The notes under the pieces were generated by a model. The model saw only the letters and a program-made list of their open reading frames with translations, had not been told where the DNA came from and ran no database searches. A stretch of 54,282 nucleotides of DNA, from the IMG/VR virus record IMGVR_UViG_3300009705_000019, positions 1 through 54,282 of that record. One strand, given 5' to 3'. Below are positions 1 through 54,282 of this stretch, piece after piece (positions within the stretch are counted from its first letter, which is position 1; each line of letters begins with the position of its first letter). The position numbers and the translations under genes were made by a program. This stretch comes from a virus.

Positions 1-1
1 A

Positions 2-850
2 TCAAATGTTGTTGCTACAATCAGCATTATTTATGTTGATATTTCAACCGTTTCAACCACCACCGCTTTATCGACACTAATTCAAAATGCTTTGAATGCG
101 GCAAGCATTAAAGTAAATTCCTCAACAGTTGCCTTCACGACAGAAGCAACGGCTTCATCAAAATCAGGTCAAGCCGCCGCCGTTTCATATTACAATCAAA
201 ATGGTTCATCTGGAACATATACAGATGAAATGATTCTTGTTAAGAACGTAGCCACAGGAGATACAGGGAATGTTATTACATCTGTTAGAAAACAGGGGTT
301 ATCAAGCACTACTTCATGGGATAAACAATTCTTTGTCACGAATATGTCTGGCGGAGTTAATGGTGTAAAAATGACTAAAGGAGACAAATTACAGGATCTT
401 CTCAATTCAATAACAAATCCAAGTGCTGGTGGTGCTTTGATAAGCCCACAGGTTTTAACTGGTTCTGCGATAGATTTACCAGACTCTATCGGTTCTTTTG
501 ATTCAGCGCAATTTCTAAACATATCACAATCAAAGGCGGTAAGAAAATATATCATCGGCGTAAGAATTCCATATGAGTCATTTGTTTCCTCGACAACCGG
601 CAACCAGAAATTAAGGCAATTTTTGATACCTGCTGGACCTGGAACCGATCATTCGGCAATATCCAATACTGAGGATTTTGACCCAGTTGATATTATTAAC
701 AATAAACCAGTTCGGCCAAATCCGTTTTTGAGGCAAGGCGTTGCTATACCTGTTGTAGTTCAATCCTTCGACCCTGGTTATGAAGCGGGTGATTCGGTAT
801 GGACTTATCAAATCAACCTTGCGCCTGTTGAACAATTGGTGGGATTATGA
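2..850 (+). CDS. Putative tail/structural protein, 5' truncated
   Basis: The reading frame is open from the left edge of the window, so the gene starts upstream. The TTG at 92 is only an internal codon. The visible 282 residues are rich in Ser, Thr, Asn and Gln, with no transmembrane segment and few Cys, which suits an extracellular virion protein. The C-terminal part (VRPNPFLRQGVAIPVVVQSF...) is compact beta-type sequence. I recognise no family. The TGA is followed at once by the ATG of the next large tail gene, so it is the first visible member of a late structural operon. A tail or baseplate component is inferred from position only. Confidence 0.7.
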   Translation, partial: SNVVATISIIYVDISTVSTTTALSTLIQNALNAASIKVNSSTVAFTTEATASSKSGQAAAVSYYNQNGSSGTYTDEMILVKNVATGDTGNVITSVRKQGLSSTTSWDKQFFVTNMSGGVNGVKMTKGDKLQDLLNSITNPSAGGALISPQVLTGSAIDLPDSIGSFDSAQFLNISQSKAVRKYIIGVRIPYESFVSSTTGNQKLRQFLIPAGPGTDHSAISNTEDFDPVDIINNKPVRPNPFLRQGVAIPVVVQSFDPGYEAGDSVWTYQINLAPVEQLVGL

Positions 851-3205
851 ATGGGTTTGCATAGAATTAAAAGCAAGGCTATTCGTTTTAATGGTTTTAC
901 AGATGGCGTAGTCGTTCCAACAGGCAAATTCAAAGAATCGGGATTAAGTCTCTTACACCCTACTTATGCAGGGGGTTCAGCAACCACGTTAAGTCATGCG
1001 ACTAAAATTGGGAGATTACACATCCCAACAGAAACAAATAAATTAAACAACATACTGAGTGCATTTACAATCAACGCCTATATTGTTCCAAATTATGGGG
1101 GAACTGTTGTAATAAAACCGGAATGTTTTGAATTAAAAGTTGGAGATCCATTTAAGGCCGCACCGATTGAATTTTCGATTCATTGTATTGGCCGTGTTTT
1201 TACTTTGATTACCCCCTTTGATGTGAATACTCTAAGGGAGGCGCATTCAGGGTCTTATTCAGGGGGAGAACACCTTCCTGACGACATATCCGAAGGGGCG
1301 CAACCATTGATGCTTATTACTGCTCAATTTACAGGTGATCAAATGAAATTATATGTGAATACAAATCTTGTAGGATCACTTAATTTAGTTGAGGAACGTG
1401 TTTTAGATAACGTATCATCCGATTTATTTATCGGTGGAAGGGGAGGGGAGTTTCGAGGAATAATAGAAAGCATTCGTATTGACAATGGAGAGGATATGCC
1501 AATTCTTGGTCCTTTATCCGTGACCGACCAAACAATCGGATTATGGGACTTTGAGGATGAGATACACATACCTTCTTTGCATTTCTTTAACAATCGAAAT
1601 GAGGCTGCGCCCTATCAGGGGAGAGATGGAACATCCGATCATGATAGTGATTTCGAAACCCCTTTGGTTTTGATTGGCTATGATTTTCAAAATGTAAATG
1701 ATTTGGGATATTTTAGAATATATCAAAAACCTGCACATCCCAATGGAAATGATGATACCTTTTCCGCTTTGGAGAATTTAGCATCTTTCGCTACTGGGAT
1801 TTCATTAGATAAAATCAAAGACCAAACATGGGCTTCCACTTCATTAAATTTGAACGCATACACCTATGGGTCAAACATAGGAACATTAGATTATTTGGCT
1901 TCGGATCGGATAAAACATTCCACATTAAATGCAATAATTAACCAATCTGGAACACACCCCATTACTGGGATTTCAAAGTCTGCAAGTGGTCGGATTATCA
2001 ATTTAACAGCAGATGCGGATATTGGGATTGCCAACATTGCAGATTTAGACCCAATGATAAATCCAATAGAACGAATAAGGATTATTTCACTTGATTTTAT
2101 CAATGACCGTGTGATATGTCAATCGGTTCACCTCGCCAATGATACAACAGTTGCCGCAACCATCGAAAATCACCCAAAGGGTCAAGGTTTCTTATTCGAT
2201 CATGCAGATGGAACACCGATTTGGCTTGTATTAGGTAATGCCGATTTGGTGATAGACCCTGGAAACAAAGAAACATCAGTATTAGTGTCAAATCAAGTCA
2301 CACGTCAAAAGGATGCTTTTACAAGAGCGCAATTCACACAGGGGCAACGGTTTGAAGATAAAAGCGGGAATCAAAATACAGCATATTTTTCTTCAATACA
2401 AAGTCGAATAACTTCAACGAGTGCTAATCCTCCATCTGCAACCGAAGTGGCTTTACCAGACCCTCCTACATTTGATTCCCTTCTTATGTGGCTTCCAGTT
2501 AATTCTTTGACTGGTTTATCGGATGGCGCAACAGTCACCCACCTCCCCGATTATAGCGGGAATAAGTTTGGAGTCTATACGGTGGGAACTTGGATTTATG
2601 AGGCGCAAAGCCCATCATTTAATTCTCTTCCAGCATTAAAGATTACATCTTCGGATGGCGCACTTGTCAATATAAACACAAACGATGGAGAATCGGAGGA
2701 AATCACCCATGACCTTACTACAAATGGTTTTACCGCCTTTTTCATGATTCATCGACCATCTGGAACATTGGGGGCAAATTATGACTTGATAGGAGAGAAC
2801 GGTTCAACATCAAAGACTTTTTTCGGACAAGACCCTTTTACAAATCAGTTCTTTTTGACAAATAACGGAGTCACCTCGATTATAGTTGGTGCAAATTTAA
2901 CGGAGGCGGGTTTGTTTTCAATTACCTTCGATCATACCCAAACGAATGCGTATCTCCATCATCATTCTAATACTGGCGGAACATTTGTCGGAAAAGTTAT
3001 CGCAAATTATCGCTTTGACAATCGTTTGTTTGGTCTTTTCGGCAGGGCTTTAAGCACCGACCCTGCCGCTAAAACAGGAACAGCAAGCGATAAAGCACCT
3101 CAAAATATGAGATTTGCCGAGTTATTGCTTTATGATAGAGTTCTCACAGATGCAGAAAGACTTCAAGTTCAAGGTTATTTTATTGACAAATACACGGTGA
3201 TTTAA
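851..3205 (+). CDS. Large tail/fibre protein with LamG-like (concanavalin-A fold) domains
   Basis: A 784-residue protein. Two regions look like LamG/concanavalin lectin jelly rolls. One is near residues 150-240, ending in IGLWDFEDE. The other covers about 560-784 and ends in the family's typical closing helix, LLLYDRVLTDAERLQVQGYFIDKYTVI, seen in many phage and archaeal virus tail proteins with an x-LTxxExxxVExYLxxKYG ending. Such domains usually bind glycans, so a host-surface adhesion role is likely. The ATG directly follows the preceding TGA, and its own TAA overlaps the next ATG by one base (TAATG), which indicates translational coupling. The lectin fold is a family-level recognition; the exact virion position is inferred. 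Confidence 0.75.
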   Translation: MGLHRIKSKAIRFNGFTDGVVVPTGKFKESGLSLLHPTYAGGSATTLSHATKIGRLHIPTETNKLNNILSAFTINAYIVPNYGGTVVIKPECFELKVGDPFKAAPIEFSIHCIGRVFTLITPFDVNTLREAHSGSYSGGEHLPDDISEGAQPLMLITAQFTGDQMKLYVNTNLVGSLNLVEERVLDNVSSDLFIGGRGGEFRGIIESIRIDNGEDMPILGPLSVTDQTIGLWDFEDEIHIPSLHFFNNRNEAAPYQGRDGTSDHDSDFETPLVLIGYDFQNVNDLGYFRIYQKPAHPNGNDDTFSALENLASFATGISLDKIKDQTWASTSLNLNAYTYGSNIGTLDYLASDRIKHSTLNAIINQSGTHPITGISKSASGRIINLTADADIGIANIADLDPMINPIERIRIISLDFINDRVICQSVHLANDTTVAATIENHPKGQGFLFDHADGTPIWLVLGNADLVIDPGNKETSVLVSNQVTRQKDAFTRAQFTQGQRFEDKSGNQNTAYFSSIQSRITSTSANPPSATEVALPDPPTFDSLLMWLPVNSLTGLSDGATVTHLPDYSGNKFGVYTVGTWIYEAQSPSFNSLPALKITSSDGALVNINTNDGESEEITHDLTTNGFTAFFMIHRPSGTLGANYDLIGENGSTSKTFFGQDPFTNQFFLTNNGVTSIIVGANLTEAGLFSITFDHTQTNAYLHHHSNTGGTFVGKVIANYRFDNRLFGLFGRALSTDPAAKTGTASDKAPQNMRFAELLLYDRVLTDAERLQVQGYFIDKYTVI

Positions 3206-6200
3206 TGGGTGAATTAAACAAATCTAATGATGATGGCCTTTCGGGTATGTCGGGAATGACCGCATACAATCGAGTGGATGGTGAGTTTTACCTACACCAA
3301 ATGCCACTACCCGATGAACAAGTTGTAAAACAAACAATTCAAGGTGTTGTTGATGAGTTCATTTATACCACTGAACAAGTGTCTCTTCAATCAATTCTAA
3401 AGCAAAATGAACCTGTTAAAATTACGGAAACCGCCTATATTGGAGATACAAAAAGCGTGTTTAACAAATCAAACACGGCCTATTCCACCGATTCAAGCGG
3501 CAACCCCATCAATCGAATTATCATTCAAGGAGGGGCAGGGTCATACGATGAAACATTAGCAACAAACCTGTCTGCATCGGTTCACGATGAAATTATAGGG
3601 ATTGCTGTTAGTGATGTGCGCCCTTTTTTGATTAAGGGGCTTGATGTTGATTATACAGCAGAATTGATAAACGATAAACCATCAAGTGATGGCTACATCA
3701 AACATTTAACTCCAAGTGGTCGAACATTGATTGCATCTATCAAGTCACCGAGCATTCTCACCGCAGCAGGTGGTCCAAGCCGTATTTTAGTGTATTATGA
3801 TGCCATAGATTTGACCGGAGAGGTTATTGCTGGAACTGGATTAACGCCAACTCAAGTAAATGCAAGAATAAGGCCAAATCACGTGGAATCAAATCAACCA
3901 TATTTGGTTGTCAAAAAAACAATTCCTTCTGGTTCAACTTTATTCGACATATTAGGGACATATCGCTCATTATCCGATATTTTGCTAAAGCCATACTCTT
4001 CACCTCCCCCTGCCACCGCATCGGATGTTCAATTGGAGATTGTAGCACCAGGCGGGGTAATTGAAATCTCAACAAAAGACTTCAAGCGGCCTATTAAATC
4101 TCATCTTTTGAAATCACATGGTTTTGATGGCTCTTTTCCCTCTCCCTTTATCAACATTGAAAATTGTGTTATATCGGTAAAGGATGGGGTGGCGGGTTAT
4201 GGTCGCCCTCGACAAATACAAAATACAAATACGCCCGATCCTACCGCCAATCCTTCACATCATATTATGACAATTTCATCGACTATTGGTGAAAATTTGA
4301 GTTCATATACAGGCGATACTCAAACGCCAGCATCATTAGCACGTTCAACTTTGCAGGTATTCAACATTCTGGATAATGAAATTACAAAGGATCATCATTT
4401 CATATTGATTGCACCTGCAAATCCAAACAAATATGCGGTTCTCGATGATTTTTTATCTGTTTCGGAATCAACAAATCCCCCTAATATCTCTATTGAAATT
4501 GCGTTAATAAGTGGTCGGGCGGAGGAATTCAACACTATAATTGGCAACGATGGGGCGACACTTGAAATTCGAGGTCGTTCAAATCTTATGGATGTGACCG
4601 ATTCGGAGGTTAAACGCAATTTGAATCTTGGTGAAAGCATACCAATCAAAGAGATCGGAGATATGGGAACGCCTACGGTTTCAATCACTTTAGGTGGTGT
4701 TGGTCAAGGGGGTGCTGATGCAAAGGCGCAAAGAACGGAACACGAATCTTTGAAGGGGTGGAAAGATAAAGTTGTAAGTTCAGGCAATGTATCGGTGAGA
4801 AATGATAAACAAACATCAACGGATTACGCATCAACACGTGCATTGGTTGAATTACCTCTTTTTCCTTCAATGTTCTTTGATGTTGATAACCTATATGCAG
4901 AATCCGATGGACTCACTAATGGAGTTCACGCATTCGGAAAAGGCTTTGAAATTGGAATTGATTGCACTATGACGGCCATAAATCGAGTGCAGATGCAAAC
5001 CTATGAAGCACGAAATTCGGTTGATTGGGGATTAAATGGTGAATCCACTATTGAGATTCGAAATCATCTTTTATTAAGTAAAGCCGTCAGCCCTTATTCA
5101 TTCGCTTTGAAAGCAATACAACCCAAAATACAAGCAGTTGTCACAGCCGGTTCTGATCTCACAGCAGGTGCAGCGAATTCATTTATTCAAGTGGATAGTG
5201 TCGAAGCCTTTGTTAATGACACACTTCAAGGGTCGGATGGAATCGACAGAAACGCTGTCACAGGAGTTTTAGGCCGTTCTTTCTATGTAATTATTGGCGA
5301 AGGGTCGGTTGCCCCTACCGCCCATCCAACACTAACCTACTGCACTTATCATCTGGCAAGAATCCATAAAATTGATGCTGCTTTGAATCGACTTTACGTG
5401 GATGTTTCATTCCTTCGTTATCCTCAAAATGATGAAGCCCTAAATTTGTCAGGTTCAGCACCAACGGCTACAAGTAAGATATTTGAAGGCGCAAGTGTAG
5501 TAATGGGGGGCATAATTGCTAATGCTTTACCCGCACATACGGCTAATCTTGTTGTTGATTGGGAAGATGTAAATAATCATAAGGTGCAGTTGAGAACCGC
5601 AATGAAAGGTTGTTTAGGGTTGGATTACCCAATTACGGACTGGACTGGCACTACCGAACATTTAGGTATGGGTTGCCTTCAATGGGATGTCTTTAATGAA
5701 TGGAGTCAAGACAATAATAGGCAATTGAAAGAACCAATTGTTGTAAAAAGCGTTGCTACGGGATTAAAAGGAATTTCGCAAGATGGAACAGGTTTAACTG
5801 ATGTTGCGATACAAAACCTAAATTTACGAGAAATCGCTATGAAATCCGAAGGTAGTTTTGAAAAGGCCGTCGATAATTTGATTCGTAAAATTAACATGGC
5901 GGGGCATCCAGATGCAATGGAAATAACTATCTTAGATCCACTTGGAACTGGTGGTAAAGAACGTTCCCCAACCAGCGCATATAACTCTCATTTAGGATAT
6001 GTTCGAGCATTTAGAGGTTCACCTGTTGAGTCGAAAGATGGTGAAACAGGGGGAGTTTCAATCGTAATTCATAGCACCGTTCCAGGTGCTACTGGTCGCA
6101 ATTTTGCCGTCACATTATCAAATAAGTCATACTATCCTTACCGGCCATATCAAGCATTTGGGCATGGGGGTTTGTTGGCTACAAATAGCAGGTCATATCA

Positions 6201-8085
6201 ACTTAATTCATTCCCTGCACCTTTGCCTCTTGGTGCTGATGGTGAAACATATGTGCCGATTACTACTTTTACCGGCGCAGTTCATGGTCCAATCTCACAT
6301 TCTCACGATCCGGCCAATGCTCAAAGAACATATGACGGAGTGGGGCAAATTGCCAAAACATACACAAAAACAAGTTCCGTCGCCTCTCTCGCACAAGCAT
6401 ACTTATGGCACGTAGGACACAAAAAGTTTGAATATATTGTTGTTGATGGGAAAGCCGCCGATTACAGAATGCGTTCAACTGGTGGCGGCGGAGTAGTAAG
6501 GATTAACGGTGCGCTTGCATCTTTTGAGGATCTAAGGATTAACTTAGATGCAACTACTTTTGATGATGATGAGATGTATTTAATTGGCGTTAAGCCATAT
6601 AACGAACCAGATACTTTCAAAGAAGGCTTCTATCAAGGGGCAACTGAATTAACGGGAATTGAAGTTGAGTTTATTTATCCTTTGATGGATAACGAAGGCA
6701 TCCTGTTCTTTGGTGGAGGTCATACAGGTCTTGTATTCGATATAGGCGATGGTTCATCAAATGATTATTCGGACTTTTACAAACACCCCCTCTCGAAAGG
6801 TCCAACTGGATTTTCTGGCTTTCAAAATCTCGGTATGTTTGGAACTGCTTCTGCTGTTTTAGATTTCACCGATCTTCTTAATGAAGATACTTTGAATGAA
6901 GATACGTTAAGGGGATTCCACCACAAAACAACATTTAATTCCAATAATGAGCCGGAAGGGTGTCTTTTTTATGCAAGACTGACAAATGGCCTTTATGGGG
7001 CTGATGAAGATATTTCACCGACCTCGATAACCTATACTCAAGATGCTACAACAACGAGGGAGGATTTGTTTAATCGAAAATTGAGACTTACAGGAACTTT
7101 TGCAGGTTATACAAATGGAGTCACACAAGGCGTTGAAGTGTCACCAACTGGGGCTACTATATTCGCAAAATTATTTGGTTTGGGGGATGTAGCGGCACTT
7201 TTCAATAATAATTCTGGAACAATTGAAGCGGAACATGGAGAGGTTAAATCCTTCAATCCGGTGGGTGCTAATTGGTGCGTATCAAGTATTTCAGGGCAGG
7301 GAACTGGAACAGGACCAATTTTTCATGCAATTCATAATGATGGAACTACCGTTGGAAAACCATACGGTTTGCATCTCGGCTCGGAAACCGCTACAACCCC
7401 ACCTGCTATTGGAGAGAAAAAAATATCAGTTGCGATTACATACCCAAGTGCGCTACCATTTGGTAGCCCCGTTCTTACATCAGTTCTTGCACCCGCCGCC
7501 GTAGCAGGTGGAACTGTTGTAGTTTATGGAACAGGTTTTCATTTTATCATGGCTGGCCGAAAAGATGGGTTGTCGTTCCTTTACATGGGTCATACGGCAG
7601 GTATCACCAACCCTGACACGGGCGCAGTTGAAATTGGTATTTTCGATTATTCACCTTATTTGTTAAATGTTCAAGATGAACAATATGGGGCGGGAGGTGC
7701 TTCACCAAATAGCAGAAGTTTCTTTGAGACTGAAACAAGTGGGTATGCTGGCGGTGCAGCCGATCATCCAGATGTCCCCGCCGCACTTCAAACAATACGT
7801 GACCTTGATATGGCAACAATTGGGTGTGCTTTGATTGGTGCGCCTTATGTGCATTTCCCTACCCCCATAACGACTCAAGGGGGGCATCCAATAAGCCCTC
7901 TTACCGGATATTTTACTGAATTGGCATCGCCTTTACAAACCTATGGAATCACGGCGGCAGGTGATGGAAAGAATTCAGCCGGACCTATTCATTTTTCCGG
8001 CCATTTATCCGATGTTGCTTTATGGGGTCGTGCTTTAGCATTTACTGAGGCGCAAACATGGTTTGCATCCAGAAGCGTGTGGTGA
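3205..8085 (+). CDS. Giant tail/adhesin protein (1626 aa) with C-terminal LamG-like domain
   Basis: A 1626-residue beta-rich protein low in Cys, as expected for a tail fibre, tape-like or baseplate adhesin. The C-terminal ~250 residues resemble a concanavalin/LamG domain ending in LSDVALWGRALAFTEAQTWFASRSVW, the same closing pattern as in the preceding protein. An LNEDT-LNEDT tandem pentapeptide (around 6877-6906) shows a 15-bp duplication. It starts by TAATG coupling to the upstream gene and is followed by the next tail gene after 6 bases. I see no enzymatic motif. A role in host recognition or tail tip architecture is inferred from domain content and operon context. Confidence 0.7.
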   Translation: MGELNKSNDDGLSGMSGMTAYNRVDGEFYLHQMPLPDEQVVKQTIQGVVDEFIYTTEQVSLQSILKQNEPVKITETAYIGDTKSVFNKSNTAYSTDSSGNPINRIIIQGGAGSYDETLATNLSASVHDEIIGIAVSDVRPFLIKGLDVDYTAELINDKPSSDGYIKHLTPSGRTLIASIKSPSILTAAGGPSRILVYYDAIDLTGEVIAGTGLTPTQVNARIRPNHVESNQPYLVVKKTIPSGSTLFDILGTYRSLSDILLKPYSSPPPATASDVQLEIVAPGGVIEISTKDFKRPIKSHLLKSHGFDGSFPSPFINIENCVISVKDGVAGYGRPRQIQNTNTPDPTANPSHHIMTISSTIGENLSSYTGDTQTPASLARSTLQVFNILDNEITKDHHFILIAPANPNKYAVLDDFLSVSESTNPPNISIEIALISGRAEEFNTIIGNDGATLEIRGRSNLMDVTDSEVKRNLNLGESIPIKEIGDMGTPTVSITLGGVGQGGADAKAQRTEHESLKGWKDKVVSSGNVSVRNDKQTSTDYASTRALVELPLFPSMFFDVDNLYAESDGLTNGVHAFGKGFEIGIDCTMTAINRVQMQTYEARNSVDWGLNGESTIEIRNHLLLSKAVSPYSFALKAIQPKIQAVVTAGSDLTAGAANSFIQVDSVEAFVNDTLQGSDGIDRNAVTGVLGRSFYVIIGEGSVAPTAHPTLTYCTYHLARIHKIDAALNRLYVDVSFLRYPQNDEALNLSGSAPTATSKIFEGASVVMGGIIANALPAHTANLVVDWEDVNNHKVQLRTAMKGCLGLDYPITDWTGTTEHLGMGCLQWDVFNEWSQDNNRQLKEPIVVKSVATGLKGISQDGTGLTDVAIQNLNLREIAMKSEGSFEKAVDNLIRKINMAGHPDAMEITILDPLGTGGKERSPTSAYNSHLGYVRAFRGSPVESKDGETGGVSIVIHSTVPGATGRNFAVTLSNKSYYPYRPYQAFGHGGLLATNSRSYQLNSFPAPLPLGADGETYVPITTFTGAVHGPISHSHDPANAQRTYDGVGQIAKTYTKTSSVASLAQAYLWHVGHKKFEYIVVDGKAADYRMRSTGGGGVVRINGALASFEDLRINLDATTFDDDEMYLIGVKPYNEPDTFKEGFYQGATELTGIEVEFIYPLMDNEGILFFGGGHTGLVFDIGDGSSNDYSDFYKHPLSKGPTGFSGFQNLGMFGTASAVLDFTDLLNEDTLNEDTLRGFHHKTTFNSNNEPEGCLFYARLTNGLYGADEDISPTSITYTQDATTTREDLFNRKLRLTGTFAGYTNGVTQGVEVSPTGATIFAKLFGLGDVAALFNNNSGTIEAEHGEVKSFNPVGANWCVSSISGQGTGTGPIFHAIHNDGTTVGKPYGLHLGSETATTPPAIGEKKISVAITYPSALPFGSPVLTSVLAPAAVAGGTVVVYGTGFHFIMAGRKDGLSFLYMGHTAGITNPDTGAVEIGIFDYSPYLLNVQDEQYGAGGASPNSRSFFETETSGYAGGAADHPDVPAALQTIRDLDMATIGCALIGAPYVHFPTPITTQGGHPISPLTGYFTELASPLQTYGITAAGDGKNSAGPIHFSGHLSDVALWGRALAFTEAQTWFASRSVW

Positions 8086-8091
8086 TGAATT

Positions 8092-10947
8092 ATGGCTGAA
8101 ACATTCTCACGTTATATCTCTCCCGCAAAGAATGATTCTTGGGGGGCAACATCAACAGGAAAATACCCATCTGGTATCTTTGCTATGCACCTCACATATC
8201 CTAACTGTGGCTATGGAAACCAATATCTCTATGTCACCGACTGGCAATCAGGGGTCAATACTACCGATTGGGAACAGGGGCTTACTGTTGTTATTCGAAC
8301 CCCTTTAGCGGCTGCATCATCAACAATTGCAGAAGCAAAAAATGTAATTACGGTTGATTTGAAAGCGGCAGGGTTTGATTTAGGGTCGGAAGATGCAACC
8401 CGAATGATTGCAGCAAAAATCAATTCAAGACGCATAAAAATGGTGGCTTCATCAAAATCAAAATTTCTTAAAGCAACATATGTTCGCCAATCATTGCCGG
8501 AAAAATACCATATTCTTGAGGGAACAAAGATGGGTAGTAGCGTGAGGCTGGAAATCGCAACCATGAGCCGAAACGGATTTCCTTCGGAAATGATAAATGA
8601 TTTTATTTTACGTGTTGAAAGTCAAAGTGGATCGAAATATGTGACTGACGGAGATTATGCGAATCCTACGCTAACATGGAAACGTTCACCCGATGGTGGG
8701 GGGTGGAATGCTTTAGTTGATTGTGACATTGGAACATCTGCAATGATTGGTTCGCCCTCGAATGGTGATGTTTTTGATAACACTTTCACACTTGTAGGTG
8801 AATCGCCAAAGCATACAATTGTTCTGTGTTGGGAGATGATCGACATTTCATCAGCCCATTATTGGGGCGAACAAAACGGTGGACCAATTATTCAAGGCAT
8901 GGGTGCAATAGGCGTTCATCGTTTAGTGGCAAAGCCAATGGATGGGGGGAATATGGGGCTACCAGCCGTTAATCATAATTCCGCAAATGGCAAAATATCT
9001 TTGGTTCATGGAGAAGGAAGGGGGCTAAATCGTTTTACAATTGAGGGGTTGAATTCTTGCATACTCCCTGATATGCCCCCTCCTGATTTTCATTCAATAT
9101 ATCCTACTGTTCGAGGGATTACTACAATTCATCCAAGTGCGGAAACAGACGCAGTTTCAAATAACCGACTACGAATTCAAAAATTAGAATATGGAACTGA
9201 ATTCCCAATTAAAGATAGTGAAGATGTCGGAATGGGTATTGAAACGGGATTCAATCACTTTACTTACACAGGAACTACGGAACAAGCATACGTTCCTACT
9301 GGCGCAAATGGAATCCATATCAAAAATGTGAATATCACGACACCCCACTTTAGAGAAGCAATAGCCGATACTTCAAATGACGCATATGCACGTGAGTTCA
9401 TGACAACAATGACCGAAAATTCGGATAGAGTTATTGGATTGGCAATTAGTAATGAAGAAAGAGTATTTGAAAGCATAATTACTGTTGATGATTTAGGCAA
9501 TGAGTTCATATTAGAAGGCGGTTCGCCATTTGGAACAATTATACGTGATTATCAATTTACTAATGAGCGTAAAAACAAAATAACTGGTAAAACCTTCGTT
9601 GGACCATCAAATCCAAATGGAGAGGTTGCGCCAAATTTACGAATCCAATTGCCAAAACAAGAAGAGATTCCAGGGGGTATATTTGTTAGAAGCGGCCATG
9701 ACCGTGTGCAAGCGTGGTCGAACCAATCATGGGGTATGGGGGGTCTATCTGCACCAAACCCTCGTTTGGCCGGTGTAGCGGAAACAAACGGTGAGGTATC
9801 GCAATATGACACTAATGACCGTTCTTTGATTTTTCATTGTCAGCGAATAATGAACCCTGAAATAAAACAATCTTTTGGGCTTGATACGAACAGTGGTTAT
9901 GTCCCTCAAACGGGTAATGATACTATGCCTACGGCATATACACGGATATTTGCGGCTCATCGAGCATCTGATCATGTTGAACGGGGTAGTTTGCTTAGAC
10001 AAACAAATAATGGTGTTGAAACGGGGAATTTGATAGCCCATCACAAGATTCGTTTTGGCCGTCGAGGTCATTCGTTTGTCACCCCTTTATGCCATAGAGG
10101 AACGCCAATGGCAATGAGGCGGCAACTGCACCGATCTCATGGTTCAGCATATTCACTAATGTTTGAAGGAGAAACCGAGTATAAACATCATGGTTTTGGA
10201 AATGGCGCACCCACTAATACTTCATCTGTATTCCAACTCGATACAATAGATGTTAAAAACACAGGAAGTGCCTATGATACAGGTTCTTTTGCATCCGATG
10301 GATTACCACTTGATGAATTGAAAGGAAAGCGGCATTTGAATGCAGATTCAAAATATACCTCAGCAACCCATAGAAGCATTGCGGATTATCTCTTTGCGCC
10401 AGGTCAAACACATACTAATGTTGAAGGAACTCCCGAATTTGTTTCTTTCGCAGAAGGAGGAATTGACGGTTCAGTTCCGACTGGTTCAGCAACTAAATTA
10501 ACACTACAAGGCGACACCTTTTCTGTAAGAAATAGGTTTGATACTGCAAGCGAAATGATGATAAATGGCTTTTTCATCAATAATTATCTCGGCATAGGAG
10601 GTCGCCCTGAGCCAATTAAATTGTTGAGTAAAGATTCAACAAATAATTGGTTCGTGAGAGGTTATCATGAAGGTGTAATTCGCCCACGTGTAGCAACTGA
10701 ATTGGCAACCGTTCCTCCTTTGTTTGTTCACGATCCCGAACTAATGAATACAAACCGTGATGCTGATTCAAAAGATTTTGGACTAATTAAAGCAAGTGAT
10801 ACCAATTCTGGGGGAACACCTGACGCATTCCTTTGCCATTGGTTGGCTGAATATAGCCATCCCTCATATTTTGGAACTTCAAGAGAACATTTTATGACTT
10901 TCCGTTATCGAGAGGCAGGGATGCCACGTGCGGTTAATTATCCATAG
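8092..10947 (+). CDS. Giant tail protein, N-terminal part, ended by an in-frame TAG
   Basis: A 951-residue ORF starting at an ATG six bases after the upstream TGA. It ends in MPRAVNYP-TAG, and the same frame then continues without another stop for a further 4.6 kb to 15582. The sequence on both sides of the TAG has the same composition and reads as one beta-rich, Gly/Asn-rich tail protein of about 2496 residues. No ATG lies near the TAG until 11026 and there is no clear ribosome binding site there. This part has no domain I can name with confidence. Alternatives are a single point mutation or sequencing error, programmed readthrough, amber suppression, or a true split gene. Confidence 0.7.
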   Translation: MAETFSRYISPAKNDSWGATSTGKYPSGIFAMHLTYPNCGYGNQYLYVTDWQSGVNTTDWEQGLTVVIRTPLAAASSTIAEAKNVITVDLKAAGFDLGSEDATRMIAAKINSRRIKMVASSKSKFLKATYVRQSLPEKYHILEGTKMGSSVRLEIATMSRNGFPSEMINDFILRVESQSGSKYVTDGDYANPTLTWKRSPDGGGWNALVDCDIGTSAMIGSPSNGDVFDNTFTLVGESPKHTIVLCWEMIDISSAHYWGEQNGGPIIQGMGAIGVHRLVAKPMDGGNMGLPAVNHNSANGKISLVHGEGRGLNRFTIEGLNSCILPDMPPPDFHSIYPTVRGITTIHPSAETDAVSNNRLRIQKLEYGTEFPIKDSEDVGMGIETGFNHFTYTGTTEQAYVPTGANGIHIKNVNITTPHFREAIADTSNDAYAREFMTTMTENSDRVIGLAISNEERVFESIITVDDLGNEFILEGGSPFGTIIRDYQFTNERKNKITGKTFVGPSNPNGEVAPNLRIQLPKQEEIPGGIFVRSGHDRVQAWSNQSWGMGGLSAPNPRLAGVAETNGEVSQYDTNDRSLIFHCQRIMNPEIKQSFGLDTNSGYVPQTGNDTMPTAYTRIFAAHRASDHVERGSLLRQTNNGVETGNLIAHHKIRFGRRGHSFVTPLCHRGTPMAMRRQLHRSHGSAYSLMFEGETEYKHHGFGNGAPTNTSSVFQLDTIDVKNTGSAYDTGSFASDGLPLDELKGKRHLNADSKYTSATHRSIADYLFAPGQTHTNVEGTPEFVSFAEGGIDGSVPTGSATKLTLQGDTFSVRNRFDTASEMMINGFFINNYLGIGGRPEPIKLLSKDSTNNWFVRGYHEGVIRPRVATELATVPPLFVHDPELMNTNRDADSKDFGLIKASDTNSGGTPDAFLCHWLAEYSHPSYFGTSREHFMTFRYREAGMPRAVNYP
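10945..10947 (+). other. In-frame TAG interrupting a 7.5-kb tail gene
   Basis: TAG sits between CCA (Pro) and ACA (Thr) in the frame shared by 8092-10947 and 11026-15582. TAG is rare as a terminator here: of the roughly fifty real genes whose stops I checked, nearly all use TGA or TAA, and TAG ends only the genes at 35656 and 36731. The 35656 gene has a backup TGA two codons later; in the 36731 gene the TAG lies one base from the next ATG. TAG therefore can act as a stop in this genome, so wholesale recoding is unlikely. Single-site readthrough, suppression or mutation remain open. Confidence 0.8.
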
Positions 10948-11025
10948 ACAAATGGCTTATTTTTACGCAATTCCTCTAATTCAACAGTTGATGGGCAACC
11001 CGAAAAAGCATTAGCATTTGAGAGA

Positions 11026-14000
11026 ATGTATGTCGCTCAATGGTTGCAGAATTATGGCTATAACGGCTTGAATGCGGGTGGTCATGGGAATATAGAGGGG
11101 TTAAGGGCTATGAGTGCAATACTGATGGGTCACACCACTATTAGAGAGGCACAGGGAACAATTAGGCTCTATAATCAAAATGGAACAGAACGATATTCAC
11201 GTGGAGAAGGAATAGGCGATGCACTAAACCCGACCAGTTCAATACGTGTAATAAAAGGTATTGATATTGACAATGATGGGGAAGATATGAACCGCCAATT
11301 CTATGTGGCTGAACCATATGTTGGTATAAATTTAAGCCGAAGATTACCTGTGAGAGCATGGGGAATAAGGGGCGCATCTGGTATAGAAAATATGATGGGT
11401 GGCGATCCAACCGAACAAGCAAATGACTATGCCATGCTACAAAGCGCACGATTCGATGGAGGGAGACATGATTTAACCCAAGAAATCCCATATTGGTTCA
11501 CCAACTTATATGATACAACCATTAAGGAAACAACCTTTGTTGAACAAACAATTCCGGTTGGTTTTGTTGCGAGCGACTTCACCACAGAAGCACACCCGTT
11601 TGAGAGGAACATAAGGCAAAGCAACGACCCTCCAAAGGAACAGGATGTGCAAATTGGAATTGGTGCAAATTTAGGAATTACTCAAAACGGAATGCTCGCC
11701 CCTGATGCAATGGCCGCAGGTGCTTGGGATTATGAATTAAATGATACAAGGCCGACTACACTACCGATCAATAATCCCGCATTATGGCTAAAGGCTGATT
11801 CACTTACATTAGATGATGGCGCAGCCGTGACTTCATGGATTGATTCATCACCAAACGCATTTGAATTCACGCAAGGCACAGCATCAGCGCAGCCGTCACT
11901 TGTTAAACGAGATGTTGATTTTAACCTAAAACCTCATGTTCATTTTGATGGGGGGGATGGTCTTGCCGTTTCCTTTGATGCAAAATTGAATCCTAATAAC
12001 ATGACTGTTTTTATTGTATCAACGGTTGATTCCGACGATAACGCATATCATGGAATCATAGACAATTTGAACGGGAATACTGGATGGCTTCTTTACGCTA
12101 AAATGAGTGGTTCGGACAATTATTGGCAATGGAGGACTGGAACTGGTTCGGGGCAAACGATAATTTCAGCCGCCGCCGACACCGTAGTTCCAAACACCCC
12201 TTCGATAGTGACATTGAAAATGGAGGGAAGCGACGGGGCAGGTGGAGGAACAACAACTCAAACATTGTCTGTCAATGGTAAATCCGAAGCAACATCAAGT
12301 GCGGTATTCACCAAAAAAACGGCAACAACAAGCACACCAACACTTGGCGTAGTTGGTTCATTCCAATTAACGGGTCAAATGGCTGAGGTCATAATTTATG
12401 ATCGTGACTTAACCACAGCAGAACAATATGAAGTCGAAGCCTACCTCTCTCGAAAATATGGAGTCGCTATTTCAACATCGGCATCATCATCACATACAGG
12501 AATACTTCATCTGGTCGATAACATACCGATTAACAAAGGTAGTGACCCGTTCATTGATTTAGTGCAAAGAAGCGGTAATCCAAATTATGAACAAGAAAAA
12601 TCAGTCGGGGCAATGATAACTCCTTCAACCATACACGGAAGATTCGGTCATGGGAGTGATTTTCACCATTTAAGAGGAAATGCACTTCACACCAATTTCC
12701 ACGCAATCAATGAATCAACAGGGCGATTTTCTTATCCACCAAATGGATTGCACGAAGCCGAAATTGCTTCGAATGCAATCTCACGTGTCACCCCCGATTT
12801 AGTGTCGGAGATTACAGATGTTCGCCAAATCCAATCTCGAACCGAACCCCGTTTAGGATTAGTAATGGAAGTTGAAAGTGAAAGAAATGAAAACAAAAAT
12901 GTTGATTATGCGGTTGTTGGAACGAGAGCCGTTTCATTACATACTGATAAAATTCTTGGTTATCAATTCCCCGTTCTTCCATCCCACGTAGTAAAGACCC
13001 ATTATGCAAATAGTGGTTTTACGGTAAATGGGGTTGGTTCTCCATCAACACTACCAGATTATTCAACAAAACCAACATGGAGTCCAGATTCAAATAGTGC
13101 AAAAGGGGCAATTTTAGGCGGGGTTTTTGCTAATGACACCACCCGAAGCGATTTCAAAACCCATGCTTTAGATGCGTGGGCTGTTCGTGGTTCTGCCGAT
13201 CTCCCTGCGTGGGGTGGCGTATATATTTTGAGAAAAACATATCTAAATCGAGAAGAAGATAGTGATGTTTTGAAAACAGAAGTCGATGGAGGCTCAGGTA
13301 AAGCGAACCCCTCTCACCCTACTCGACGACAAGTGGATTATATCGTGCGGCCTGTAAGACCGTTGAAATTATTTGGTTTCGCATCGGATTTACTGCAAGA
13401 TGGTTGGACTCTTGGACCGAGATGTTCAATTACAGGTGGCGGTTATAATAGCCAACCATTTTCACGTGATAAGCGATACGGTATATTTGAAATGAATGCC
13501 TCGAAGGGAGTTAATGGCATTGAGCCGATTACCTCCGCTACTTCGGGCTTTACCATCGACTACCCAGATGCAAACGAATATGATGTGACTTGGCATCTCA
13601 TCCCTTCGGCAAATATGCTTCAACATTTCAAATCCGATGCACATAGGTATGATGATAAAGGCAATTTCAATTCAAAGATTGAAGCAAGGTATTCTCAATC
13701 ATCCCATACTGGCGGTGGAGAGCCGGTGTATCAATCGGAAACAATTTATGCTGTTCAAAATGGGGTCATGGGGGATCATGCTCGACATATCAAAACCGGA
13801 ACAATAAAACAAGCAACTCAAATAATGAGGCTTTATCCAAATGTCACGGTGATCGGAAATAAAGGAAGTGATGTATATACCGTTGAAGAAGGGTCTGTTT
13901 TACCAGCATCAGGGTATTTAATCGCTCTTGATTATCAAGGTCGTTTGAAATACACCCGTTCTGGAAATGATGTGACTATTGATTATTCGGGAGGCGATAG

Positions 14001-15582
14001 ATTGCGTGACCAACTCAGTTCCATTGTCAGCGAATATGTGGGTATGGTTTGGTATTATTCCGATGTTCTGGGGGGCGGGACAAGTCCAATTAGGACAGTC
14101 GAGGATATAAGAAGCCCACCAGTTGTAATACAAGCCACTTCACCTACCTTTGTTGATAACTCAGTTATTGCTATGAAAATCGAGTCGCAATCATGGTATC
14201 ATTATAACAAGGACATAGATACTGTAAGTAAAACCGCTTTGTCTTACAGGGGATTATTACATTATGAGCCAAGTGATTTCATTATGGCGGGGCAACAAAC
14301 ATTCAACATTTTCGATGGTAATAATCAGGGCGTGGTTGAACATTTGGATGGCGATAAAGACATTTATGTTGATGGCAAAAAATTATCTCCAACCTATGTC
14401 CCTCCTTATTTGATTGATTCCGAAAACATTCGATGGCGTATTGCGGAAATAACAACGGAACATAAGAACATAATTATGAATTTCAAAGGAATGTCTCAAA
14501 AGAGCCTAAGTGGTTCTGGGATGGCAATTGGTAAAGCGATTGCAGGGCAATTTGGTTATATCGGCATAAGGACAACAGATGCCGCATTGCACTTGTTAAA
14601 TGATGCAGGGGGCAATAAATCGGGTGTATCTATCACGCCAACCGATGAGTTCCATGATAACACAAGAGATGTTGAAGGTTATTTGGGCGCACACCCAATG
14701 ATTCGACAAATCAATGACCATAGCACCCGATATATTGCACGTGATACAAGAGGGCTGAATACAATGGAGGTCATGAGAAATCTATCGCAACTCGATGGCC
14801 GTCAAATCCTAAGTGAGAAAAATGGAACAATTCTGTTCTCAAAGAATGTGTTCAAAGAAAGAGGATATAGGATCGGAAATGAAAATGGTTCTGATCTCAT
14901 AAGCGTCAGCAAATTGTTTGATTCACCAAATGAAGTTGTTATTGTAGGTGATGTAATTGCTGGTAATGAAATTGTATTTATTAGAATCAGCGATACTGAG
15001 AAAATACGTCAAGCCGCAGCAGATGGAGAAGAAGGTGTTGTCAAAACATTACGCCAACAAATACCTGGTATCAAAAGCGTTGCTGCTGCACGAAAATTGG
15101 CTAAAGCCTTGCTCGCAAGAGCAGAAAACGGTGCGCCTATGATTACCATTGAAGGTTTGATGAATGCCACTTCTATTATTGCTGGCGATATTATAGATGT
15201 TCATTTACCCAATCAAGGAGTTGTAGGGAGATTTGCCGTGTTTGAAGCAAAGCATAAATTACATTCTTTACGAACCAACCTTATTATTGGTCAATATGAG
15301 AAAGGAATTGAAGGGCTTCTGGTCGATGTCAAATCAGCGACTATTATTACAAGCGGTTTGAATGAAAGTTCAGGCGATAAAGACATCAAAGAAAACCTTA
15401 CTATGTCCTCGACAGTCAATATCATTTCAGTTCACAGAATCCGTGTCCGAAACGTCAATGAAACAGGTTTCATCATCGGCGCAAAACACAAAAACGGTCT
15501 TGGAAGGATAGGTGTTAGGGATGATAATAAAAGAGCGTTCCCTCTCGGCATGAGTAAGAGTCGCAACTTCGTGGTGAAATGA
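11026..15582 (+). CDS. Giant tail protein, C-terminal part: LamG-like domain and baseplate-hub-like C-terminus
   Basis: The frame is open from 10948; 11026 is the first ATG but lacks a convincing ribosome binding site, so this is probably the continuation of the 8092 gene. A clear LamG/concanavalin domain lies near residues 245-485, opening with ALWLKADSLTLDDGAAVTSW and closing with IIYDRDLTTAEQYEVEAYLSRKYGV. The C-terminal ~350 residues (EVVIVGDVIAGNEIVFIRISD... GAPMITIEGLMNATSIIAGDIIDVHLPN... VFEAKHKLHSLRTNLIIG) resemble the hub domain of gpD/gp27-type baseplate proteins, which trimerise at the tail tip. A fused adhesin and baseplate hub is my best reading. It is followed one base later by a small tagged gene. 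Confidence 0.7.
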   Translation: MYVAQWLQNYGYNGLNAGGHGNIEGLRAMSAILMGHTTIREAQGTIRLYNQNGTERYSRGEGIGDALNPTSSIRVIKGIDIDNDGEDMNRQFYVAEPYVGINLSRRLPVRAWGIRGASGIENMMGGDPTEQANDYAMLQSARFDGGRHDLTQEIPYWFTNLYDTTIKETTFVEQTIPVGFVASDFTTEAHPFERNIRQSNDPPKEQDVQIGIGANLGITQNGMLAPDAMAAGAWDYELNDTRPTTLPINNPALWLKADSLTLDDGAAVTSWIDSSPNAFEFTQGTASAQPSLVKRDVDFNLKPHVHFDGGDGLAVSFDAKLNPNNMTVFIVSTVDSDDNAYHGIIDNLNGNTGWLLYAKMSGSDNYWQWRTGTGSGQTIISAAADTVVPNTPSIVTLKMEGSDGAGGGTTTQTLSVNGKSEATSSAVFTKKTATTSTPTLGVVGSFQLTGQMAEVIIYDRDLTTAEQYEVEAYLSRKYGVAISTSASSSHTGILHLVDNIPINKGSDPFIDLVQRSGNPNYEQEKSVGAMITPSTIHGRFGHGSDFHHLRGNALHTNFHAINESTGRFSYPPNGLHEAEIASNAISRVTPDLVSEITDVRQIQSRTEPRLGLVMEVESERNENKNVDYAVVGTRAVSLHTDKILGYQFPVLPSHVVKTHYANSGFTVNGVGSPSTLPDYSTKPTWSPDSNSAKGAILGGVFANDTTRSDFKTHALDAWAVRGSADLPAWGGVYILRKTYLNREEDSDVLKTEVDGGSGKANPSHPTRRQVDYIVRPVRPLKLFGFASDLLQDGWTLGPRCSITGGGYNSQPFSRDKRYGIFEMNASKGVNGIEPITSATSGFTIDYPDANEYDVTWHLIPSANMLQHFKSDAHRYDDKGNFNSKIEARYSQSSHTGGGEPVYQSETIYAVQNGVMGDHARHIKTGTIKQATQIMRLYPNVTVIGNKGSDVYTVEEGSVLPASGYLIALDYQGRLKYTRSGNDVTIDYSGGDRLRDQLSSIVSEYVGMVWYYSDVLGGGTSPIRTVEDIRSPPVVIQATSPTFVDNSVIAMKIESQSWYHYNKDIDTVSKTALSYRGLLHYEPSDFIMAGQQTFNIFDGNNQGVVEHLDGDKDIYVDGKKLSPTYVPPYLIDSENIRWRIAEITTEHKNIIMNFKGMSQKSLSGSGMAIGKAIAGQFGYIGIRTTDAALHLLNDAGGNKSGVSITPTDEFHDNTRDVEGYLGAHPMIRQINDHSTRYIARDTRGLNTMEVMRNLSQLDGRQILSEKNGTILFSKNVFKERGYRIGNENGSDLISVSKLFDSPNEVVIVGDVIAGNEIVFIRISDTEKIRQAAADGEEGVVKTLRQQIPGIKSVAAARKLAKALLARAENGAPMITIEGLMNATSIIAGDIIDVHLPNQGVVGRFAVFEAKHKLHSLRTNLIIGQYEKGIEGLLVDVKSATIITSGLNESSGDKDIKENLTMSSTVNIISVHRIRVRNVNETGFIIGAKHKNGLGRIGVRDDNKRAFPLGMSKSRNFVVK

Positions 15583-15583
15583 T

Positions 15584-15820
15584 ATGAGCGCATTTGAAAA
15601 AACATGGGATTTGATGAAAGCAGGGGTCAAACGCCTCAATACCGATACGAACGTTCCTATGCCCTGCCCTGAATGTAGGGGTCCGATGGAACATCAAGAT
15701 GGTTATGTTGGTTCAAGTGGCCGTTTTGTCGAACCAGCGTATATGTGCATGGACCCAAAAACAGGTTATTGCGAAGCAAAAAGGCATGATGTGAAAAGTT
15801 CATTGAAGAAGGTGGAATGA
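15584..15820 (+). CDS. Small Zn-ribbon protein with N-terminal F-x3-W-x3-K tag
   Basis: A 78-residue protein that starts MSAFEKTWDLMKAG, a clear example of the recurring tag (F4, W8, K12). It then carries a zinc-ribbon-like pair, CPEC near residue 27 and two further Cys around 53-61 (MCMDPKTGYC). The ATG is one base after the TGA of the giant tail gene, with a GGTGA motif upstream. No enzymatic motif is present. It is probably a small virion or late regulatory protein; the tag suggests a shared destination with other late proteins. A gene this small would be doubtful alone, but the tag, the Cys pattern and tight packing support it. Confidence 0.8.
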   Translation: MSAFEKTWDLMKAGVKRLNTDTNVPMPCPECRGPMEHQDGYVGSSGRFVEPAYMCMDPKTGYCEAKRHDVKSSLKKVE

Positions 15821-15821
15821 A

Positions 15822-16226
15822 ATGAGCGATGGGAACTGTTATCAATGCGCTTTTCAAGCACTTATGACTGGAAATCCTGATTGGAAAAACCCACGTTTGA
15901 TTCATAGCGACATAACGCATTCTCAAACAGGAGATCCATATTCTCATGCCTATGTTGTTTATGATAAAGAACTTGATTTTCCCGAACCTGCACCTAAAGA
16001 ATGGGGCGATTATAGGCCATCAATGGAGTTTGTGCATGACCAATCTAATTCCTTCAAAGGATCAGACGACATACCCCGTATGTTCTATGAAATGAATGCA
16101 AAACCAATCCGTGATACAATGCGTGAATACACACCTGAACAAATGGGGGAACAGGCAATGAAGCATTCACATTACGGACCCTGGCCTGATGAAGAAGCAT
16201 TTGAAAAAGCATGGATGGTGATTTGA
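15822..16226 (+). CDS. Possible papain-like Cys protein with C-terminal AFEKAW tag
   Basis: A 134-residue protein. Near the N-terminus it has GNCYQCAFQAL (C6), followed by SHAYVVYDKE (H42, D48). This Cys ... HA-x-V-x-x-D order is what papain/transglutaminase-like folds show, so a cysteine peptidase or amidase is possible, but this is a weak motif-level match. The protein ends EEAFEKAWMVI, the same F-x3-W tag seen at the N-terminus of neighbours, here as the last nine residues and without the final Lys. A C-terminal copy argues that the peptide is a portable signal rather than part of a domain. The ATG overlaps the preceding stop region (GAATGAAATGAGC). Confidence 0.75.
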   Translation: MSDGNCYQCAFQALMTGNPDWKNPRLIHSDITHSQTGDPYSHAYVVYDKELDFPEPAPKEWGDYRPSMEFVHDQSNSFKGSDDIPRMFYEMNAKPIRDTMREYTPEQMGEQAMKHSHYGPWPDEEAFEKAWMVI

Positions 16227-16227
16227 T

Positions 16228-16569
16228 ATGCCCGTTCTCGACCCCCTAAAAGCCGCTTTGACAGACCACCTGCAAACGCTCATCAAGAAGTGTTCACTTG
16301 GTTCTGGCAGTTCCGATGCTTCGAGCCGTGATGGAGGCGCAGGGAATACCAAAATGAGCCGTGATACACTGGTGCAACGCATTGATGAGCGAACAATCTC
16401 AGTTAGCGCACTATTCGACACCCAGTTAAGCAGCGCACAGGCAATTACTGAGGTTGCACTTCATGGCATAAACCCCCTCGATTCGCCGTCTTTTAGGGCT
16501 ACATTCATGCCTATTACTAAGAACGGGACAAATGAGATTAGGATTGATATTTTGATGGAGATTAGATAA
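16228..16569 (+). CDS. Small putative tail-fibre/baseplate accessory protein
   Basis: A 113-residue protein with no tag. The C-terminal half, SSAQAITEVALHGI...SPSFRATFMPITKNGTNEIRIDILMEI, resembles the pattern of phage tail-fibre or neck proteins that read 'ItEvgLhd...lfaRatF.pi.K...eeL.I.w.I'. The fibre-attachment idea is therefore plausible but not proven. GGTGATTTGAT precedes the ATG, and the TAA overlaps the next ATG (TAATG). A late structural role fits its position between tail genes and tagged genes. Confidence 0.65.
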   Translation: MPVLDPLKAALTDHLQTLIKKCSLGSGSSDASSRDGGAGNTKMSRDTLVQRIDERTISVSALFDTQLSSAQAITEVALHGINPLDSPSFRATFMPITKNGTNEIRIDILMEIR

Positions 16570-16952
16570 TGTCCGATAAAAAAAGTGAAGAAAAGAGCGA
16601 TGAAAAGATTGCACCACTTGTCGCAGGTGCAGCAAGAGTTGGGGTGGCCGCAGCAAAGAATCCAGCAGTTCGAGGGGCAGTTAGCGGTGCGGTATCAGGA
16701 ATGATGGCGAAGAAGTCTTTTGATACGGCATGGGACTCGATCACCAAAGCCAAGTTCAAAGGCTACACCCGTTCCAACATCAGCGAAAGGCCATACAGAC
16801 AGGCTGAACATCGTGTCTGGGATATTTCACGTAAAGTAAAGCGAGAGCGCACCAAGAAAAGATATGCTCGCAATAAGAGCAGGGGCGTTGTTCGCCCCGC
16901 CATGCGTAGGCAATTAGGATCAGGTGGCAAAAGAGCCTCAACAAAAAGGTGA
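16569..16952 (+). CDS. Basic, Ala/Gly-helix protein with internal F-x3-W-x4-K tag
   Basis: A 127-residue protein in three zones. Residues 1-14 are charged (SDKKSEEKSDEK). Residues 15-46 are an Ala/Gly/Val-rich helix-forming stretch that could insert in or lie on a membrane or act as a processed spacer. The tag SFDTAWDSITK follows at 50-60. The rest is strongly basic (VKRERTKKRYARNKSRG...) and ends GGKRASTKR. The tail suggests nucleic-acid binding, for example an internal DNA-condensing or DNA-ejected protein. If a prohead protease cuts near the tag, the basic part would be released. That is inference; I recognise no family. Confidence 0.7.
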   Translation: MSDKKSEEKSDEKIAPLVAGAARVGVAAAKNPAVRGAVSGAVSGMMAKKSFDTAWDSITKAKFKGYTRSNISERPYRQAEHRVWDISRKVKRERTKKRYARNKSRGVVRPAMRRQLGSGGKRASTKR

Positions 16953-16960
16953 GGCTTGAT

Positions 16961-18136
16961 ATGGTATTCAATACAGCATGGGCTTTAATGAAGGCAGACG
17001 AGTTGAATGTGGTTGAAACCTATGCTGGCGCAGGTGGGCATGACGATATACACGCAGGTTGGGGTCAAGCGGCGAGAGATCGAGGCCATAACGTGCTACG
17101 AAACGAAATCATGTATGCAGGGAATCCAGAAGAAAAGTGGGCTGATTATGACTTAGGTTATATGCCCGAATTACCAGGAAACATCCTTAATTTCAGCGCA
17201 CAGGATATTATCAATCAATTGAATGGAAAAACGCCAGATGTGTTCTATGCTTCCCCGCCATGTGAAGGTCATTCTGTATCTGCAAGAATGCAGGGATGGA
17301 CTGATTGGATGGGCGATAAGAAGAAAAAAGACGCTTTCAATCGAGCGAGAAACGAAGGCGATTTAGATTATTTCAAAGACCCAAGCGTTGGTCCAACACC
17401 TGGAAACGACGCTGCGAGAACTGGGCGTGAATTGATGAATCATACATTGAAATTGATTGATGATTTACAGGATTACAGAACAAATCATGAGGGAAGAGAT
17501 AAAGACGACCCAATGTATCATTGGCTTGAAAATCCAACTGGAATGATGCGCTATCAACCTGAAATGGGTGGAAGAACATTGGGACAACCGCATGGAACTA
17601 ATTTGAAAGGCAAGGATATTCCTTTCCCAACGATCAACCATGCTTCATATTCTGGTCCATTCGCTGAAATGTTGGGGATGCCAAGACACGACATACCGAA
17701 TCACCCATCTATGCCTTCACGAAAACCAACAGACCTTTGGACTAATGCAAGCGATATTTGGCGACCAAGACCACATACTCGAAGAGGATTGCATCAAGAC
17801 GCACCAGTATTCGATACACCATTAGGAGAACTTCAAGCAAAATTCGGCAACCGTGTTGAAGAAGTTCCAAAGAGAGAAAATGTAAAACGTTTTGGAGATG
17901 CGGGAGTTTATCACGAATGGGGTCCAAGAGGGGCAAAGACAGGAACTCAAGGCATCAAAGGATTTGAGTTAAAAGATGGAACAAAGATACCAAAATACCA
18001 CGCCAAATCATTGATTCCTTATGGCTTGGGCGAAGATACAATCATTGCAGTTGAAAGGGCTTTAGCAGGGAATCAGTCACAATATCCAATACTGTCACGA
18101 AACGACAATCCAAATAAAACAATTTTTGATTTTTAA
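16961..18136 (+). CDS. C5-cytosine DNA methyltransferase with N-terminal tag
   Basis: A 391-residue protein. I choose the ATG at 16961 because AGGTGAGG lies 6 bases upstream; a GTG at 16949 would add four residues. The first residues MVFNTAWALMK carry the tag (F3, W7, K11). The enzyme follows at once: motif I ETYAGAGG (19-26), motif IV PPC with catalytic Cys about 101 in ASPPCEGHS, motif VI ENP in WLENPTGMM, and a motif-X-like ending YGLGEDTIIAVERALAG. It should methylate cytosine C5 in DNA. It sits with late genes, away from the second C5 methyltransferase at 25196, so it may act in the virion or at infection start. Its stop overlaps the convergent gene's stop. Confidence 0.88.
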   Translation: MVFNTAWALMKADELNVVETYAGAGGHDDIHAGWGQAARDRGHNVLRNEIMYAGNPEEKWADYDLGYMPELPGNILNFSAQDIINQLNGKTPDVFYASPPCEGHSVSARMQGWTDWMGDKKKKDAFNRARNEGDLDYFKDPSVGPTPGNDAARTGRELMNHTLKLIDDLQDYRTNHEGRDKDDPMYHWLENPTGMMRYQPEMGGRTLGQPHGTNLKGKDIPFPTINHASYSGPFAEMLGMPRHDIPNHPSMPSRKPTDLWTNASDIWRPRPHTRRGLHQDAPVFDTPLGELQAKFGNRVEEVPKRENVKRFGDAGVYHEWGPRGAKTGTQGIKGFELKDGTKIPKYHAKSLIPYGLGEDTIIAVERALAGNQSQYPILSRNDNPNKTIFDF

Positions 18137-18372
18137 TTTAATGGATGTTGAATTTTACGATCACCAAGAGTCCATCGAAGTGTTTTGATTACACCCTCCA
18201 ACGCCTTCTTGTTTCGAGCGCATTCCTTCATTGTTTCTTTATCGTTATTCGCCCTTGCATTATGAAAATCCATTATCCATTTGGTTTGTTTCGTTTCCGC
18301 TTTTTCAAGCATGGATTCAATTTGTTCCCATGAACGTTCATAGGTGAAATTTTCAGCGTCTATACTAAGCAT
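18133..18372 (-). CDS. Small helical protein of unknown function
   Basis: A 79-residue, highly charged, probably all-helical protein (MLEKAETKQTKWIMDFHNARANNDKETMKECARNKKALEG). It is the 3'-most gene of the leftward block and its TAA overlaps the TAA of the convergent methyltransferase by four bases. A TTAAATAG sequence at 18401-18408 lies about 32 bases upstream of the ATG, the spacing expected for an archaeal TATA box and a leaderless mRNA. YERSWEQIESM near residue 11 faintly resembles the tag but lacks the Lys, so I do not count it. Confidence 0.55.
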   Translation of the reverse strand: MLSIDAENFTYERSWEQIESMLEKAETKQTKWIMDFHNARANNDKETMKECARNKKALEGVIKTLRWTLGDRKIQHPLN

Positions 18373-18413
18373 ACCAACAGGTTCGGCGCAAGATGCTTTC
18401 TATTTAACATTGT

Positions 18414-19562
18414 TCATATGTGTCCCGCATGAACATAGGTGATTACTGCGACGTGTGCGGTAGGTATTCCAATCGCACCAGGATCTGACAAGTCCAGCGA
18501 AACGGGGGTCACTTGATAATCAATCTGGTTTAGCAAGGTTTTGAGATGAGCATTCGCAGGGTCATAAACGTCAATAGTGACTAAAGGGGTAAAACCATCT
18601 TCTTCACTTAGAAGGGGTTTGAACGCAAGACCGTTTGGTGCTGCCAATCCAAAAGGCAACACAAGCGGCGTGTTATAAGGAATAGCGGGGGTTATAGAGG
18701 TTCGGTGAACCGGCGTAATTTGATAAACACCGCCGCCGCCCAAAGCCGCCCCAAGCCCTTGATCCGACTGGTAAAATAAATGTGTTTGACCTGCACCTTG
18801 AGGTGTAAGTGTAGGATCGAAAGGGTTTCGAGTGAATAATACGCCAAGTTCAGGGATTGGCAAATTAGCCCCATTAAAGGTAGCGATGAAATCATTTCTA
18901 AGGTTTGATTCGCTGCTATCAATATGTTTCATAGCAGATAACGCTATTGGACCTGCTCGAATAAACACCCTCTTATCCTCTATGGCGAGGATAACGGGGG
19001 CTGATGCACCTTTACCGACTCTAACTGCCGCTAAGACCGTATTCTGTAAGACAAGGTGGTTGGAAGAGGATTGAGGGTATAGCCCAGTTCCCGTATCGAC
19101 ATAAGAGCCGTAAGTGAATCCGATATTGTTTGGTAATCGAGGATCAACATAAACCAGAAGAATTGCCTCATCGGTTGGGGTTAATCCGTTTGGCATTGCC
19201 GCACCGTGATAATCAGGGATTAGATAATTTGTTATTGCTGAAATATCTAAAACAGATGCAGAACCTACATTGTAAAACATTCCATCGAGTTGAACAACGC
19301 CAGCATCAACATACAATTCCGAAGTGCTACCTAATGTTCCATTTGGGCGAACACAGGCATTCCCGCTAACTGGATTATTTCGATTTACTTCATTGTATCT
19401 GTTGAGGGTGATCGGAATTACGCCATTACTTAGACCACGTTCAACACTATTTGTTAGTGTAGGGCTGGTGAGAACATCGGAATCCCTAAGCCCATCATTT
19501 TGATAGGTTGATGCGCCAGTTGCGGTCTTTTCATGACCCTCAGCGAGATTGGTATTTGACAA
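18414..19562 (-). CDS. Putative tail-fibre/baseplate structural protein
   Basis: A 382-residue protein, rich in Asn, Thr, Pro and Gly, without Cys-based motifs or membrane segments. It has a beta-strand-rich look (VDAGVVQLDGMFYNVGSASVLDISAI...), similar to phage baseplate or fibre-attachment proteins. Two TTG codons are possible starts. The one at 19562 is preferred because GGTGA stands six bases before it; the one at 19568 overlaps the upstream stop. Although it lies on the - strand it resembles late structural proteins, so this end of the block may be transcribed late. Function is inferred from composition only. Confidence 0.6.
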   Translation of the reverse strand: MSNTNLAEGHEKTATGASTYQNDGLRDSDVLTSPTLTNSVERGLSNGVIPITLNRYNEVNRNNPVSGNACVRPNGTLGSTSELYVDAGVVQLDGMFYNVGSASVLDISAITNYLIPDYHGAAMPNGLTPTDEAILLVYVDPRLPNNIGFTYGSYVDTGTGLYPQSSSNHLVLQNTVLAAVRVGKGASAPVILAIEDKRVFIRAGPIALSAMKHIDSSESNLRNDFIATFNGANLPIPELGVLFTRNPFDPTLTPQGAGQTHLFYQSDQGLGAALGGGGVYQITPVHRTSITPAIPYNTPLVLPFGLAAPNGLAFKPLLSEEDGFTPLVTIDVYDPANAHLKTLLNQIDYQVTPVSLDLSDPGAIGIPTAHVAVITYVHAGHI

Positions 19563-19564
19563 TA

Positions 19565-20110
19565 TCAATCACCTTCTGGGAGGGGCAGCGCACCTTTATG
19601 GTTTGAATCATAAGGTGTTATCCAGTCAGGGTTGCCGTTGCTTTCCTCGTCGCCTAATTGGTAGCCAACATCCTTTCCGCAATAAATACAATCTTCGTAA
19701 AAATCAGCCGATTCATGCTTACAATGAGGGCAGAAAATCTTACCGTGAACTGGTTTGTGGGATAAACGATGAATGAAACCGTTTTTATCTTCTTTTGGGG
19801 GATATTCTTCTTCTTCTTCTTCTTCATCATAAAGACCCATAGATGAATGAGGACTCATTCGTTGCCCCCCTGATGAATATAATTCTTCTTCTTCATCAAT
19901 GGTTTCCCACCAATCGGACTTCATGATTTTCCATGTTATTTCAAAGGAGTTATCGGCTGATTTGTGGTAGTATTGGTGTTTCGGATCTTCATGAATGACT
20001 TCTTGCCATGAACAGCCTTCAATATCTTTACAGGCAACCCATGTATCATCAACTCGCCTCATTGGACCGTCACAGTCGGGACACTTGCCTAATTTCTCTT
20101 TTTCAGTCAT
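19565..20110 (-). CDS. Double Zn-ribbon acidic protein with internal tag
   Basis: A 181-residue protein. The N-terminal zinc ribbon has CPDC at 10-13 and two Cys at 27 and 33. The tag NSFEITWKIMK is at 54-64 (F56, W60, K64). A poly-Glu linker follows, then a second zinc ribbon (CPHC ... CIYC). The acidic end is PLPEGD. The ATG at 20110 is preceded by GGTGCTTG and overlaps the stop of the upstream microprotein (ATGACTGA). It is the only tagged protein on the - strand. With a neighbouring fibre-like gene this suggests a small late or virion module at the end of the leftward block. Confidence 0.75.
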   Translation of the reverse strand: MTEKEKLGKCPDCDGPMRRVDDTWVACKDIEGCSWQEVIHEDPKHQYYHKSADNSFEITWKIMKSDWWETIDEEEELYSSGGQRMSPHSSMGLYDEEEEEEEYPPKEDKNGFIHRLSHKPVHGKIFCPHCKHESADFYEDCIYCGKDVGYQLGDEESNGNPDWITPYDSNHKGALPLPEGD

Positions 20111-20282
20111 TTTCAAGCACCACCAGTGGTATTGGCTTTCGCCAGATATAATGACACACAGGGCATTCCCATAAAAAGATGCGGTCACGACTACCTGCAT
20201 AAAAGCCATTTATGCGAATAGCCAGCACATCGGAATCGCAACCTGAACAGGTTTGCATTACCCGATCTCGATACTTCTTCAT
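20103..20282 (-). CDS. Zn-ribbon microprotein (59 aa)
   Basis: Read directly from the sequence between two larger genes. It starts MKKYRDRVMQTCSGCDSDVL and carries CSGC near residue 12 and CPVC near 40, a complete four-Cys zinc ribbon. The ATG overlaps the upstream TGA (ATGA) with GGAAGAGG upstream, and its end overlaps the next ATG by eight bases. Four Cys in the right spacing and coupling on both sides make this a real gene despite its size. Function unknown; such ribbons often bind nucleic acid or partner proteins. Confidence 0.75.
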   Translation of the reverse strand: MKKYRDRVMQTCSGCDSDVLAIRINGFYAGSRDRIFLWECPVCHYIWRKPIPLVVLEND

Positions 20283-20914
20283 TCCTCTTCCATCCGAATT
20301 ATAATTTTATGACGTTCACCTTTGTTTTTGATAATCAATGTGTTATGTTTGAGCATTCGATAAGTCAAGTTCGCAATCCATCTCACATCAGTTCTCAACT
20401 TTCTAACCACATTACGCTTGCCCCCGTTAAACCAGTCTGTTATGATTTTTACTTTATGCAATTGAAATACTTCTCCAACTCTTGACAAATCTTCGCAATT
20501 ATTCCAAAATGCAAGGTTGAACAATGAATAACGGCCACCCTCCCTTTCCGTTATTATCTTTGAAATATCGAGGGGAGAGGTGTTTCCGTAAATAGACTCA
20601 TCTGGGTAGCAGTTAATGTTAATCAATTTAATAGCGAATTCGAGGTCATATCCGCATAGAGTCTTTCCCTCAATAAATTTTGGCAATTCACTAAAAGAAT
20701 GCGCCCTTATGCGTTGCTCATTAACAACGTATTGTTGGTCAATATCCTCTTGGAACATATGGAAATAATCATCTTTGAAAAGCATAACCATATCAAGATT
20801 AAATTTAGATGGATCGGAATAGCCAGTATCTAATGTTGCTGCTTCTGTTGATGAAAAGGCAACGATAGGGAGAAGGTCATTCTCTTTCAAATAGTTCTTT
20901 ACTTTGCGTTTCAT
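20279..20914 (-). CDS. Unknown protein, possibly RNase-H-fold exonuclease-like
   Basis: A 211-residue protein starting MKRKVKNYLKEND. The start is set by the junction TGGTGATATTATG, in which the upstream TGA is part of the ribosome binding site. A segment in its centre, LPKFIEGKTLCGYDLEFAIKLI, recalls the 'gyNi.FDi.ll' motif of DEDD 3'-5' exonucleases, but I do not see the first DxE motif clearly. The C-terminus is basic and could bind nucleic acid. It follows the replicative helicase gene, so a replication or repair role is possible. Low certainty for the fold. Confidence 0.6.
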   Translation of the reverse strand: MKRKVKNYLKENDLLPIVAFSSTEAATLDTGYSDPSKFNLDMVMLFKDDYFHMFQEDIDQQYVVNEQRIRAHSFSELPKFIEGKTLCGYDLEFAIKLININCYPDESIYGNTSPLDISKIITEREGGRYSLFNLAFWNNCEDLSRVGEVFQLHKVKIITDWFNGGKRNVVRKLRTDVRWIANLTYRMLKHNTLIIKNKGERHKIIIRMEEE

Positions 20915-20918
20915 AATA

Positions 20919-22370
20919 TCACCAATTGAAAGCAATAAACGCATTTCGGCCATCCATGAGTCGTTCCGCATCTGGCGATTCTGTCAATTTTTGTAATCTG
21001 CGTTGTGCCGTCTTTACACTTACGCCTTGATCCACAGCATATACCTTTTCCATTTCTTTCTTTGAAACACATTCTCTCTTCGAGCGTGAATGAACCATTT
21101 TCTTACATTTTCCGTATGACACCTTCCATTCGTGAAGTGAAGCATCACGCTTTTTCTTTGCGCTGTAATCCTGTTTCTGTTCGAGCCATATTACTAAATT
21201 ATGCAGATTATCATAGATGATTTCTGTTGCCATCATTATGTGATCGGCGGTAATGACTGATGCCCCCATGATGGTTGCGATAATGTTTCCAAAGGTGATG
21301 GTGTAATTCTCAATGTTGGGGATGAAGGTTGTTGCGGTTTCTCTTATGTTGGTATCATGTATTTTATTTACCAAGTCGTAATAATCAGTAGTTGCATTGA
21401 GTAATGCTGCGTGGTAGGATTCATCGACTGAAAATATATCATAACAGTGGTCGTTGGCGATTTTATCTCTTTGGTAATCCTCCAACACCTCCCATTCTTC
21501 GAGAGTCATACCTGCGGCTTTCAATAAGCGGGTTCGGACATCATCTCGCTTCTCAAGAATAAATGCAGCCAACGCATCATAGCCCCATACCTTCTCAGGA
21601 ACGGGAACATAAGTTCCTTGAAGTCTGTGTTCACTGGTGGTTTGGCGCAGTTCTTGGCTTACATCATTTTGATATAGGAACACACGCTGGAAGAACCCCT
21701 TTTCTAATACGTGGTGCATAATGTCCTTTGGGGGAAAGGTTGTCGCCCATATGGAAACGCCAGATGTTATCTGTATATCAGCCCCTTTCAAGACCTTAGC
21801 CAAATTGTTTGTTGCCGAACCAATAGAGGCCATTGCCTCCTGGAGATAGAGGATTTTCTCGGAGAAGTATGACTTCTTATCATCAAGCAAAACACTTGCT
21901 TCATCGAAGAGAAGTGTCTTGTAGCCGTTAAGCAAACCTTTGGTGACAATGTAATTTGTTTTTCCAGTCGGCTTGCCTTTTTCATCATACTCCGGTTCAG
22001 CATCCACGTGACCCAATAGCCCCGCATCCGAACCTGATGTGAACTTTGCACTTTCAACACCGCAAGCATCAAGCAATTGCTTGGTGAATTCATAGGCGGC
22101 AGATTTACCCGTTCTGGATTGTTGAATCCAATATACGTGAACTCTTGTATCGAGATGCGTTCCATGAATTGGAACTCGAACAAACGGGGCAATTACTTGA
22201 CCCACCACATAGAACAAAGAAAGCATACCTGCGAACTCATTGAAGAAAGAAACAGTATTGAATCTTTCAATGTATTCCTTGATGTATTTACTTCCCTCAT
22301 ATGGCGTTTTTACCAATGAATAATCATACCATTTGCGATCTCCTGAATCCGATGTGGGCTTTAATAACAT
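20919..22370 (-). CDS. AAA+ replicative helicase-like ATPase (MCM/DUF3987 type)
   Basis: A 483-residue P-loop protein. Walker A is a variant, QQSRTGKSA at 83-91; Walker B is KTLLFDEAS at 151-159; a sensor-type region ITSGVSIWATTFPP and an arginine-containing GFFQRVFLY follow. A C-terminal winged-helix-like part (VSKKEMEKVYAVDQGVSVKTAQRRLQKL) could contact DNA. The arrangement fits MCM-like or DUF3987-type viral replicative helicases that unwind the fork. AAAGGAG precedes the ATG, and a promoter element lies about 50 bases upstream, so this gene opens its own transcription unit. The first Gly of a classical GxxxxGKS loop is missing, which is tolerated in some of these families. Confidence 0.72.
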   Translation of the reverse strand: MLLKPTSDSGDRKWYDYSLVKTPYEGSKYIKEYIERFNTVSFFNEFAGMLSLFYVVGQVIAPFVRVPIHGTHLDTRVHVYWIQQSRTGKSAAYEFTKQLLDACGVESAKFTSGSDAGLLGHVDAEPEYDEKGKPTGKTNYIVTKGLLNGYKTLLFDEASVLLDDKKSYFSEKILYLQEAMASIGSATNNLAKVLKGADIQITSGVSIWATTFPPKDIMHHVLEKGFFQRVFLYQNDVSQELRQTTSEHRLQGTYVPVPEKVWGYDALAAFILEKRDDVRTRLLKAAGMTLEEWEVLEDYQRDKIANDHCYDIFSVDESYHAALLNATTDYYDLVNKIHDTNIRETATTFIPNIENYTITFGNIIATIMGASVITADHIMMATEIIYDNLHNLVIWLEQKQDYSAKKKRDASLHEWKVSYGKCKKMVHSRSKRECVSKKEMEKVYAVDQGVSVKTAQRRLQKLTESPDAERLMDGRNAFIAFNW

Positions 22371-22414
22371 GACACTTACTCCTTTTCAATTGTGGGTAGG
22401 CTCAACCAGCGTAA

Positions 22415-22436
22415 GTATGGTATTTGAAGGCTCACT
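22415..22436 (-). promoter_or_regulatory. TATA-type promoter for the AAA+ helicase unit
   Basis: Reads TGAGCCTTCAAATACCATAC on the - strand. Preceded by GTAG, it shares ATGTAGTGAG plus the CTTnAA core with the element at 31643. The core is about 54 bases from the ATG, leaving a leader of about 25-28 bases that contains an AAAGGAG site. Confidence 0.6.
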
Positions 22437-22439
22437 ACA

Positions 22440-23150
22440 TCAAGCCCTCGACATCTTGATTTTCTCTTGGGCTATTGGAGACTCACTGTTGAAAGCATTG
22501 AGAATTCTCTTTGCTCTTACTTTGCCAATTCCTTCAACTCCTTGAAGTTCTTTTTCGGTAAGTGATGCGATTTCAATAACAGAACCGTATTGCTCAAGTA
22601 GCCTCTTTGCGATTGCTACACTACACCCTGCCCCTCGCAAAATATCAATCCTCATATCCTCAGTAGCGGTCTTACGAAGCAACCTGTATGTGGCTGATGA
22701 GCCGAGCGTTCCATGCTTTTCAAACCGCTTGCAGATGAAACGTGCTGCCGTTGATTTATCGGGGAACATGATTATTGAAACATCAAAGTCGGCATGGTAT
22801 CTGGCAAGTGAGCCTGTAAAGGATGCGAATACTGAGGGAAACCTCAACCTTCGACCCCTTTTGTTTGCTTTAGTGACATACTGATCAAGCGTTCCATGAA
22901 TCAAAAGAACTGGGTTCGTGTAATTGTCCTCCAAGTTTTGAAGTTGCCTTTCCAAATGCCCTGAATACATCGAACTCATGTAGTCGTCAATTGATTTTGC
23001 TTCGATCCCAACATCTGCGAAACAATAATCGGTAATTATGGTTTGACGCATTTCAAATTTTAACTTCTTCTTCTCACAGTATTTGATAACCAATGCTTCC
23101 AAACCAGAACGCTCTCGATTATCAATGTAAAGAATGCGTTCCTCAGTCAT
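22440..23150 (-). CDS. XPF/ERCC4-family nuclease with helix-hairpin-helix domain
   Basis: A 236-residue protein without a helicase part. The N-terminal nuclease has IDNRER at 9-14, and GIEAKSIDD at 48-56 in place of the usual (V/I)ERKxxxD, so the ERK Arg is replaced by Ala. The C-terminal double helix-hairpin-helix reads LRGAGCSVAIAKRLLEQYG and LQGVEGIGKVRAKRILNAF. The family cuts branched or flapped DNA, so a role in resolving replication or recombination intermediates is likely. The EAK variant may alter activity. The ATG at 23150 overlaps the upstream stop by eight bases (ATGACTGA). Confidence 0.85.
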   Translation of the reverse strand: MTEERILYIDNRERSGLEALVIKYCEKKKLKFEMRQTIITDYCFADVGIEAKSIDDYMSSMYSGHLERQLQNLEDNYTNPVLLIHGTLDQYVTKANKRGRRLRFPSVFASFTGSLARYHADFDVSIIMFPDKSTAARFICKRFEKHGTLGSSATYRLLRKTATEDMRIDILRGAGCSVAIAKRLLEQYGSVIEIASLTEKELQGVEGIGKVRAKRILNAFNSESPIAQEKIKMSRA

Positions 23151-23400
23151 GATTCCCAACCACCTGTTGTGCAAGTGTTAGGCTATTCAGCATATCGACT
23201 ACCAATGAAGCCCAGTTAGCATCTTGGGACACGGCAACCATCTCTTCTTTTTGACATATCTCGAAGAATCCAGATTGATTAGAACGTCTAAATGACCAAT
23301 CTAACATATCTGGTGGTGCTTCACCCTTATGGTGTGCTTGTAGCATTGCTTCGGCTTTCTGTTTGCGGATTTCTTCTAATTCTTGTTCTTCTGTTGTCAT
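23143..23400 (-). CDS. Small unknown protein between primase and XPF nuclease
   Basis: An 85-residue protein with a Glu/Lys-rich helical N-terminus (MTTEEQELEEIRKQKAEAMLQ) and a compact second half (SGFFEICQKEEMVAVSQDANWASLVVDMLNSL). ATG overlaps the primase stop (ATGA) and its own stop overlaps the nuclease start, so the three are cotranslated. I do not recognise it. A small replication accessory protein is a guess from position. Confidence 0.65.
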   Translation of the reverse strand: MTTEEQELEEIRKQKAEAMLQAHHKGEAPPDMLDWSFRRSNQSGFFEICQKEEMVAVSQDANWASLVVDMLNSLTLAQQVVGNHD

Positions 23401-24497
23401 GCGGTAGCCCCCTTTTCATCATAATACGGACACTTGCCTACACATAATCCTTCATGATAAATTGTAGGGCAAGTTGGAGTTAGGTAATATCGATCAACAC
23501 CGTGTCGAAGATATTTTGATGTTTCTTTGGGGCTATAATCCGACCATTCCAAAGAACGTATGAATGCGTGAGTTAAGGTCATAACTTCTTGATTTGAAAC
23601 CGTCGCCTCCCTTGCAGGTCTGGCAAAATTGCGAAAATAGTCCATTAGATACATCATTAAATAGGAACGGGGTTTGTGTGGAGGGTTGCTACCCTTCTCG
23701 CAAGCCGCCTGAGCCAAGCAGGGAAGCATAGGAATGTTATTGATGCGTTCAATATCAATGTCGATATTATCCATCTCGAAGGTTCTGCTTTCCGCATCAT
23801 ATCTCCCTTTGAACATATCCACCGAATCTCGCTCAACTATTTCCAATTTCATGCCCTTTCCATCGTAAAGGTGCATTCCAGGTGTGGGGTTCTGTGCCTT
23901 TTCGATAATGAAATCCCACCCCTGTTCTAAATCTTCATGCTGAATTGGTATGCCCCATATTTGCCGTTTGAAATTGAAAGTGTTGGGTATTCTTATGTGG
24001 CGGTCTGGTCGGAATGAAACCACAGGGTCAAGAGTCTTGAGGTTGAATTTCTTCACCCAGTCATTGATCATCATTCGCCCTGAAAACAACAAATCAGCCA
24101 TCTTCTCAGGGGGCAAAATATACTCCTTGTCAAGTTTAACCCAGATATGAAATCCACCACCTGTGAACCAAATTGCATGATGAAAAAGCCGCCCCTTGAG
24201 AAATCGAGATAGGGACAAAACCTCTTCACAGCATTTATCTTTAGCCAATTGTTCATCCATGTTATGAACTCTTATTGCTTGGTCAGCGTCAAAATCCATG
24301 ACAAAATGAGGTATAATTGCCGTATTATATTCGCATCGGTTTCCCTTTGGTTTTAATTCTCTAAACCCATAAACAGTAGTGGTGAGGTTTCCTTTTCCAT
24401 TTGTTGTTTCGAGATAATGCTTTAGTTGGTTTTCATTTTGAATAACCTTTCGAAGCCTCATATCAATTTCACGTGGGAAATGAGTAAAAAGAGCCAT
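23397..24497 (-). CDS. Archaeo-eukaryotic primase with PriL-like Fe-S C-terminus (PriS-PriL fusion)
   Basis: A 366-residue protein. The catalytic half has MDFDAD at 67-72 (metal-binding acidic residues), FTGGGFHIWVKL at 111-122 (the s-G-g-x-H motif), D157 and RIPNTFNFK at 169-177. The C-terminal half matches the PriL iron-sulfur domain: C260 in MLPC, C343, C352 and C356 in PTCPTIYHEGLCVGKCPYY. In cells these are two subunits; here both are joined in a short protein that should make RNA or DNA primers. It starts at an ATG after the TGGTGATATT junction. Next to helicase, nuclease and methyltransferase genes it forms the replication core. Confidence 0.88.
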   Translation of the reverse strand: MALFTHFPREIDMRLRKVIQNENQLKHYLETTNGKGNLTTTVYGFRELKPKGNRCEYNTAIIPHFVMDFDADQAIRVHNMDEQLAKDKCCEEVLSLSRFLKGRLFHHAIWFTGGGFHIWVKLDKEYILPPEKMADLLFSGRMMINDWVKKFNLKTLDPVVSFRPDRHIRIPNTFNFKRQIWGIPIQHEDLEQGWDFIIEKAQNPTPGMHLYDGKGMKLEIVERDSVDMFKGRYDAESRTFEMDNIDIDIERINNIPMLPCLAQAACEKGSNPPHKPRSYLMMYLMDYFRNFARPAREATVSNQEVMTLTHAFIRSLEWSDYSPKETSKYLRHGVDRYYLTPTCPTIYHEGLCVGKCPYYDEKGATA

Positions 24498-24501
24498 AAT
24501 A

Positions 24502-25191
24502 TCACCATTCTTGAAACAATGTGGGAATTCCCTTTAGTCGATCTTCATATTTGCGTAGTCGTTCTCTTGCCTCAGTAGCAACCCCTATCTTGATTTCATA
24601 ACCAATGTAATTCAAATTAAGAGCCTTTGCTACGCAACCAAACGTTCCGCTACCTGCGAAACCATCCCAGACCCATTCTCCTTCATCAGTAAGCCATTCC
24701 ATGATTGGGAGTATCAAATCTATTGGTTTGCCCCAAACCCCTAATGTCTTGCCGACATTTCGAGGAACTTCAATCACGCTATTCAGCATCTTTCTTTCCT
24801 TTGGCTGGTATGTCCGATCTCCTAAATCAGTATCTCTCCCAATACTGCCTTTGCCTTTGTTAATCGGTTTTTGATTGAAGTTGTATTCACCAGTAAAGGC
24901 ATCATGCCTTAAATCACCATAAATCAAAATGTGTTCATGGGTATGGCGAGGCATCTTATTGCTTACCCATCTGCCATCTTTGAAATGCCAAATCATCTCG
25001 AATTTGGGATTACCAAAAAGGGCTTGAACATGATGTCGATTTTGAAAATTGGTGAAACAGATATATGTTTTTGCTTCTGGAATCGTCTTGACCTTATCCC
25101 ATTCATCGAATGGGGGATCAAGCATAACCAAATCATATACTCTTTCATCACTTATTGATTGACAATCTCCATGACGTATTGTTTGCTTCAT
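24502..25191 (-). CDS. Beta-class N6-adenine/N4-cytosine DNA methyltransferase
   Basis: A 229-residue protein with the catalytic DPPF motif at 25-28 and the S-adenosylmethionine motif DGFAGSGTFG near 177-186. This order, catalytic motif first, defines the beta class (N6-adenine or N4-cytosine). The middle has HTHEHILIYGD, typical of these enzymes. The ATG follows TGGTGATATT, the same 13-base junction as in two other genes. It likely protects viral DNA from host restriction, together with the C5 enzyme just upstream in the operon. No cognate restriction endonuclease is visible, which suits an orphan viral methyltransferase. Confidence 0.88.
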   Translation of the reverse strand: MKQTIRHGDCQSISDERVYDLVMLDPPFDEWDKVKTIPEAKTYICFTNFQNRHHVQALFGNPKFEMIWHFKDGRWVSNKMPRHTHEHILIYGDLRHDAFTGEYNFNQKPINKGKGSIGRDTDLGDRTYQPKERKMLNSVIEVPRNVGKTLGVWGKPIDLILPIMEWLTDEGEWVWDGFAGSGTFGCVAKALNLNYIGYEIKIGVATEARERLRKYEDRLKGIPTLFQEW

Positions 25192-25195
25192 AATA

Positions 25196-26473
25196 TCACC
25201 ATAAAGTCATTTGTTGAGTCGTCTTTGCGCTGGCTCGATTTGTAAGGTCTGCTGAATCAAGTAATTCAATCCTCTCTCCGATCCAGCGCATGACAGGCAC
25301 AGCCATACTGTTGCCCAATGCTTTGTAGCGGTGTCCGTCAGGACATTCTTCAATGGATTTGCCTTTCCAGGGTATCTGTGTATAGTTATCAGGGAATCCC
25401 TGCAAACGCTCGCATTCGAGAGGGGTCAAACGCCTAACAAGTGAAGATACCGTCAATGTTGGTGCAACAACGGCTACCCCCTCATTCCCCATTTTGCTCA
25501 ATGTGTATGAAGGCGAATCCTTATCACCGATACCTGAGCCATTTTGTTTCTTAGTTGTTATTTGAAGAGGCAATGTCTCATAATGAAAAACCATGTGTTT
25601 ATCGTTTGCTGTCAATGAATACATTGGATCGGACTCAGCACCAACGCCTAAGAAATTACTCGCCCCATCATCGTTCCGCCCATCGCCCCCGCCTTTGTAT
25701 CGAGTCGCTTTGTCGTGGATTGGGATTGATTCTTGCACGACCAAAGCCTCATGCTCAACTCTTTCATTGCCAGTTCGAGCATATGGTGGTCCAGAACTGG
25801 TCATTGTGGGTCCAACTTTTTCACAATGAACTATTCCTCTTCGAGAAGATTCCCTGCCCTTGCTTCCAACGCTTCCCTGAGAGAAGAGGGTAGCACCTTT
25901 CCCCTCCGTTCCGCCCTTCGCAGAATCCCTGCTGAGGCTCGACTTGTCAAATAAAATCGCTGCGGCACTTCGCCAATCTCCGTCAGCACATCCGACAACA
26001 AAGACTCTTCTCCTTCGTTGGGGAACTCCGAAGTATTGAGCGTCAAAAATTCGGTAGGCGAACCCATACCCGAGTTCCGCCACTTCTCTAAGGAAGGTGG
26101 CGAAATCTTCTCCTTCGTTTGATGACAATAAACCTGGCACGTTTTCATAGATGAACCAATTTGGCTGAACTCCCCTAACAATACGGAGGTAGTGTAGGGC
26201 GAGGTTGCCACGTGGATCATCCATTCCAAGTCGCTTTCCCGCATGGGAAAAAGACTGGCAGGGGCTTCCTCCAACGATGAGGTCTGCTTTTCCTTTGTAT
26301 TCGTTCCAATCGACATTCAAAACATCTCCGACATTTTTGACTTCTGGATAATGATATTTGAGAACGGCTGAGGGGAATTCGTCAATGTCGGCAAAGACAA
26401 CAGGTTTCCAGCCCATGTGATGCCAACCTGCTGTTGCTGCCTCGATGCCACTAAACACGCTGATATACCGCAC
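25196..26473 (-). CDS. C5-cytosine DNA methyltransferase (Dcm-like)
   Basis: A 425-residue enzyme with the full motif set: FSGIEAATAGW (motif I, 7-17), GGSPCQSFSHAGKR (motif IV, catalytic Cys72), ENVPGLL (motif VI, 110-116), QRRRRVFVVG (motif VIII), and the C-terminal motif IX-X part RRLTPLECERLQGFPDNY ... KALGNSMAVPVMRWIGERI. The target recognition region between about 185 and 340 is long and low in complexity (Gly/Ser-rich). The ATG at 26473 lies after GAGGGGAACTA. It differs completely from the tagged C5 enzyme at 16961, so the virus has two. Role: self-modification against restriction is the usual explanation. Confidence 0.93.
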   Translation of the reverse strand: MRYISVFSGIEAATAGWHHMGWKPVVFADIDEFPSAVLKYHYPEVKNVGDVLNVDWNEYKGKADLIVGGSPCQSFSHAGKRLGMDDPRGNLALHYLRIVRGVQPNWFIYENVPGLLSSNEGEDFATFLREVAELGYGFAYRIFDAQYFGVPQRRRRVFVVGCADGDWRSAAAILFDKSSLSRDSAKGGTEGKGATLFSQGSVGSKGRESSRRGIVHCEKVGPTMTSSGPPYARTGNERVEHEALVVQESIPIHDKATRYKGGGDGRNDDGASNFLGVGAESDPMYSLTANDKHMVFHYETLPLQITTKKQNGSGIGDKDSPSYTLSKMGNEGVAVVAPTLTVSSLVRRLTPLECERLQGFPDNYTQIPWKGKSIEECPDGHRYKALGNSMAVPVMRWIGERIELLDSADLTNRASAKTTQQMTLW

Positions 26474-26474
26474 A

Positions 26475-27521
26475 TTAGTTCCCCTCCGCTTTATCCCTCA
26501 TTTCATGAGGCATCATATGGCGTTCATATTTAGGGCAGAATCCCTTGACAGCGCACCAGGGCTGACAGAAATAACGTTCCGCCCCTACTGGTTTTGTCGC
26601 AAACATTTTGCCGTTAAAATCTCCTTTGTATCGAAGATGTGCAGATACAAGGGCTTTGAGATCGGTGAGCATATCAGCGACAACACCTGCCTTGACAGGT
26701 TCAATAAATCGGTATATTTCATTTGGTTTTCCTTCTATGCCCTTTGTATGATCCCATCCCCAATAAGAGATATTGACTCCGCCAAGTTCTAACTGAGAGG
26801 ATTTTCTAAGCATATACACATAAAACGCCATCTCCTTTGCCATGCTATCATATTTCATTTTCTTGTCTTTCCATAGACCAGTTTTCAATTCATGAACATG
26901 ATAATCTCCGTTATCATCCATAAACAATCTATCAATGAATCCATTCAAATGAACCTGAACCTTTGTTCCGTTGATGTCGAGTTCGACCAAAGCATTAACG
27001 CCCAGTTCATTTCCAACTGGCTTGAAAGAATCTGGGTTTGAATCCATGAAGCGTTTTGCCTCCGCATCCATCAGTCGAGATAGATGTTCTTGTTCACCCA
27101 GACTGTAATCCTCTCCCGTTGGCGTAGCGTATTCATCATGCCAACCCTTGCTAATCTGTGCAAGAGGGATAAGAGATTCGAAATATCCTCTTACGCCATC
27201 AAATCCTTGTTCCTCTTTTATCTTCGTTGCATACTCGATATTTAGGACACCATCAAAACCTCGTTCTTCGAGATTACGATCCATAATATATTCATATGCG
27301 TCATGCACATTTGTTCCTCTAAGCATATTATCATTTTGAGGCTCTTTTACACCAAGAACATATTTTATGAAATACTGTTGCTCACAGGTTTGAAATGCGC
27401 CAAGCGAGGATTTGCTTACACGGAGTATCTTATCATCAGCCACGTTGGGATGCCATGCGTATGTTGAATACAACTCTCCGCTTATGGGAACTGGCTGTGG
27501 GGTTGGTGGCTTAATCTTCAT
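26475..27521 (-). CDS. PD-(D/E)XK nuclease with Fe-S cysteines (Cas4/RecB-like)
   Basis: A 348-residue protein. I start it at MKIKPPTPQP (27521), overlapping the upstream stop by 11 bases. C46 in LGAFQTCEQQY together with three C-terminal Cys in FCQPWCAVKGFC form the four-Cys iron-sulfur staple of Cas4/AddB-type nucleases. The active site follows: RGTNVHDAYEY, an Asp in NGFIDRLF, and HELKTG, then the Q/K-type helix KEMAFYVYML. It should be a single-strand exonuclease acting in end processing or recombination next to the Sak4-like ATPase. No cas1/cas2 or repeat array is present, so a CRISPR role is not suggested. Confidence 0.85.
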   Translation of the reverse strand: MKIKPPTPQPVPISGELYSTYAWHPNVADDKILRVSKSSLGAFQTCEQQYFIKYVLGVKEPQNDNMLRGTNVHDAYEYIMDRNLEERGFDGVLNIEYATKIKEEQGFDGVRGYFESLIPLAQISKGWHDEYATPTGEDYSLGEQEHLSRLMDAEAKRFMDSNPDSFKPVGNELGVNALVELDINGTKVQVHLNGFIDRLFMDDNGDYHVHELKTGLWKDKKMKYDSMAKEMAFYVYMLRKSSQLELGGVNISYWGWDHTKGIEGKPNEIYRFIEPVKAGVVADMLTDLKALVSAHLRYKGDFNGKMFATKPVGAERYFCQPWCAVKGFCPKYERHMMPHEMRDKAEGN

Positions 27522-28485
27522 CAATTGCCCCTCCCATAATGTCACAGGACATATCTTCATCTGGTTCAAGCAATACTTCATCAGCCGTTGGTTCATCATC
27601 AATGAATTTAGGGTGCATGAGTTCTGGCGCATCATCGGTGTTAAAATCCTCTAAGGACAATTGACCAACAGCAGTAAAAGCCACCGCTTTGCATGAATTA
27701 CAATCGAATTTGCCTTTCTTTGATGGTGGCTTATATCCTTGTTTGAAACGTTCTTCGAGTTCTTCCAACAAATAACCGTCTTTTCCAGGTTTCATTGAAC
27801 GTAGCCCATGATTGCTAACTTTGACACTTTCCTTATCCCAATGTTTAGCGATCTCCCAAAAATCAGGATAGCCCCGCCATAGATTCCACCATGAATCCAA
27901 TGGTTGTTTGATACAGTGGAAACACCCCAAACGATTAAAATTAACATACAGTTCATTTATCATCTCAAGGTCGTCAAGATATTTTACGCAATCAGCCTCA
28001 GTCCAGCCCCATTCAACAAGCGGGTATCTGTTCTTATCGTTGCGTGAATCCTCTTTTTTACCTGTTCTATGGGCTTCATCGGCAGCAATTCCAATATATG
28101 CAATATCCGCTTCTTTAGCCGCTTTCTGTAAAGGCTGAACCTTTGCTTCTCTCGCCCAATAGCAAGGATATGCTCGAAGAGGCGCACCCCGTTGTTTGCC
28201 CTTGCCCGCACCACGTTTCATAACGCCATAGAACCATTCATCCCACGTCTTAGGAGATCCGACCAACTCAAGTTTCAAATTCCTTTCAGGGTATTTTTCG
28301 TTGATATAAGCCATTACCTTTTCCATGTATTCGAGCAATTCAGGAAATTCAAATCCTGTATCGGCAAAGACAATTCGGGTGACTGGCAAATCGGGGTCGT
28401 TTAATTCCAATAAACGCAACAACATAGCGGTGCTATCCTTGCCGCCAGAAAAACAAACCATCCCGACCTTTTCACTCATGCTCAT
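27511..28485 (-). CDS. PAPS-reductase-family PP-loop protein (DndC-like)
   Basis: A 324-residue protein with the PP-loop SGGKDST at 13-19 and FADTGFEFPE, diagnostic of phosphoadenosine-phosphosulfate reductase/ATP-pyrophosphatase proteins. Cys pairs YPCYW, LGCFHC and DCNSC could hold an iron-sulfur cluster, as in DndC of the DNA phosphorothioation system. No dndD/E or dndA partner is visible, so DNA sulfur modification is possible but unproven; stand-alone members are common in phages with unknown roles. The ATG at 28485 overlaps the upstream TGA (TGATG); ATG 28479 is an alternative with better spacing to GAGG. It lies between nuclease and Zn-ribbon genes. Confidence 0.82.
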   Translation of the reverse strand: MSMSEKVGMVCFSGGKDSTAMLLRLLELNDPDLPVTRIVFADTGFEFPELLEYMEKVMAYINEKYPERNLKLELVGSPKTWDEWFYGVMKRGAGKGKQRGAPLRAYPCYWAREAKVQPLQKAAKEADIAYIGIAADEAHRTGKKEDSRNDKNRYPLVEWGWTEADCVKYLDDLEMINELYVNFNRLGCFHCIKQPLDSWWNLWRGYPDFWEIAKHWDKESVKVSNHGLRSMKPGKDGYLLEELEERFKQGYKPPSKKGKFDCNSCKAVAFTAVGQLSLEDFNTDDAPELMHPKFIDDEPTADEVLLEPDEDMSCDIMGGAIDED

Positions 28486-28754
28486 CAATCCTCGTATGTT
28501 TCCATCTTTACCGTATATGTTAATTTTGCCTCATCAAGATACTTCTTTATGAGCGTTATTGCCTCATCCCTTGTTATGTCAGGGCTATGTTCAAGTGACC
28601 AATCGAGTTCCCAATCATGGCCGTTTTTCCCAAATCCTGTATCGAAATTGATTTTGTGTTCATCATACAATTTACCTCGAATTCCAAAGATGGTTTCGGC
28701 TTCGCCGGTGATCGTGATTTTGTGACCCACTTTTAATTCAACATTCTTACTCAT
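28485..28754 (-). CDS. Small unknown protein upstream of PAPS-reductase-like gene
   Basis: An 89-residue protein starting MSKNVELKVGHKITITGE, chosen because GGAGGAAAAAGAAAG precedes ATG 28754; the longer form lacks a good site. It has a beta-rich N-terminal half (ITITGEAETIFGIRGKLYDEHKINFDTGF) and a helical C-terminus. Not recognised. Overlaps both neighbours, so it is cotranslated. Confidence 0.65.
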   Translation of the reverse strand: MSKNVELKVGHKITITGEAETIFGIRGKLYDEHKINFDTGFGKNGHDWELDWSLEHSPDITRDEAITLIKKYLDEAKLTYTVKMETYED

Positions 28755-28908
28755 CTTTCTTTTTCCTCCTTTCGTCAGTGCATTGTCGCCATTCTTCATC
28801 ATTATAATAGCGTTCTAAATGGCATGGTCGGCAGCACCAATCTGGTGCTTCTTGGGGGCATTCATCTTTATGAATCATCTCGCCACAGTCAGGGCATTCG
28901 TGTTTCAT
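28747..28908 (-). CDS. Zn-finger microprotein (53 aa)
   Basis: Starts MKHECPDCGEMIHKDECPQ at 28908 with GGGGGCGCAAGG upstream. Contains CPDC, C and CCRPCH, enough for one or two zinc sites, and a very charged C-terminus (ERRKKKDE). Its start overlaps the upstream stop (ATGA) and its TAA overlaps the next ATG. Function unknown. Confidence 0.7.
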   Translation of the reverse strand: MKHECPDCGEMIHKDECPQEAPDWCCRPCHLERYYNDEEWRQCTDERRKKKDE

Positions 28909-29051
28909 CCTTGCGCCCCCATAATTGTTAGACGTGCTACTGGTGCAATTCCGCAATTGTAGCAATAGATATTGATTGTTAATCCTGTATCGGGGTTTGA
29001 TTCAATTGCTGAACCAGTTGGCCTCCAATCGTGTTCGCAATCTTTACTCAT
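28905..29051 (-). CDS. Zn-ribbon microprotein (48 aa)
   Basis: Read from the apparent gap. Begins MSKDCEHDWRPTGSAIESNP and ends after YCYNCGIAPVARLTIMGAQG. One Cys plus a CYNC pair and a His make a minimal zinc ribbon. The ATG overlaps the Sak4-like gene's TGA (ATGA) and the TGA overlaps the next ATG. Coupling on both sides supports a real gene. Confidence 0.7.
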   Translation of the reverse strand: MSKDCEHDWRPTGSAIESNPDTGLTINIYCYNCGIAPVARLTIMGAQG

Positions 29052-30292
29052 GCAGATTCCTCAGTCGGCAGTTCGTGGGTATCATCTGGATGCTCAAAAG
29101 AACCATCTCTAATGCCCTTGTAGCCAAACCATTGACCATCTGTGCCTACTTCTTGTTGGAATAGTATAACTGGCTCAGGGAGGCGCAGGGAGGTTCGATT
29201 GAATTTCAATTGAGCCTTCGAGATTGTTTTGCCGGTGAGTTCACCGATCTCATTTCGTTCAAAATCTAAAGACACCTCGATGAGTTGTTCTAAATCACGC
29301 TCGGTGTCCTTCATCCATGCAGCAATCTCAGCACCCATGATTTCGTTTCCGCTTGAATCAAAAGAGGGCTTAACGCCAGTAATAGCATAGACGTGAACAT
29401 TAAGTCGGCTGAGTTCTTGGAAGGTGTTCATAGCCGCTTGGTATCGGTTCTTTCGGAATTCCCAATTGAAACGGCCAACTTTAGTGGCGGTCTTTCGACC
29501 AGATACTTCAACTGCATCATCTCCGAGTTCTAAATCCTCAATCTTCATAGCAGTTCCGCAGATATGAAGCCAATGATCCATCCCATCAAAAATGAAGGTC
29601 TTTAGATATGGATTTGGCATCTTGCCATGAACCTTGAAGTATTCATCCTGTGATTCAGCAACTTCGAGAGCATACAACAAATCATCCATTGTCTTGTTAA
29701 ATGTTTCAGGATAATTGAAAGGCACACGACTTTTGGATTTTTTGTTGGTAATCCAGGGGTTGAGAACAACGATGTTTTCTTGCTTGTCTAAGTGATGTGC
29801 AGATACGGTGGAGTCACCGCCAGCATCAAAATCCTCAATGAAAATCATTGCGCCATTGGCAATCTCTTCATCAGTCAAGGAATCAATAAGCATTCCCGAT
29901 TTACCGGCCTTTCGACCACCGACAACGCCACAAAGAACTTTTTTCTCTCTTCGCACGTGTGTTGATCGTGCGGCAGCAATCCTCTTCCATGCAGGGTTGG
30001 CTGATTGAGGCAAAGTCCAGTTCCCAGTTGATGTTGATGTTGCCAAAGCGACAGCATCCTCTTCAATAGGTAAAGGTGCATCATCAACAAGTGCTTCGAG
30101 GGGGAAATCATTACCAAATCCAGAATCCATTCCAGATTGCCTCTCTTCAACGGAGGGGAGGGTTTGAGTCACCACAGGTGCTTGAACCACTTCTGCGGTT
30201 GAAGGCAGGTCTGTTTCGACCTTCTCTTGCTGAGAAGGTTCTTTGGTTGTATCAACTGGCTTCCAGTTATCCAAGAATCCTGTCCCTGACAT
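29048..30292 (-). CDS. Sak4/RadA-like RecA-fold ATPase
   Basis: A 414-residue protein. The first ~100 residues are a disordered, Pro/Glu-rich extension. The RecA-type core has Walker A GVVGGRKAGKSG at 122-133 and Walker B YLKTFIFDGMDHW, followed by a region typical of phage Sak4 single-strand-annealing recombinases (VHVYAITGVKPSFD). It would assemble on single-stranded DNA or load recombination partners. The start MSGTGFLDNW at 30292 overlaps the upstream TGA by four bases (ATGA), so the upstream protein, a possible single-strand-binding protein, is made with it. The N-terminal extension is longer than in usual Sak4 proteins. Confidence 0.78.
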   Translation of the reverse strand: MSGTGFLDNWKPVDTTKEPSQQEKVETDLPSTAEVVQAPVVTQTLPSVEERQSGMDSGFGNDFPLEALVDDAPLPIEEDAVALATSTSTGNWTLPQSANPAWKRIAAARSTHVRREKKVLCGVVGGRKAGKSGMLIDSLTDEEIANGAMIFIEDFDAGGDSTVSAHHLDKQENIVVLNPWITNKKSKSRVPFNYPETFNKTMDDLLYALEVAESQDEYFKVHGKMPNPYLKTFIFDGMDHWLHICGTAMKIEDLELGDDAVEVSGRKTATKVGRFNWEFRKNRYQAAMNTFQELSRLNVHVYAITGVKPSFDSSGNEIMGAEIAAWMKDTERDLEQLIEVSLDFERNEIGELTGKTISKAQLKFNRTSLRLPEPVILFQQEVGTDGQWFGYKGIRDGSFEHPDDTHELPTEESA

Positions 30293-31608
30293 CAAAAGCC
30301 CTCCGTATGAGAGAGGTCGTTTGCATCGGCTGGTGCTTCTTTCGCAACAATAGAGCGCAAAGGCATTGCATACAAGCCCTTCGCATCCAGATTGATATTG
30401 ACTGAGCCATCTGTGCCTTGCCATGTTCGAGAGCGAACAATAACCCATACACGGCTACCACTTGCATAATCTCGCCATACATTTGCCTTCTTAACTTGGA
30501 ATGCGTGTTGCTTCTCAATGAGGTAGCGTGAAACATCAATCCATAGGCTGGCGTTGGCATCTTCACGTCTTAGGCTATTTGAGGTAAGAGTAAGTGAATG
30601 CTTGAATCCGCCATCGGTGTAAAGATTCTCTTTACCGGCATGGTCGATATAATCAGCCGTTCCACTAATCGCAAAGAGAGGTCCAAAATCCTTACCAGAT
30701 GAAAGAACCTTGCGGTTTGCCATATGGTGGTCAAAGACTTCGGCCAAATCAACACATGGCATGAAATTAGCAACAAATTGGTCTGGGGAGAACAAAGATT
30801 CAAGTTTAGGGCGAGTCTCTTCATCAGCCCATTCGAGGCCATAGGTCGCATCAATATCTAATGCAACCAATTGATCTTCGTCTGGTTCATCCGATCCCGT
30901 TGGTTTCCATGCGGTTTCTTTTACCGCTTTGAAAGAGATTGGGCGTAGTATTTCCAATTCAACCTCAGCAGCACCAAAGGAACATTCGAGAATCATTGGT
31001 GGTAAAGCCCCTTCACTTAGGAACTTCTCTTGAGTATTGCCGATGAAAAGCCACTTGCGCTTGGTCATGAATGCTCGCTTTGGTGAACGATTGTCAGCCT
31101 TGAGCAAACAGATGTGAGCAGCACCGTTATTGATTGCGATAACCCAAAGTGGGGTTTTATCGCCAGTCACGGATTCTTTGTAAAGCAAAGAGTCGTCTGC
31201 ACCTTTAACAATCCAATCATCGTTTTCTTTGACAACACGGCCAAGAGCAACGGTTTTATCATTTTGTCGAATCCCATATCTAAGGGCTTGACCCAGATTG
31301 ACTTCTGCCGCTTCAATGGCTGTGTCACGTTGGCGTTGCATCATATCACGTGTGCCGTCATAAGCCACTATCATACCGACCCATGTATCGCCTTTACCGC
31401 CACCTGAACCCTTTCTTCTTACGGTGTTCACTTCAAATGCTGATGAAAAGAAATCCATGTCTTCCGCATCGAGATTAGCGAGAACCTTCCCCGCCTGAGT
31501 CCATATTTCAGGGTAATTCTCCATTACGAATTCGGAAAACGCTTTGAGCGTTTCTTCTTCGGTCCATCCTTTGTTCTTGGCTATTCGGTTTAATCCTTCA
31601 TTCATCAT
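30292..31608 (-). CDS. Unknown protein coupled to Sak4-like ATPase; possible ssDNA-binding protein
   Basis: A 438-residue protein. The N-terminal ~65 residues are helical. The middle has two beta-rich parts (TWVGMIVAYDGTRD...; KTPLWVIAINNGAAHICLL...). The C-terminus, KKANVWRDYASGSRVWVIVRSRTWQGTDGSVNINLDAKGLYAM, looks like an OB-type barrel. A replication protein A-like single-strand DNA binding role is possible, supported only by fold impression and by coupling to the Sak4-like gene, a common pair in viruses. A promoter element of the conserved class lies about 47 bases upstream, inside the preceding gene, so this gene opens a unit. Confidence 0.6.
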   Translation of the reverse strand: MMNEGLNRIAKNKGWTEEETLKAFSEFVMENYPEIWTQAGKVLANLDAEDMDFFSSAFEVNTVRRKGSGGGKGDTWVGMIVAYDGTRDMMQRQRDTAIEAAEVNLGQALRYGIRQNDKTVALGRVVKENDDWIVKGADDSLLYKESVTGDKTPLWVIAINNGAAHICLLKADNRSPKRAFMTKRKWLFIGNTQEKFLSEGALPPMILECSFGAAEVELEILRPISFKAVKETAWKPTGSDEPDEDQLVALDIDATYGLEWADEETRPKLESLFSPDQFVANFMPCVDLAEVFDHHMANRKVLSSGKDFGPLFAISGTADYIDHAGKENLYTDGGFKHSLTLTSNSLRREDANASLWIDVSRYLIEKQHAFQVKKANVWRDYASGSRVWVIVRSRTWQGTDGSVNINLDAKGLYAMPLRSIVAKEAPADANDLSHTEGF

Positions 31609-31614
31609 CGTCTT

Positions 31615-31998
31615 TCACTTCCGTTGGGATTTATGCGAAGGTGGTAGGGTTATTAAAGACTCACTACATTCTTCGATTTGAGCAAGGGCTTCTAATACCT
31701 CTTCATAATCAAGGGGCTGAGGTAATACTCCATTAAGAGAAGCCACTAATTTTAGTTCATTTGAGTCGGGGCTAAGATTGAAAAAAGAGGACAGGGAATA
31801 ACATATTTTAGTTATGTCCTCAGTCTTAACAAAGGTTTTCTTCCATGTTAAACCGATGCCTCCCAATGTTGTTTCCACTTCATTTATTCTTTTAGAAAAC
31901 CAAACAATGGGTCTAATCTCATAACCGCATTTGAATTTGGTTGAAAGGCGACAGCGTATGCTGCCTCGAATTAACAACGCCGACATTAAAGTATTCAT
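31615..31998 (-). CDS. Unknown protein (127 aa) coupled to a membrane protein gene
   Basis: I choose ATG 31998 (MNTLMSALLIRGSIRCR) because it overlaps the stop of the membrane protein gene as TGATG. Longer forms from 32022 or 32109 would overlap that gene by 25 to 112 bases. The N-terminal part (SALLIRGSIRCRLSTKFKCGYEIRPIVWFSKR) faintly recalls LAGLIDADG endonuclease-like folds, too weak to name. The C-terminus is helical. Its 3' end contains the promoter for the next gene. Confidence 0.55.
   Translation of the reverse strand: MNTLMSALLIRGSIRCRLSTKFKCGYEIRPIVWFSKRINEVETTLGGIGLTWKKTFVKTEDITKICYSLSSFFNLSPDSNELKLVASLNGVLPQPLDYEEVLEALAQIEECSESLITLPPSHKSQRK
31643..31668 (-). promoter_or_regulatory. 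TATA-type promoter inside the 127-aa gene
   Basis: On the - strand TGAGTCTTTAATAACCCTAC, preceded by ATGTAG as at 22415. The TTTAATAA core stands about 47 bases from ATG 31608, predicting a leader of about 17-20 bases. Confidence 0.6.
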
Positions 31999-32186
31999 CA
32001 AATCAGTTTGTGATAAAGCCATGTTATCGGATAAAGAATCAGTATCACCAATAGAAGTGCGAGGCTGATTGTTGAGATCGTGAACATCACCAGCGTTAAT
32101 CTCAACCATCCCTGTATTCCCTCCTTCTTAACCGCCCAATTTGTCAGGTTCAACCACAAATCAGTTAGCATCTCCATATTCTTCAT
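31998..32186 (-). CDS. Small single-span membrane protein
   Basis: A 62-residue protein with a charged N-terminal half (LNLTNWAVKKEGIQGWLRL) and one strong transmembrane helix near residues 33-56 (MFTISTISLALLLVILILYPI), ending YHKLI. ATG 32186 overlaps the degenerate-ligase gene; ATG 32171 (MLTDLW) is an equally possible start. Its TGA overlaps the next ATG. Small one-span viral membrane proteins may be holin-like or remodel membranes; nothing here decides. Confidence 0.6.
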   Translation of the reverse strand: MKNMEMLTDLWLNLTNWAVKKEGIQGWLRLTLVMFTISTISLALLLVILILYPITWLYHKLI

Positions 32187-33603
32187 CCCATCTTTTTGTT
32201 AGTGCTTCGATTTCGTCAATACCTACACAGTCATTAAGACCCGCACTACTGGCGACACTTTCAATTACGCCTTGAATGTAAGCCCCATAATCGCCCCATC
32301 CAGACGATATAACCTTGACATTTACAAAGACGGGGCTTTTCATTGATACTTCTTCGCCCTCAACAATTTTATGAGGATTGGTAAAACGCATTAAAGATAA
32401 ATTCGGAACAATATCAACTAAACCTACGGGGTAATGAGAATCTCCATCTCGAACAGCGATTCGCCATTTTGAAAGAACTGGCCTGGATTGAGGGTTCTCT
32501 TTTACATATAGCCCACCGATAACCATGAATACAGATTTATGCACCTGATGAATGTTCATCAACACAGTTTCATATACTGAACTTTCATGAGTAAGGATCC
32601 CATTTGCATTCCATAGGATAACTGGTTGTTTTGTTCCTACGTGTTCCAAGTAGTAGGCAGCATCCTCAATTTCAACCATTGGTTTTAACGCCCAATCCTT
32701 ACAACCAATCATCTTACGCCTCTTTTCAAATGGCATCGTTTCTATTGATGGTGTTAATAAATCAACAATCATCATTTCAATATCCCTGCCACTTGCATAT
32801 TCAACAAGATAGATGCCTCCTTTTATCCCTGCTGATTCAATCATCTGTAAAGTTGAATCTTCAATGTCGAGAAGTGTTCCAGTTGTATTGTATATCCTCA
32901 CATCATCTTTGAGAATATGGAGAGTCATTCGTTCACCTTCTGGAATCTCTAAAAGGGTTTTTCCAAAAGGAACATCACGGATGTTGCAGATTGAAGGAGA
33001 GGGTATTATCATAGGCATTCCAATTGCAGGTTTGAGAACATCATGAATACTTTCTTGTCTTGATAATCGATCACAGGTTTTTTCCAACCCAATAAGGAAT
33101 GAGGCTTTTCGCACGTGACGCATGAGTTCCCCGTTGGCATGAGCAAGTGCTTTTGTCACATCATAACGATTGATTGGACCTTGACGATTGCTTAATCGAA
33201 GGAAAAAGCACATGAGGTCTTGAGAAGTTATCCGTGAAAACAAAGGCCGCAACAGGGCGGAACGCTGTATATTATCCTCACAGGATTCAAGAACGCTTTT
33301 GGTGACTTCAAATGCTCGATCAACAATCGCAACCGTTTTATTTGCTCTTGATAAATCAGCCAGCATGGTAATTGGATTAGGATTTTCCGATACTTCTTCT
33401 GGATAAAGATCGGTCAATAGAAAATAAATCTCCCTCAAATCCTCATCGGAGAGTCTATGCTTTGAGGATGGGGCGTGGCACAGGTATGCAATTTTCCATT
33501 GATTCAAAGGACACGCCAGAAGGAGATTCTTGATGATTTTTGATTTGTCACGTGGTAATACTTTACATACTCTCGAAGATTCAGCGATTTGCCGATAGTT
33601 CAA
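32161..33603 (-). CDS. Degenerate ATP-dependent DNA-ligase-like protein
   Basis: A 480-residue protein following the archaeal Lig1 plan: a helical DNA-binding domain (about 20-185), a nucleotidyltransferase domain (about 195-360) and a C-terminal OB fold (about 365-480, WRIAVRD ... VFVNVKVISSGWGDYG). AIGMPMIIPSP matches the pre-motif 'GxPxxPML'. Where KYDGER should stand it has IPEGER (220-225), so the adenylated Lys is Ile and the Asp is Glu. Motif IV 'EGivvK' is NGILTH (334-339), and the motif V lysines are also changed. DLL and RR of the core remain. It probably binds nicks or clamps without ligating. TTG start after AGGTGATGG. Confidence 0.62.
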   Translation of the reverse strand: MNYRQIAESSRVCKVLPRDKSKIIKNLLLACPLNQWKIAYLCHAPSSKHRLSDEDLREIYFLLTDLYPEEVSENPNPITMLADLSRANKTVAIVDRAFEVTKSVLESCEDNIQRSALLRPLFSRITSQDLMCFFLRLSNRQGPINRYDVTKALAHANGELMRHVRKASFLIGLEKTCDRLSRQESIHDVLKPAIGMPMIIPSPSICNIRDVPFGKTLLEIPEGERMTLHILKDDVRIYNTTGTLLDIEDSTLQMIESAGIKGGIYLVEYASGRDIEMMIVDLLTPSIETMPFEKRRKMIGCKDWALKPMVEIEDAAYYLEHVGTKQPVILWNANGILTHESSVYETVLMNIHQVHKSVFMVIGGLYVKENPQSRPVLSKWRIAVRDGDSHYPVGLVDIVPNLSLMRFTNPHKIVEGEEVSMKSPVFVNVKVISSGWGDYGAYIQGVIESVASSAGLNDCVGIDEIEALTKRWDEEYGDAN

Positions 33604-33609
33604 AAACCA

Positions 33610-33975
33610 TCACCTATCCAAAAAGTCTTGGAAGGATTCTTCGTCAGGTATAATTTCTAAAACAATCTCTTTAGCCCAATCTTGCTCAATCCAATGAACA
33701 CTATCTCTTCTCCGATCTTGATTGAATGGTTTGGTTCTTCGAGCAATGACACGCAACGCTGCATCCCTCACATCTTTGCTGGAACGCCGATTGCCCGTCA
33801 TGTGTGCTACCAAATAAACGCAATCGACAATCAATGATTTCGGAACTCTTGCCGCTTTCAAGCGAGTCTTATTCCAAATATCATATACAAGAGGAATAAT
33901 CCCTTCTGGCAAATCTAATTGCCAAACCATTTGAGAAATAATCTCCTTATGGTGTTCTTGCCAACGCTCAATCAT
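33610..33975 (-). CDS. Possible TFB-like cyclin-fold protein
   Basis: A 121-residue all-helical protein. The stretch LDLPEGIIPLVYDIWNKTRLKAARVPKSLIVDCVYLVAHMTGNRRSSKDVRDAA matches the order of a TFIIB/TFB cyclin repeat (lp..i...a..i......r..r....iaaaciYla.r..g..rt..di). Only one repeat, no N-terminal Zn ribbon. A truncated transcription factor B that redirects host RNA polymerase, or a decoy, is an attractive reading but rests on pattern alone. Its ATG overlaps the upstream stop by eight bases, and the downstream ligase-like gene is coupled. Confidence 0.55.
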   Translation of the reverse strand: MIERWQEHHKEIISQMVWQLDLPEGIIPLVYDIWNKTRLKAARVPKSLIVDCVYLVAHMTGNRRSSKDVRDAALRVIARRTKPFNQDRRRDSVHWIEQDWAKEIVLEIIPDEESFQDFLDR

Positions 33976-34264
33976 CTTCTATCGCCACCATTTCATCAGG
34001 TTCATCTTCCCATGCTTCATCATCATGAATGACTTCAACCAACTTATCGAGTAATGAACGTGCTTCTTCTCTTGAGAGCATAAATCCTTGTTTAGTATAG
34101 CCAGTATATCCTCGTATGGAGGGAATGACTCTATTCAATCTCAAATTTAATACTCTTGCATTGTAGGCTTCACTTGTCATAACGTGGAGTTCAAAACCAG
34201 GAGTAAAGGATGCTGGAATCACACCAAACACTCTCGATTTGAAGTCATTATCCTCAGCCATCAT
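33968..34264 (-). CDS. Possible PC4-like ssDNA-binding/transcription protein
   Basis: A 98-residue protein. NLRLNRVIPSIRGYTGYTKQGFMLSREEARSLLDKLVEVI resembles the PC4/Sub1 pattern 'diR......G....TkkGisL..e....L...l..i', with a very acidic tail (DEAWEDEPDEMVAIEDD), as in PC4-type coactivators and single-strand binding proteins. It precedes the TFB-like gene, which would fit a small transcription module. The match is weak. Two tandem ATGs (34264, 34261) overlap the upstream TGA. Confidence 0.5.
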   Translation of the reverse strand: MMAEDNDFKSRVFGVIPASFTPGFELHVMTSEAYNARVLNLRLNRVIPSIRGYTGYTKQGFMLSREEARSLLDKLVEVIHDDEAWEDEPDEMVAIEDD

Positions 34265-34785
34265 TCTTCCTCTTCTTGAATCTTGGTTTGATTGATCACA
34301 TACCCTCTATCATCGACAACAATGTGAACTGATTTCAAAAGTGGTTCAACTGCCTGTTCATTGCCACAGCAAGGACAGGTCAAAGAATCTTGAATCCTGA
34401 CATATTGTTGCGCTGGACTTAGGGCTTCAACACGGAAAACCGCACCACATCGATCAGCGCACATTGACACCATGCCGATAAGATCATCAGGGATATTGAT
34501 TTCCCCTTCGTTGTCTGTTGCCAACAACACTTCTTCTTTAATATCCCATCCTATGTTGTCTGCGAGAGCCATAATCCAATGGTGGTTATCAAACACAGAA
34601 GGCTCTAAATTGGTATCATGAGGTTTTGAAAAGTGTATCTCACGGAGAGTTAATTCCTTTACGCCAGTTCGGATATACGCCCCAACATTAGGTAAAACCC
34701 ATCGACCATTTTCAACAGACAATGAGTTCCAAAGGTAATACGCCCATTCAATATCCTTCTGGTCGGGTGACGGCATCTCAGGCAT
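34261..34785 (-). CDS. Unknown protein with C-terminal Zn ribbon (174 aa)
   Basis: Start MPEMPSPDQK at 34785, eight bases after a strong AGGAGGTG site; a longer frame lies inside the next small gene and has no site. The protein has a mixed N-terminal domain, then CADRCG and TCPCCGNE, four to six Cys for a zinc ribbon, and an acidic tail (QEEEE). I do not recognise the family. Overlaps both neighbours. Confidence 0.65.
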   Translation of the reverse strand: MPEMPSPDQKDIEWAYYLWNSLSVENGRWVLPNVGAYIRTGVKELTLREIHFSKPHDTNLEPSVFDNHHWIMALADNIGWDIKEEVLLATDNEGEINIPDDLIGMVSMCADRCGAVFRVEALSPAQQYVRIQDSLTCPCCGNEQAVEPLLKSVHIVVDDRGYVINQTKIQEEEE

Positions 34786-34918
34786 TGAACACCCACCTCC
34801 TACACTGGGAACATTGTTTGGCTTGCTTACGCTTCTCGGATAAAGCATCGAATCTCTCTCCGACCTCTTTCATATTGTCATTGCCACAATCGGGGCATTT
34901 TGATTTTAATTCAGTCAT
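34778..34918 (-). CDS. Zn-ribbon microprotein (46 aa)
   Basis: Starts MTELKSKCPDCGNDNMKEVG and carries CPDC at 8-11 and CSQC at 36-39, a canonical four-Cys ribbon with a basic linker (EKRKQAKQ). GGAAGAATAAC precedes the ATG. Its end overlaps the next ATG by eight bases, and its last codons hold that gene's AGGAGGTG site. Confidence 0.75.
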   Translation of the reverse strand: MTELKSKCPDCGNDNMKEVGERFDALSEKRKQAKQCSQCRRWVFNA

Positions 34919-34919
34919 G

Positions 34920-35063
34920 TTATTCTTCCTCTCCATGTTTGCAGTTTTCATCATGAACGTGAAGGCATTTCTTGTGTTTTATCCATCCAAAACAGAATCT
35001 AAAGCCAGATATTGTAGGGCTATTACATCCCCTTCGAGCGCACGTTCTCCCAAATAAACGCAT
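34920..35063 (-). CDS. Cys/His-rich microprotein (47 aa)
   Basis: Starts MRLFGRTCARRGCNSPTISG and continues FCFGWIKHKKCLHVHDENC, with five Cys and four His that could bind zinc, and a basic N-terminus. The ATG overlaps the upstream TAA (TAATG) and GAGGAAGAGG precedes it. Sits in a run of four very short overlapping genes. Function unknown. Confidence 0.65.
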   Translation of the reverse strand: MRLFGRTCARRGCNSPTISGFRFCFGWIKHKKCLHVHDENCKHGEEE

Positions 35064-35380
35064 TATTCCTCTTCCTCCTGAGTATTTCGGATATTAGTTG
35101 AAAAGAACCTCATGCCTGATTGATCGGTGTGAACCTTATGCCAACGCCAATCCCTCATGTTGTTGTTTTGTCTAAATGATAATTCCTCAACCATGTATTC
35201 CTCAGCATCTTTGAGAAGGGGTTTTTCATCAAATGAACTATGAATGCCAAACAACACCTCTCTCCAACCTGCATGATTGGAGGGCGAAATTACAATGTTT
35301 GGTTGTTCATTTACCAGTATGAACATAGAATCTTCTATGTCGGATTTATCAGTTAAGAGTATTTCGAATTTTGCTTGCAT
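35063..35380 (-). CDS. Unknown protein (105 aa)
   Basis: Starts MQAKFEILLTDKSDIEDSMF six bases after a strong AGGAGGAA. Alpha/beta-looking, with an acidic tail TQEEEE like two neighbours. The start lies 28 bases inside the preceding gene. No family recognised. Confidence 0.65.
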   Translation of the reverse strand: MQAKFEILLTDKSDIEDSMFILVNEQPNIVISPSNHAGWREVLFGIHSSFDEKPLLKDAEEYMVEELSFRQNNNMRDWRWHKVHTDQSGMRFFSTNIRNTQEEEE

Positions 35381-35616
35381 TTCTGTTCCTCCTGTTCTTT
35401 CAAATCCTTTACTTTCAATATCCTGGTGTCAATTTCATTCAAAGCATCAAACCTTTCAACGCCTGTCATATCATCATATCTGGATGTGCCAAGAAGCATC
35501 CCTCGATCAGCAAACAATTCAACTAAAATCTCATCATATGCTTTAATGAATGATTCATGCTCTTGTTTGACCTTGAGCCTATGTTCTAAATCGGGGGTCT
35601 TTGGGAAAGGCCACAT
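35353..35616 (-). CDS. Helical unknown protein (87 aa), probably leaderless
   Basis: Starts MWPFPKTPDLEHRLKVKQ at 35616. It is largely helical and charged (LNEIDTRILKVKDLKEQEEQKCKQ), coiled-coil-like. No ribosome binding site precedes the ATG, but a TATA element core lies about 29 bases upstream, so transcription and translation would start at nearly the same base. Function unknown. Confidence 0.65.
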   Translation of the reverse strand: MWPFPKTPDLEHRLKVKQEHESFIKAYDEILVELFADRGMLLGTSRYDDMTGVERFDALNEIDTRILKVKDLKEQEEQKCKQNSKYS

Positions 35617-35633
35617 TAGACAAACCAAAGGGG

Positions 35634-35655
35634 TTTGGCAATTAAAGCCTCACAC
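35634..35655 (-). promoter_or_regulatory. TATA-type promoter, leaderless class
   Basis: On the - strand GTGAGGCTTTAATTGCCAAA. The TTTAATT core is about 29 bases before ATG 35616, the normal archaeal TATA-to-start distance, giving an mRNA without leader. Same core as other members. Confidence 0.6.
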
Positions 35656-35919
35656 CTACTTCATCATATCTTCGGTAGTTATTGCGAAGCGATGATAGGC
35701 GATATGCCAGCGTTGATATGAAACCCAACGTGCAAGTAAATTGATTCTGTTTTTTGGGTATTTACTCCCACAATAGGGGCAATAACGGTAGCCTTCGAGA
35801 ACCCAAGCGATATTGACTTCGTGACCGCACTTCCACAGCCTTGATATTTTCGCTGAGGGTTTTCTTGGTCTTTCTTCTGGAATCTCAAGAACGGGTATTG
35901 CTGCTTGAGATACAACCAT
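35656..35919 (-). CDS. Small Zn-ribbon protein (87 aa), TAG-terminated
   Basis: MVVSQAAIPVLEIPEERPRK, then a ribbon made of WKCGHE and YRYCPYCGSKYPKNR (three Cys plus His), then a basic/aromatic tail. GGAGTGA precedes the ATG. It ends with TAG followed one codon later by TGA, a tandem stop that would limit readthrough to two residues. Function unknown. Confidence 0.7.
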   Translation of the reverse strand: MVVSQAAIPVLEIPEERPRKPSAKISRLWKCGHEVNIAWVLEGYRYCPYCGSKYPKNRINLLARWVSYQRWHIAYHRFAITTEDMMK

Positions 35920-35923
35920 AATT

Positions 35924-36559
35924 TCACTCCCAGTTCTCAGTCAATTTGAAACCAGTTGAATTATCGTCAAATTCGATGATGGCTTCACCTTTTAGATGAT
36001 TAGTCCGTAGTTTCTTATCTATTTCCTCATCTTTTTTAGACCACTCACACGCTTCGCATTTTTCCTCTTTCGGCTTTCCTCTCCCGTTGTTCATTCGAGG
36101 ATGGCCGCACCAATTACAATCCGTTGTTAAATCGCAATCAGCAAAGAAATAGGTTGGAGTTATGTCAAATGTTTCATCATCTGTTCTTAACATGAAATGC
36201 TTTTTCCAATCAATAGCCGACCATAAGATCGGCGTTGCCTCCCACCCTTGACGCTCGAATAACTTAAAGAAAATAGCGCAAGAGGGGTGTGTGGGATCTA
36301 ATATGTCAAAATTAGCCGATACATCATCCTTTGCGATCCAACCTCTAAAGCCGTTTGAATCAATGAAAGCGATGGCTCGTTCTTCATCGAGAGCGTAGTG
36401 TGGCAAATCCAGGTAGGGAATGAATGCTACTACATCGCCCTTCTCAGGTCGTGCCTCATAAGAGCCTACAAATCGGCGGCTTTCCTTGCATACCATGAAT
36501 GACACCATAATGGGTGTAAGTGGTGCTAAGGGGAATTCAACCAGTGGGGCGTGAGTCAT
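35924..36559 (-). CDS. Unknown protein with Zn-binding insert (211 aa)
   Basis: A mixed alpha/beta protein. The N-terminal part includes RPEKGDVVAFIPYLDLP, and a Cys-rich insert CDLTTDCNWCGHPR ... EKCEACEW lies near residues 143-172. The C-terminus TNHLKGEAIIEFDDNSTGFKLTENWE resembles a beta hairpin. ATG overlaps the upstream TGA. Not recognised. Confidence 0.65.
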   Translation of the reverse strand: MTHAPLVEFPLAPLTPIMVSFMVCKESRRFVGSYEARPEKGDVVAFIPYLDLPHYALDEERAIAFIDSNGFRGWIAKDDVSANFDILDPTHPSCAIFFKLFERQGWEATPILWSAIDWKKHFMLRTDDETFDITPTYFFADCDLTTDCNWCGHPRMNNGRGKPKEEKCEACEWSKKDEEIDKKLRTNHLKGEAIIEFDDNSTGFKLTENWE

Positions 36560-36729
36560 TCGGCCACATCCTTTAGAATACCTTTGCTCATCAATTCATC
36601 CTGAATGACACCACGAAGGATTTCAATAACAGCATCACGGTTCACGACAATGACACCATCTATGTCTTCATCACATTCGGCCAATACGCCGATGATGTTT
36701 GTTAATGCACTTATCATTGAATCGCTCAT
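36556..36729 (-). CDS. Small unknown protein (57 aa)
   Basis: Start MSDSMISALTNIIGVLAECDED at 36729, directly after the upstream TAG (TAGAATG). Helical with acidic patches; ends LMSKGILKDVAE. A longer form from 36759 would lie in the preceding gene. Function unknown. Confidence 0.55.
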   Translation of the reverse strand: MSDSMISALTNIIGVLAECDEDIDGVIVVNRDAVIEILRGVIQDELMSKGILKDVAE

Positions 36730-36730
36730 T

Positions 36731-37024
36731 CTAAGCACCTCGCATCGGCGTTGTTTCAACTACCTGTTTAGCGGGTCCAGTTAGAATCAATAGTTCTTTT
36801 CCTTCATCATCAAATGAGATTTCCCATCGAGATGTATTAGTGAACTCTTGGTTGCCTTCTTGATTCTCAAACCATCGTCTGGCGGGGATCATTCGCATCC
36901 ATGAAGGCGGTTTGCCATATACGTCATGAACCATAGTCCAGACTTTGTTGGCGGCACTTCTTGACTTAGGTTTCTTTTCATAGACGGTGGTTTTTGGACC
37001 ACTATTTTGTTTGGCTCGCCTCAC
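36731..37024 (-). CDS. Basic unknown protein (97 aa), GTG start, TAG stop
   Basis: N-terminus is basic (RRAKQNSGPKTTVYEKKPKSRS), followed by a compact domain (ISFDDEGKELLILTGPAKQVVETTPM). Starts with GTG just after the preceding TGA. It is one of only two genes in the window ended by TAG, and that TAG is one base from the next ATG. Possible DNA-binding protein from charge alone. Confidence 0.55.
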   Translation of the reverse strand: MRRAKQNSGPKTTVYEKKPKSRSAANKVWTMVHDVYGKPPSWMRMIPARRWFENQEGNQEFTNTSRWEISFDDEGKELLILTGPAKQVVETTPMRGA

Positions 37025-37025
37025 T

Positions 37026-38861
37026 TCAAAACCCCATTGCGTTGCCGAGATCGTAGTCTATGCCTGACGGGTATGGCTGGTATTCATGTTCGGGCGTTTC
37101 ACGTTGTAGTTTAAGTTCCTCATCATATTCCGCTTGCATCCCGTAGTGGCCTTCTGGCATGACTGGTTCGCCTGTGTATTCAGCCCAACACTTTTCCGAA
37201 CAGAAGTTTCTAACACCAATGGCGGTGAGTATTTCCATAGATGCCTTGACCGGACAATTGATACATAGGTGAAGTCTTCCCGTAGGGTCTTTCACTTCTT
37301 CGATTACCTGTATTGATTCCGTAATTGGAATAACAATATCTGGGGAAGGAACAAACCGATCATCATCTGGTGATTCATACGGTTCAGCGTCTTCAATGAT
37401 AGCCTCGAATTCAGCCACTACCGCCTCTCTATCAATCAATGCTTCAATCGGTATCTCCTTGCGAGCCACCACGCCATCAGGCGTGAGTTCGACTGTGATA
37501 CCCTGAGCCACCAATTCTTCATCGCTGAGGTTTGTTGTTGCCTCAATTGGAATCTCTTGAGATTCTTCTTCATCAACCGTTGGTCCAGCAAAAGGTAATT
37601 CATCTTGCGGCCTGATGATGAAGTGGATTGGTCGGCCACGTGCATAACGACCCGTTGGGGAACGCTCACAGGTGATGAGAAGTCGCTTGGGTGTGTCAAT
37701 GCCGTCTAAGACGGTATCATCCAGTTCAAATCCAAGTTCAGTCCATTCATCCGTGTGGCAATGGGTGTAATCGGCCTCAGCCTCGAACTTATCCAATGCT
37801 CGCTTGATGGTTTGAACATGGCAACCTGCGAGGTCTGCAACATCGTTGATGGTGATTGCGCCCCTGTGGTATTCAGCATTCAGTTCATGCTTAATCCAGG
37901 CTACGGTTTCCTTCTTGAAATTATGTGGATTGATGTTTTCATCCTCCACGATCTCATTTTCTTTAGCAATGCGTTCAGCATATTCTAAATCCGATTCGAT
38001 GTGTATTTTGATTTCATCCACTGGTGGTGTCGGGTCAGCCAACATAAAACCCCCATCATCCTTAGCAACACGTTCAGCATATTCTAAATCCGATTCAATG
38101 TGTATTTTGATTTCATCTGCGACCAATTCAGCCGTTGGTGTAGTTCCGCCTCCAATGACAAGTTCCGGTGAATGGTGATGGTCTTCATCACCAGATAGCA
38201 AAGCATCAGCGTGTTGAGATAGAAGTTCAGCAGGGCTAATACTTGCCTCGACAACCTCTTCAACAATTGGTTCTTCAACCTGCTCAAGTGTTTGAACATC
38301 AAAGGTGAAATGTAATTTCGGAGTTCCAGCAGACTTGCTACGGAAAGTTCTTCGGAATGATTCCATCATCTCGGCAACTTCTATTGCATGGTGAGGTTCT
38401 GGAAGTGATGATTGGTCAATCTTCATCTTGCCTTCTTCATCAACTTGCATAGAACGATTTATTGCCGCATTGATACCCTGTGTATATTTGATAGCGATTG
38501 TTGCATCACCCTCACACATTACAATCATTGCATCTATGAACATACCAATCAACCATTCTCTCGGAATAGTTGCCGGTGTTGCTTTGTCGCTCAAACCGAC
38601 TGGTATTGATACCATTGCTTTGCTTTCATCGGTTGGTTGAACTGTGAATAATTGGTTGCCGACTCGAATTTGAATATCGGATTGCTGAACCTCAGCAATT
38701 GGTTTCTTTCCACGTTCCTTTCGTTCTTCGGCACTGAGATGAACTCCATGTTCCGATTGCCATTGCTTGGTGAATACATCACCCATCAATTTCAATACTG
38801 GTCCAATATCTGCGCTCAGTCCTACGTTTTCTGCTGCTTCGGTTATATCTTTTCGACTCAT
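37026..38861 (-). CDS. Large acidic HTH and Zn-finger regulator-like protein with internal repeat
   Basis: A 611-residue protein starting MSRKDITEAAENVG. The order is: a helical N-terminal domain (about 1-190), an acidic linker with a tandem repeat (DEIKIHIESDLEYAER twice), a helix-turn-helix (ITINDVADLAGCHVQTIKRALDKFEA), acidic linkers, and a C-terminal zinc site LHLCINCPVKA ... FCSEKCWAEY (TRASH-like). It looks like a DNA-binding regulator or a partition/replication-initiation protein. The linkers suggest a flexible scaffold. Promoter core about 51 bases upstream; GGGTAAGTGATTG precedes the ATG. No family assignment. Confidence 0.68.
   Translation of the reverse strand: MSRKDITEAAENVGLSADIGPVLKLMGDVFTKQWQSEHGVHLSAEERKERGKKPIAEVQQSDIQIRVGNQLFTVQPTDESKAMVSIPVGLSDKATPATIPREWLIGMFIDAMIVMCEGDATIAIKYTQGINAAINRSMQVDEEGKMKIDQSSLPEPHHAIEVAEMMESFRRTFRSKSAGTPKLHFTFDVQTLEQVEEPIVEEVVEASISPAELLSQHADALLSGDEDHHHSPELVIGGGTTPTAELVADEIKIHIESDLEYAERVAKDDGGFMLADPTPPVDEIKIHIESDLEYAERIAKENEIVEDENINPHNFKKETVAWIKHELNAEYHRGAITINDVADLAGCHVQTIKRALDKFEAEADYTHCHTDEWTELGFELDDTVLDGIDTPKRLLITCERSPTGRYARGRPIHFIIRPQDELPFAGPTVDEEESQEIPIEATTNLSDEELVAQGITVELTPDGVVARKEIPIEALIDREAVVAEFEAIIEDAEPYESPDDDRFVPSPDIVIPITESIQVIEEVKDPTGRLHLCINCPVKASMEILTAIGVRNFCSEKCWAEYTGEPVMPEGHYGMQAEYDEELKLQRETPEHEYQPYPSGIDYDLGNAMGF
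37964..38019. repeat. 56-bp direct repeat, copy 1 (in the HTH protein gene)
   Basis: Matches 38062-38117 at about 53 of 56 bases, offset 98 bases. Encodes the duplicated DEIKIHIESDLEYAER-type segment. In frame, so it is a recent coding duplication, not an intergenic element. Confidence 0.85.
38062..38117. repeat. 56-bp direct repeat, copy 2
   Basis: Partner of 37964-38019, differing at three positions, at least one of them synonymous. High identity at DNA level points to recent duplication or continuing gene conversion. Confidence 0.85.
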
Positions 38862-38902
38862 AATCAATCACTTACCCTTTCACGGTTAAGTAATCCACAT
38901 AG

Positions 38903-38924
38903 GGCAGGGTATATCAACTTAGTT
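38903..38924 (-). promoter_or_regulatory. TATA-type promoter for the HTH regulator gene
   Basis: On the - strand AAGTTGATATACCCTGCCC. Nearly the same core as at 49073 (TTGATATACCCT). About 51 bases from ATG 38861, predicting a leader of about 24 bases. It overlaps the stop region of the upstream wHTH gene. Confidence 0.6.
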
Positions 38925-39254
38925 ATTAGCCAAACCCCAAGAGTTCGCATACTGGGATTTCAGTTCTGGATGCAATAGTAGGAGAGGATGATTCAAACGC
39001 CACATGGAAATCCTATACCTATCGCCTCTCACCGACACAACCTGCGGGGCATCGGAATGATGGTGATCGATGAGTTTTATGAAAATTGCTTCTTTACCCA
39101 ATACGTTGTTTAGACTGTTTTTGGTGCAACCATGACGCATAGCAAATTTGCTTCCAGAATCATTAAGTTGGCCGTAAATATCGGAGGTTGTTAAATCTCC
39201 TTGTTCTTCCAGCATTTTAATTATCTTTACTCGAACTCTTTTTGTTCTCGCCAT
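38919..39254 (-). CDS. Winged-helix-like DNA-binding protein (111 aa), probably leaderless
   Basis: Starts MARTKRVRVKIIKMLEEQGDLTTSDIYGQLNDSG, a basic arm followed by a winged-helix pattern with recognition helix near CTKNSLNNVLGKEA and wing VVSVRGDRYRISMW. Likely a transcription regulator. No ribosome binding site; the TATA core is about 27 bases upstream of the ATG, so the mRNA should be leaderless. It lies between the chaperonin and the large HTH protein and could control either. Confidence 0.65.
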   Translation of the reverse strand: MARTKRVRVKIIKMLEEQGDLTTSDIYGQLNDSGSKFAMRHGCTKNSLNNVLGKEAIFIKLIDHHHSDAPQVVSVRGDRYRISMWRLNHPLLLLHPELKSQYANSWGLANN

Positions 39255-39269
39255 AATTAGAAGGAACGG

Positions 39270-39295
39270 GTATTCCCAATTAAACCCTCTCACAT
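39270..39295 (-). promoter_or_regulatory. TATA-type promoter, leaderless class
   Basis: On the - strand GAGAGGGTTTAATTGGGAAT. The TTTAATT core is about 27 bases from ATG 39254. It overlaps the 3' end of the chaperonin gene. Confidence 0.55.
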
Positions 39296-40921
39296 TTGAG
39301 GCATGGGTGGACCGGCAGGTGACGGGTTCATTCTAATTACATCATCAATGCGAAGAACCATAATCGCCGCTTCTGTTGCTGAGGTTAATGCTTGAAGATG
39401 AAGTGCTGTTGGTTCGACGATCCCCTGCTTTAGAGCATCATGAGGGTGCGCTTTTCCTTCTGGCTCAACATCAATAAAATACCGATAGTTTCCATCAGCA
39501 CTATTCTTGCACAAATCTAAAAGTTCATCCACAGGATCAAGACCTGCATTTTCAGCAATCGCTGATGGGATTTGTAATAGAGCGTCAGCGAAAGCATCCA
39601 CCGCCATTTGAACTCGCCCTTCGGGTCTGCAATGTTTCTTTAATGAATTATACAAGAATGCCTGAGTCGCACCACCACCCAACAAGATTCCATCATCGTT
39701 CTTCATCAACCACGCAACGCCCACAGCATCCTCTAATGCACGTTCAACCTCTTCGGCAACATGACTGGTTGCACCACAGGCTATTACCGTTTGAATTGGC
39801 GATGAGTCTTTTGTATTGGTGAGCATTACCAAATCAAAATCGAATCGGTCTGTGACCATGAATCCACATTTTCCTAAATCAAAATCATCAATTGGATTGC
39901 TTAGGCTCGAAACAATGTTTGCCCCTGAAATGCGACTTGCTGAATCGAGATCGGATTTCTTAACTGAATGAACGGCTGAAATATCATGCTTCTTGAGGTA
40001 ATGCAAAGCCAAATCATCAATTTTCTTTTGAGTTAATACAAGCGTTGCGCCAGATTGATGAATTAGTTCCACCATATCCCGTATTGCATCTTCTTCTTGG
40101 CGAAGGAATTCTTCAACCTGTAATGGATTGGTAATTTGAACCTGAGCATCCATGCTCGTTTTCTTTGGCTCAACGGCGCAATCGAGAAGGAGAACCTTAG
40201 CATCGGTATTGCTTCGTGACATTGTTTGACTTGCCAAATCACGCTCAATGACAATACCAGGTATAGAATGAGTATCTTCTTCATTTGTTCCGCTTGCTGA
40301 TATGAAATGAACATCGTCTATTGTATTGACATTCCCCACCACTTTTTGAGCCAAGAGAGCCAATTTATGCTGAATTCCTTCGGCGGATTTGCCAGTTAGA
40401 GAACTGAATGCTGCATGATATGATATGTCCTTCACCATGACTTTTCCACTACCTTCTTCATCCTCCATTTCCTTACGATTATTCACAGCGAGTTCTTGAA
40501 GTTCGGTCAAACAAAAATCCTTAGCGATTCGGAATCCTTTACAAATTGTAGTAGGATGGATGCCTTTATCCAGCAAACGTTCCGCTTCACCGAGAAGTGA
40601 ACCAGATAATACCACCGCACTTGTAGTGCCGTCAAAACAACGGCTTTCCTGAGTCTTAGCCACTTCAACAATCATCTTAGCGGCTGGATGTTCGATTCCG
40701 ATCTCTCGGAGAATTGATACTCCATCGTTTGTGATGATTACATTTCCCGTAGGGTCGATCAACATCTTATCCATACCTAATGGTCCAAGAGTTGATTTGA
40801 TTGCATCGCCAACCGCTTTGGCGGCTTGGATATTATTTCTTTGGGCGGCTGAACCATTTGTTTGTTCAGTTCCCTTTTGCATGATATACACAGGCTGTTG
40901 CCCGTTTGATGCTGGCTGCAT
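39290..40921 (-). CDS. ths: Group II chaperonin (thermosome subunit)
   Basis: A full-length 543-residue chaperonin. Visible motifs are GPLGMDKML (46-54), [29 protein letters not shown] (63-91) and [14 protein letters not shown] (97-110), with the ATP-hydrolysis Asp kept; the usual VGDGTT is CFDGTT, so the Gly before Asp is Phe. The end is [10 protein letters not shown] rather than the GGM-rich cellular tail. It should fold proteins in a two-ring ATP-driven cage, probably virion components. Virus-coded group II chaperonins are reported for Marine Group II viruses. GGTGGGATT precedes the ATG and a promoter-like element stands 28 bases upstream. Acquisition from a host is likely. Confidence 0.97.
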
Positions 40922-40939
40922 AATCCCACCGTATCAATG

Positions 40940-40960
40940 TCCTTCTTATCAAGGCTCACT
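40940..40960 (-). promoter_or_regulatory. Promoter-like element upstream of the chaperonin
   Basis: On the - strand GTGAGCCTTGATAAGAAGG. It keeps the TGAGCCTT part but has a weaker CCCTA end. The core is about 28 bases before ATG 40921, at leaderless distance, although a GGTGG site is also present, so the true start point is unclear. Confidence 0.45.
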
Positions 40961-41385
40961 TATGCCTCTAAGCCGAACTCGTCACCATCTTCGTCAGTAG
41001 CACGTGCTGAGAGTCTAATTATATCGCTCTTGACAATTTCACCCATTGCGTATTGCCAACGCCACGCCACAGGTTCAGGGGCAATGATGTAGCAACTGGG
41101 GTCGGGCGGTATTGGTTGCATAACCCACTTCTCGATTTCATCATCGCCAATCCCTATGGAGTAAGTTGTAATTACAGACTTTCCTCCCGTAAATGATTCT
41201 TTGATCTTCACCAGCCCTTCAAATCCAGGTTTGATAGTTTTAATGACCGTTCCATTATAGGCCGTTCCAGAATCATAATTATAGATCGGAACAATGTCAC
41301 CCTCATAGTAAATCTGGCCGTCAAGGATATTGTAATACCCATGTTCAATTTTTAATTTGCGTTCAATATCTTCCCAATCGTTCAT
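40960..41385 (-). CDS. Unknown protein (141 aa)
   Basis: Starts [19 protein letters not shown]; beta-rich middle ([39 protein letters not shown]) that could be a small barrel. Two bases after the upstream microprotein stop. Not recognised. Confidence 0.65.
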
Positions 41386-41386
41386 G

Positions 41387-41524
41387 TTAATACCCCTTCT
41401 TGTTCGGTTGCTTATTCTTACTCGACCATTCTTTGAGACAGGTTTTGCACATCCATACTCCGTGTTTATTTTGGTCAGTGGCTATACCCAAGCACGTAAA
41501 GTATTTGTATTTACAATCCACCAT
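41387..41524 (-). CDS. Zn-ribbon microprotein (45 aa)
   Basis: Starts MVDCKYKYFTCLGIATDQNK and continues VWMCKTCLKEW, with four Cys in C-x6-C and C-x2-C spacing, then a basic tail KNKQPNKKGY. Not listed among longer ORFs. Its TAA is one base from the next ATG. Function unknown. Confidence 0.7.
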   Translation of the reverse strand: MVDCKYKYFTCLGIATDQNKHGVWMCKTCLKEWSSKNKQPNKKGY

Positions 41525-41527
41525 TTT

Positions 41528-41914
41528 TCAATCCTCCATCTCCAATACAACTACTACATCGCCTAAAACAAAGTCATGCGGATAGAATAAATGCGTGATG
41601 GGATTGATGTTTTCTTTGAGGTATTCATCTCGTTCTTCATCTGTATTGAGGCTCATGTATGGCAATTTAGATTCCTCATTCATGATAATCTCACATAATT
41701 TTCCTGTCGTTTGATAATCGACCCCAAAGAGATCGGTATCAACAAAGGGAATATCGAGTTCGCCTTGAGTATAGAAGTCAGGGGCATACTCGATAAGTCC
41801 TCCTACGGCCTCTTGTAGCGTTGCGAGGTCTGGTTCATCATCAGCCCACTTCTCACCTACTGGGAGAACTGAGGACTCGCCATCAGGCTGAATCAATATC
41901 CACTTGCGAGTCAT
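41528..41914 (-). CDS. Unknown protein (128 aa)
   Basis: Start MTRKWILIQPDGESS at 41914, after AAAGGAGG with good spacing and overlapping the upstream TGA. It is acidic, with a C-terminus NPITHLFYPHDFVLGDVVVVLEMED that reads like an upstream-contacting beta strand. Family unknown. Confidence 0.6.
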   Translation of the reverse strand: MTRKWILIQPDGESSVLPVGEKWADDEPDLATLQEAVGGLIEYAPDFYTQGELDIPFVDTDLFGVDYQTTGKLCEIIMNEESKLPYMSLNTDEERDEYLKENINPITHLFYPHDFVLGDVVVVLEMED

Positions 41915-42207
41915 TGTGATGCCTCCTTTGTCACAGGACAGACCCATGAACTATTGCCATCATCAAGGTATATTTCGATTTGATTGTGGCATTCGCAACG
42001 TGTCTTATTCCATCGTCGTGTCTTAGGATTCCAGGTCAAGTGGTGGTATTGCTCGAAACAAGTCGCACACCACCATTCATCGGATTTGAGGGGGTATTCA
42101 AACAATGTTTGTCGATCATCATCTCCGCAATCGCATGAGGCACAGGATAGAGATTCTGGGTCGAACAATTTAGCAACGCCTATTCTCTTGAAGTAAAGTG
42201 GATTCAT
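41911..42207 (-). CDS. Cys-rich Zn-finger protein (98 aa)
   Basis: Contains SCASCDCGDD, WWCATCFEQYHH, RCECHNQ and WVCPV, about nine Cys and three His, enough for two zinc sites. Overlaps both neighbours by ATGA junctions. Part of a run of five Cys-rich genes between the chaperonin and SF1 helicase. Confidence 0.7.
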   Translation of the reverse strand: MNPLYFKRIGVAKLFDPESLSCASCDCGDDDRQTLFEYPLKSDEWWCATCFEQYHHLTWNPKTRRWNKTRCECHNQIEIYLDDGNSSWVCPVTKEASQ

Positions 42208-42662
42208 TGAGAACCCTCCTTCAACTTATGAATCGGTATCTGTCTGGTGATTCGGCATTCTGGATAAGATGAACAACCCAAGAATACTCCATGCTTGCCC
42301 TTCTTAGGCAATAGGATGCCATCTCCGCACGTGCAGGTCATAGGCTTAGGAATAGAGGCAAAGATGCCATCAATGCGGCTCAGGAGGTTCTTACGCCAAT
42401 TCTGTGTCCTATGAACACGTGTGGTGCTGTGGAATCCCTGCCCCTTCTCATTGACGCACAGAACACGGATTGCATCGCCACCCGCTTTTCTGCCCGATCC
42501 ATTAGCAATAGTGGAATAGACTCGAACTCGGAATCCTTCGCCATATGGCATTTCATAGACGGTTTCATTGCATGGGTGTCCTGGTTCCGCTTGAGCAAGC
42601 CCCAGTTCGACCATGAATTCCTCCATCTCATCAGCCGAGATGTTTTGATACTCAGCCGCCAT
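42204..42662 (-). CDS. Protein with topoisomerase-type C4 zinc finger (152 aa)
   Basis: The C-terminal finger PMTCTCGDGILLPKKGKHGVFLGCSSYPECRITRQIP matches the topoisomerase IA C4 type (CxC...GxFxGCSxYPxC), which binds single-stranded DNA. The rest (GEGFRVRVYSTIANGSGRKAGGDAIRVLCV) is beta-rich. It may guide a partner enzyme to DNA. No topoisomerase catalytic part is present. Confidence 0.75.
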   Translation of the reverse strand: MAAEYQNISADEMEEFMVELGLAQAEPGHPCNETVYEMPYGEGFRVRVYSTIANGSGRKAGGDAIRVLCVNEKGQGFHSTTRVHRTQNWRKNLLSRIDGIFASIPKPMTCTCGDGILLPKKGKHGVFLGCSSYPECRITRQIPIHKLKEGSQ

Positions 42663-43192
42663 CAGTATTCACCTCGCATATCAACGCAGGTCCAACGATA
42701 CTCCGACTTATGATAAGAAAAGTAGCCCTGCTCGAATGACTTAGAAACATGAACTTCGGTGCTATCGCAAACCTTGTCTTGGAAATCACCTGCCAGATGG
42801 AGATTCCAATACCGTTTCATTCTTTCAAGAGAGGAACAGGTAAAACCCACTTCGGGAATACCGCCCTCGCTACAAATCATCACATACAATGATTCTGTCG
42901 CTACTTCACCATGAATACGTTCTGCATGGCATTGAGGTAGTTCCATCGCACACAGGCCGTTCTCAGGCACAAAGGATAGTTCCTCCACATCATCTGGAAT
43001 AATCTCGCCACCGCACCCATCACAGGTTTCTGTGACCGTATGCCTTGCACCACCTAATGCGGTGTGTATGGTCATGAGTTCTTGAATATCGCAAGCCTCA
43101 ATGGAGGCTGAGAGAAGTGCTTCAAGATTTGAAGTCAAATCCTCGATTGACATATCCTCAACAGGCGTGGTGAAATCTGGTGTGCGGCTCAT
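42662..43192 (-). CDS. Unknown Cys-containing protein (176 aa)
   Basis: A helical N-terminus (MSRTPDFTTPVEDMSIEDLTSN), then CDGCGGE and later Cys at LCAMELPQCH, and a mixed domain ending YRWTCVDMRGEY. Possible zinc binding. Both ends overlap neighbours (ATGA). Not recognised. Confidence 0.65.
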   Translation of the reverse strand: MSRTPDFTTPVEDMSIEDLTSNLEALLSASIEACDIQELMTIHTALGGARHTVTETCDGCGGEIIPDDVEELSFVPENGLCAMELPQCHAERIHGEVATESLYVMICSEGGIPEVGFTCSSLERMKRYWNLHLAGDFQDKVCDSTEVHVSKSFEQGYFSYHKSEYRWTCVDMRGEY

Positions 43193-43743
43193 TCGCTTGC
43201 CTCCTTGTCAAGATGGCGATGCTTGGCATACTGGAATTCCTTCTCAGCAATCTGTGTTGAGAGGCGCAGGGCTTCATCGGAAAGTTCGGAAATCTGTTTT
43301 AAGACGAAAACCAATTGTTCTCGATCTCCTTCAATGTCAGTTGTCAAATCATTTATTGCCCGTTGCTCAGGCGAAAGAATATCGCAATCGCAATTGCATG
43401 ACCAGCATTGGCCGCATGGACCCTGACAAGTATTATCCCCAGTATTCATCTCACCACACGCCTTACATTTGTGGTCTTTCACGTTGTAATGCGGGTCTGT
43501 ATCAACTGACATTTCGACTGTTTTTGTATCTTCTTTCATAGCGCAAGACTGACACCATACTACATCCCCACCATGATTTTCTGGCGTGGAGTAGCAACTG
43601 AGTTGATCGGAGTTCTCACCCGCACAGATTGGAACACTACATTCACAGCATTTGCCATCAGGGTATTTGGAATTACAATCAACGCAATTGAGTCCAGCCC
43701 AACTGTGGGTGTTCTCGCTTTTTCCTGTCTCTATTTTCCTCAT
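43189..43743 (-). CDS. Multi-Zn-finger protein with coiled-coil tail (184 aa)
   Basis: About twenty Cys in the first 115 residues (CVDCNSKYPDGKCCECSVPIC..., WCQSC, CKACGEMN, CQGPCGQCWSCNCDC), suggesting three or more zinc sites, followed by a helical coiled-coil (EGDREQLVFVLKQISELSDEALRLSTQIAEKE). It could be a B-box/RING-like adaptor in general shape; no E3 or other activity can be assigned. ATG overlaps the helicase stop. Confidence 0.7.
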   Translation of the reverse strand: MRKIETGKSENTHSWAGLNCVDCNSKYPDGKCCECSVPICAGENSDQLSCYSTPENHGGDVVWCQSCAMKEDTKTVEMSVDTDPHYNVKDHKCKACGEMNTGDNTCQGPCGQCWSCNCDCDILSPEQRAINDLTTDIEGDREQLVFVLKQISELSDEALRLSTQIAEKEFQYAKHRHLDKEASE

Positions 43744-46700
43744 TCTTTCACTTCCTGTTGCGTCGATTCGACCTCTCCGCTATCAGCATCCACACCCGAT
43801 AGGGTATTTGAAGCCTCTTCGGGGAGGGCGAGCCATTCCTGTTTCGAGGCTGGTCGTCTATCGGTCACTTTGATAACCCATTCGCCATCCTTCTTTGTAT
43901 GACCATTCACCATACGATTCCATGTGGTTTGACCTTCTGCAATAGCACCCTTTCGAGTTCCACTTTCAAAGCAACGAGCAACCATGTATCGGCGGATAAA
44001 GGCGGCGACAACATCTGCAACATCCCCTTGCAGGTCTGTTATGTCAATGCCCTTTAGGAGATCGTGATTATGAGGAATGATGATTGAACCTTTGTCATTG
44101 CGTTTGAATTGATTACAGGTAATCTGTGTTTCAAGTTCCAGACTCCATTGGTATGTCATTGATTTGAAACGCTCTTTGCTACCCTGTGAGCATCCTTTGG
44201 CGTTGTTGGCCTCGATTGCACGATAGGGTTCGCTGTTGAGATGATTTGAACGCATAGCAAGCCCTTCATCATTGATTCCATAGGTCACGAAGTTCGCACG
44301 ACTTGACCAAGACTCAGTTCTAAAAACCTCTTTCGTGTCTTTGTTAATTCCTGTGGCGGGCATCATAATAGCAAGAACGCAATACTTTTTATCGCCAGAT
44401 TCTTTAACATCTTGAACTTCAAAAAGAACCTCATTGAGAAGCCCTTCTTGAACTGGTATAGATGCCAGGATTGGGTGAATAGCACCTGCGCCATGTTCGC
44501 CTATCCACTTCTTGACACAGTTCTTACAGAAGTTATCCTCGCTCATCACATTGGTTGAAACATTGCGAGCATTGTAGCCCCATCCCTGCATATATGATGT
44601 GCGAAGGCTAATCTCAGTATCAGCCGTTGATTCAAGAGGTCGGCCACCAGATGGATGAGTATGTGTGCTGTTTGAACCAATCTTTCCGCCGATCCATTCC
44701 GACTTAGGATTGTTGAGAGTTGGATGAATTGAATAGGATTTGCCGCACATGGATTTGCCAGTTGGCTCAGTAATGCTTGCATCAATGTGCATCTTCGCCT
44801 TGATGCTACCGTCTTTGATAGCACCACGCTTCAAGAGGATGAAAGGTTCTGGTGCTGTTTGAGGTAGGATAGGTGCTTCTTCGGCCTCTAAGGGTGCTTC
44901 ATTGGCCTCATAGAATATCCCTGCCACTTCATCTCCCCTCATGTGGCGTATCTCCTTTGTTTCATCTGTATAACCACTGATAGTGCGATTAGTTCCTTTG
45001 TTAATCTCATCAAATTCATCAAATTGTTCTAAGGTCATTGTATCAACTCTCCCATCGTGATATTCAACTTCAACATATTCGGAGTCGCCGCCAGAATCGC
45101 TCTCAGGGCTGTCCTGTGGCGATGAATCATCATCGGTGGGAGTATCGGACATCATGCCCACTTCATCACGGTTAAACGCCGTTTCAAGACGCTTCTCAAC
45201 ATCTTCACAGACTTGACCATTGAGTTCAGCATTAACAACGATGGTCTGCTTTTGCGCTCTTGTATATGCAACATAGGCCATTGATACTTCATTGACCGCC
45301 GACTCAGGAGATGCTTCACAGGCTCGCTTATTCATGAAGCAATCCATAACTTGAGGCTTGCCATCATCGTCTTCACCTGCAACAGATTGAACGATGAACA
45401 TAACTTCGGCCTCATCACCTTTGTAGCGATGGATAGTAGCGATGTGAACAGCATTGCCGCCTCGCTCACTAAACAGTTCATCCTTGACCCAGTTCATGAG
45501 AGCATCAGCGAGATTCTTTCCCTTTGGTGTTGAGTCAGTTCCCTTCGATCTGTGAAGTGATACAAATGCTACAAGGAGTTCAATTTGACCCATCACATCT
45601 TGAAATGCTGTTGCCTGAGCCATTGCCTTTGTATCACCCTTGAACAAGTCTGTATATTTTCCAATAACTACATTCTTGATGTTCTCTAAGTCACGCAAAA
45701 GAAGTGAATGCTGACCTATTTTCATCGTTGCCATCTTATGCCATCCAAGACCAATCATGGTCTTTGAATTAACATTCTTGTATGATTCATCCAGCGAGCC
45801 AGTTCTTGACTTCTTAGCGACAGTAAATGCTTCATCAACCAATCCCAGTGAACCGCCAATAGTAGCCGGAGTTGATACTGGAATGCCATTCTTGATGAAG
45901 GTTAGAATATAATCTGCAAGAGGTTTTTTGAGGCGACAAAGAAGGCCAAAGGTTGTTTCATCACCATGAAGTGCTTTGGATTTATGATATGCCTTTACGA
46001 TCTCATCGCCAGTGATTTGACACGGCAATGCACCCTTCGGCCAGAATTCATAACCTGCCTCAAGAGGTGAACGGTGAGCATCATAATCAGGGAGGTCGAT
46101 ACCTGACCAATATCCACGTGCAATATCAGCAAAGCGAGAGCAAGCATATCTCGCCGTCTTAGCGACCATATCAGTTCCCCTCCAACAGATAGTCTGTGGA
46201 TAGAAGGTAGCATCAATACTGGCTGCATTGTCCTCAAATGCTTGACTCGAAGCCCCGCAAAATAAATAAATTGCTTGGCGCAAATCTCCGCAAATTACTT
46301 TGTGAGCATCCTCTTTCACCAGTCGCCAAACAAGTTGAGCCTTGAGAACTGAGAGGTCTTGAACTTCATCAACAAATACAACATCAGCCTTCTCATATTC
46401 TGGGATTTGAAGGTCAAGTGCATGAGGGAGGTATATTTGGTCAGCCATGCTGAGAATCAATGTTCCTTTGCTACCTGATGATGCTTCATAAGCAACGGAT
46501 TCAATCTCCACATCCAGTTGGTTATCCAGTTCATCACCGAACTCTTTTGAGAGCAAAGCAAGCACCTTTCCAATACAATTAGGCTTGATAACAGCAGTTC
46601 CCAAGTTGGAGTCATAGTGTCGCCATGTGTTGATATTCTCGCCATCGACCATGTGTGTTCCCTTCTTTCCGAACTGAGTTCCAGCACCTTTACCGCCAAT

Positions 46701-47930
46701 TCTGGTGATATGACCACCATTCTCAAAGGACATAATGGTGTGACCTTTGTATTCCTTGACAACAACTTTTTTTGATGTTTCAAAGGAGGTTGTTTTGAGA
46801 TCGGAGGATTGCTCACCCTTTGGAGGGAACTGACATCCAGCGTTCTCAACAATCATGAATGCTGCTGCTGTGTGCTTTGAAACATCTGTATTGATGTGAA
46901 TGAACTTGCGAACTGGCCTTGCATCAAGCCACTTTGAATATCTCTCGCTACCATCCTTTTGAGGAACGACAGCATCCATGTGTGACTTTCCATCACCACA
47001 GTATGGCAATAATTTGACCTTCATGAATGCGGTTTCAATAGCGACAGCGAGGATCTCAACAAGCAACTCCATCACCGAACTATCGCCCAGATTGCGAGCA
47101 GGGTTCTCATTCCAGGATTGATTGATACCGACTCGATGAATAATTGCAGTAGCGGCCTTCACATCATCCTCATGAACTGTTGGAGGGGTGTATGTCAATG
47201 GAACTTCACGGTCAATGGTGTGTTCTGGAACAAAGCCCTCATCCATCAAGATTTGACAGCCCTTGACTAATCCTTCTCCGATCATGTTGTTGAAGGCATG
47301 AGATGTGGTCTTGACCTCCATAGCACTACGGGCTTGCTCAAGGAGGCCGATTCTATCATCACGACCCAACCAACCTGCAAGAGTCAAACGAGCGATTCTA
47401 ACATACCTATCATCACCATATGACTTGAGTTCGATTCTGCTAAATCCTTCGGCGGTTGATTTACTCATCAACAATGAATGACCACCAGCATTGACAGTAT
47501 TGCGATTGCCAAATATCTTGACATTCAATCCATCAGTTGATTTGAACTGGATGAGTATATCCTTAGAGGATTGAGCAATGTGAGTATTGAATGCGGTCAT
47601 GGCTGTCAATAGTTCTGGGGCTAACTTAGCAACAACGTGAGTCATGCCATGCAGTAGGGAGGTCTTACCTGAACCTGCTACGGCTGATACAGCAATGGAG
47701 ATAGGCTTGCCACCAGACTTATGTTCCCAGATGGCCTTAGCGAATGCTCGAAGAACATTCAATTGTTCAATAGACCATTTGTTCCCATTACGATCCTCTT
47801 CGGGAATACCGGCTTCGGCATCAGCATGAAGAGTCAATTTGAGAACAATGGTTTCAGCACCAGTAGTAGCAACATTGGCTACAAGGAATACTGCCATGAA
47901 TAGAGCAAAGGCGATGATAGAGAATATCAT
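43740..47930 (-). CDS. SF1 (UvrD/Rep-like) helicase, 1396 aa, with N-terminal membrane-anchor-like segment
   Basis: Motifs in order: Walker A AVAGSGKTS (83-91), DEVQD in VVFVDEVQDLSVLK, ICGDLRQAIYLFCGA (motif III), NAVHIATIHRYKGDEAEVMFIV (motif V) and SMAYVAYTRAQKQTIVV (motif VI). An acidic linker leads to a ~450-residue C-terminal part of unknown type with dispersed Cys/His. The ATG at 47930 has a near-perfect GGAGGTGGT site, so the first ~24 residues, IFSIIAFALFMAVFLVANVATT, are truly translated and look like a signal anchor. A membrane-tethered replication or recombination helicase would be unusual. Coupled to the upstream gene by ATGA. Twice the size of UvrD. Confidence 0.85.
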   Translation of the reverse strand: MIFSIIAFALFMAVFLVANVATTGAETIVLKLTLHADAEAGIPEEDRNGNKWSIEQLNVLRAFAKAIWEHKSGGKPISIAVSAVAGSGKTSLLHGMTHVVAKLAPELLTAMTAFNTHIAQSSKDILIQFKSTDGLNVKIFGNRNTVNAGGHSLLMSKSTAEGFSRIELKSYGDDRYVRIARLTLAGWLGRDDRIGLLEQARSAMEVKTTSHAFNNMIGEGLVKGCQILMDEGFVPEHTIDREVPLTYTPPTVHEDDVKAATAIIHRVGINQSWNENPARNLGDSSVMELLVEILAVAIETAFMKVKLLPYCGDGKSHMDAVVPQKDGSERYSKWLDARPVRKFIHINTDVSKHTAAAFMIVENAGCQFPPKGEQSSDLKTTSFETSKKVVVKEYKGHTIMSFENGGHITRIGGKGAGTQFGKKGTHMVDGENINTWRHYDSNLGTAVIKPNCIGKVLALLSKEFGDELDNQLDVEIESVAYEASSGSKGTLILSMADQIYLPHALDLQIPEYEKADVVFVDEVQDLSVLKAQLVWRLVKEDAHKVICGDLRQAIYLFCGASSQAFEDNAASIDATFYPQTICWRGTDMVAKTARYACSRFADIARGYWSGIDLPDYDAHRSPLEAGYEFWPKGALPCQITGDEIVKAYHKSKALHGDETTFGLLCRLKKPLADYILTFIKNGIPVSTPATIGGSLGLVDEAFTVAKKSRTGSLDESYKNVNSKTMIGLGWHKMATMKIGQHSLLLRDLENIKNVVIGKYTDLFKGDTKAMAQATAFQDVMGQIELLVAFVSLHRSKGTDSTPKGKNLADALMNWVKDELFSERGGNAVHIATIHRYKGDEAEVMFIVQSVAGEDDDGKPQVMDCFMNKRACEASPESAVNEVSMAYVAYTRAQKQTIVVNAELNGQVCEDVEKRLETAFNRDEVGMMSDTPTDDDSSPQDSPESDSGGDSEYVEVEYHDGRVDTMTLEQFDEFDEINKGTNRTISGYTDETKEIRHMRGDEVAGIFYEANEAPLEAEEAPILPQTAPEPFILLKRGAIKDGSIKAKMHIDASITEPTGKSMCGKSYSIHPTLNNPKSEWIGGKIGSNSTHTHPSGGRPLESTADTEISLRTSYMQGWGYNARNVSTNVMSEDNFCKNCVKKWIGEHGAGAIHPILASIPVQEGLLNEVLFEVQDVKESGDKKYCVLAIMMPATGINKDTKEVFRTESWSSRANFVTYGINDEGLAMRSNHLNSEPYRAIEANNAKGCSQGSKERFKSMTYQWSLELETQITCNQFKRNDKGSIIIPHNHDLLKGIDITDLQGDVADVVAAFIRRYMVARCFESGTRKGAIAEGQTTWNRMVNGHTKKDGEWVIKVTDRRPASKQEWLALPEEASNTLSGVDADSGEVESTQQEVKE
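43802..43822 (-). promoter_or_regulatory. Promoter-like element inside the SF1 helicase 3' end
   Basis: On the - strand AGGCTTCAAATACCCTATC, matching the 22415 element in the CTTCAAATACC core. It lies about 65 bases before the ATG of the multi-Zn-finger gene and could give that run of genes extra expression. Being inside coding sequence, the match may be chance. Confidence 0.45.
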
Positions 47931-49039
47931 TCAACCACCTCCAGAATCTTATCCAGTTCCGCAACAACATCATTCCACCGTAGCGTTGAGTTTTCACCAG
48001 TTAGAATCCTATTGCGGTAGTCAGCAATCATCTCAAGCGTAGTTGGTGGTGCTTCAATAGGTGGTGCTTCAATAGGTGTTTCAAGGGAACGCTCATCAGC
48101 ACAGGAAACACAGACATTGTTTTTGATGTGTCTTTCTGGCATATCAGCCTCAATCCAATCCGTGTCGCAATCTTCACAGCAAAGGGATTCTTGATAGCCT
48201 GTAATGACTGTGTAGCAATGAGGTGGCAATCCAACACCGGAACGCATACCAAATGATTGAGTCACCGATTGGTCGATTCTAACATGAGGTTGTTGAGGTC
48301 GAAGGTGAACATCACGATGGTTGAGAATGAAAGAATCAACAGGCAGTATTCGACCTGCAAGCAATTTGAATGAATCATCCCATATGCTTCTCAACATCTC
48401 TTCATCATCAGTAATTTGAACGAGCATCGGTCTAAGTGGTTTATCGCCATATTGCTTGTAGGACAATCTGGTTTCCATAGTGAAGGGATTGAACAACTCT
48501 CCTTCATCCTCTCTCATGGCTTGCTCGACAAAGGGTGCAACGACCTTGACAAAGTGCTTGAAGGCGGTGAGGTAAGTTCCGAACTGGTCAGCAGGGAACA
48601 TAGCAGTAATAGCATCGGAGGGATGAACATATCCTCTTGGATGCTTATGTGTTTTTGAGCGAGAATATCCACTATGGGTATATTCGATTGCTCGGTCAGT
48701 TGGTAATTGGTCCATACTGATGCCTTTGAATTCAACATTTAACCAGCACCAGTATTGACGGTTTGATCGATGGTAGGTGTTGCCATGATGCGGTGTGTAA
48801 GATGCTTCGGTGTCATATTGTAGTGATAGTCCGCCAATATCAATCCATTCCATTGTTGCCAGTTCACCCTCCTTAGCCGGTTCTTTGACTTCCAGATAAA
48901 CCTGATAGGTTGTTTCATCCGGTGATTCATGAGGCGTTCCACTTGTCTCTTCAAGTGCAAAACGACCCACATTGCTATCCATTATCTTTTTCCATTCTAT
49001 ATCCATATTTTCACTTCCATTGGTGGCATCGCTGTTCAT
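47927..49039 (-). CDS. Unknown protein upstream of the SF1 helicase (370 aa)
   Basis: I start it at ATG 49039 (MNSDATNGSENMDIEWKK), since GGATAAGGGGGCA lies upstream and the promoter predicts a start of transcription near 49056; a GTG at 49066 would be upstream of that. Beta-rich centre, then a CCEDCDTDW ... NVCVSCADE zinc pair near residue 290-320, an EAPPIEAPP repeat and a helical end. No catalytic motif seen. First gene of the large leftward unit, so possibly an early replication or takeover factor. Family unknown. Confidence 0.68.
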   Translation of the reverse strand: MNSDATNGSENMDIEWKKIMDSNVGRFALEETSGTPHESPDETTYQVYLEVKEPAKEGELATMEWIDIGGLSLQYDTEASYTPHHGNTYHRSNRQYWCWLNVEFKGISMDQLPTDRAIEYTHSGYSRSKTHKHPRGYVHPSDAITAMFPADQFGTYLTAFKHFVKVVAPFVEQAMREDEGELFNPFTMETRLSYKQYGDKPLRPMLVQITDDEEMLRSIWDDSFKLLAGRILPVDSFILNHRDVHLRPQQPHVRIDQSVTQSFGMRSGVGLPPHCYTVITGYQESLCCEDCDTDWIEADMPERHIKNNVCVSCADERSLETPIEAPPIEAPPTTLEMIADYRNRILTGENSTLRWNDVVAELDKILEVVE

Positions 49040-49072
49040 ATCGTCTGCCCCCTTATCCCCCACCACACCATG

Positions 49073-49094
49073 TAGGGTATATCAATCTCTCCGA
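49073..49094 (-). promoter_or_regulatory. TATA-type promoter for the main leftward operon
   Basis: On the - strand GAGATTGATATACCCTACA. The GATATA core is about 44 bases before ATG 49039, predicting a leader of about 17 bases with a GGGGG-type site. Shares TTGATATACCCT with the element at 38903. Confidence 0.65.
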
Positions 49095-49760
49095 CACTAA
49101 AGACACTAAGGACACCATTACAGACAGGCATGACCAGTAGCACCATCGCTATACTGCATGGCATCTCGACAACCCATCAAGACACCTTCCCCATGTTCCC
49201 CATGTTCTCAAAGAGAGAGGACATTAAACAGGCTCGCTGTAAGGGGAAAAGAGAGAGGTATAGAGAGAAAATATGTTGTTGTTTGTCATGTATTATTTGT
49301 CTATTCCTTTACAACTATGTCCTTTATGTCTATCGTGTCTAATATGCACCTCCAATCTGGCATCAAATCCACACCTCTTTTCGACCATAAACAAGCACCT
49401 GCAACACCCCTGCCGTGTTGGTGGGTGTGATGATTTATTACACCGAATCCTGGACAAATGTTGCGATATTTTGTCTTGATAGGGGCTTAGTGGTGCGTTT
49501 TTAGGTGTCCGACTGGGTGTTTCTGTCCGATCTTGACTGGGTGGGTGCTGGAATCGAGCCAGATTGAGCCATTTAGAGCCTAACTGAGCGTGTTTGTAGG
49601 GATAGACTGGGTGCTGGCCTAACTGGTGGACTGGGTGTGCTGATAACGCCACAGAACACCGACCTATCGCCACAGAATGCAAGCCATAACAACAGAATGA
49701 ACTGAGCATCGCAACAGACTGGGTGAGCCTGGAAAAAGAGGTGACTGAGCGTTGGTTTAT

Positions 49761-49800
49761 CAGTGCAGAAGGACACCCGTTCTGCTACTCATCTGCACTG
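49761..49800. repeat. Inverted repeat CAGTGCAGA / TCTGCACTG
   Basis: Perfect 9-base arms at 49761-49769 and 49792-49800, with an inner overlapping palindrome GCAGAA ... TTCTGC (49765-49770 and 49780-49785). Two alternative stem-loops can form. Possible operator or origin structure. Confidence 0.75.
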
Positions 49801-49840
49801 AGCCTTCGATCAACCTCGAAACCTGCACACTGGGCGACTG

Positions 49841-49861
49841 GGGCGGGTCTGCGACCCGCCC
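49841..49861. repeat. Perfect GC-rich hairpin
   Basis: Arms GGGCGGGTC and GACCCGCCC with the 3-base loop TGC. Very stable 9-bp stem in otherwise AT-richer sequence. No T tract follows immediately, so not a classical terminator; a cruciform or protein-binding site is as likely. Confidence 0.8.
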
Positions 49862-49967
49862 ATTGACCATGAAGGCATCACTGAAAGCCTGTGGACTGGG
49901 TGTAGCCACCCACCGATGCCACGCAGCACCCCGTTTATCGCCTTTCAGGGGTATGTTTGGAGAATAC

Positions 49968-49980
49968 TTTTTTTTTTTTT
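49968..49980 (+). other. 13-base T tract
   Basis: A run of 13 T, the longest homopolymer I saw. In archaea T tracts can terminate transcription, here of any rightward transcript from the origin region; it could also serve as an easily melted or bent segment. Length may be affected by sequencing. Confidence 0.6.
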
Positions 49981-50059
49981 GCTGAGGCCGCCATTGACGC
50001 TGGATGCTACAAGGAAAAAATCTGGAAAAAAGTTATTGGTTATGTTAAGTAGTTGGGAT

Positions 50060-50072
50060 GGGTTTATTTCAA
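50060..50072 (+). promoter_or_regulatory. Candidate TATA box for the right-hand late cluster
   Basis: GGGTTTATTTCAA has a TTTATTT core about 27 bases before ATG 50093, the leaderless spacing. No ribosome binding site precedes that ATG. It lacks the TGAGnC part of the leftward elements, so it may be a different (late) class. Confidence 0.4.
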
Positions 50073-50092
50073 GTTGCCTACTGAGCCAATTT

Positions 50093-51844
50093 ATGGCGAG
50101 TCATGACTTTAACAAATCATGGGAATCCATAACAAAAATACATCCTCTTGTCGAAAATGATGATGGAACGGTTCAATGTGGCAAATGTGCAACAGGGTAT
50201 GAAGAAAGTCATGAGGCTGAGGAATGCTGTGAAACCTGTTGGAAGTGTGGCCTAAGAGGTCATAATATGCCAGATGAAGCGGAGGACTGTTGCCCTTGCT
50301 CATGTGGTGGTGAACATGGTTTTTGCGAAACCAGTGATGTTTCGGATGAAATAGAACAGGAGATTTTTGAAAGCCTTGCTGCTGATGGTGCGGCACGTGC
50401 TAAAATGAAAGCAATGTATGGTAAGCCTCCAAAGGGAATGGAAGATTATTTTCGTAGGTCATGGGATTCGATAACTAAGATGCCCTTTGTTCGAGATAGT
50501 GTCCGTGAAATGACACCAGAAGATGTGAAACGCTATAATTTTACAGAAGGTTATGAGACACGTGAGCCTAAAGATGATCGGTTTATGCCGAACAAACGTA
50601 TGATTGGAGATTATGCAGATGAGGAATCTGGCAAAACTTTGCCGATTGTCATAAACAAACCATTCAAAGCCACAGAAGAGGCGAGGGAGAAGGATCGGAA
50701 CTCCAGAAGGATTTTTGGAAGTGGTTTGAGAGATGGAAGCATGACTCAGGGTTTTATCCCTATGAATCATTTGGGAATAAAAACTCATAAAGAAAAGTTC
50801 TTTGGTGGGCAACAACAAGACCCTGCCGCAGTTCTCGATAATGGTCGCCTTCATCAAGTCTGGACTCCTAAGAAAATGCGTAGGCAAGGAATTGCGTCGA
50901 GCATTTTGGATGCTATGGTCGAGGAAGGTCGAAAGAGTGGCTACCGTAGCGGCTGGCTTCCATCGGCTAAAGACGAAGATGGGCGGCAACTGGCTAATGT
51001 AAGAACAGATGAAAAGGGTCAGGAAACTCATCATACCAGACCCTGGGTTGATGCAGAAACAGGCGTTCCTTATTGGCATCGGAGTGATTTTGGGATTCAG
51101 CCAACGGGCGGTCAAGCAACAAAAGATTATCTCGGGTTGATGGCGAGTCGAGGTCTTTTCCCAAATCAAATTAAAGGGCGAGGCAATGATGTTGGCGAAG
51201 GCCGTGAAAGTCGAGATCCGAATAACGTGTGGGCTGATGAAGGCTCTCAAGAAGGTGCAAAATACTTTGAAGCCTATGATTGGGGCAAAGGGGGATCTGA
51301 TTCCGAAGAAGGCAAACGAGGTAATACTTGGGGCTTTGATGAAGAACAACCGTTCTTGCGGCCAACTCTTTCAACGATTATGGAACGTGCTAAATCGACG
51401 GGAAACCATAAAGCAAAAACTGAAAAGTTGATGAGAGAAGCGAGTGACCGTTGCCCTCAAGATGGTGAAGCCGATCCAGTCACAGGAAAAGTTCACCCTT
51501 ATATTGAGGACTCCGATATTAAAGAAGAAGATGGTTGCGACTGTTGGGATGATTGGCGAGAAGCGAGAGGAAAGTATTTTGCTGAATTCCCTGAATTAGA
51601 TTGGATAAATGAAAGATACCCTGAAGATCCAAACGACCCTGATGATAAATATGCAGATGATACAGCACCGCCAGAAGGTTTCCATTTGGCTGAAAAGGTA
51701 AAGCGTTTCAATGAAATGATTGAGCAAAGAGATTTAATCCCTGCTGAACCTGGTGTTTGGAATGATGAGAAAGATGATTTCGAGCATGGCGGGAAAACAA
51801 CACAGGAATGGTCCGACCATGAACGTGATTTGAGAGGCGACTGA
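50093..51844 (+). CDS. GNAT-like acetyltransferase fusion with two tags and Cys-rich N-terminus
   Basis: A 583-residue protein from ATG 50093 (MASHDFNKSWESITK); an in-frame ATG at 50042 would add 17 residues. Tag 1 is F6-W10-K15. A Cys-rich zone follows (CGKC ... CCETCWKCG ... CCPCSCGG, about 29-78), then tag 2, DYFRRSWDSITKMPF (F120, W124, K129), as if a second tagged protein were fused on. Around 270-290 VWTPKKMRRQGIASSILDAMVEEGRKSG matches the acetyl-CoA-binding RxxGxA motif of GNAT enzymes. The rest is hydrophilic and Asp/Glu-rich. Likely a virion-borne acetyltransferase; substrate unknown. Opens the right-hand late cluster. Confidence 0.78.
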   Translation: MASHDFNKSWESITKIHPLVENDDGTVQCGKCATGYEESHEAEECCETCWKCGLRGHNMPDEAEDCCPCSCGGEHGFCETSDVSDEIEQEIFESLAADGAARAKMKAMYGKPPKGMEDYFRRSWDSITKMPFVRDSVREMTPEDVKRYNFTEGYETREPKDDRFMPNKRMIGDYADEESGKTLPIVINKPFKATEEAREKDRNSRRIFGSGLRDGSMTQGFIPMNHLGIKTHKEKFFGGQQQDPAAVLDNGRLHQVWTPKKMRRQGIASSILDAMVEEGRKSGYRSGWLPSAKDEDGRQLANVRTDEKGQETHHTRPWVDAETGVPYWHRSDFGIQPTGGQATKDYLGLMASRGLFPNQIKGRGNDVGEGRESRDPNNVWADEGSQEGAKYFEAYDWGKGGSDSEEGKRGNTWGFDEEQPFLRPTLSTIMERAKSTGNHKAKTEKLMREASDRCPQDGEADPVTGKVHPYIEDSDIKEEDGCDCWDDWREARGKYFAEFPELDWINERYPEDPNDPDDKYADDTAPPEGFHLAEKVKRFNEMIEQRDLIPAEPGVWNDEKDDFEHGGKTTQEWSDHERDLRGD

Positions 51845-51846
51845 TT

Positions 51847-52110
51847 ATGTTTCAATGGTTCTATCGTTTCTGCATCCGATCAATGGAAAAAACATATGTT
51901 TGGATGGATTCTCGAATGATACGGCCAGTCGATGATGAATTACTGGGCGTTAAGATAGATTCCGATTTTGGTTCTATGAGCCGTCACCAACTATGCCGTC
52001 ATGCTGAATCTCGATTTAATTTACAAGTTGATGATTTATGGAATCTTCAATCGACTTCCAAGATACGCCTTGCGTGTCAATTAGCCCGAAACATGAGGGA
52101 TAAGCAATGA
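51847..52110 (+). CDS. Small unknown basic protein (87 aa)
   Basis: Starts MFQWFYRFCIRSMEKTYVWM, an aromatic and basic N-terminus, followed by SMSRHQLCRHAESRFNLQVDDLWNLQSTSKIRLACQLARNM, a helical segment. No tag. ATG two bases after the preceding TGA; its end overlaps the next ATG (ATGA). Function unknown. Confidence 0.65.
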   Translation: MFQWFYRFCIRSMEKTYVWMDSRMIRPVDDELLGVKIDSDFGSMSRHQLCRHAESRFNLQVDDLWNLQSTSKIRLACQLARNMRDKQ

Positions 52111-52664
52111 AGGCGTTTGAAGAAGTATGGAGTTTGATTAAGATGCCAGCGAAAGGATGGGAATGCCCTGAATGTAAAATGCCTATGATGGTGCAAGTGG
52201 ATGAACAGTCGCTTCAATGTATGAATTGTCACGCAGTAGCACTTACTCCGGCAAGAAAAGCCCGAAATTCGTTTGATGCTGATTCAGCAGCCCATCAGGG
52301 AATTGAAGATATGCTCGATGAACATAAGGAATCGGGGGTTCAACGGGTTGCTAAATTGGGTCAAGCACTTACTGACTTGGGAACTAATGTGGTCGAACAT
52401 CCTCGAAAGAAAGTTGATTACAACCCCCGAGATCAATTTCACCCATTAGAACGTATGCTAAACGAATTGGGCTTTACATCCATAGGCCAGTTGATGCAAG
52501 ACTATTTACGACTCAAAGCACAGGAAAACCACCAAGATTTGAGAGGAATGGGCTTACCTGATGAAGCCCAACAAATGGAACAGGAATGGGTTGAAAGTAT
52601 TATGAATCGACAGAAACCAATGGCTGACCCTTTTATCTCACAGGATAGAGGGGAGGCGTGGTGA
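52107..52664 (+). CDS. Tagged Zn-ribbon protein (185 aa)
   Basis: Starts MKAFEEVWSLIKMPAKGW, the clearest form of the tag (F4, W8, K12, then MP). A zinc ribbon follows directly: CPEC at 20-23 and CMNC near 38-41. The remaining ~140 residues are helical and hydrophilic, with HPLERMLNELGFTSIGQLMQDYLRL. GAGGGAT precedes the ATG. Same layout, tag then ribbon, as the gene at 15584, so the two may be paralogues. Role proposed: virion cargo that contacts nucleic acid or host protein. Confidence 0.8.
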   Translation: MKAFEEVWSLIKMPAKGWECPECKMPMMVQVDEQSLQCMNCHAVALTPARKARNSFDADSAAHQGIEDMLDEHKESGVQRVAKLGQALTDLGTNVVEHPRKKVDYNPRDQFHPLERMLNELGFTSIGQLMQDYLRLKAQENHQDLRGMGLPDEAQQMEQEWVESIMNRQKPMADPFISQDRGEAW

Positions 52665-53533
52665 TGATTCGGATATTTGAAGTTGGACCACGTGATGGGC
52701 TACAAAACCTGCCGCACGTTCCATCCACCGATGATAAAATCCAACTCATCAAACATCTCCGTGATGCTGGCTTGACTCAAATTGAGATTGCATCATTTGT
52801 TCATCCGAAGGCCGTTCCGAATATGGCTGATGCTGAACAGGTGTGCAAAGCCTTTGATGATAAGACGGGCTTCTCAGTTCTTATTCCCAACAAAAGAGGA
52901 TATGAACGTGCAGTTAATTCTGGGATGGAACAATTCAATATATTCTTCTCACCGATGGATTCTTTTAATGTAGCCAATTATGGTTTGAACTTAAAACAAA
53001 TCATCGCCAATTACGCTGTTGCATTGCATGGCGTTCCTAAAGAATCAGTTCGAGTATATATCTCGGAATCGTTTGAGGCAGGTAGGGAGGAACTTGCATC
53101 GGCAATCCAAGTTGGTTTGAAGTTCGGTGATCGTATTGTTTTATGCGATACGAAGGGAACGGCAAAACCATTTGACATTTCATGGTGCGTTAGTTTGGCG
53201 CAGTTATTTACCAACAATTTATCGCTGCATCTTCATCATGGTCAGCACCTTATGGAAAATGTATCGACTGGTTATGCCAGTGGGATTCGAGAATTTGATT
53301 CCAGCATTGGCGGTCTTGGTGGCTGTCCGTTTGTTGAGAGTTCTGGGGCGAACCTTGCTACTGAGGATTTAGTCAAGTGGTGCAAGAAGCGAGGCATTGA
53401 ATGTGGCGTGACTCTTCGCCAACTCAAGGCGGCACGAAAGTTGGCACACAAAATAAAGAATCCAACGTTGAAGGTTGCCGCTAAAAACAAATACAATGAA
53501 ACCAAAAGCAAATTGAAGGCGGTGTGGTTTTGA
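52664..53533 (+). CDS. HMG-CoA lyase family enzyme (DRE-TIM metallolyase)
   Basis: A 289-residue protein from ATG 52664 (TGATG coupling). Family hallmarks: EVGPRDGLQN at 6-15 (catalytic Arg and metal-binding Asp), QIEIASFVHPKAVPNMAD, CDTKGTA, the metal HxH in LSLHLHHGQ, and GGLGGCPFVESSGANLATEDLV with the catalytic Cys and Asn kept. HMG-CoA lyase splits HMG-CoA to acetyl-CoA and acetoacetate. The usual HxHDTYG is HLHHGQH, so the residues just after the metal site differ and specificity may have shifted. Untagged, but placed among tagged acetyltransferases. In archaea HMG-CoA feeds isoprenoid lipid synthesis, so it may redirect that pool; this is inference. Confidence 0.85.
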   Translation: MIRIFEVGPRDGLQNLPHVPSTDDKIQLIKHLRDAGLTQIEIASFVHPKAVPNMADAEQVCKAFDDKTGFSVLIPNKRGYERAVNSGMEQFNIFFSPMDSFNVANYGLNLKQIIANYAVALHGVPKESVRVYISESFEAGREELASAIQVGLKFGDRIVLCDTKGTAKPFDISWCVSLAQLFTNNLSLHLHHGQHLMENVSTGYASGIREFDSSIGGLGGCPFVESSGANLATEDLVKWCKKRGIECGVTLRQLKAARKLAHKIKNPTLKVAAKNKYNETKSKLKAVWF

Positions 53534-54006
53534 CAGCATTCGATCAAGCGTGGTCTTTGTTGAAGATGCCCATTGTTCCAGGTTCTTTCAAGCAAGACAG
53601 GCCATTAGCAGATGTTCCGATTAGATATTCGGCAAAATTTCAAGACCCTAAAACGACGGAAGAGATGGATATGTGGGCTGAGTTTGACCTCGACCTCGAA
53701 TATGATCAAAATTGTGAAGTTAAAGGTGGAATAAACCATCCTAATGATTCAATGTATAATCTGGGAGATCGTGCAATAAGTCATATTGGTCAAGAATATC
53801 CGAACAAAGATGATTTTTATGCACACGGAACGGGTGTTGATGAAGAATACCGGCGAAGAGGGTATGCGACGGCGTTGTATGATATGTTGGCTCGCATACT
53901 GCACGAACAGGGAGAATACAGATTAACTCCTTCGAATGGTCTTAACGAAATGTCAGGTCCACTTTGGGGCGATAAGAAAACATGGCCTGTGAGGGATGAT
54001 CTATGA
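53530..54006 (+). CDS. Tagged GNAT acetyltransferase
   Basis: A 158-residue protein. I choose TTG 53530, which gives MTAFDQAWSLLKMP, nearly identical to the start of the next tagged gene, with GGTG spaced correctly upstream; GTG 53524 would add two residues. After the tag comes a GNAT fold: beta-rich centre and GVDEEYRRRGYATALYDMLARI, the acetyl-CoA pyrophosphate-binding RxxGxA motif near residues 103-124. It should transfer acetyl groups to an amine of an unknown protein or small molecule. It overlaps the lyase gene by four bases, which places acetyl-CoA production and use side by side. Confidence 0.82.
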   Translation: MTAFDQAWSLLKMPIVPGSFKQDRPLADVPIRYSAKFQDPKTTEEMDMWAEFDLDLEYDQNCEVKGGINHPNDSMYNLGDRAISHIGQEYPNKDDFYAHGTGVDEEYRRRGYATALYDMLARILHEQGEYRLTPSNGLNEMSGPLWGDKKTWPVRDDL

Positions 54007-54122
54007 AGTGCATTAAGCCCATAGTTCATAACCCTCAATTTGAAGGTAAGTATCATTGTAAGCATTGTGAAGCCGATGCCATTTTAGATTTATTAGATGC
54101 GAGAAAGTGTGGTGGAGACTAA
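54003..54122 (+). CDS. Cys-rich microprotein (39 aa)
   Basis: Starts MKCIKPIVHNPQFEGKYHCK, with C3, a CKHC pair (19-22) and C36, a possible zinc site. ATG overlaps the acetyltransferase TGA (ATGA), and its TAA overlaps the next ATG (TAATG). Coupling on both sides supports it. Confidence 0.6.
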   Translation: MKCIKPIVHNPQFEGKYHCKHCEADAILDLLDARKCGGD

Positions 54123-54282
54123 TGACGGCGTTTGATACCGCTTGGGCTTTGTTGAAAGCCCCTTTCCTTTTGGAAACGGGAATTCATTTTGATCGTGAAA
54201 ATCCAACAGAAATTGAAGGACCGCTTTATTCAGGTGGTGACAGTGGAGATGAACCCCGCTATTGGACTCAAGACAGCCAAAC
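54122..54282 (+). CDS. Tagged protein, 3' truncated by window end
   Basis: Starts MTAFDTAWALLKAPFLLETG, a nearly exact repeat of the tag in the gene at 53530 (F4, W8, K12). The visible 53 residues after it are hydrophilic and end at the window edge. The cargo domain lies outside. Shows that the tagged cluster continues to the right. Confidence 0.75.
   Translation, partial: MTAFDTAWALLKAPFLLETGIHFDRENPTEIEGPLYSGGDSGDEPRYWTQDSQ

Follow-up and report, generated by a model that had tools for sequence, protein, structure and literature searches.

A divergent HMG-CoA lyase-like gene carried by a virus that very probably infects archaea

A viral contig from IMG/VR (record IMGVR_UViG_3300009705_000019; its whole 54,282 bases are referred to here as the window) carries a homologue of hydroxymethylglutaryl-CoA (HMG-CoA) lyase that belongs to a divergent viral subfamily of this known enzyme family. 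The gene appears genuine and conserved, and its product is probably active. The best explanation, towards which we lean with slightly more confidence than doubt, is a member of the HMG-CoA lyase family that serves as a stand-alone auxiliary metabolic enzyme and would most likely cleave (S)-HMG-CoA in the infected archaeon. How the uncultured viruses of marine archaea affect host metabolism is largely a matter of guesswork; an enzyme that is conserved and open to testing, placed at the branch point of archaeal lipid synthesis and amino-acid catabolism, offers one concrete handle, and, as one soluble protein, it can be assayed without virus or host.

The preliminary description of this DNA had given the interval 52664–54006 for its observation on the lyase. 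The homologue is real at 52664–53533, but the interval spans two genes, the second being a GNAT-family acetyltransferase; the overlap between the two, which had also been described, amounts to 10 bases, with both genes on the + strand. The ATG start of the lyase (MIRIFEVGPRDGLQN methionine) is the same as in its relatives, and the list of open reading frames (ORFs) also contains an alternative GTG start 6 bases upstream, at 52658. The neighbour matches the GNAT domain less strongly, yet genuinely (Pfam PF00583, 1.1e-5, above its cut-off). The features of this region are as follows.

52107–52664, + strand: tagged ORF (MKAFEEVWSLIKMP...) just upstream of the lyase, zinc-ribbon-like by its CxxC pairs
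52664–53533, + strand: HMG-CoA lyase-like gene, 289 aa, identified by Pfam, NCBIfam and PDB matches, an AlphaFold2 model and Foldseek
52691–52705, + strand: RDGLQ motif; R10, D11 and Q14 correspond to human R41, D42 and Q45 and occur in 50/50 viral and 40/40 cellular sequences
53228–53239, + strand: HLHH; metal-binding H189 and H191 (human H233 and H235), then the virus-type His that replaces Asp/Asn
53312–53329, + strand: GLGGCP loop with the catalytic cysteine C221 (human C266), invariant
53351–53368, + strand: NLATED; metal ligand N230 (human N275; invariant, 81/81), E234 and D235
53524–54006, + strand: tagged GNAT-family acetyltransferase (MVLTAFDQAWSLLKMP...), a neighbour and not a conserved partner

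Family assignment and active site

The homology to HMG-CoA lyases proposed in the preliminary description is borne out by matches far above chance. The protein matches Pfam HMGL-like (PF00682) at 1.8e-21, with 77.1 bits against a gathering score of 29 bits, and the NCBIfam hydroxymethylglutaryl-CoA lyase family at 2.3e-58, the next family following at 1.6e-9; in a sequence search of the PDB, solved HMG-CoA lyases come first (E 3e-40). An AlphaFold2 model built from a 61-row alignment (41 viral and 20 bacterial rows) has a mean pLDDT of 94 and a pTM of 0.89. When this model was searched with Foldseek, ranks 1–14 were all HMG-CoA lyases (6e-25 to 5e-21) and the next DRE-TIM enzymes appeared from 3e-15 on. 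Structure prediction, which had been suggested as a check, thus places HMG-CoA lyases above all other DRE-TIM enzymes as matches to the predicted DRE-TIM barrel, and these have the closest fold among solved structures. The best NCBIfam score for an isopropylmalate or homocitrate synthase was 37.4 bits, where 484.75 are required, and an identity as either synthase is ruled out by profile, fold and tree.

Residues were compared in a joint alignment of 50 viral sequences, 40 cellular enzymes and the human sequence, whose numbering is used below. The equivalents of R41, D42, Q45, E72, N138, D204, T205, H233, H235, C266 and N275 are kept in 50/50 viral sequences, and the same eleven residues are constant over 81 viral sequences, apart from incomplete ends. 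In the human enzyme, R41, D42, E72, D204, H233, H235, C266 and N275 serve in catalysis or bind the metal. None of the 50 viral sequences lacks a metal ligand (D42, H233, H235 and N275), and the catalytic R41, E72, D204 and C266 are present in the viral sequences as well. RDGLQN, HLH, GGLGGCP and NLATED, the motifs listed in the preliminary description as key residues, are all found in the window, with the E and D of NLATED kept here and variable across the virus clade. It is very improbable that catalysis has been lost and that the protein has a binding or structural role: the unusual second-shell residues described below would fit such a loss, but a non-enzyme would have no need of the catalytic and metal residues, which persist in 81 viral sequences with identities as low as about 40%.

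The sequence after HxH is changed, as had been observed earlier, and the change is typical of the virus clade. All 40 cellular rows compared have D/N and T in HxH[D/N]T, where the window reads HLHHG (HLHHGQH); the viral residue after HxH is mostly His and otherwise mainly Glu, and the next Thr is lost in nearly all. Between C266 and N275, cellular A-[S/T]-G becomes viral S-G-[A/S/G] (A272S, S/T273G and mostly G274A), and A130P is a further second-shell change in viral members. Six residues of a GCPYEG-type loop are missing in the window's subgroup and kept in more distant viral members. The window protein shares with known HMG-CoA lyases the fold, the full length, RDGxQ, the metal ligands and the catalytic Cys in GGLGGCP, but it is only 28–34% identical to them, lacks HxH[D/N]T, has a recast Cys–Asn loop and has lost the GCPYEG loop together with its subgroup. 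Its score against NCBIfam NF004283 also falls below the curated cut-off (197.7 against 246 bits); cellular controls score 323–483 bits and viral relatives 156–251 bits.

Because the post-HxH signature is absent and the curated score is not reached, we file the protein as HMG-CoA lyase-like and not as a proven HMG-CoA lyase. The substrate could differ, since HxH[D/N]T is absent and the C266–N275 loop is systematically altered. A virus-specific C–C lyase with the same chemistry, acting on another 3-hydroxy-3-methyl acyl-CoA or a related branched-chain or isoprenoid-derived thioester, is a minority possibility that we take seriously: the first shell is intact while the second shell has changed as a block (the residues after HxH, the Cys266–Asn275 loop, A130P and, in the window's subgroup, the loss of GCPYEG), and the score lies under the HMG-CoA lyase cut-off. 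On the other hand, no other DRE-TIM family scores near, and one divergent viral member (L163) passes that same cut-off, just, with 250.7 bits. Our best reading of the substrate is HMG-CoA or a close acyl-CoA. A virus-only clade with its first shell intact and its second shell altered is in either case useful for understanding DRE-TIM specificity.

Relatives in other viruses

The gene of the window is not unique. A search in other virus contigs had been suggested; when viral contigs were scanned with a mixed alignment, 116 relatives came up, of which 80 were kept, at identities between 80% and about 40%. A scan of genome contigs with four viral sequences as the query found no relative. In a careful maximum-likelihood tree (96 rows, LG+C20, isopropylmalate synthase outgroup), the 50 viral sequences form one clade with support of 100/100 inside the HMG-CoA lyases; viral rows had been picked by likeness to the window, and the cellular rows drawn from the genome scan were, among the matches listed, bacterial. 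The phylogeny that had been proposed as a check therefore groups the viral clade with HMG-CoA lyases and apart from isopropylmalate synthases, within this sampling of cellular enzymes without archaeal ones. Its stem is long, at about 1.1 changes per site in a quick tree. The virus-only branch, which looks old and widespread, forms one viral clade within this sampling, and the gene is under purifying selection, with dN/dS of 0.06–0.18 among close relatives. As regards recent capture from a host, the best cellular relative among the matches listed is 39% identical, against about 40–80% among viruses; the matches listed in the genome scan are bacterial, with no archaeal HMG-CoA lyase among them.

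The preliminary description knew of no virus-encoded HMG-CoA lyase, which does not hold: such genes are on record in magroviruses (PMC10160649) and in Klosneuvirus KNV1 (BFVD). Xu et al. 2023 (PMC10160649) list hydroxymethylglutaryl-CoA lyase (HMGCL) among the magrovirus auxiliary metabolic genes, on annotation alone, and call such genes sporadic; they assign it to leucine degradation, the only published reading that we found. What the window has in common with these viruses of marine archaea is the annotation of an HMG-CoA lyase. The paper also lists CysH, an ERCC4 nuclease and Laminin_G_3, all of which have counterparts in the window (that of Laminin_G_3 being weak); the parts consulted hold no account of the virus clade or the altered motifs. 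Nor did the literature searched, which missed several papers on such viruses, contain a description of the virus-specific clade and its motifs. The Klosneuvirus KNV1 HMGL-like protein (A0A1V0SKU2) likewise has a virus-encoded HMGL fold (Foldseek against BFVD, 9e-21), but it is 27% identical and belongs to a giant virus of eukaryotes. PHROGs contains no family for the lyase.

Three GenBank matches labelled as phage were set aside. Two of them (CAKLQH020000001 and CAKLQF020000001; 'Acinetobacter phage MD-2021a', >300 kb) were rejected as viral lyases on account of chromosome-like bacterial neighbours; in the one examined in detail, chromosome-like metabolic genes flank the HMG-CoA lyase, and both look like bacterial contigs mislabelled as phage. 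The third is an unverified, unannotated faecal contig.

Gene neighbourhood and possible role in the host cell

The genes that adjoin the lyase vary from virus to virus; many are short ORFs that bear an F-x-x-A-W-x-x-L-K tag at the N-terminus. That the lyase is functionally paired with the GNAT enzyme, as had been proposed, is not supported, because the downstream gene differs between viruses. HMG-CoA reductase and thiolase were absent from 32 large contigs, with positive controls in the expected genomes, and a metabolic operon is rejected on this ground. Since the neighbours change and neither of these genes accompanies it, the lyase is therefore a stand-alone enzyme that must use a host metabolite.

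From the sequence we infer catalysis, HMG-CoA as the substrate and a physiological purpose, along the following lines. The gene would yield, in the infected archaeal cell, a divalent-metal-dependent DRE-TIM C–C lyase that would most likely split (S)-HMG-CoA into acetyl-CoA and acetoacetate. A host pool that serves mevalonate and isoprenoid lipids and is fed by leucine breakdown would in this way be turned into acetyl-CoA during infection.

If HMG-CoA is indeed cleaved, two purposes can be considered, fuel from leucine and interference with mevalonate, which sequence alone cannot separate. In the former, the lyase would finish leucine catabolism and thereby let the amino acids of host protein be turned into acetyl-CoA during infection; this is the assignment published for magroviruses (PMC10160649), and we consider it a reasonable possibility that still falls short of even chances, as no other leucine-pathway gene was seen near the lyase and host enzymes would still have to activate the acetoacetate. 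In the latter, which was the idea of the preliminary description, the enzyme would be a weapon that drains HMG-CoA ahead of HMG-CoA reductase and stops the supply of isoprenoid lipids. It is compatible with the presence of HMG-CoA reductase in 4/4 archaeal control genomes, with a virus that brings no partner genes and with the position of the gene among effector-like tagged genes. However, there is no sign of limiting HMG-CoA or of a gain for the virus, the lyase lacks its neighbours' tag, and the sole published reading that we found (PMC10160649) is leucine degradation; we regard such a weapon as unlikely. A more sweeping proposal, that an ancient virus-only subfamily, near-core in a large marine archaeal virus group, has remodelled its pocket, acts on HMG-CoA or a neighbouring isoprenoid or branched acyl-CoA and shuts off archaeal membrane-lipid synthesis, appears doubtful to us.

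The tag is an observation in its own right. The one at the N-terminus of the GNAT enzyme is found again in numerous ORFs, both of this virus and of its relatives, and the motif stands at 39 N-termini in four contigs, against 1.3 expected. In the form TAFDxAWxLLKMP it heads dozens of unrelated ORFs, for example at 15584, 16949, 52107 and 53524 in the window and in clusters in relatives (L002, L003, L004 and L016–L017). The tagged ORFs include DNA methyltransferases (D12 and C5) and GNATs, and others resemble, by eye, ADP-ribosyltransferases or HExxH metalloproteases. The tag resembles a signal for targeting a set of effectors or packaging them into the virion, comparable to T4 Alt or P1 DarB. 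The lyase itself does not carry it, and tag-directed packaging of the lyase with the virion was rejected for this reason. A 642-aa ORF of the window (49916–51844, + strand) has two internal tag-like SW[ED]SITK segments and a weak GNAT match, and a related contig has a 1151-aa version (L002, 528–3983).

The virus and its host

One further gene of the window bears on the host.

39290–40921, − strand: archaeal thermosome, NCBIfam thermosome_alpha, 488.9 bits (cut-off 450)

The host is very probably an archaeon, because the thermosome exceeds NCBI's cut-off, in line with the archaeal virus assumed in the preliminary description, and because the window also carries a Hef/XPF-type nuclease and a weak match to the primase small subunit (PriS). 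Among its relatives, the longer ones encode a terminase large subunit, together with genes that appear protease- and capsid-like by position and sequence look only, and we regard the virus as a tailed virus of archaea. The window also contains a PAPS-reductase-like gene (27511–28488, − strand; phrog_424, 3e-39), an auxiliary type also reported for magroviruses (PMC10160649).

Among contigs of at least 85 kb that were found through terminase and not through the lyase, 3/4 carry the lyase gene (G070, G071 and G081, but not G079), which suggests, on a small sample of 4 contigs, that the gene is common in this virus group. PolB is absent from the window and from the 8 relatives nearest to it, contigs that may be fragments, and in this the window's own group, as assembled, differs from the magroviruses; PolB is present in 29/50 more distant lyase-bearing contigs, as it is in the magroviruses of Poseidoniales. 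In several lyase-bearing contigs (G030, G036, G038, G039, G045, G051 and G055) PolB lies in two or three pieces or has in-frame stops, a pattern that hints at split genes, inserted elements or frame errors.
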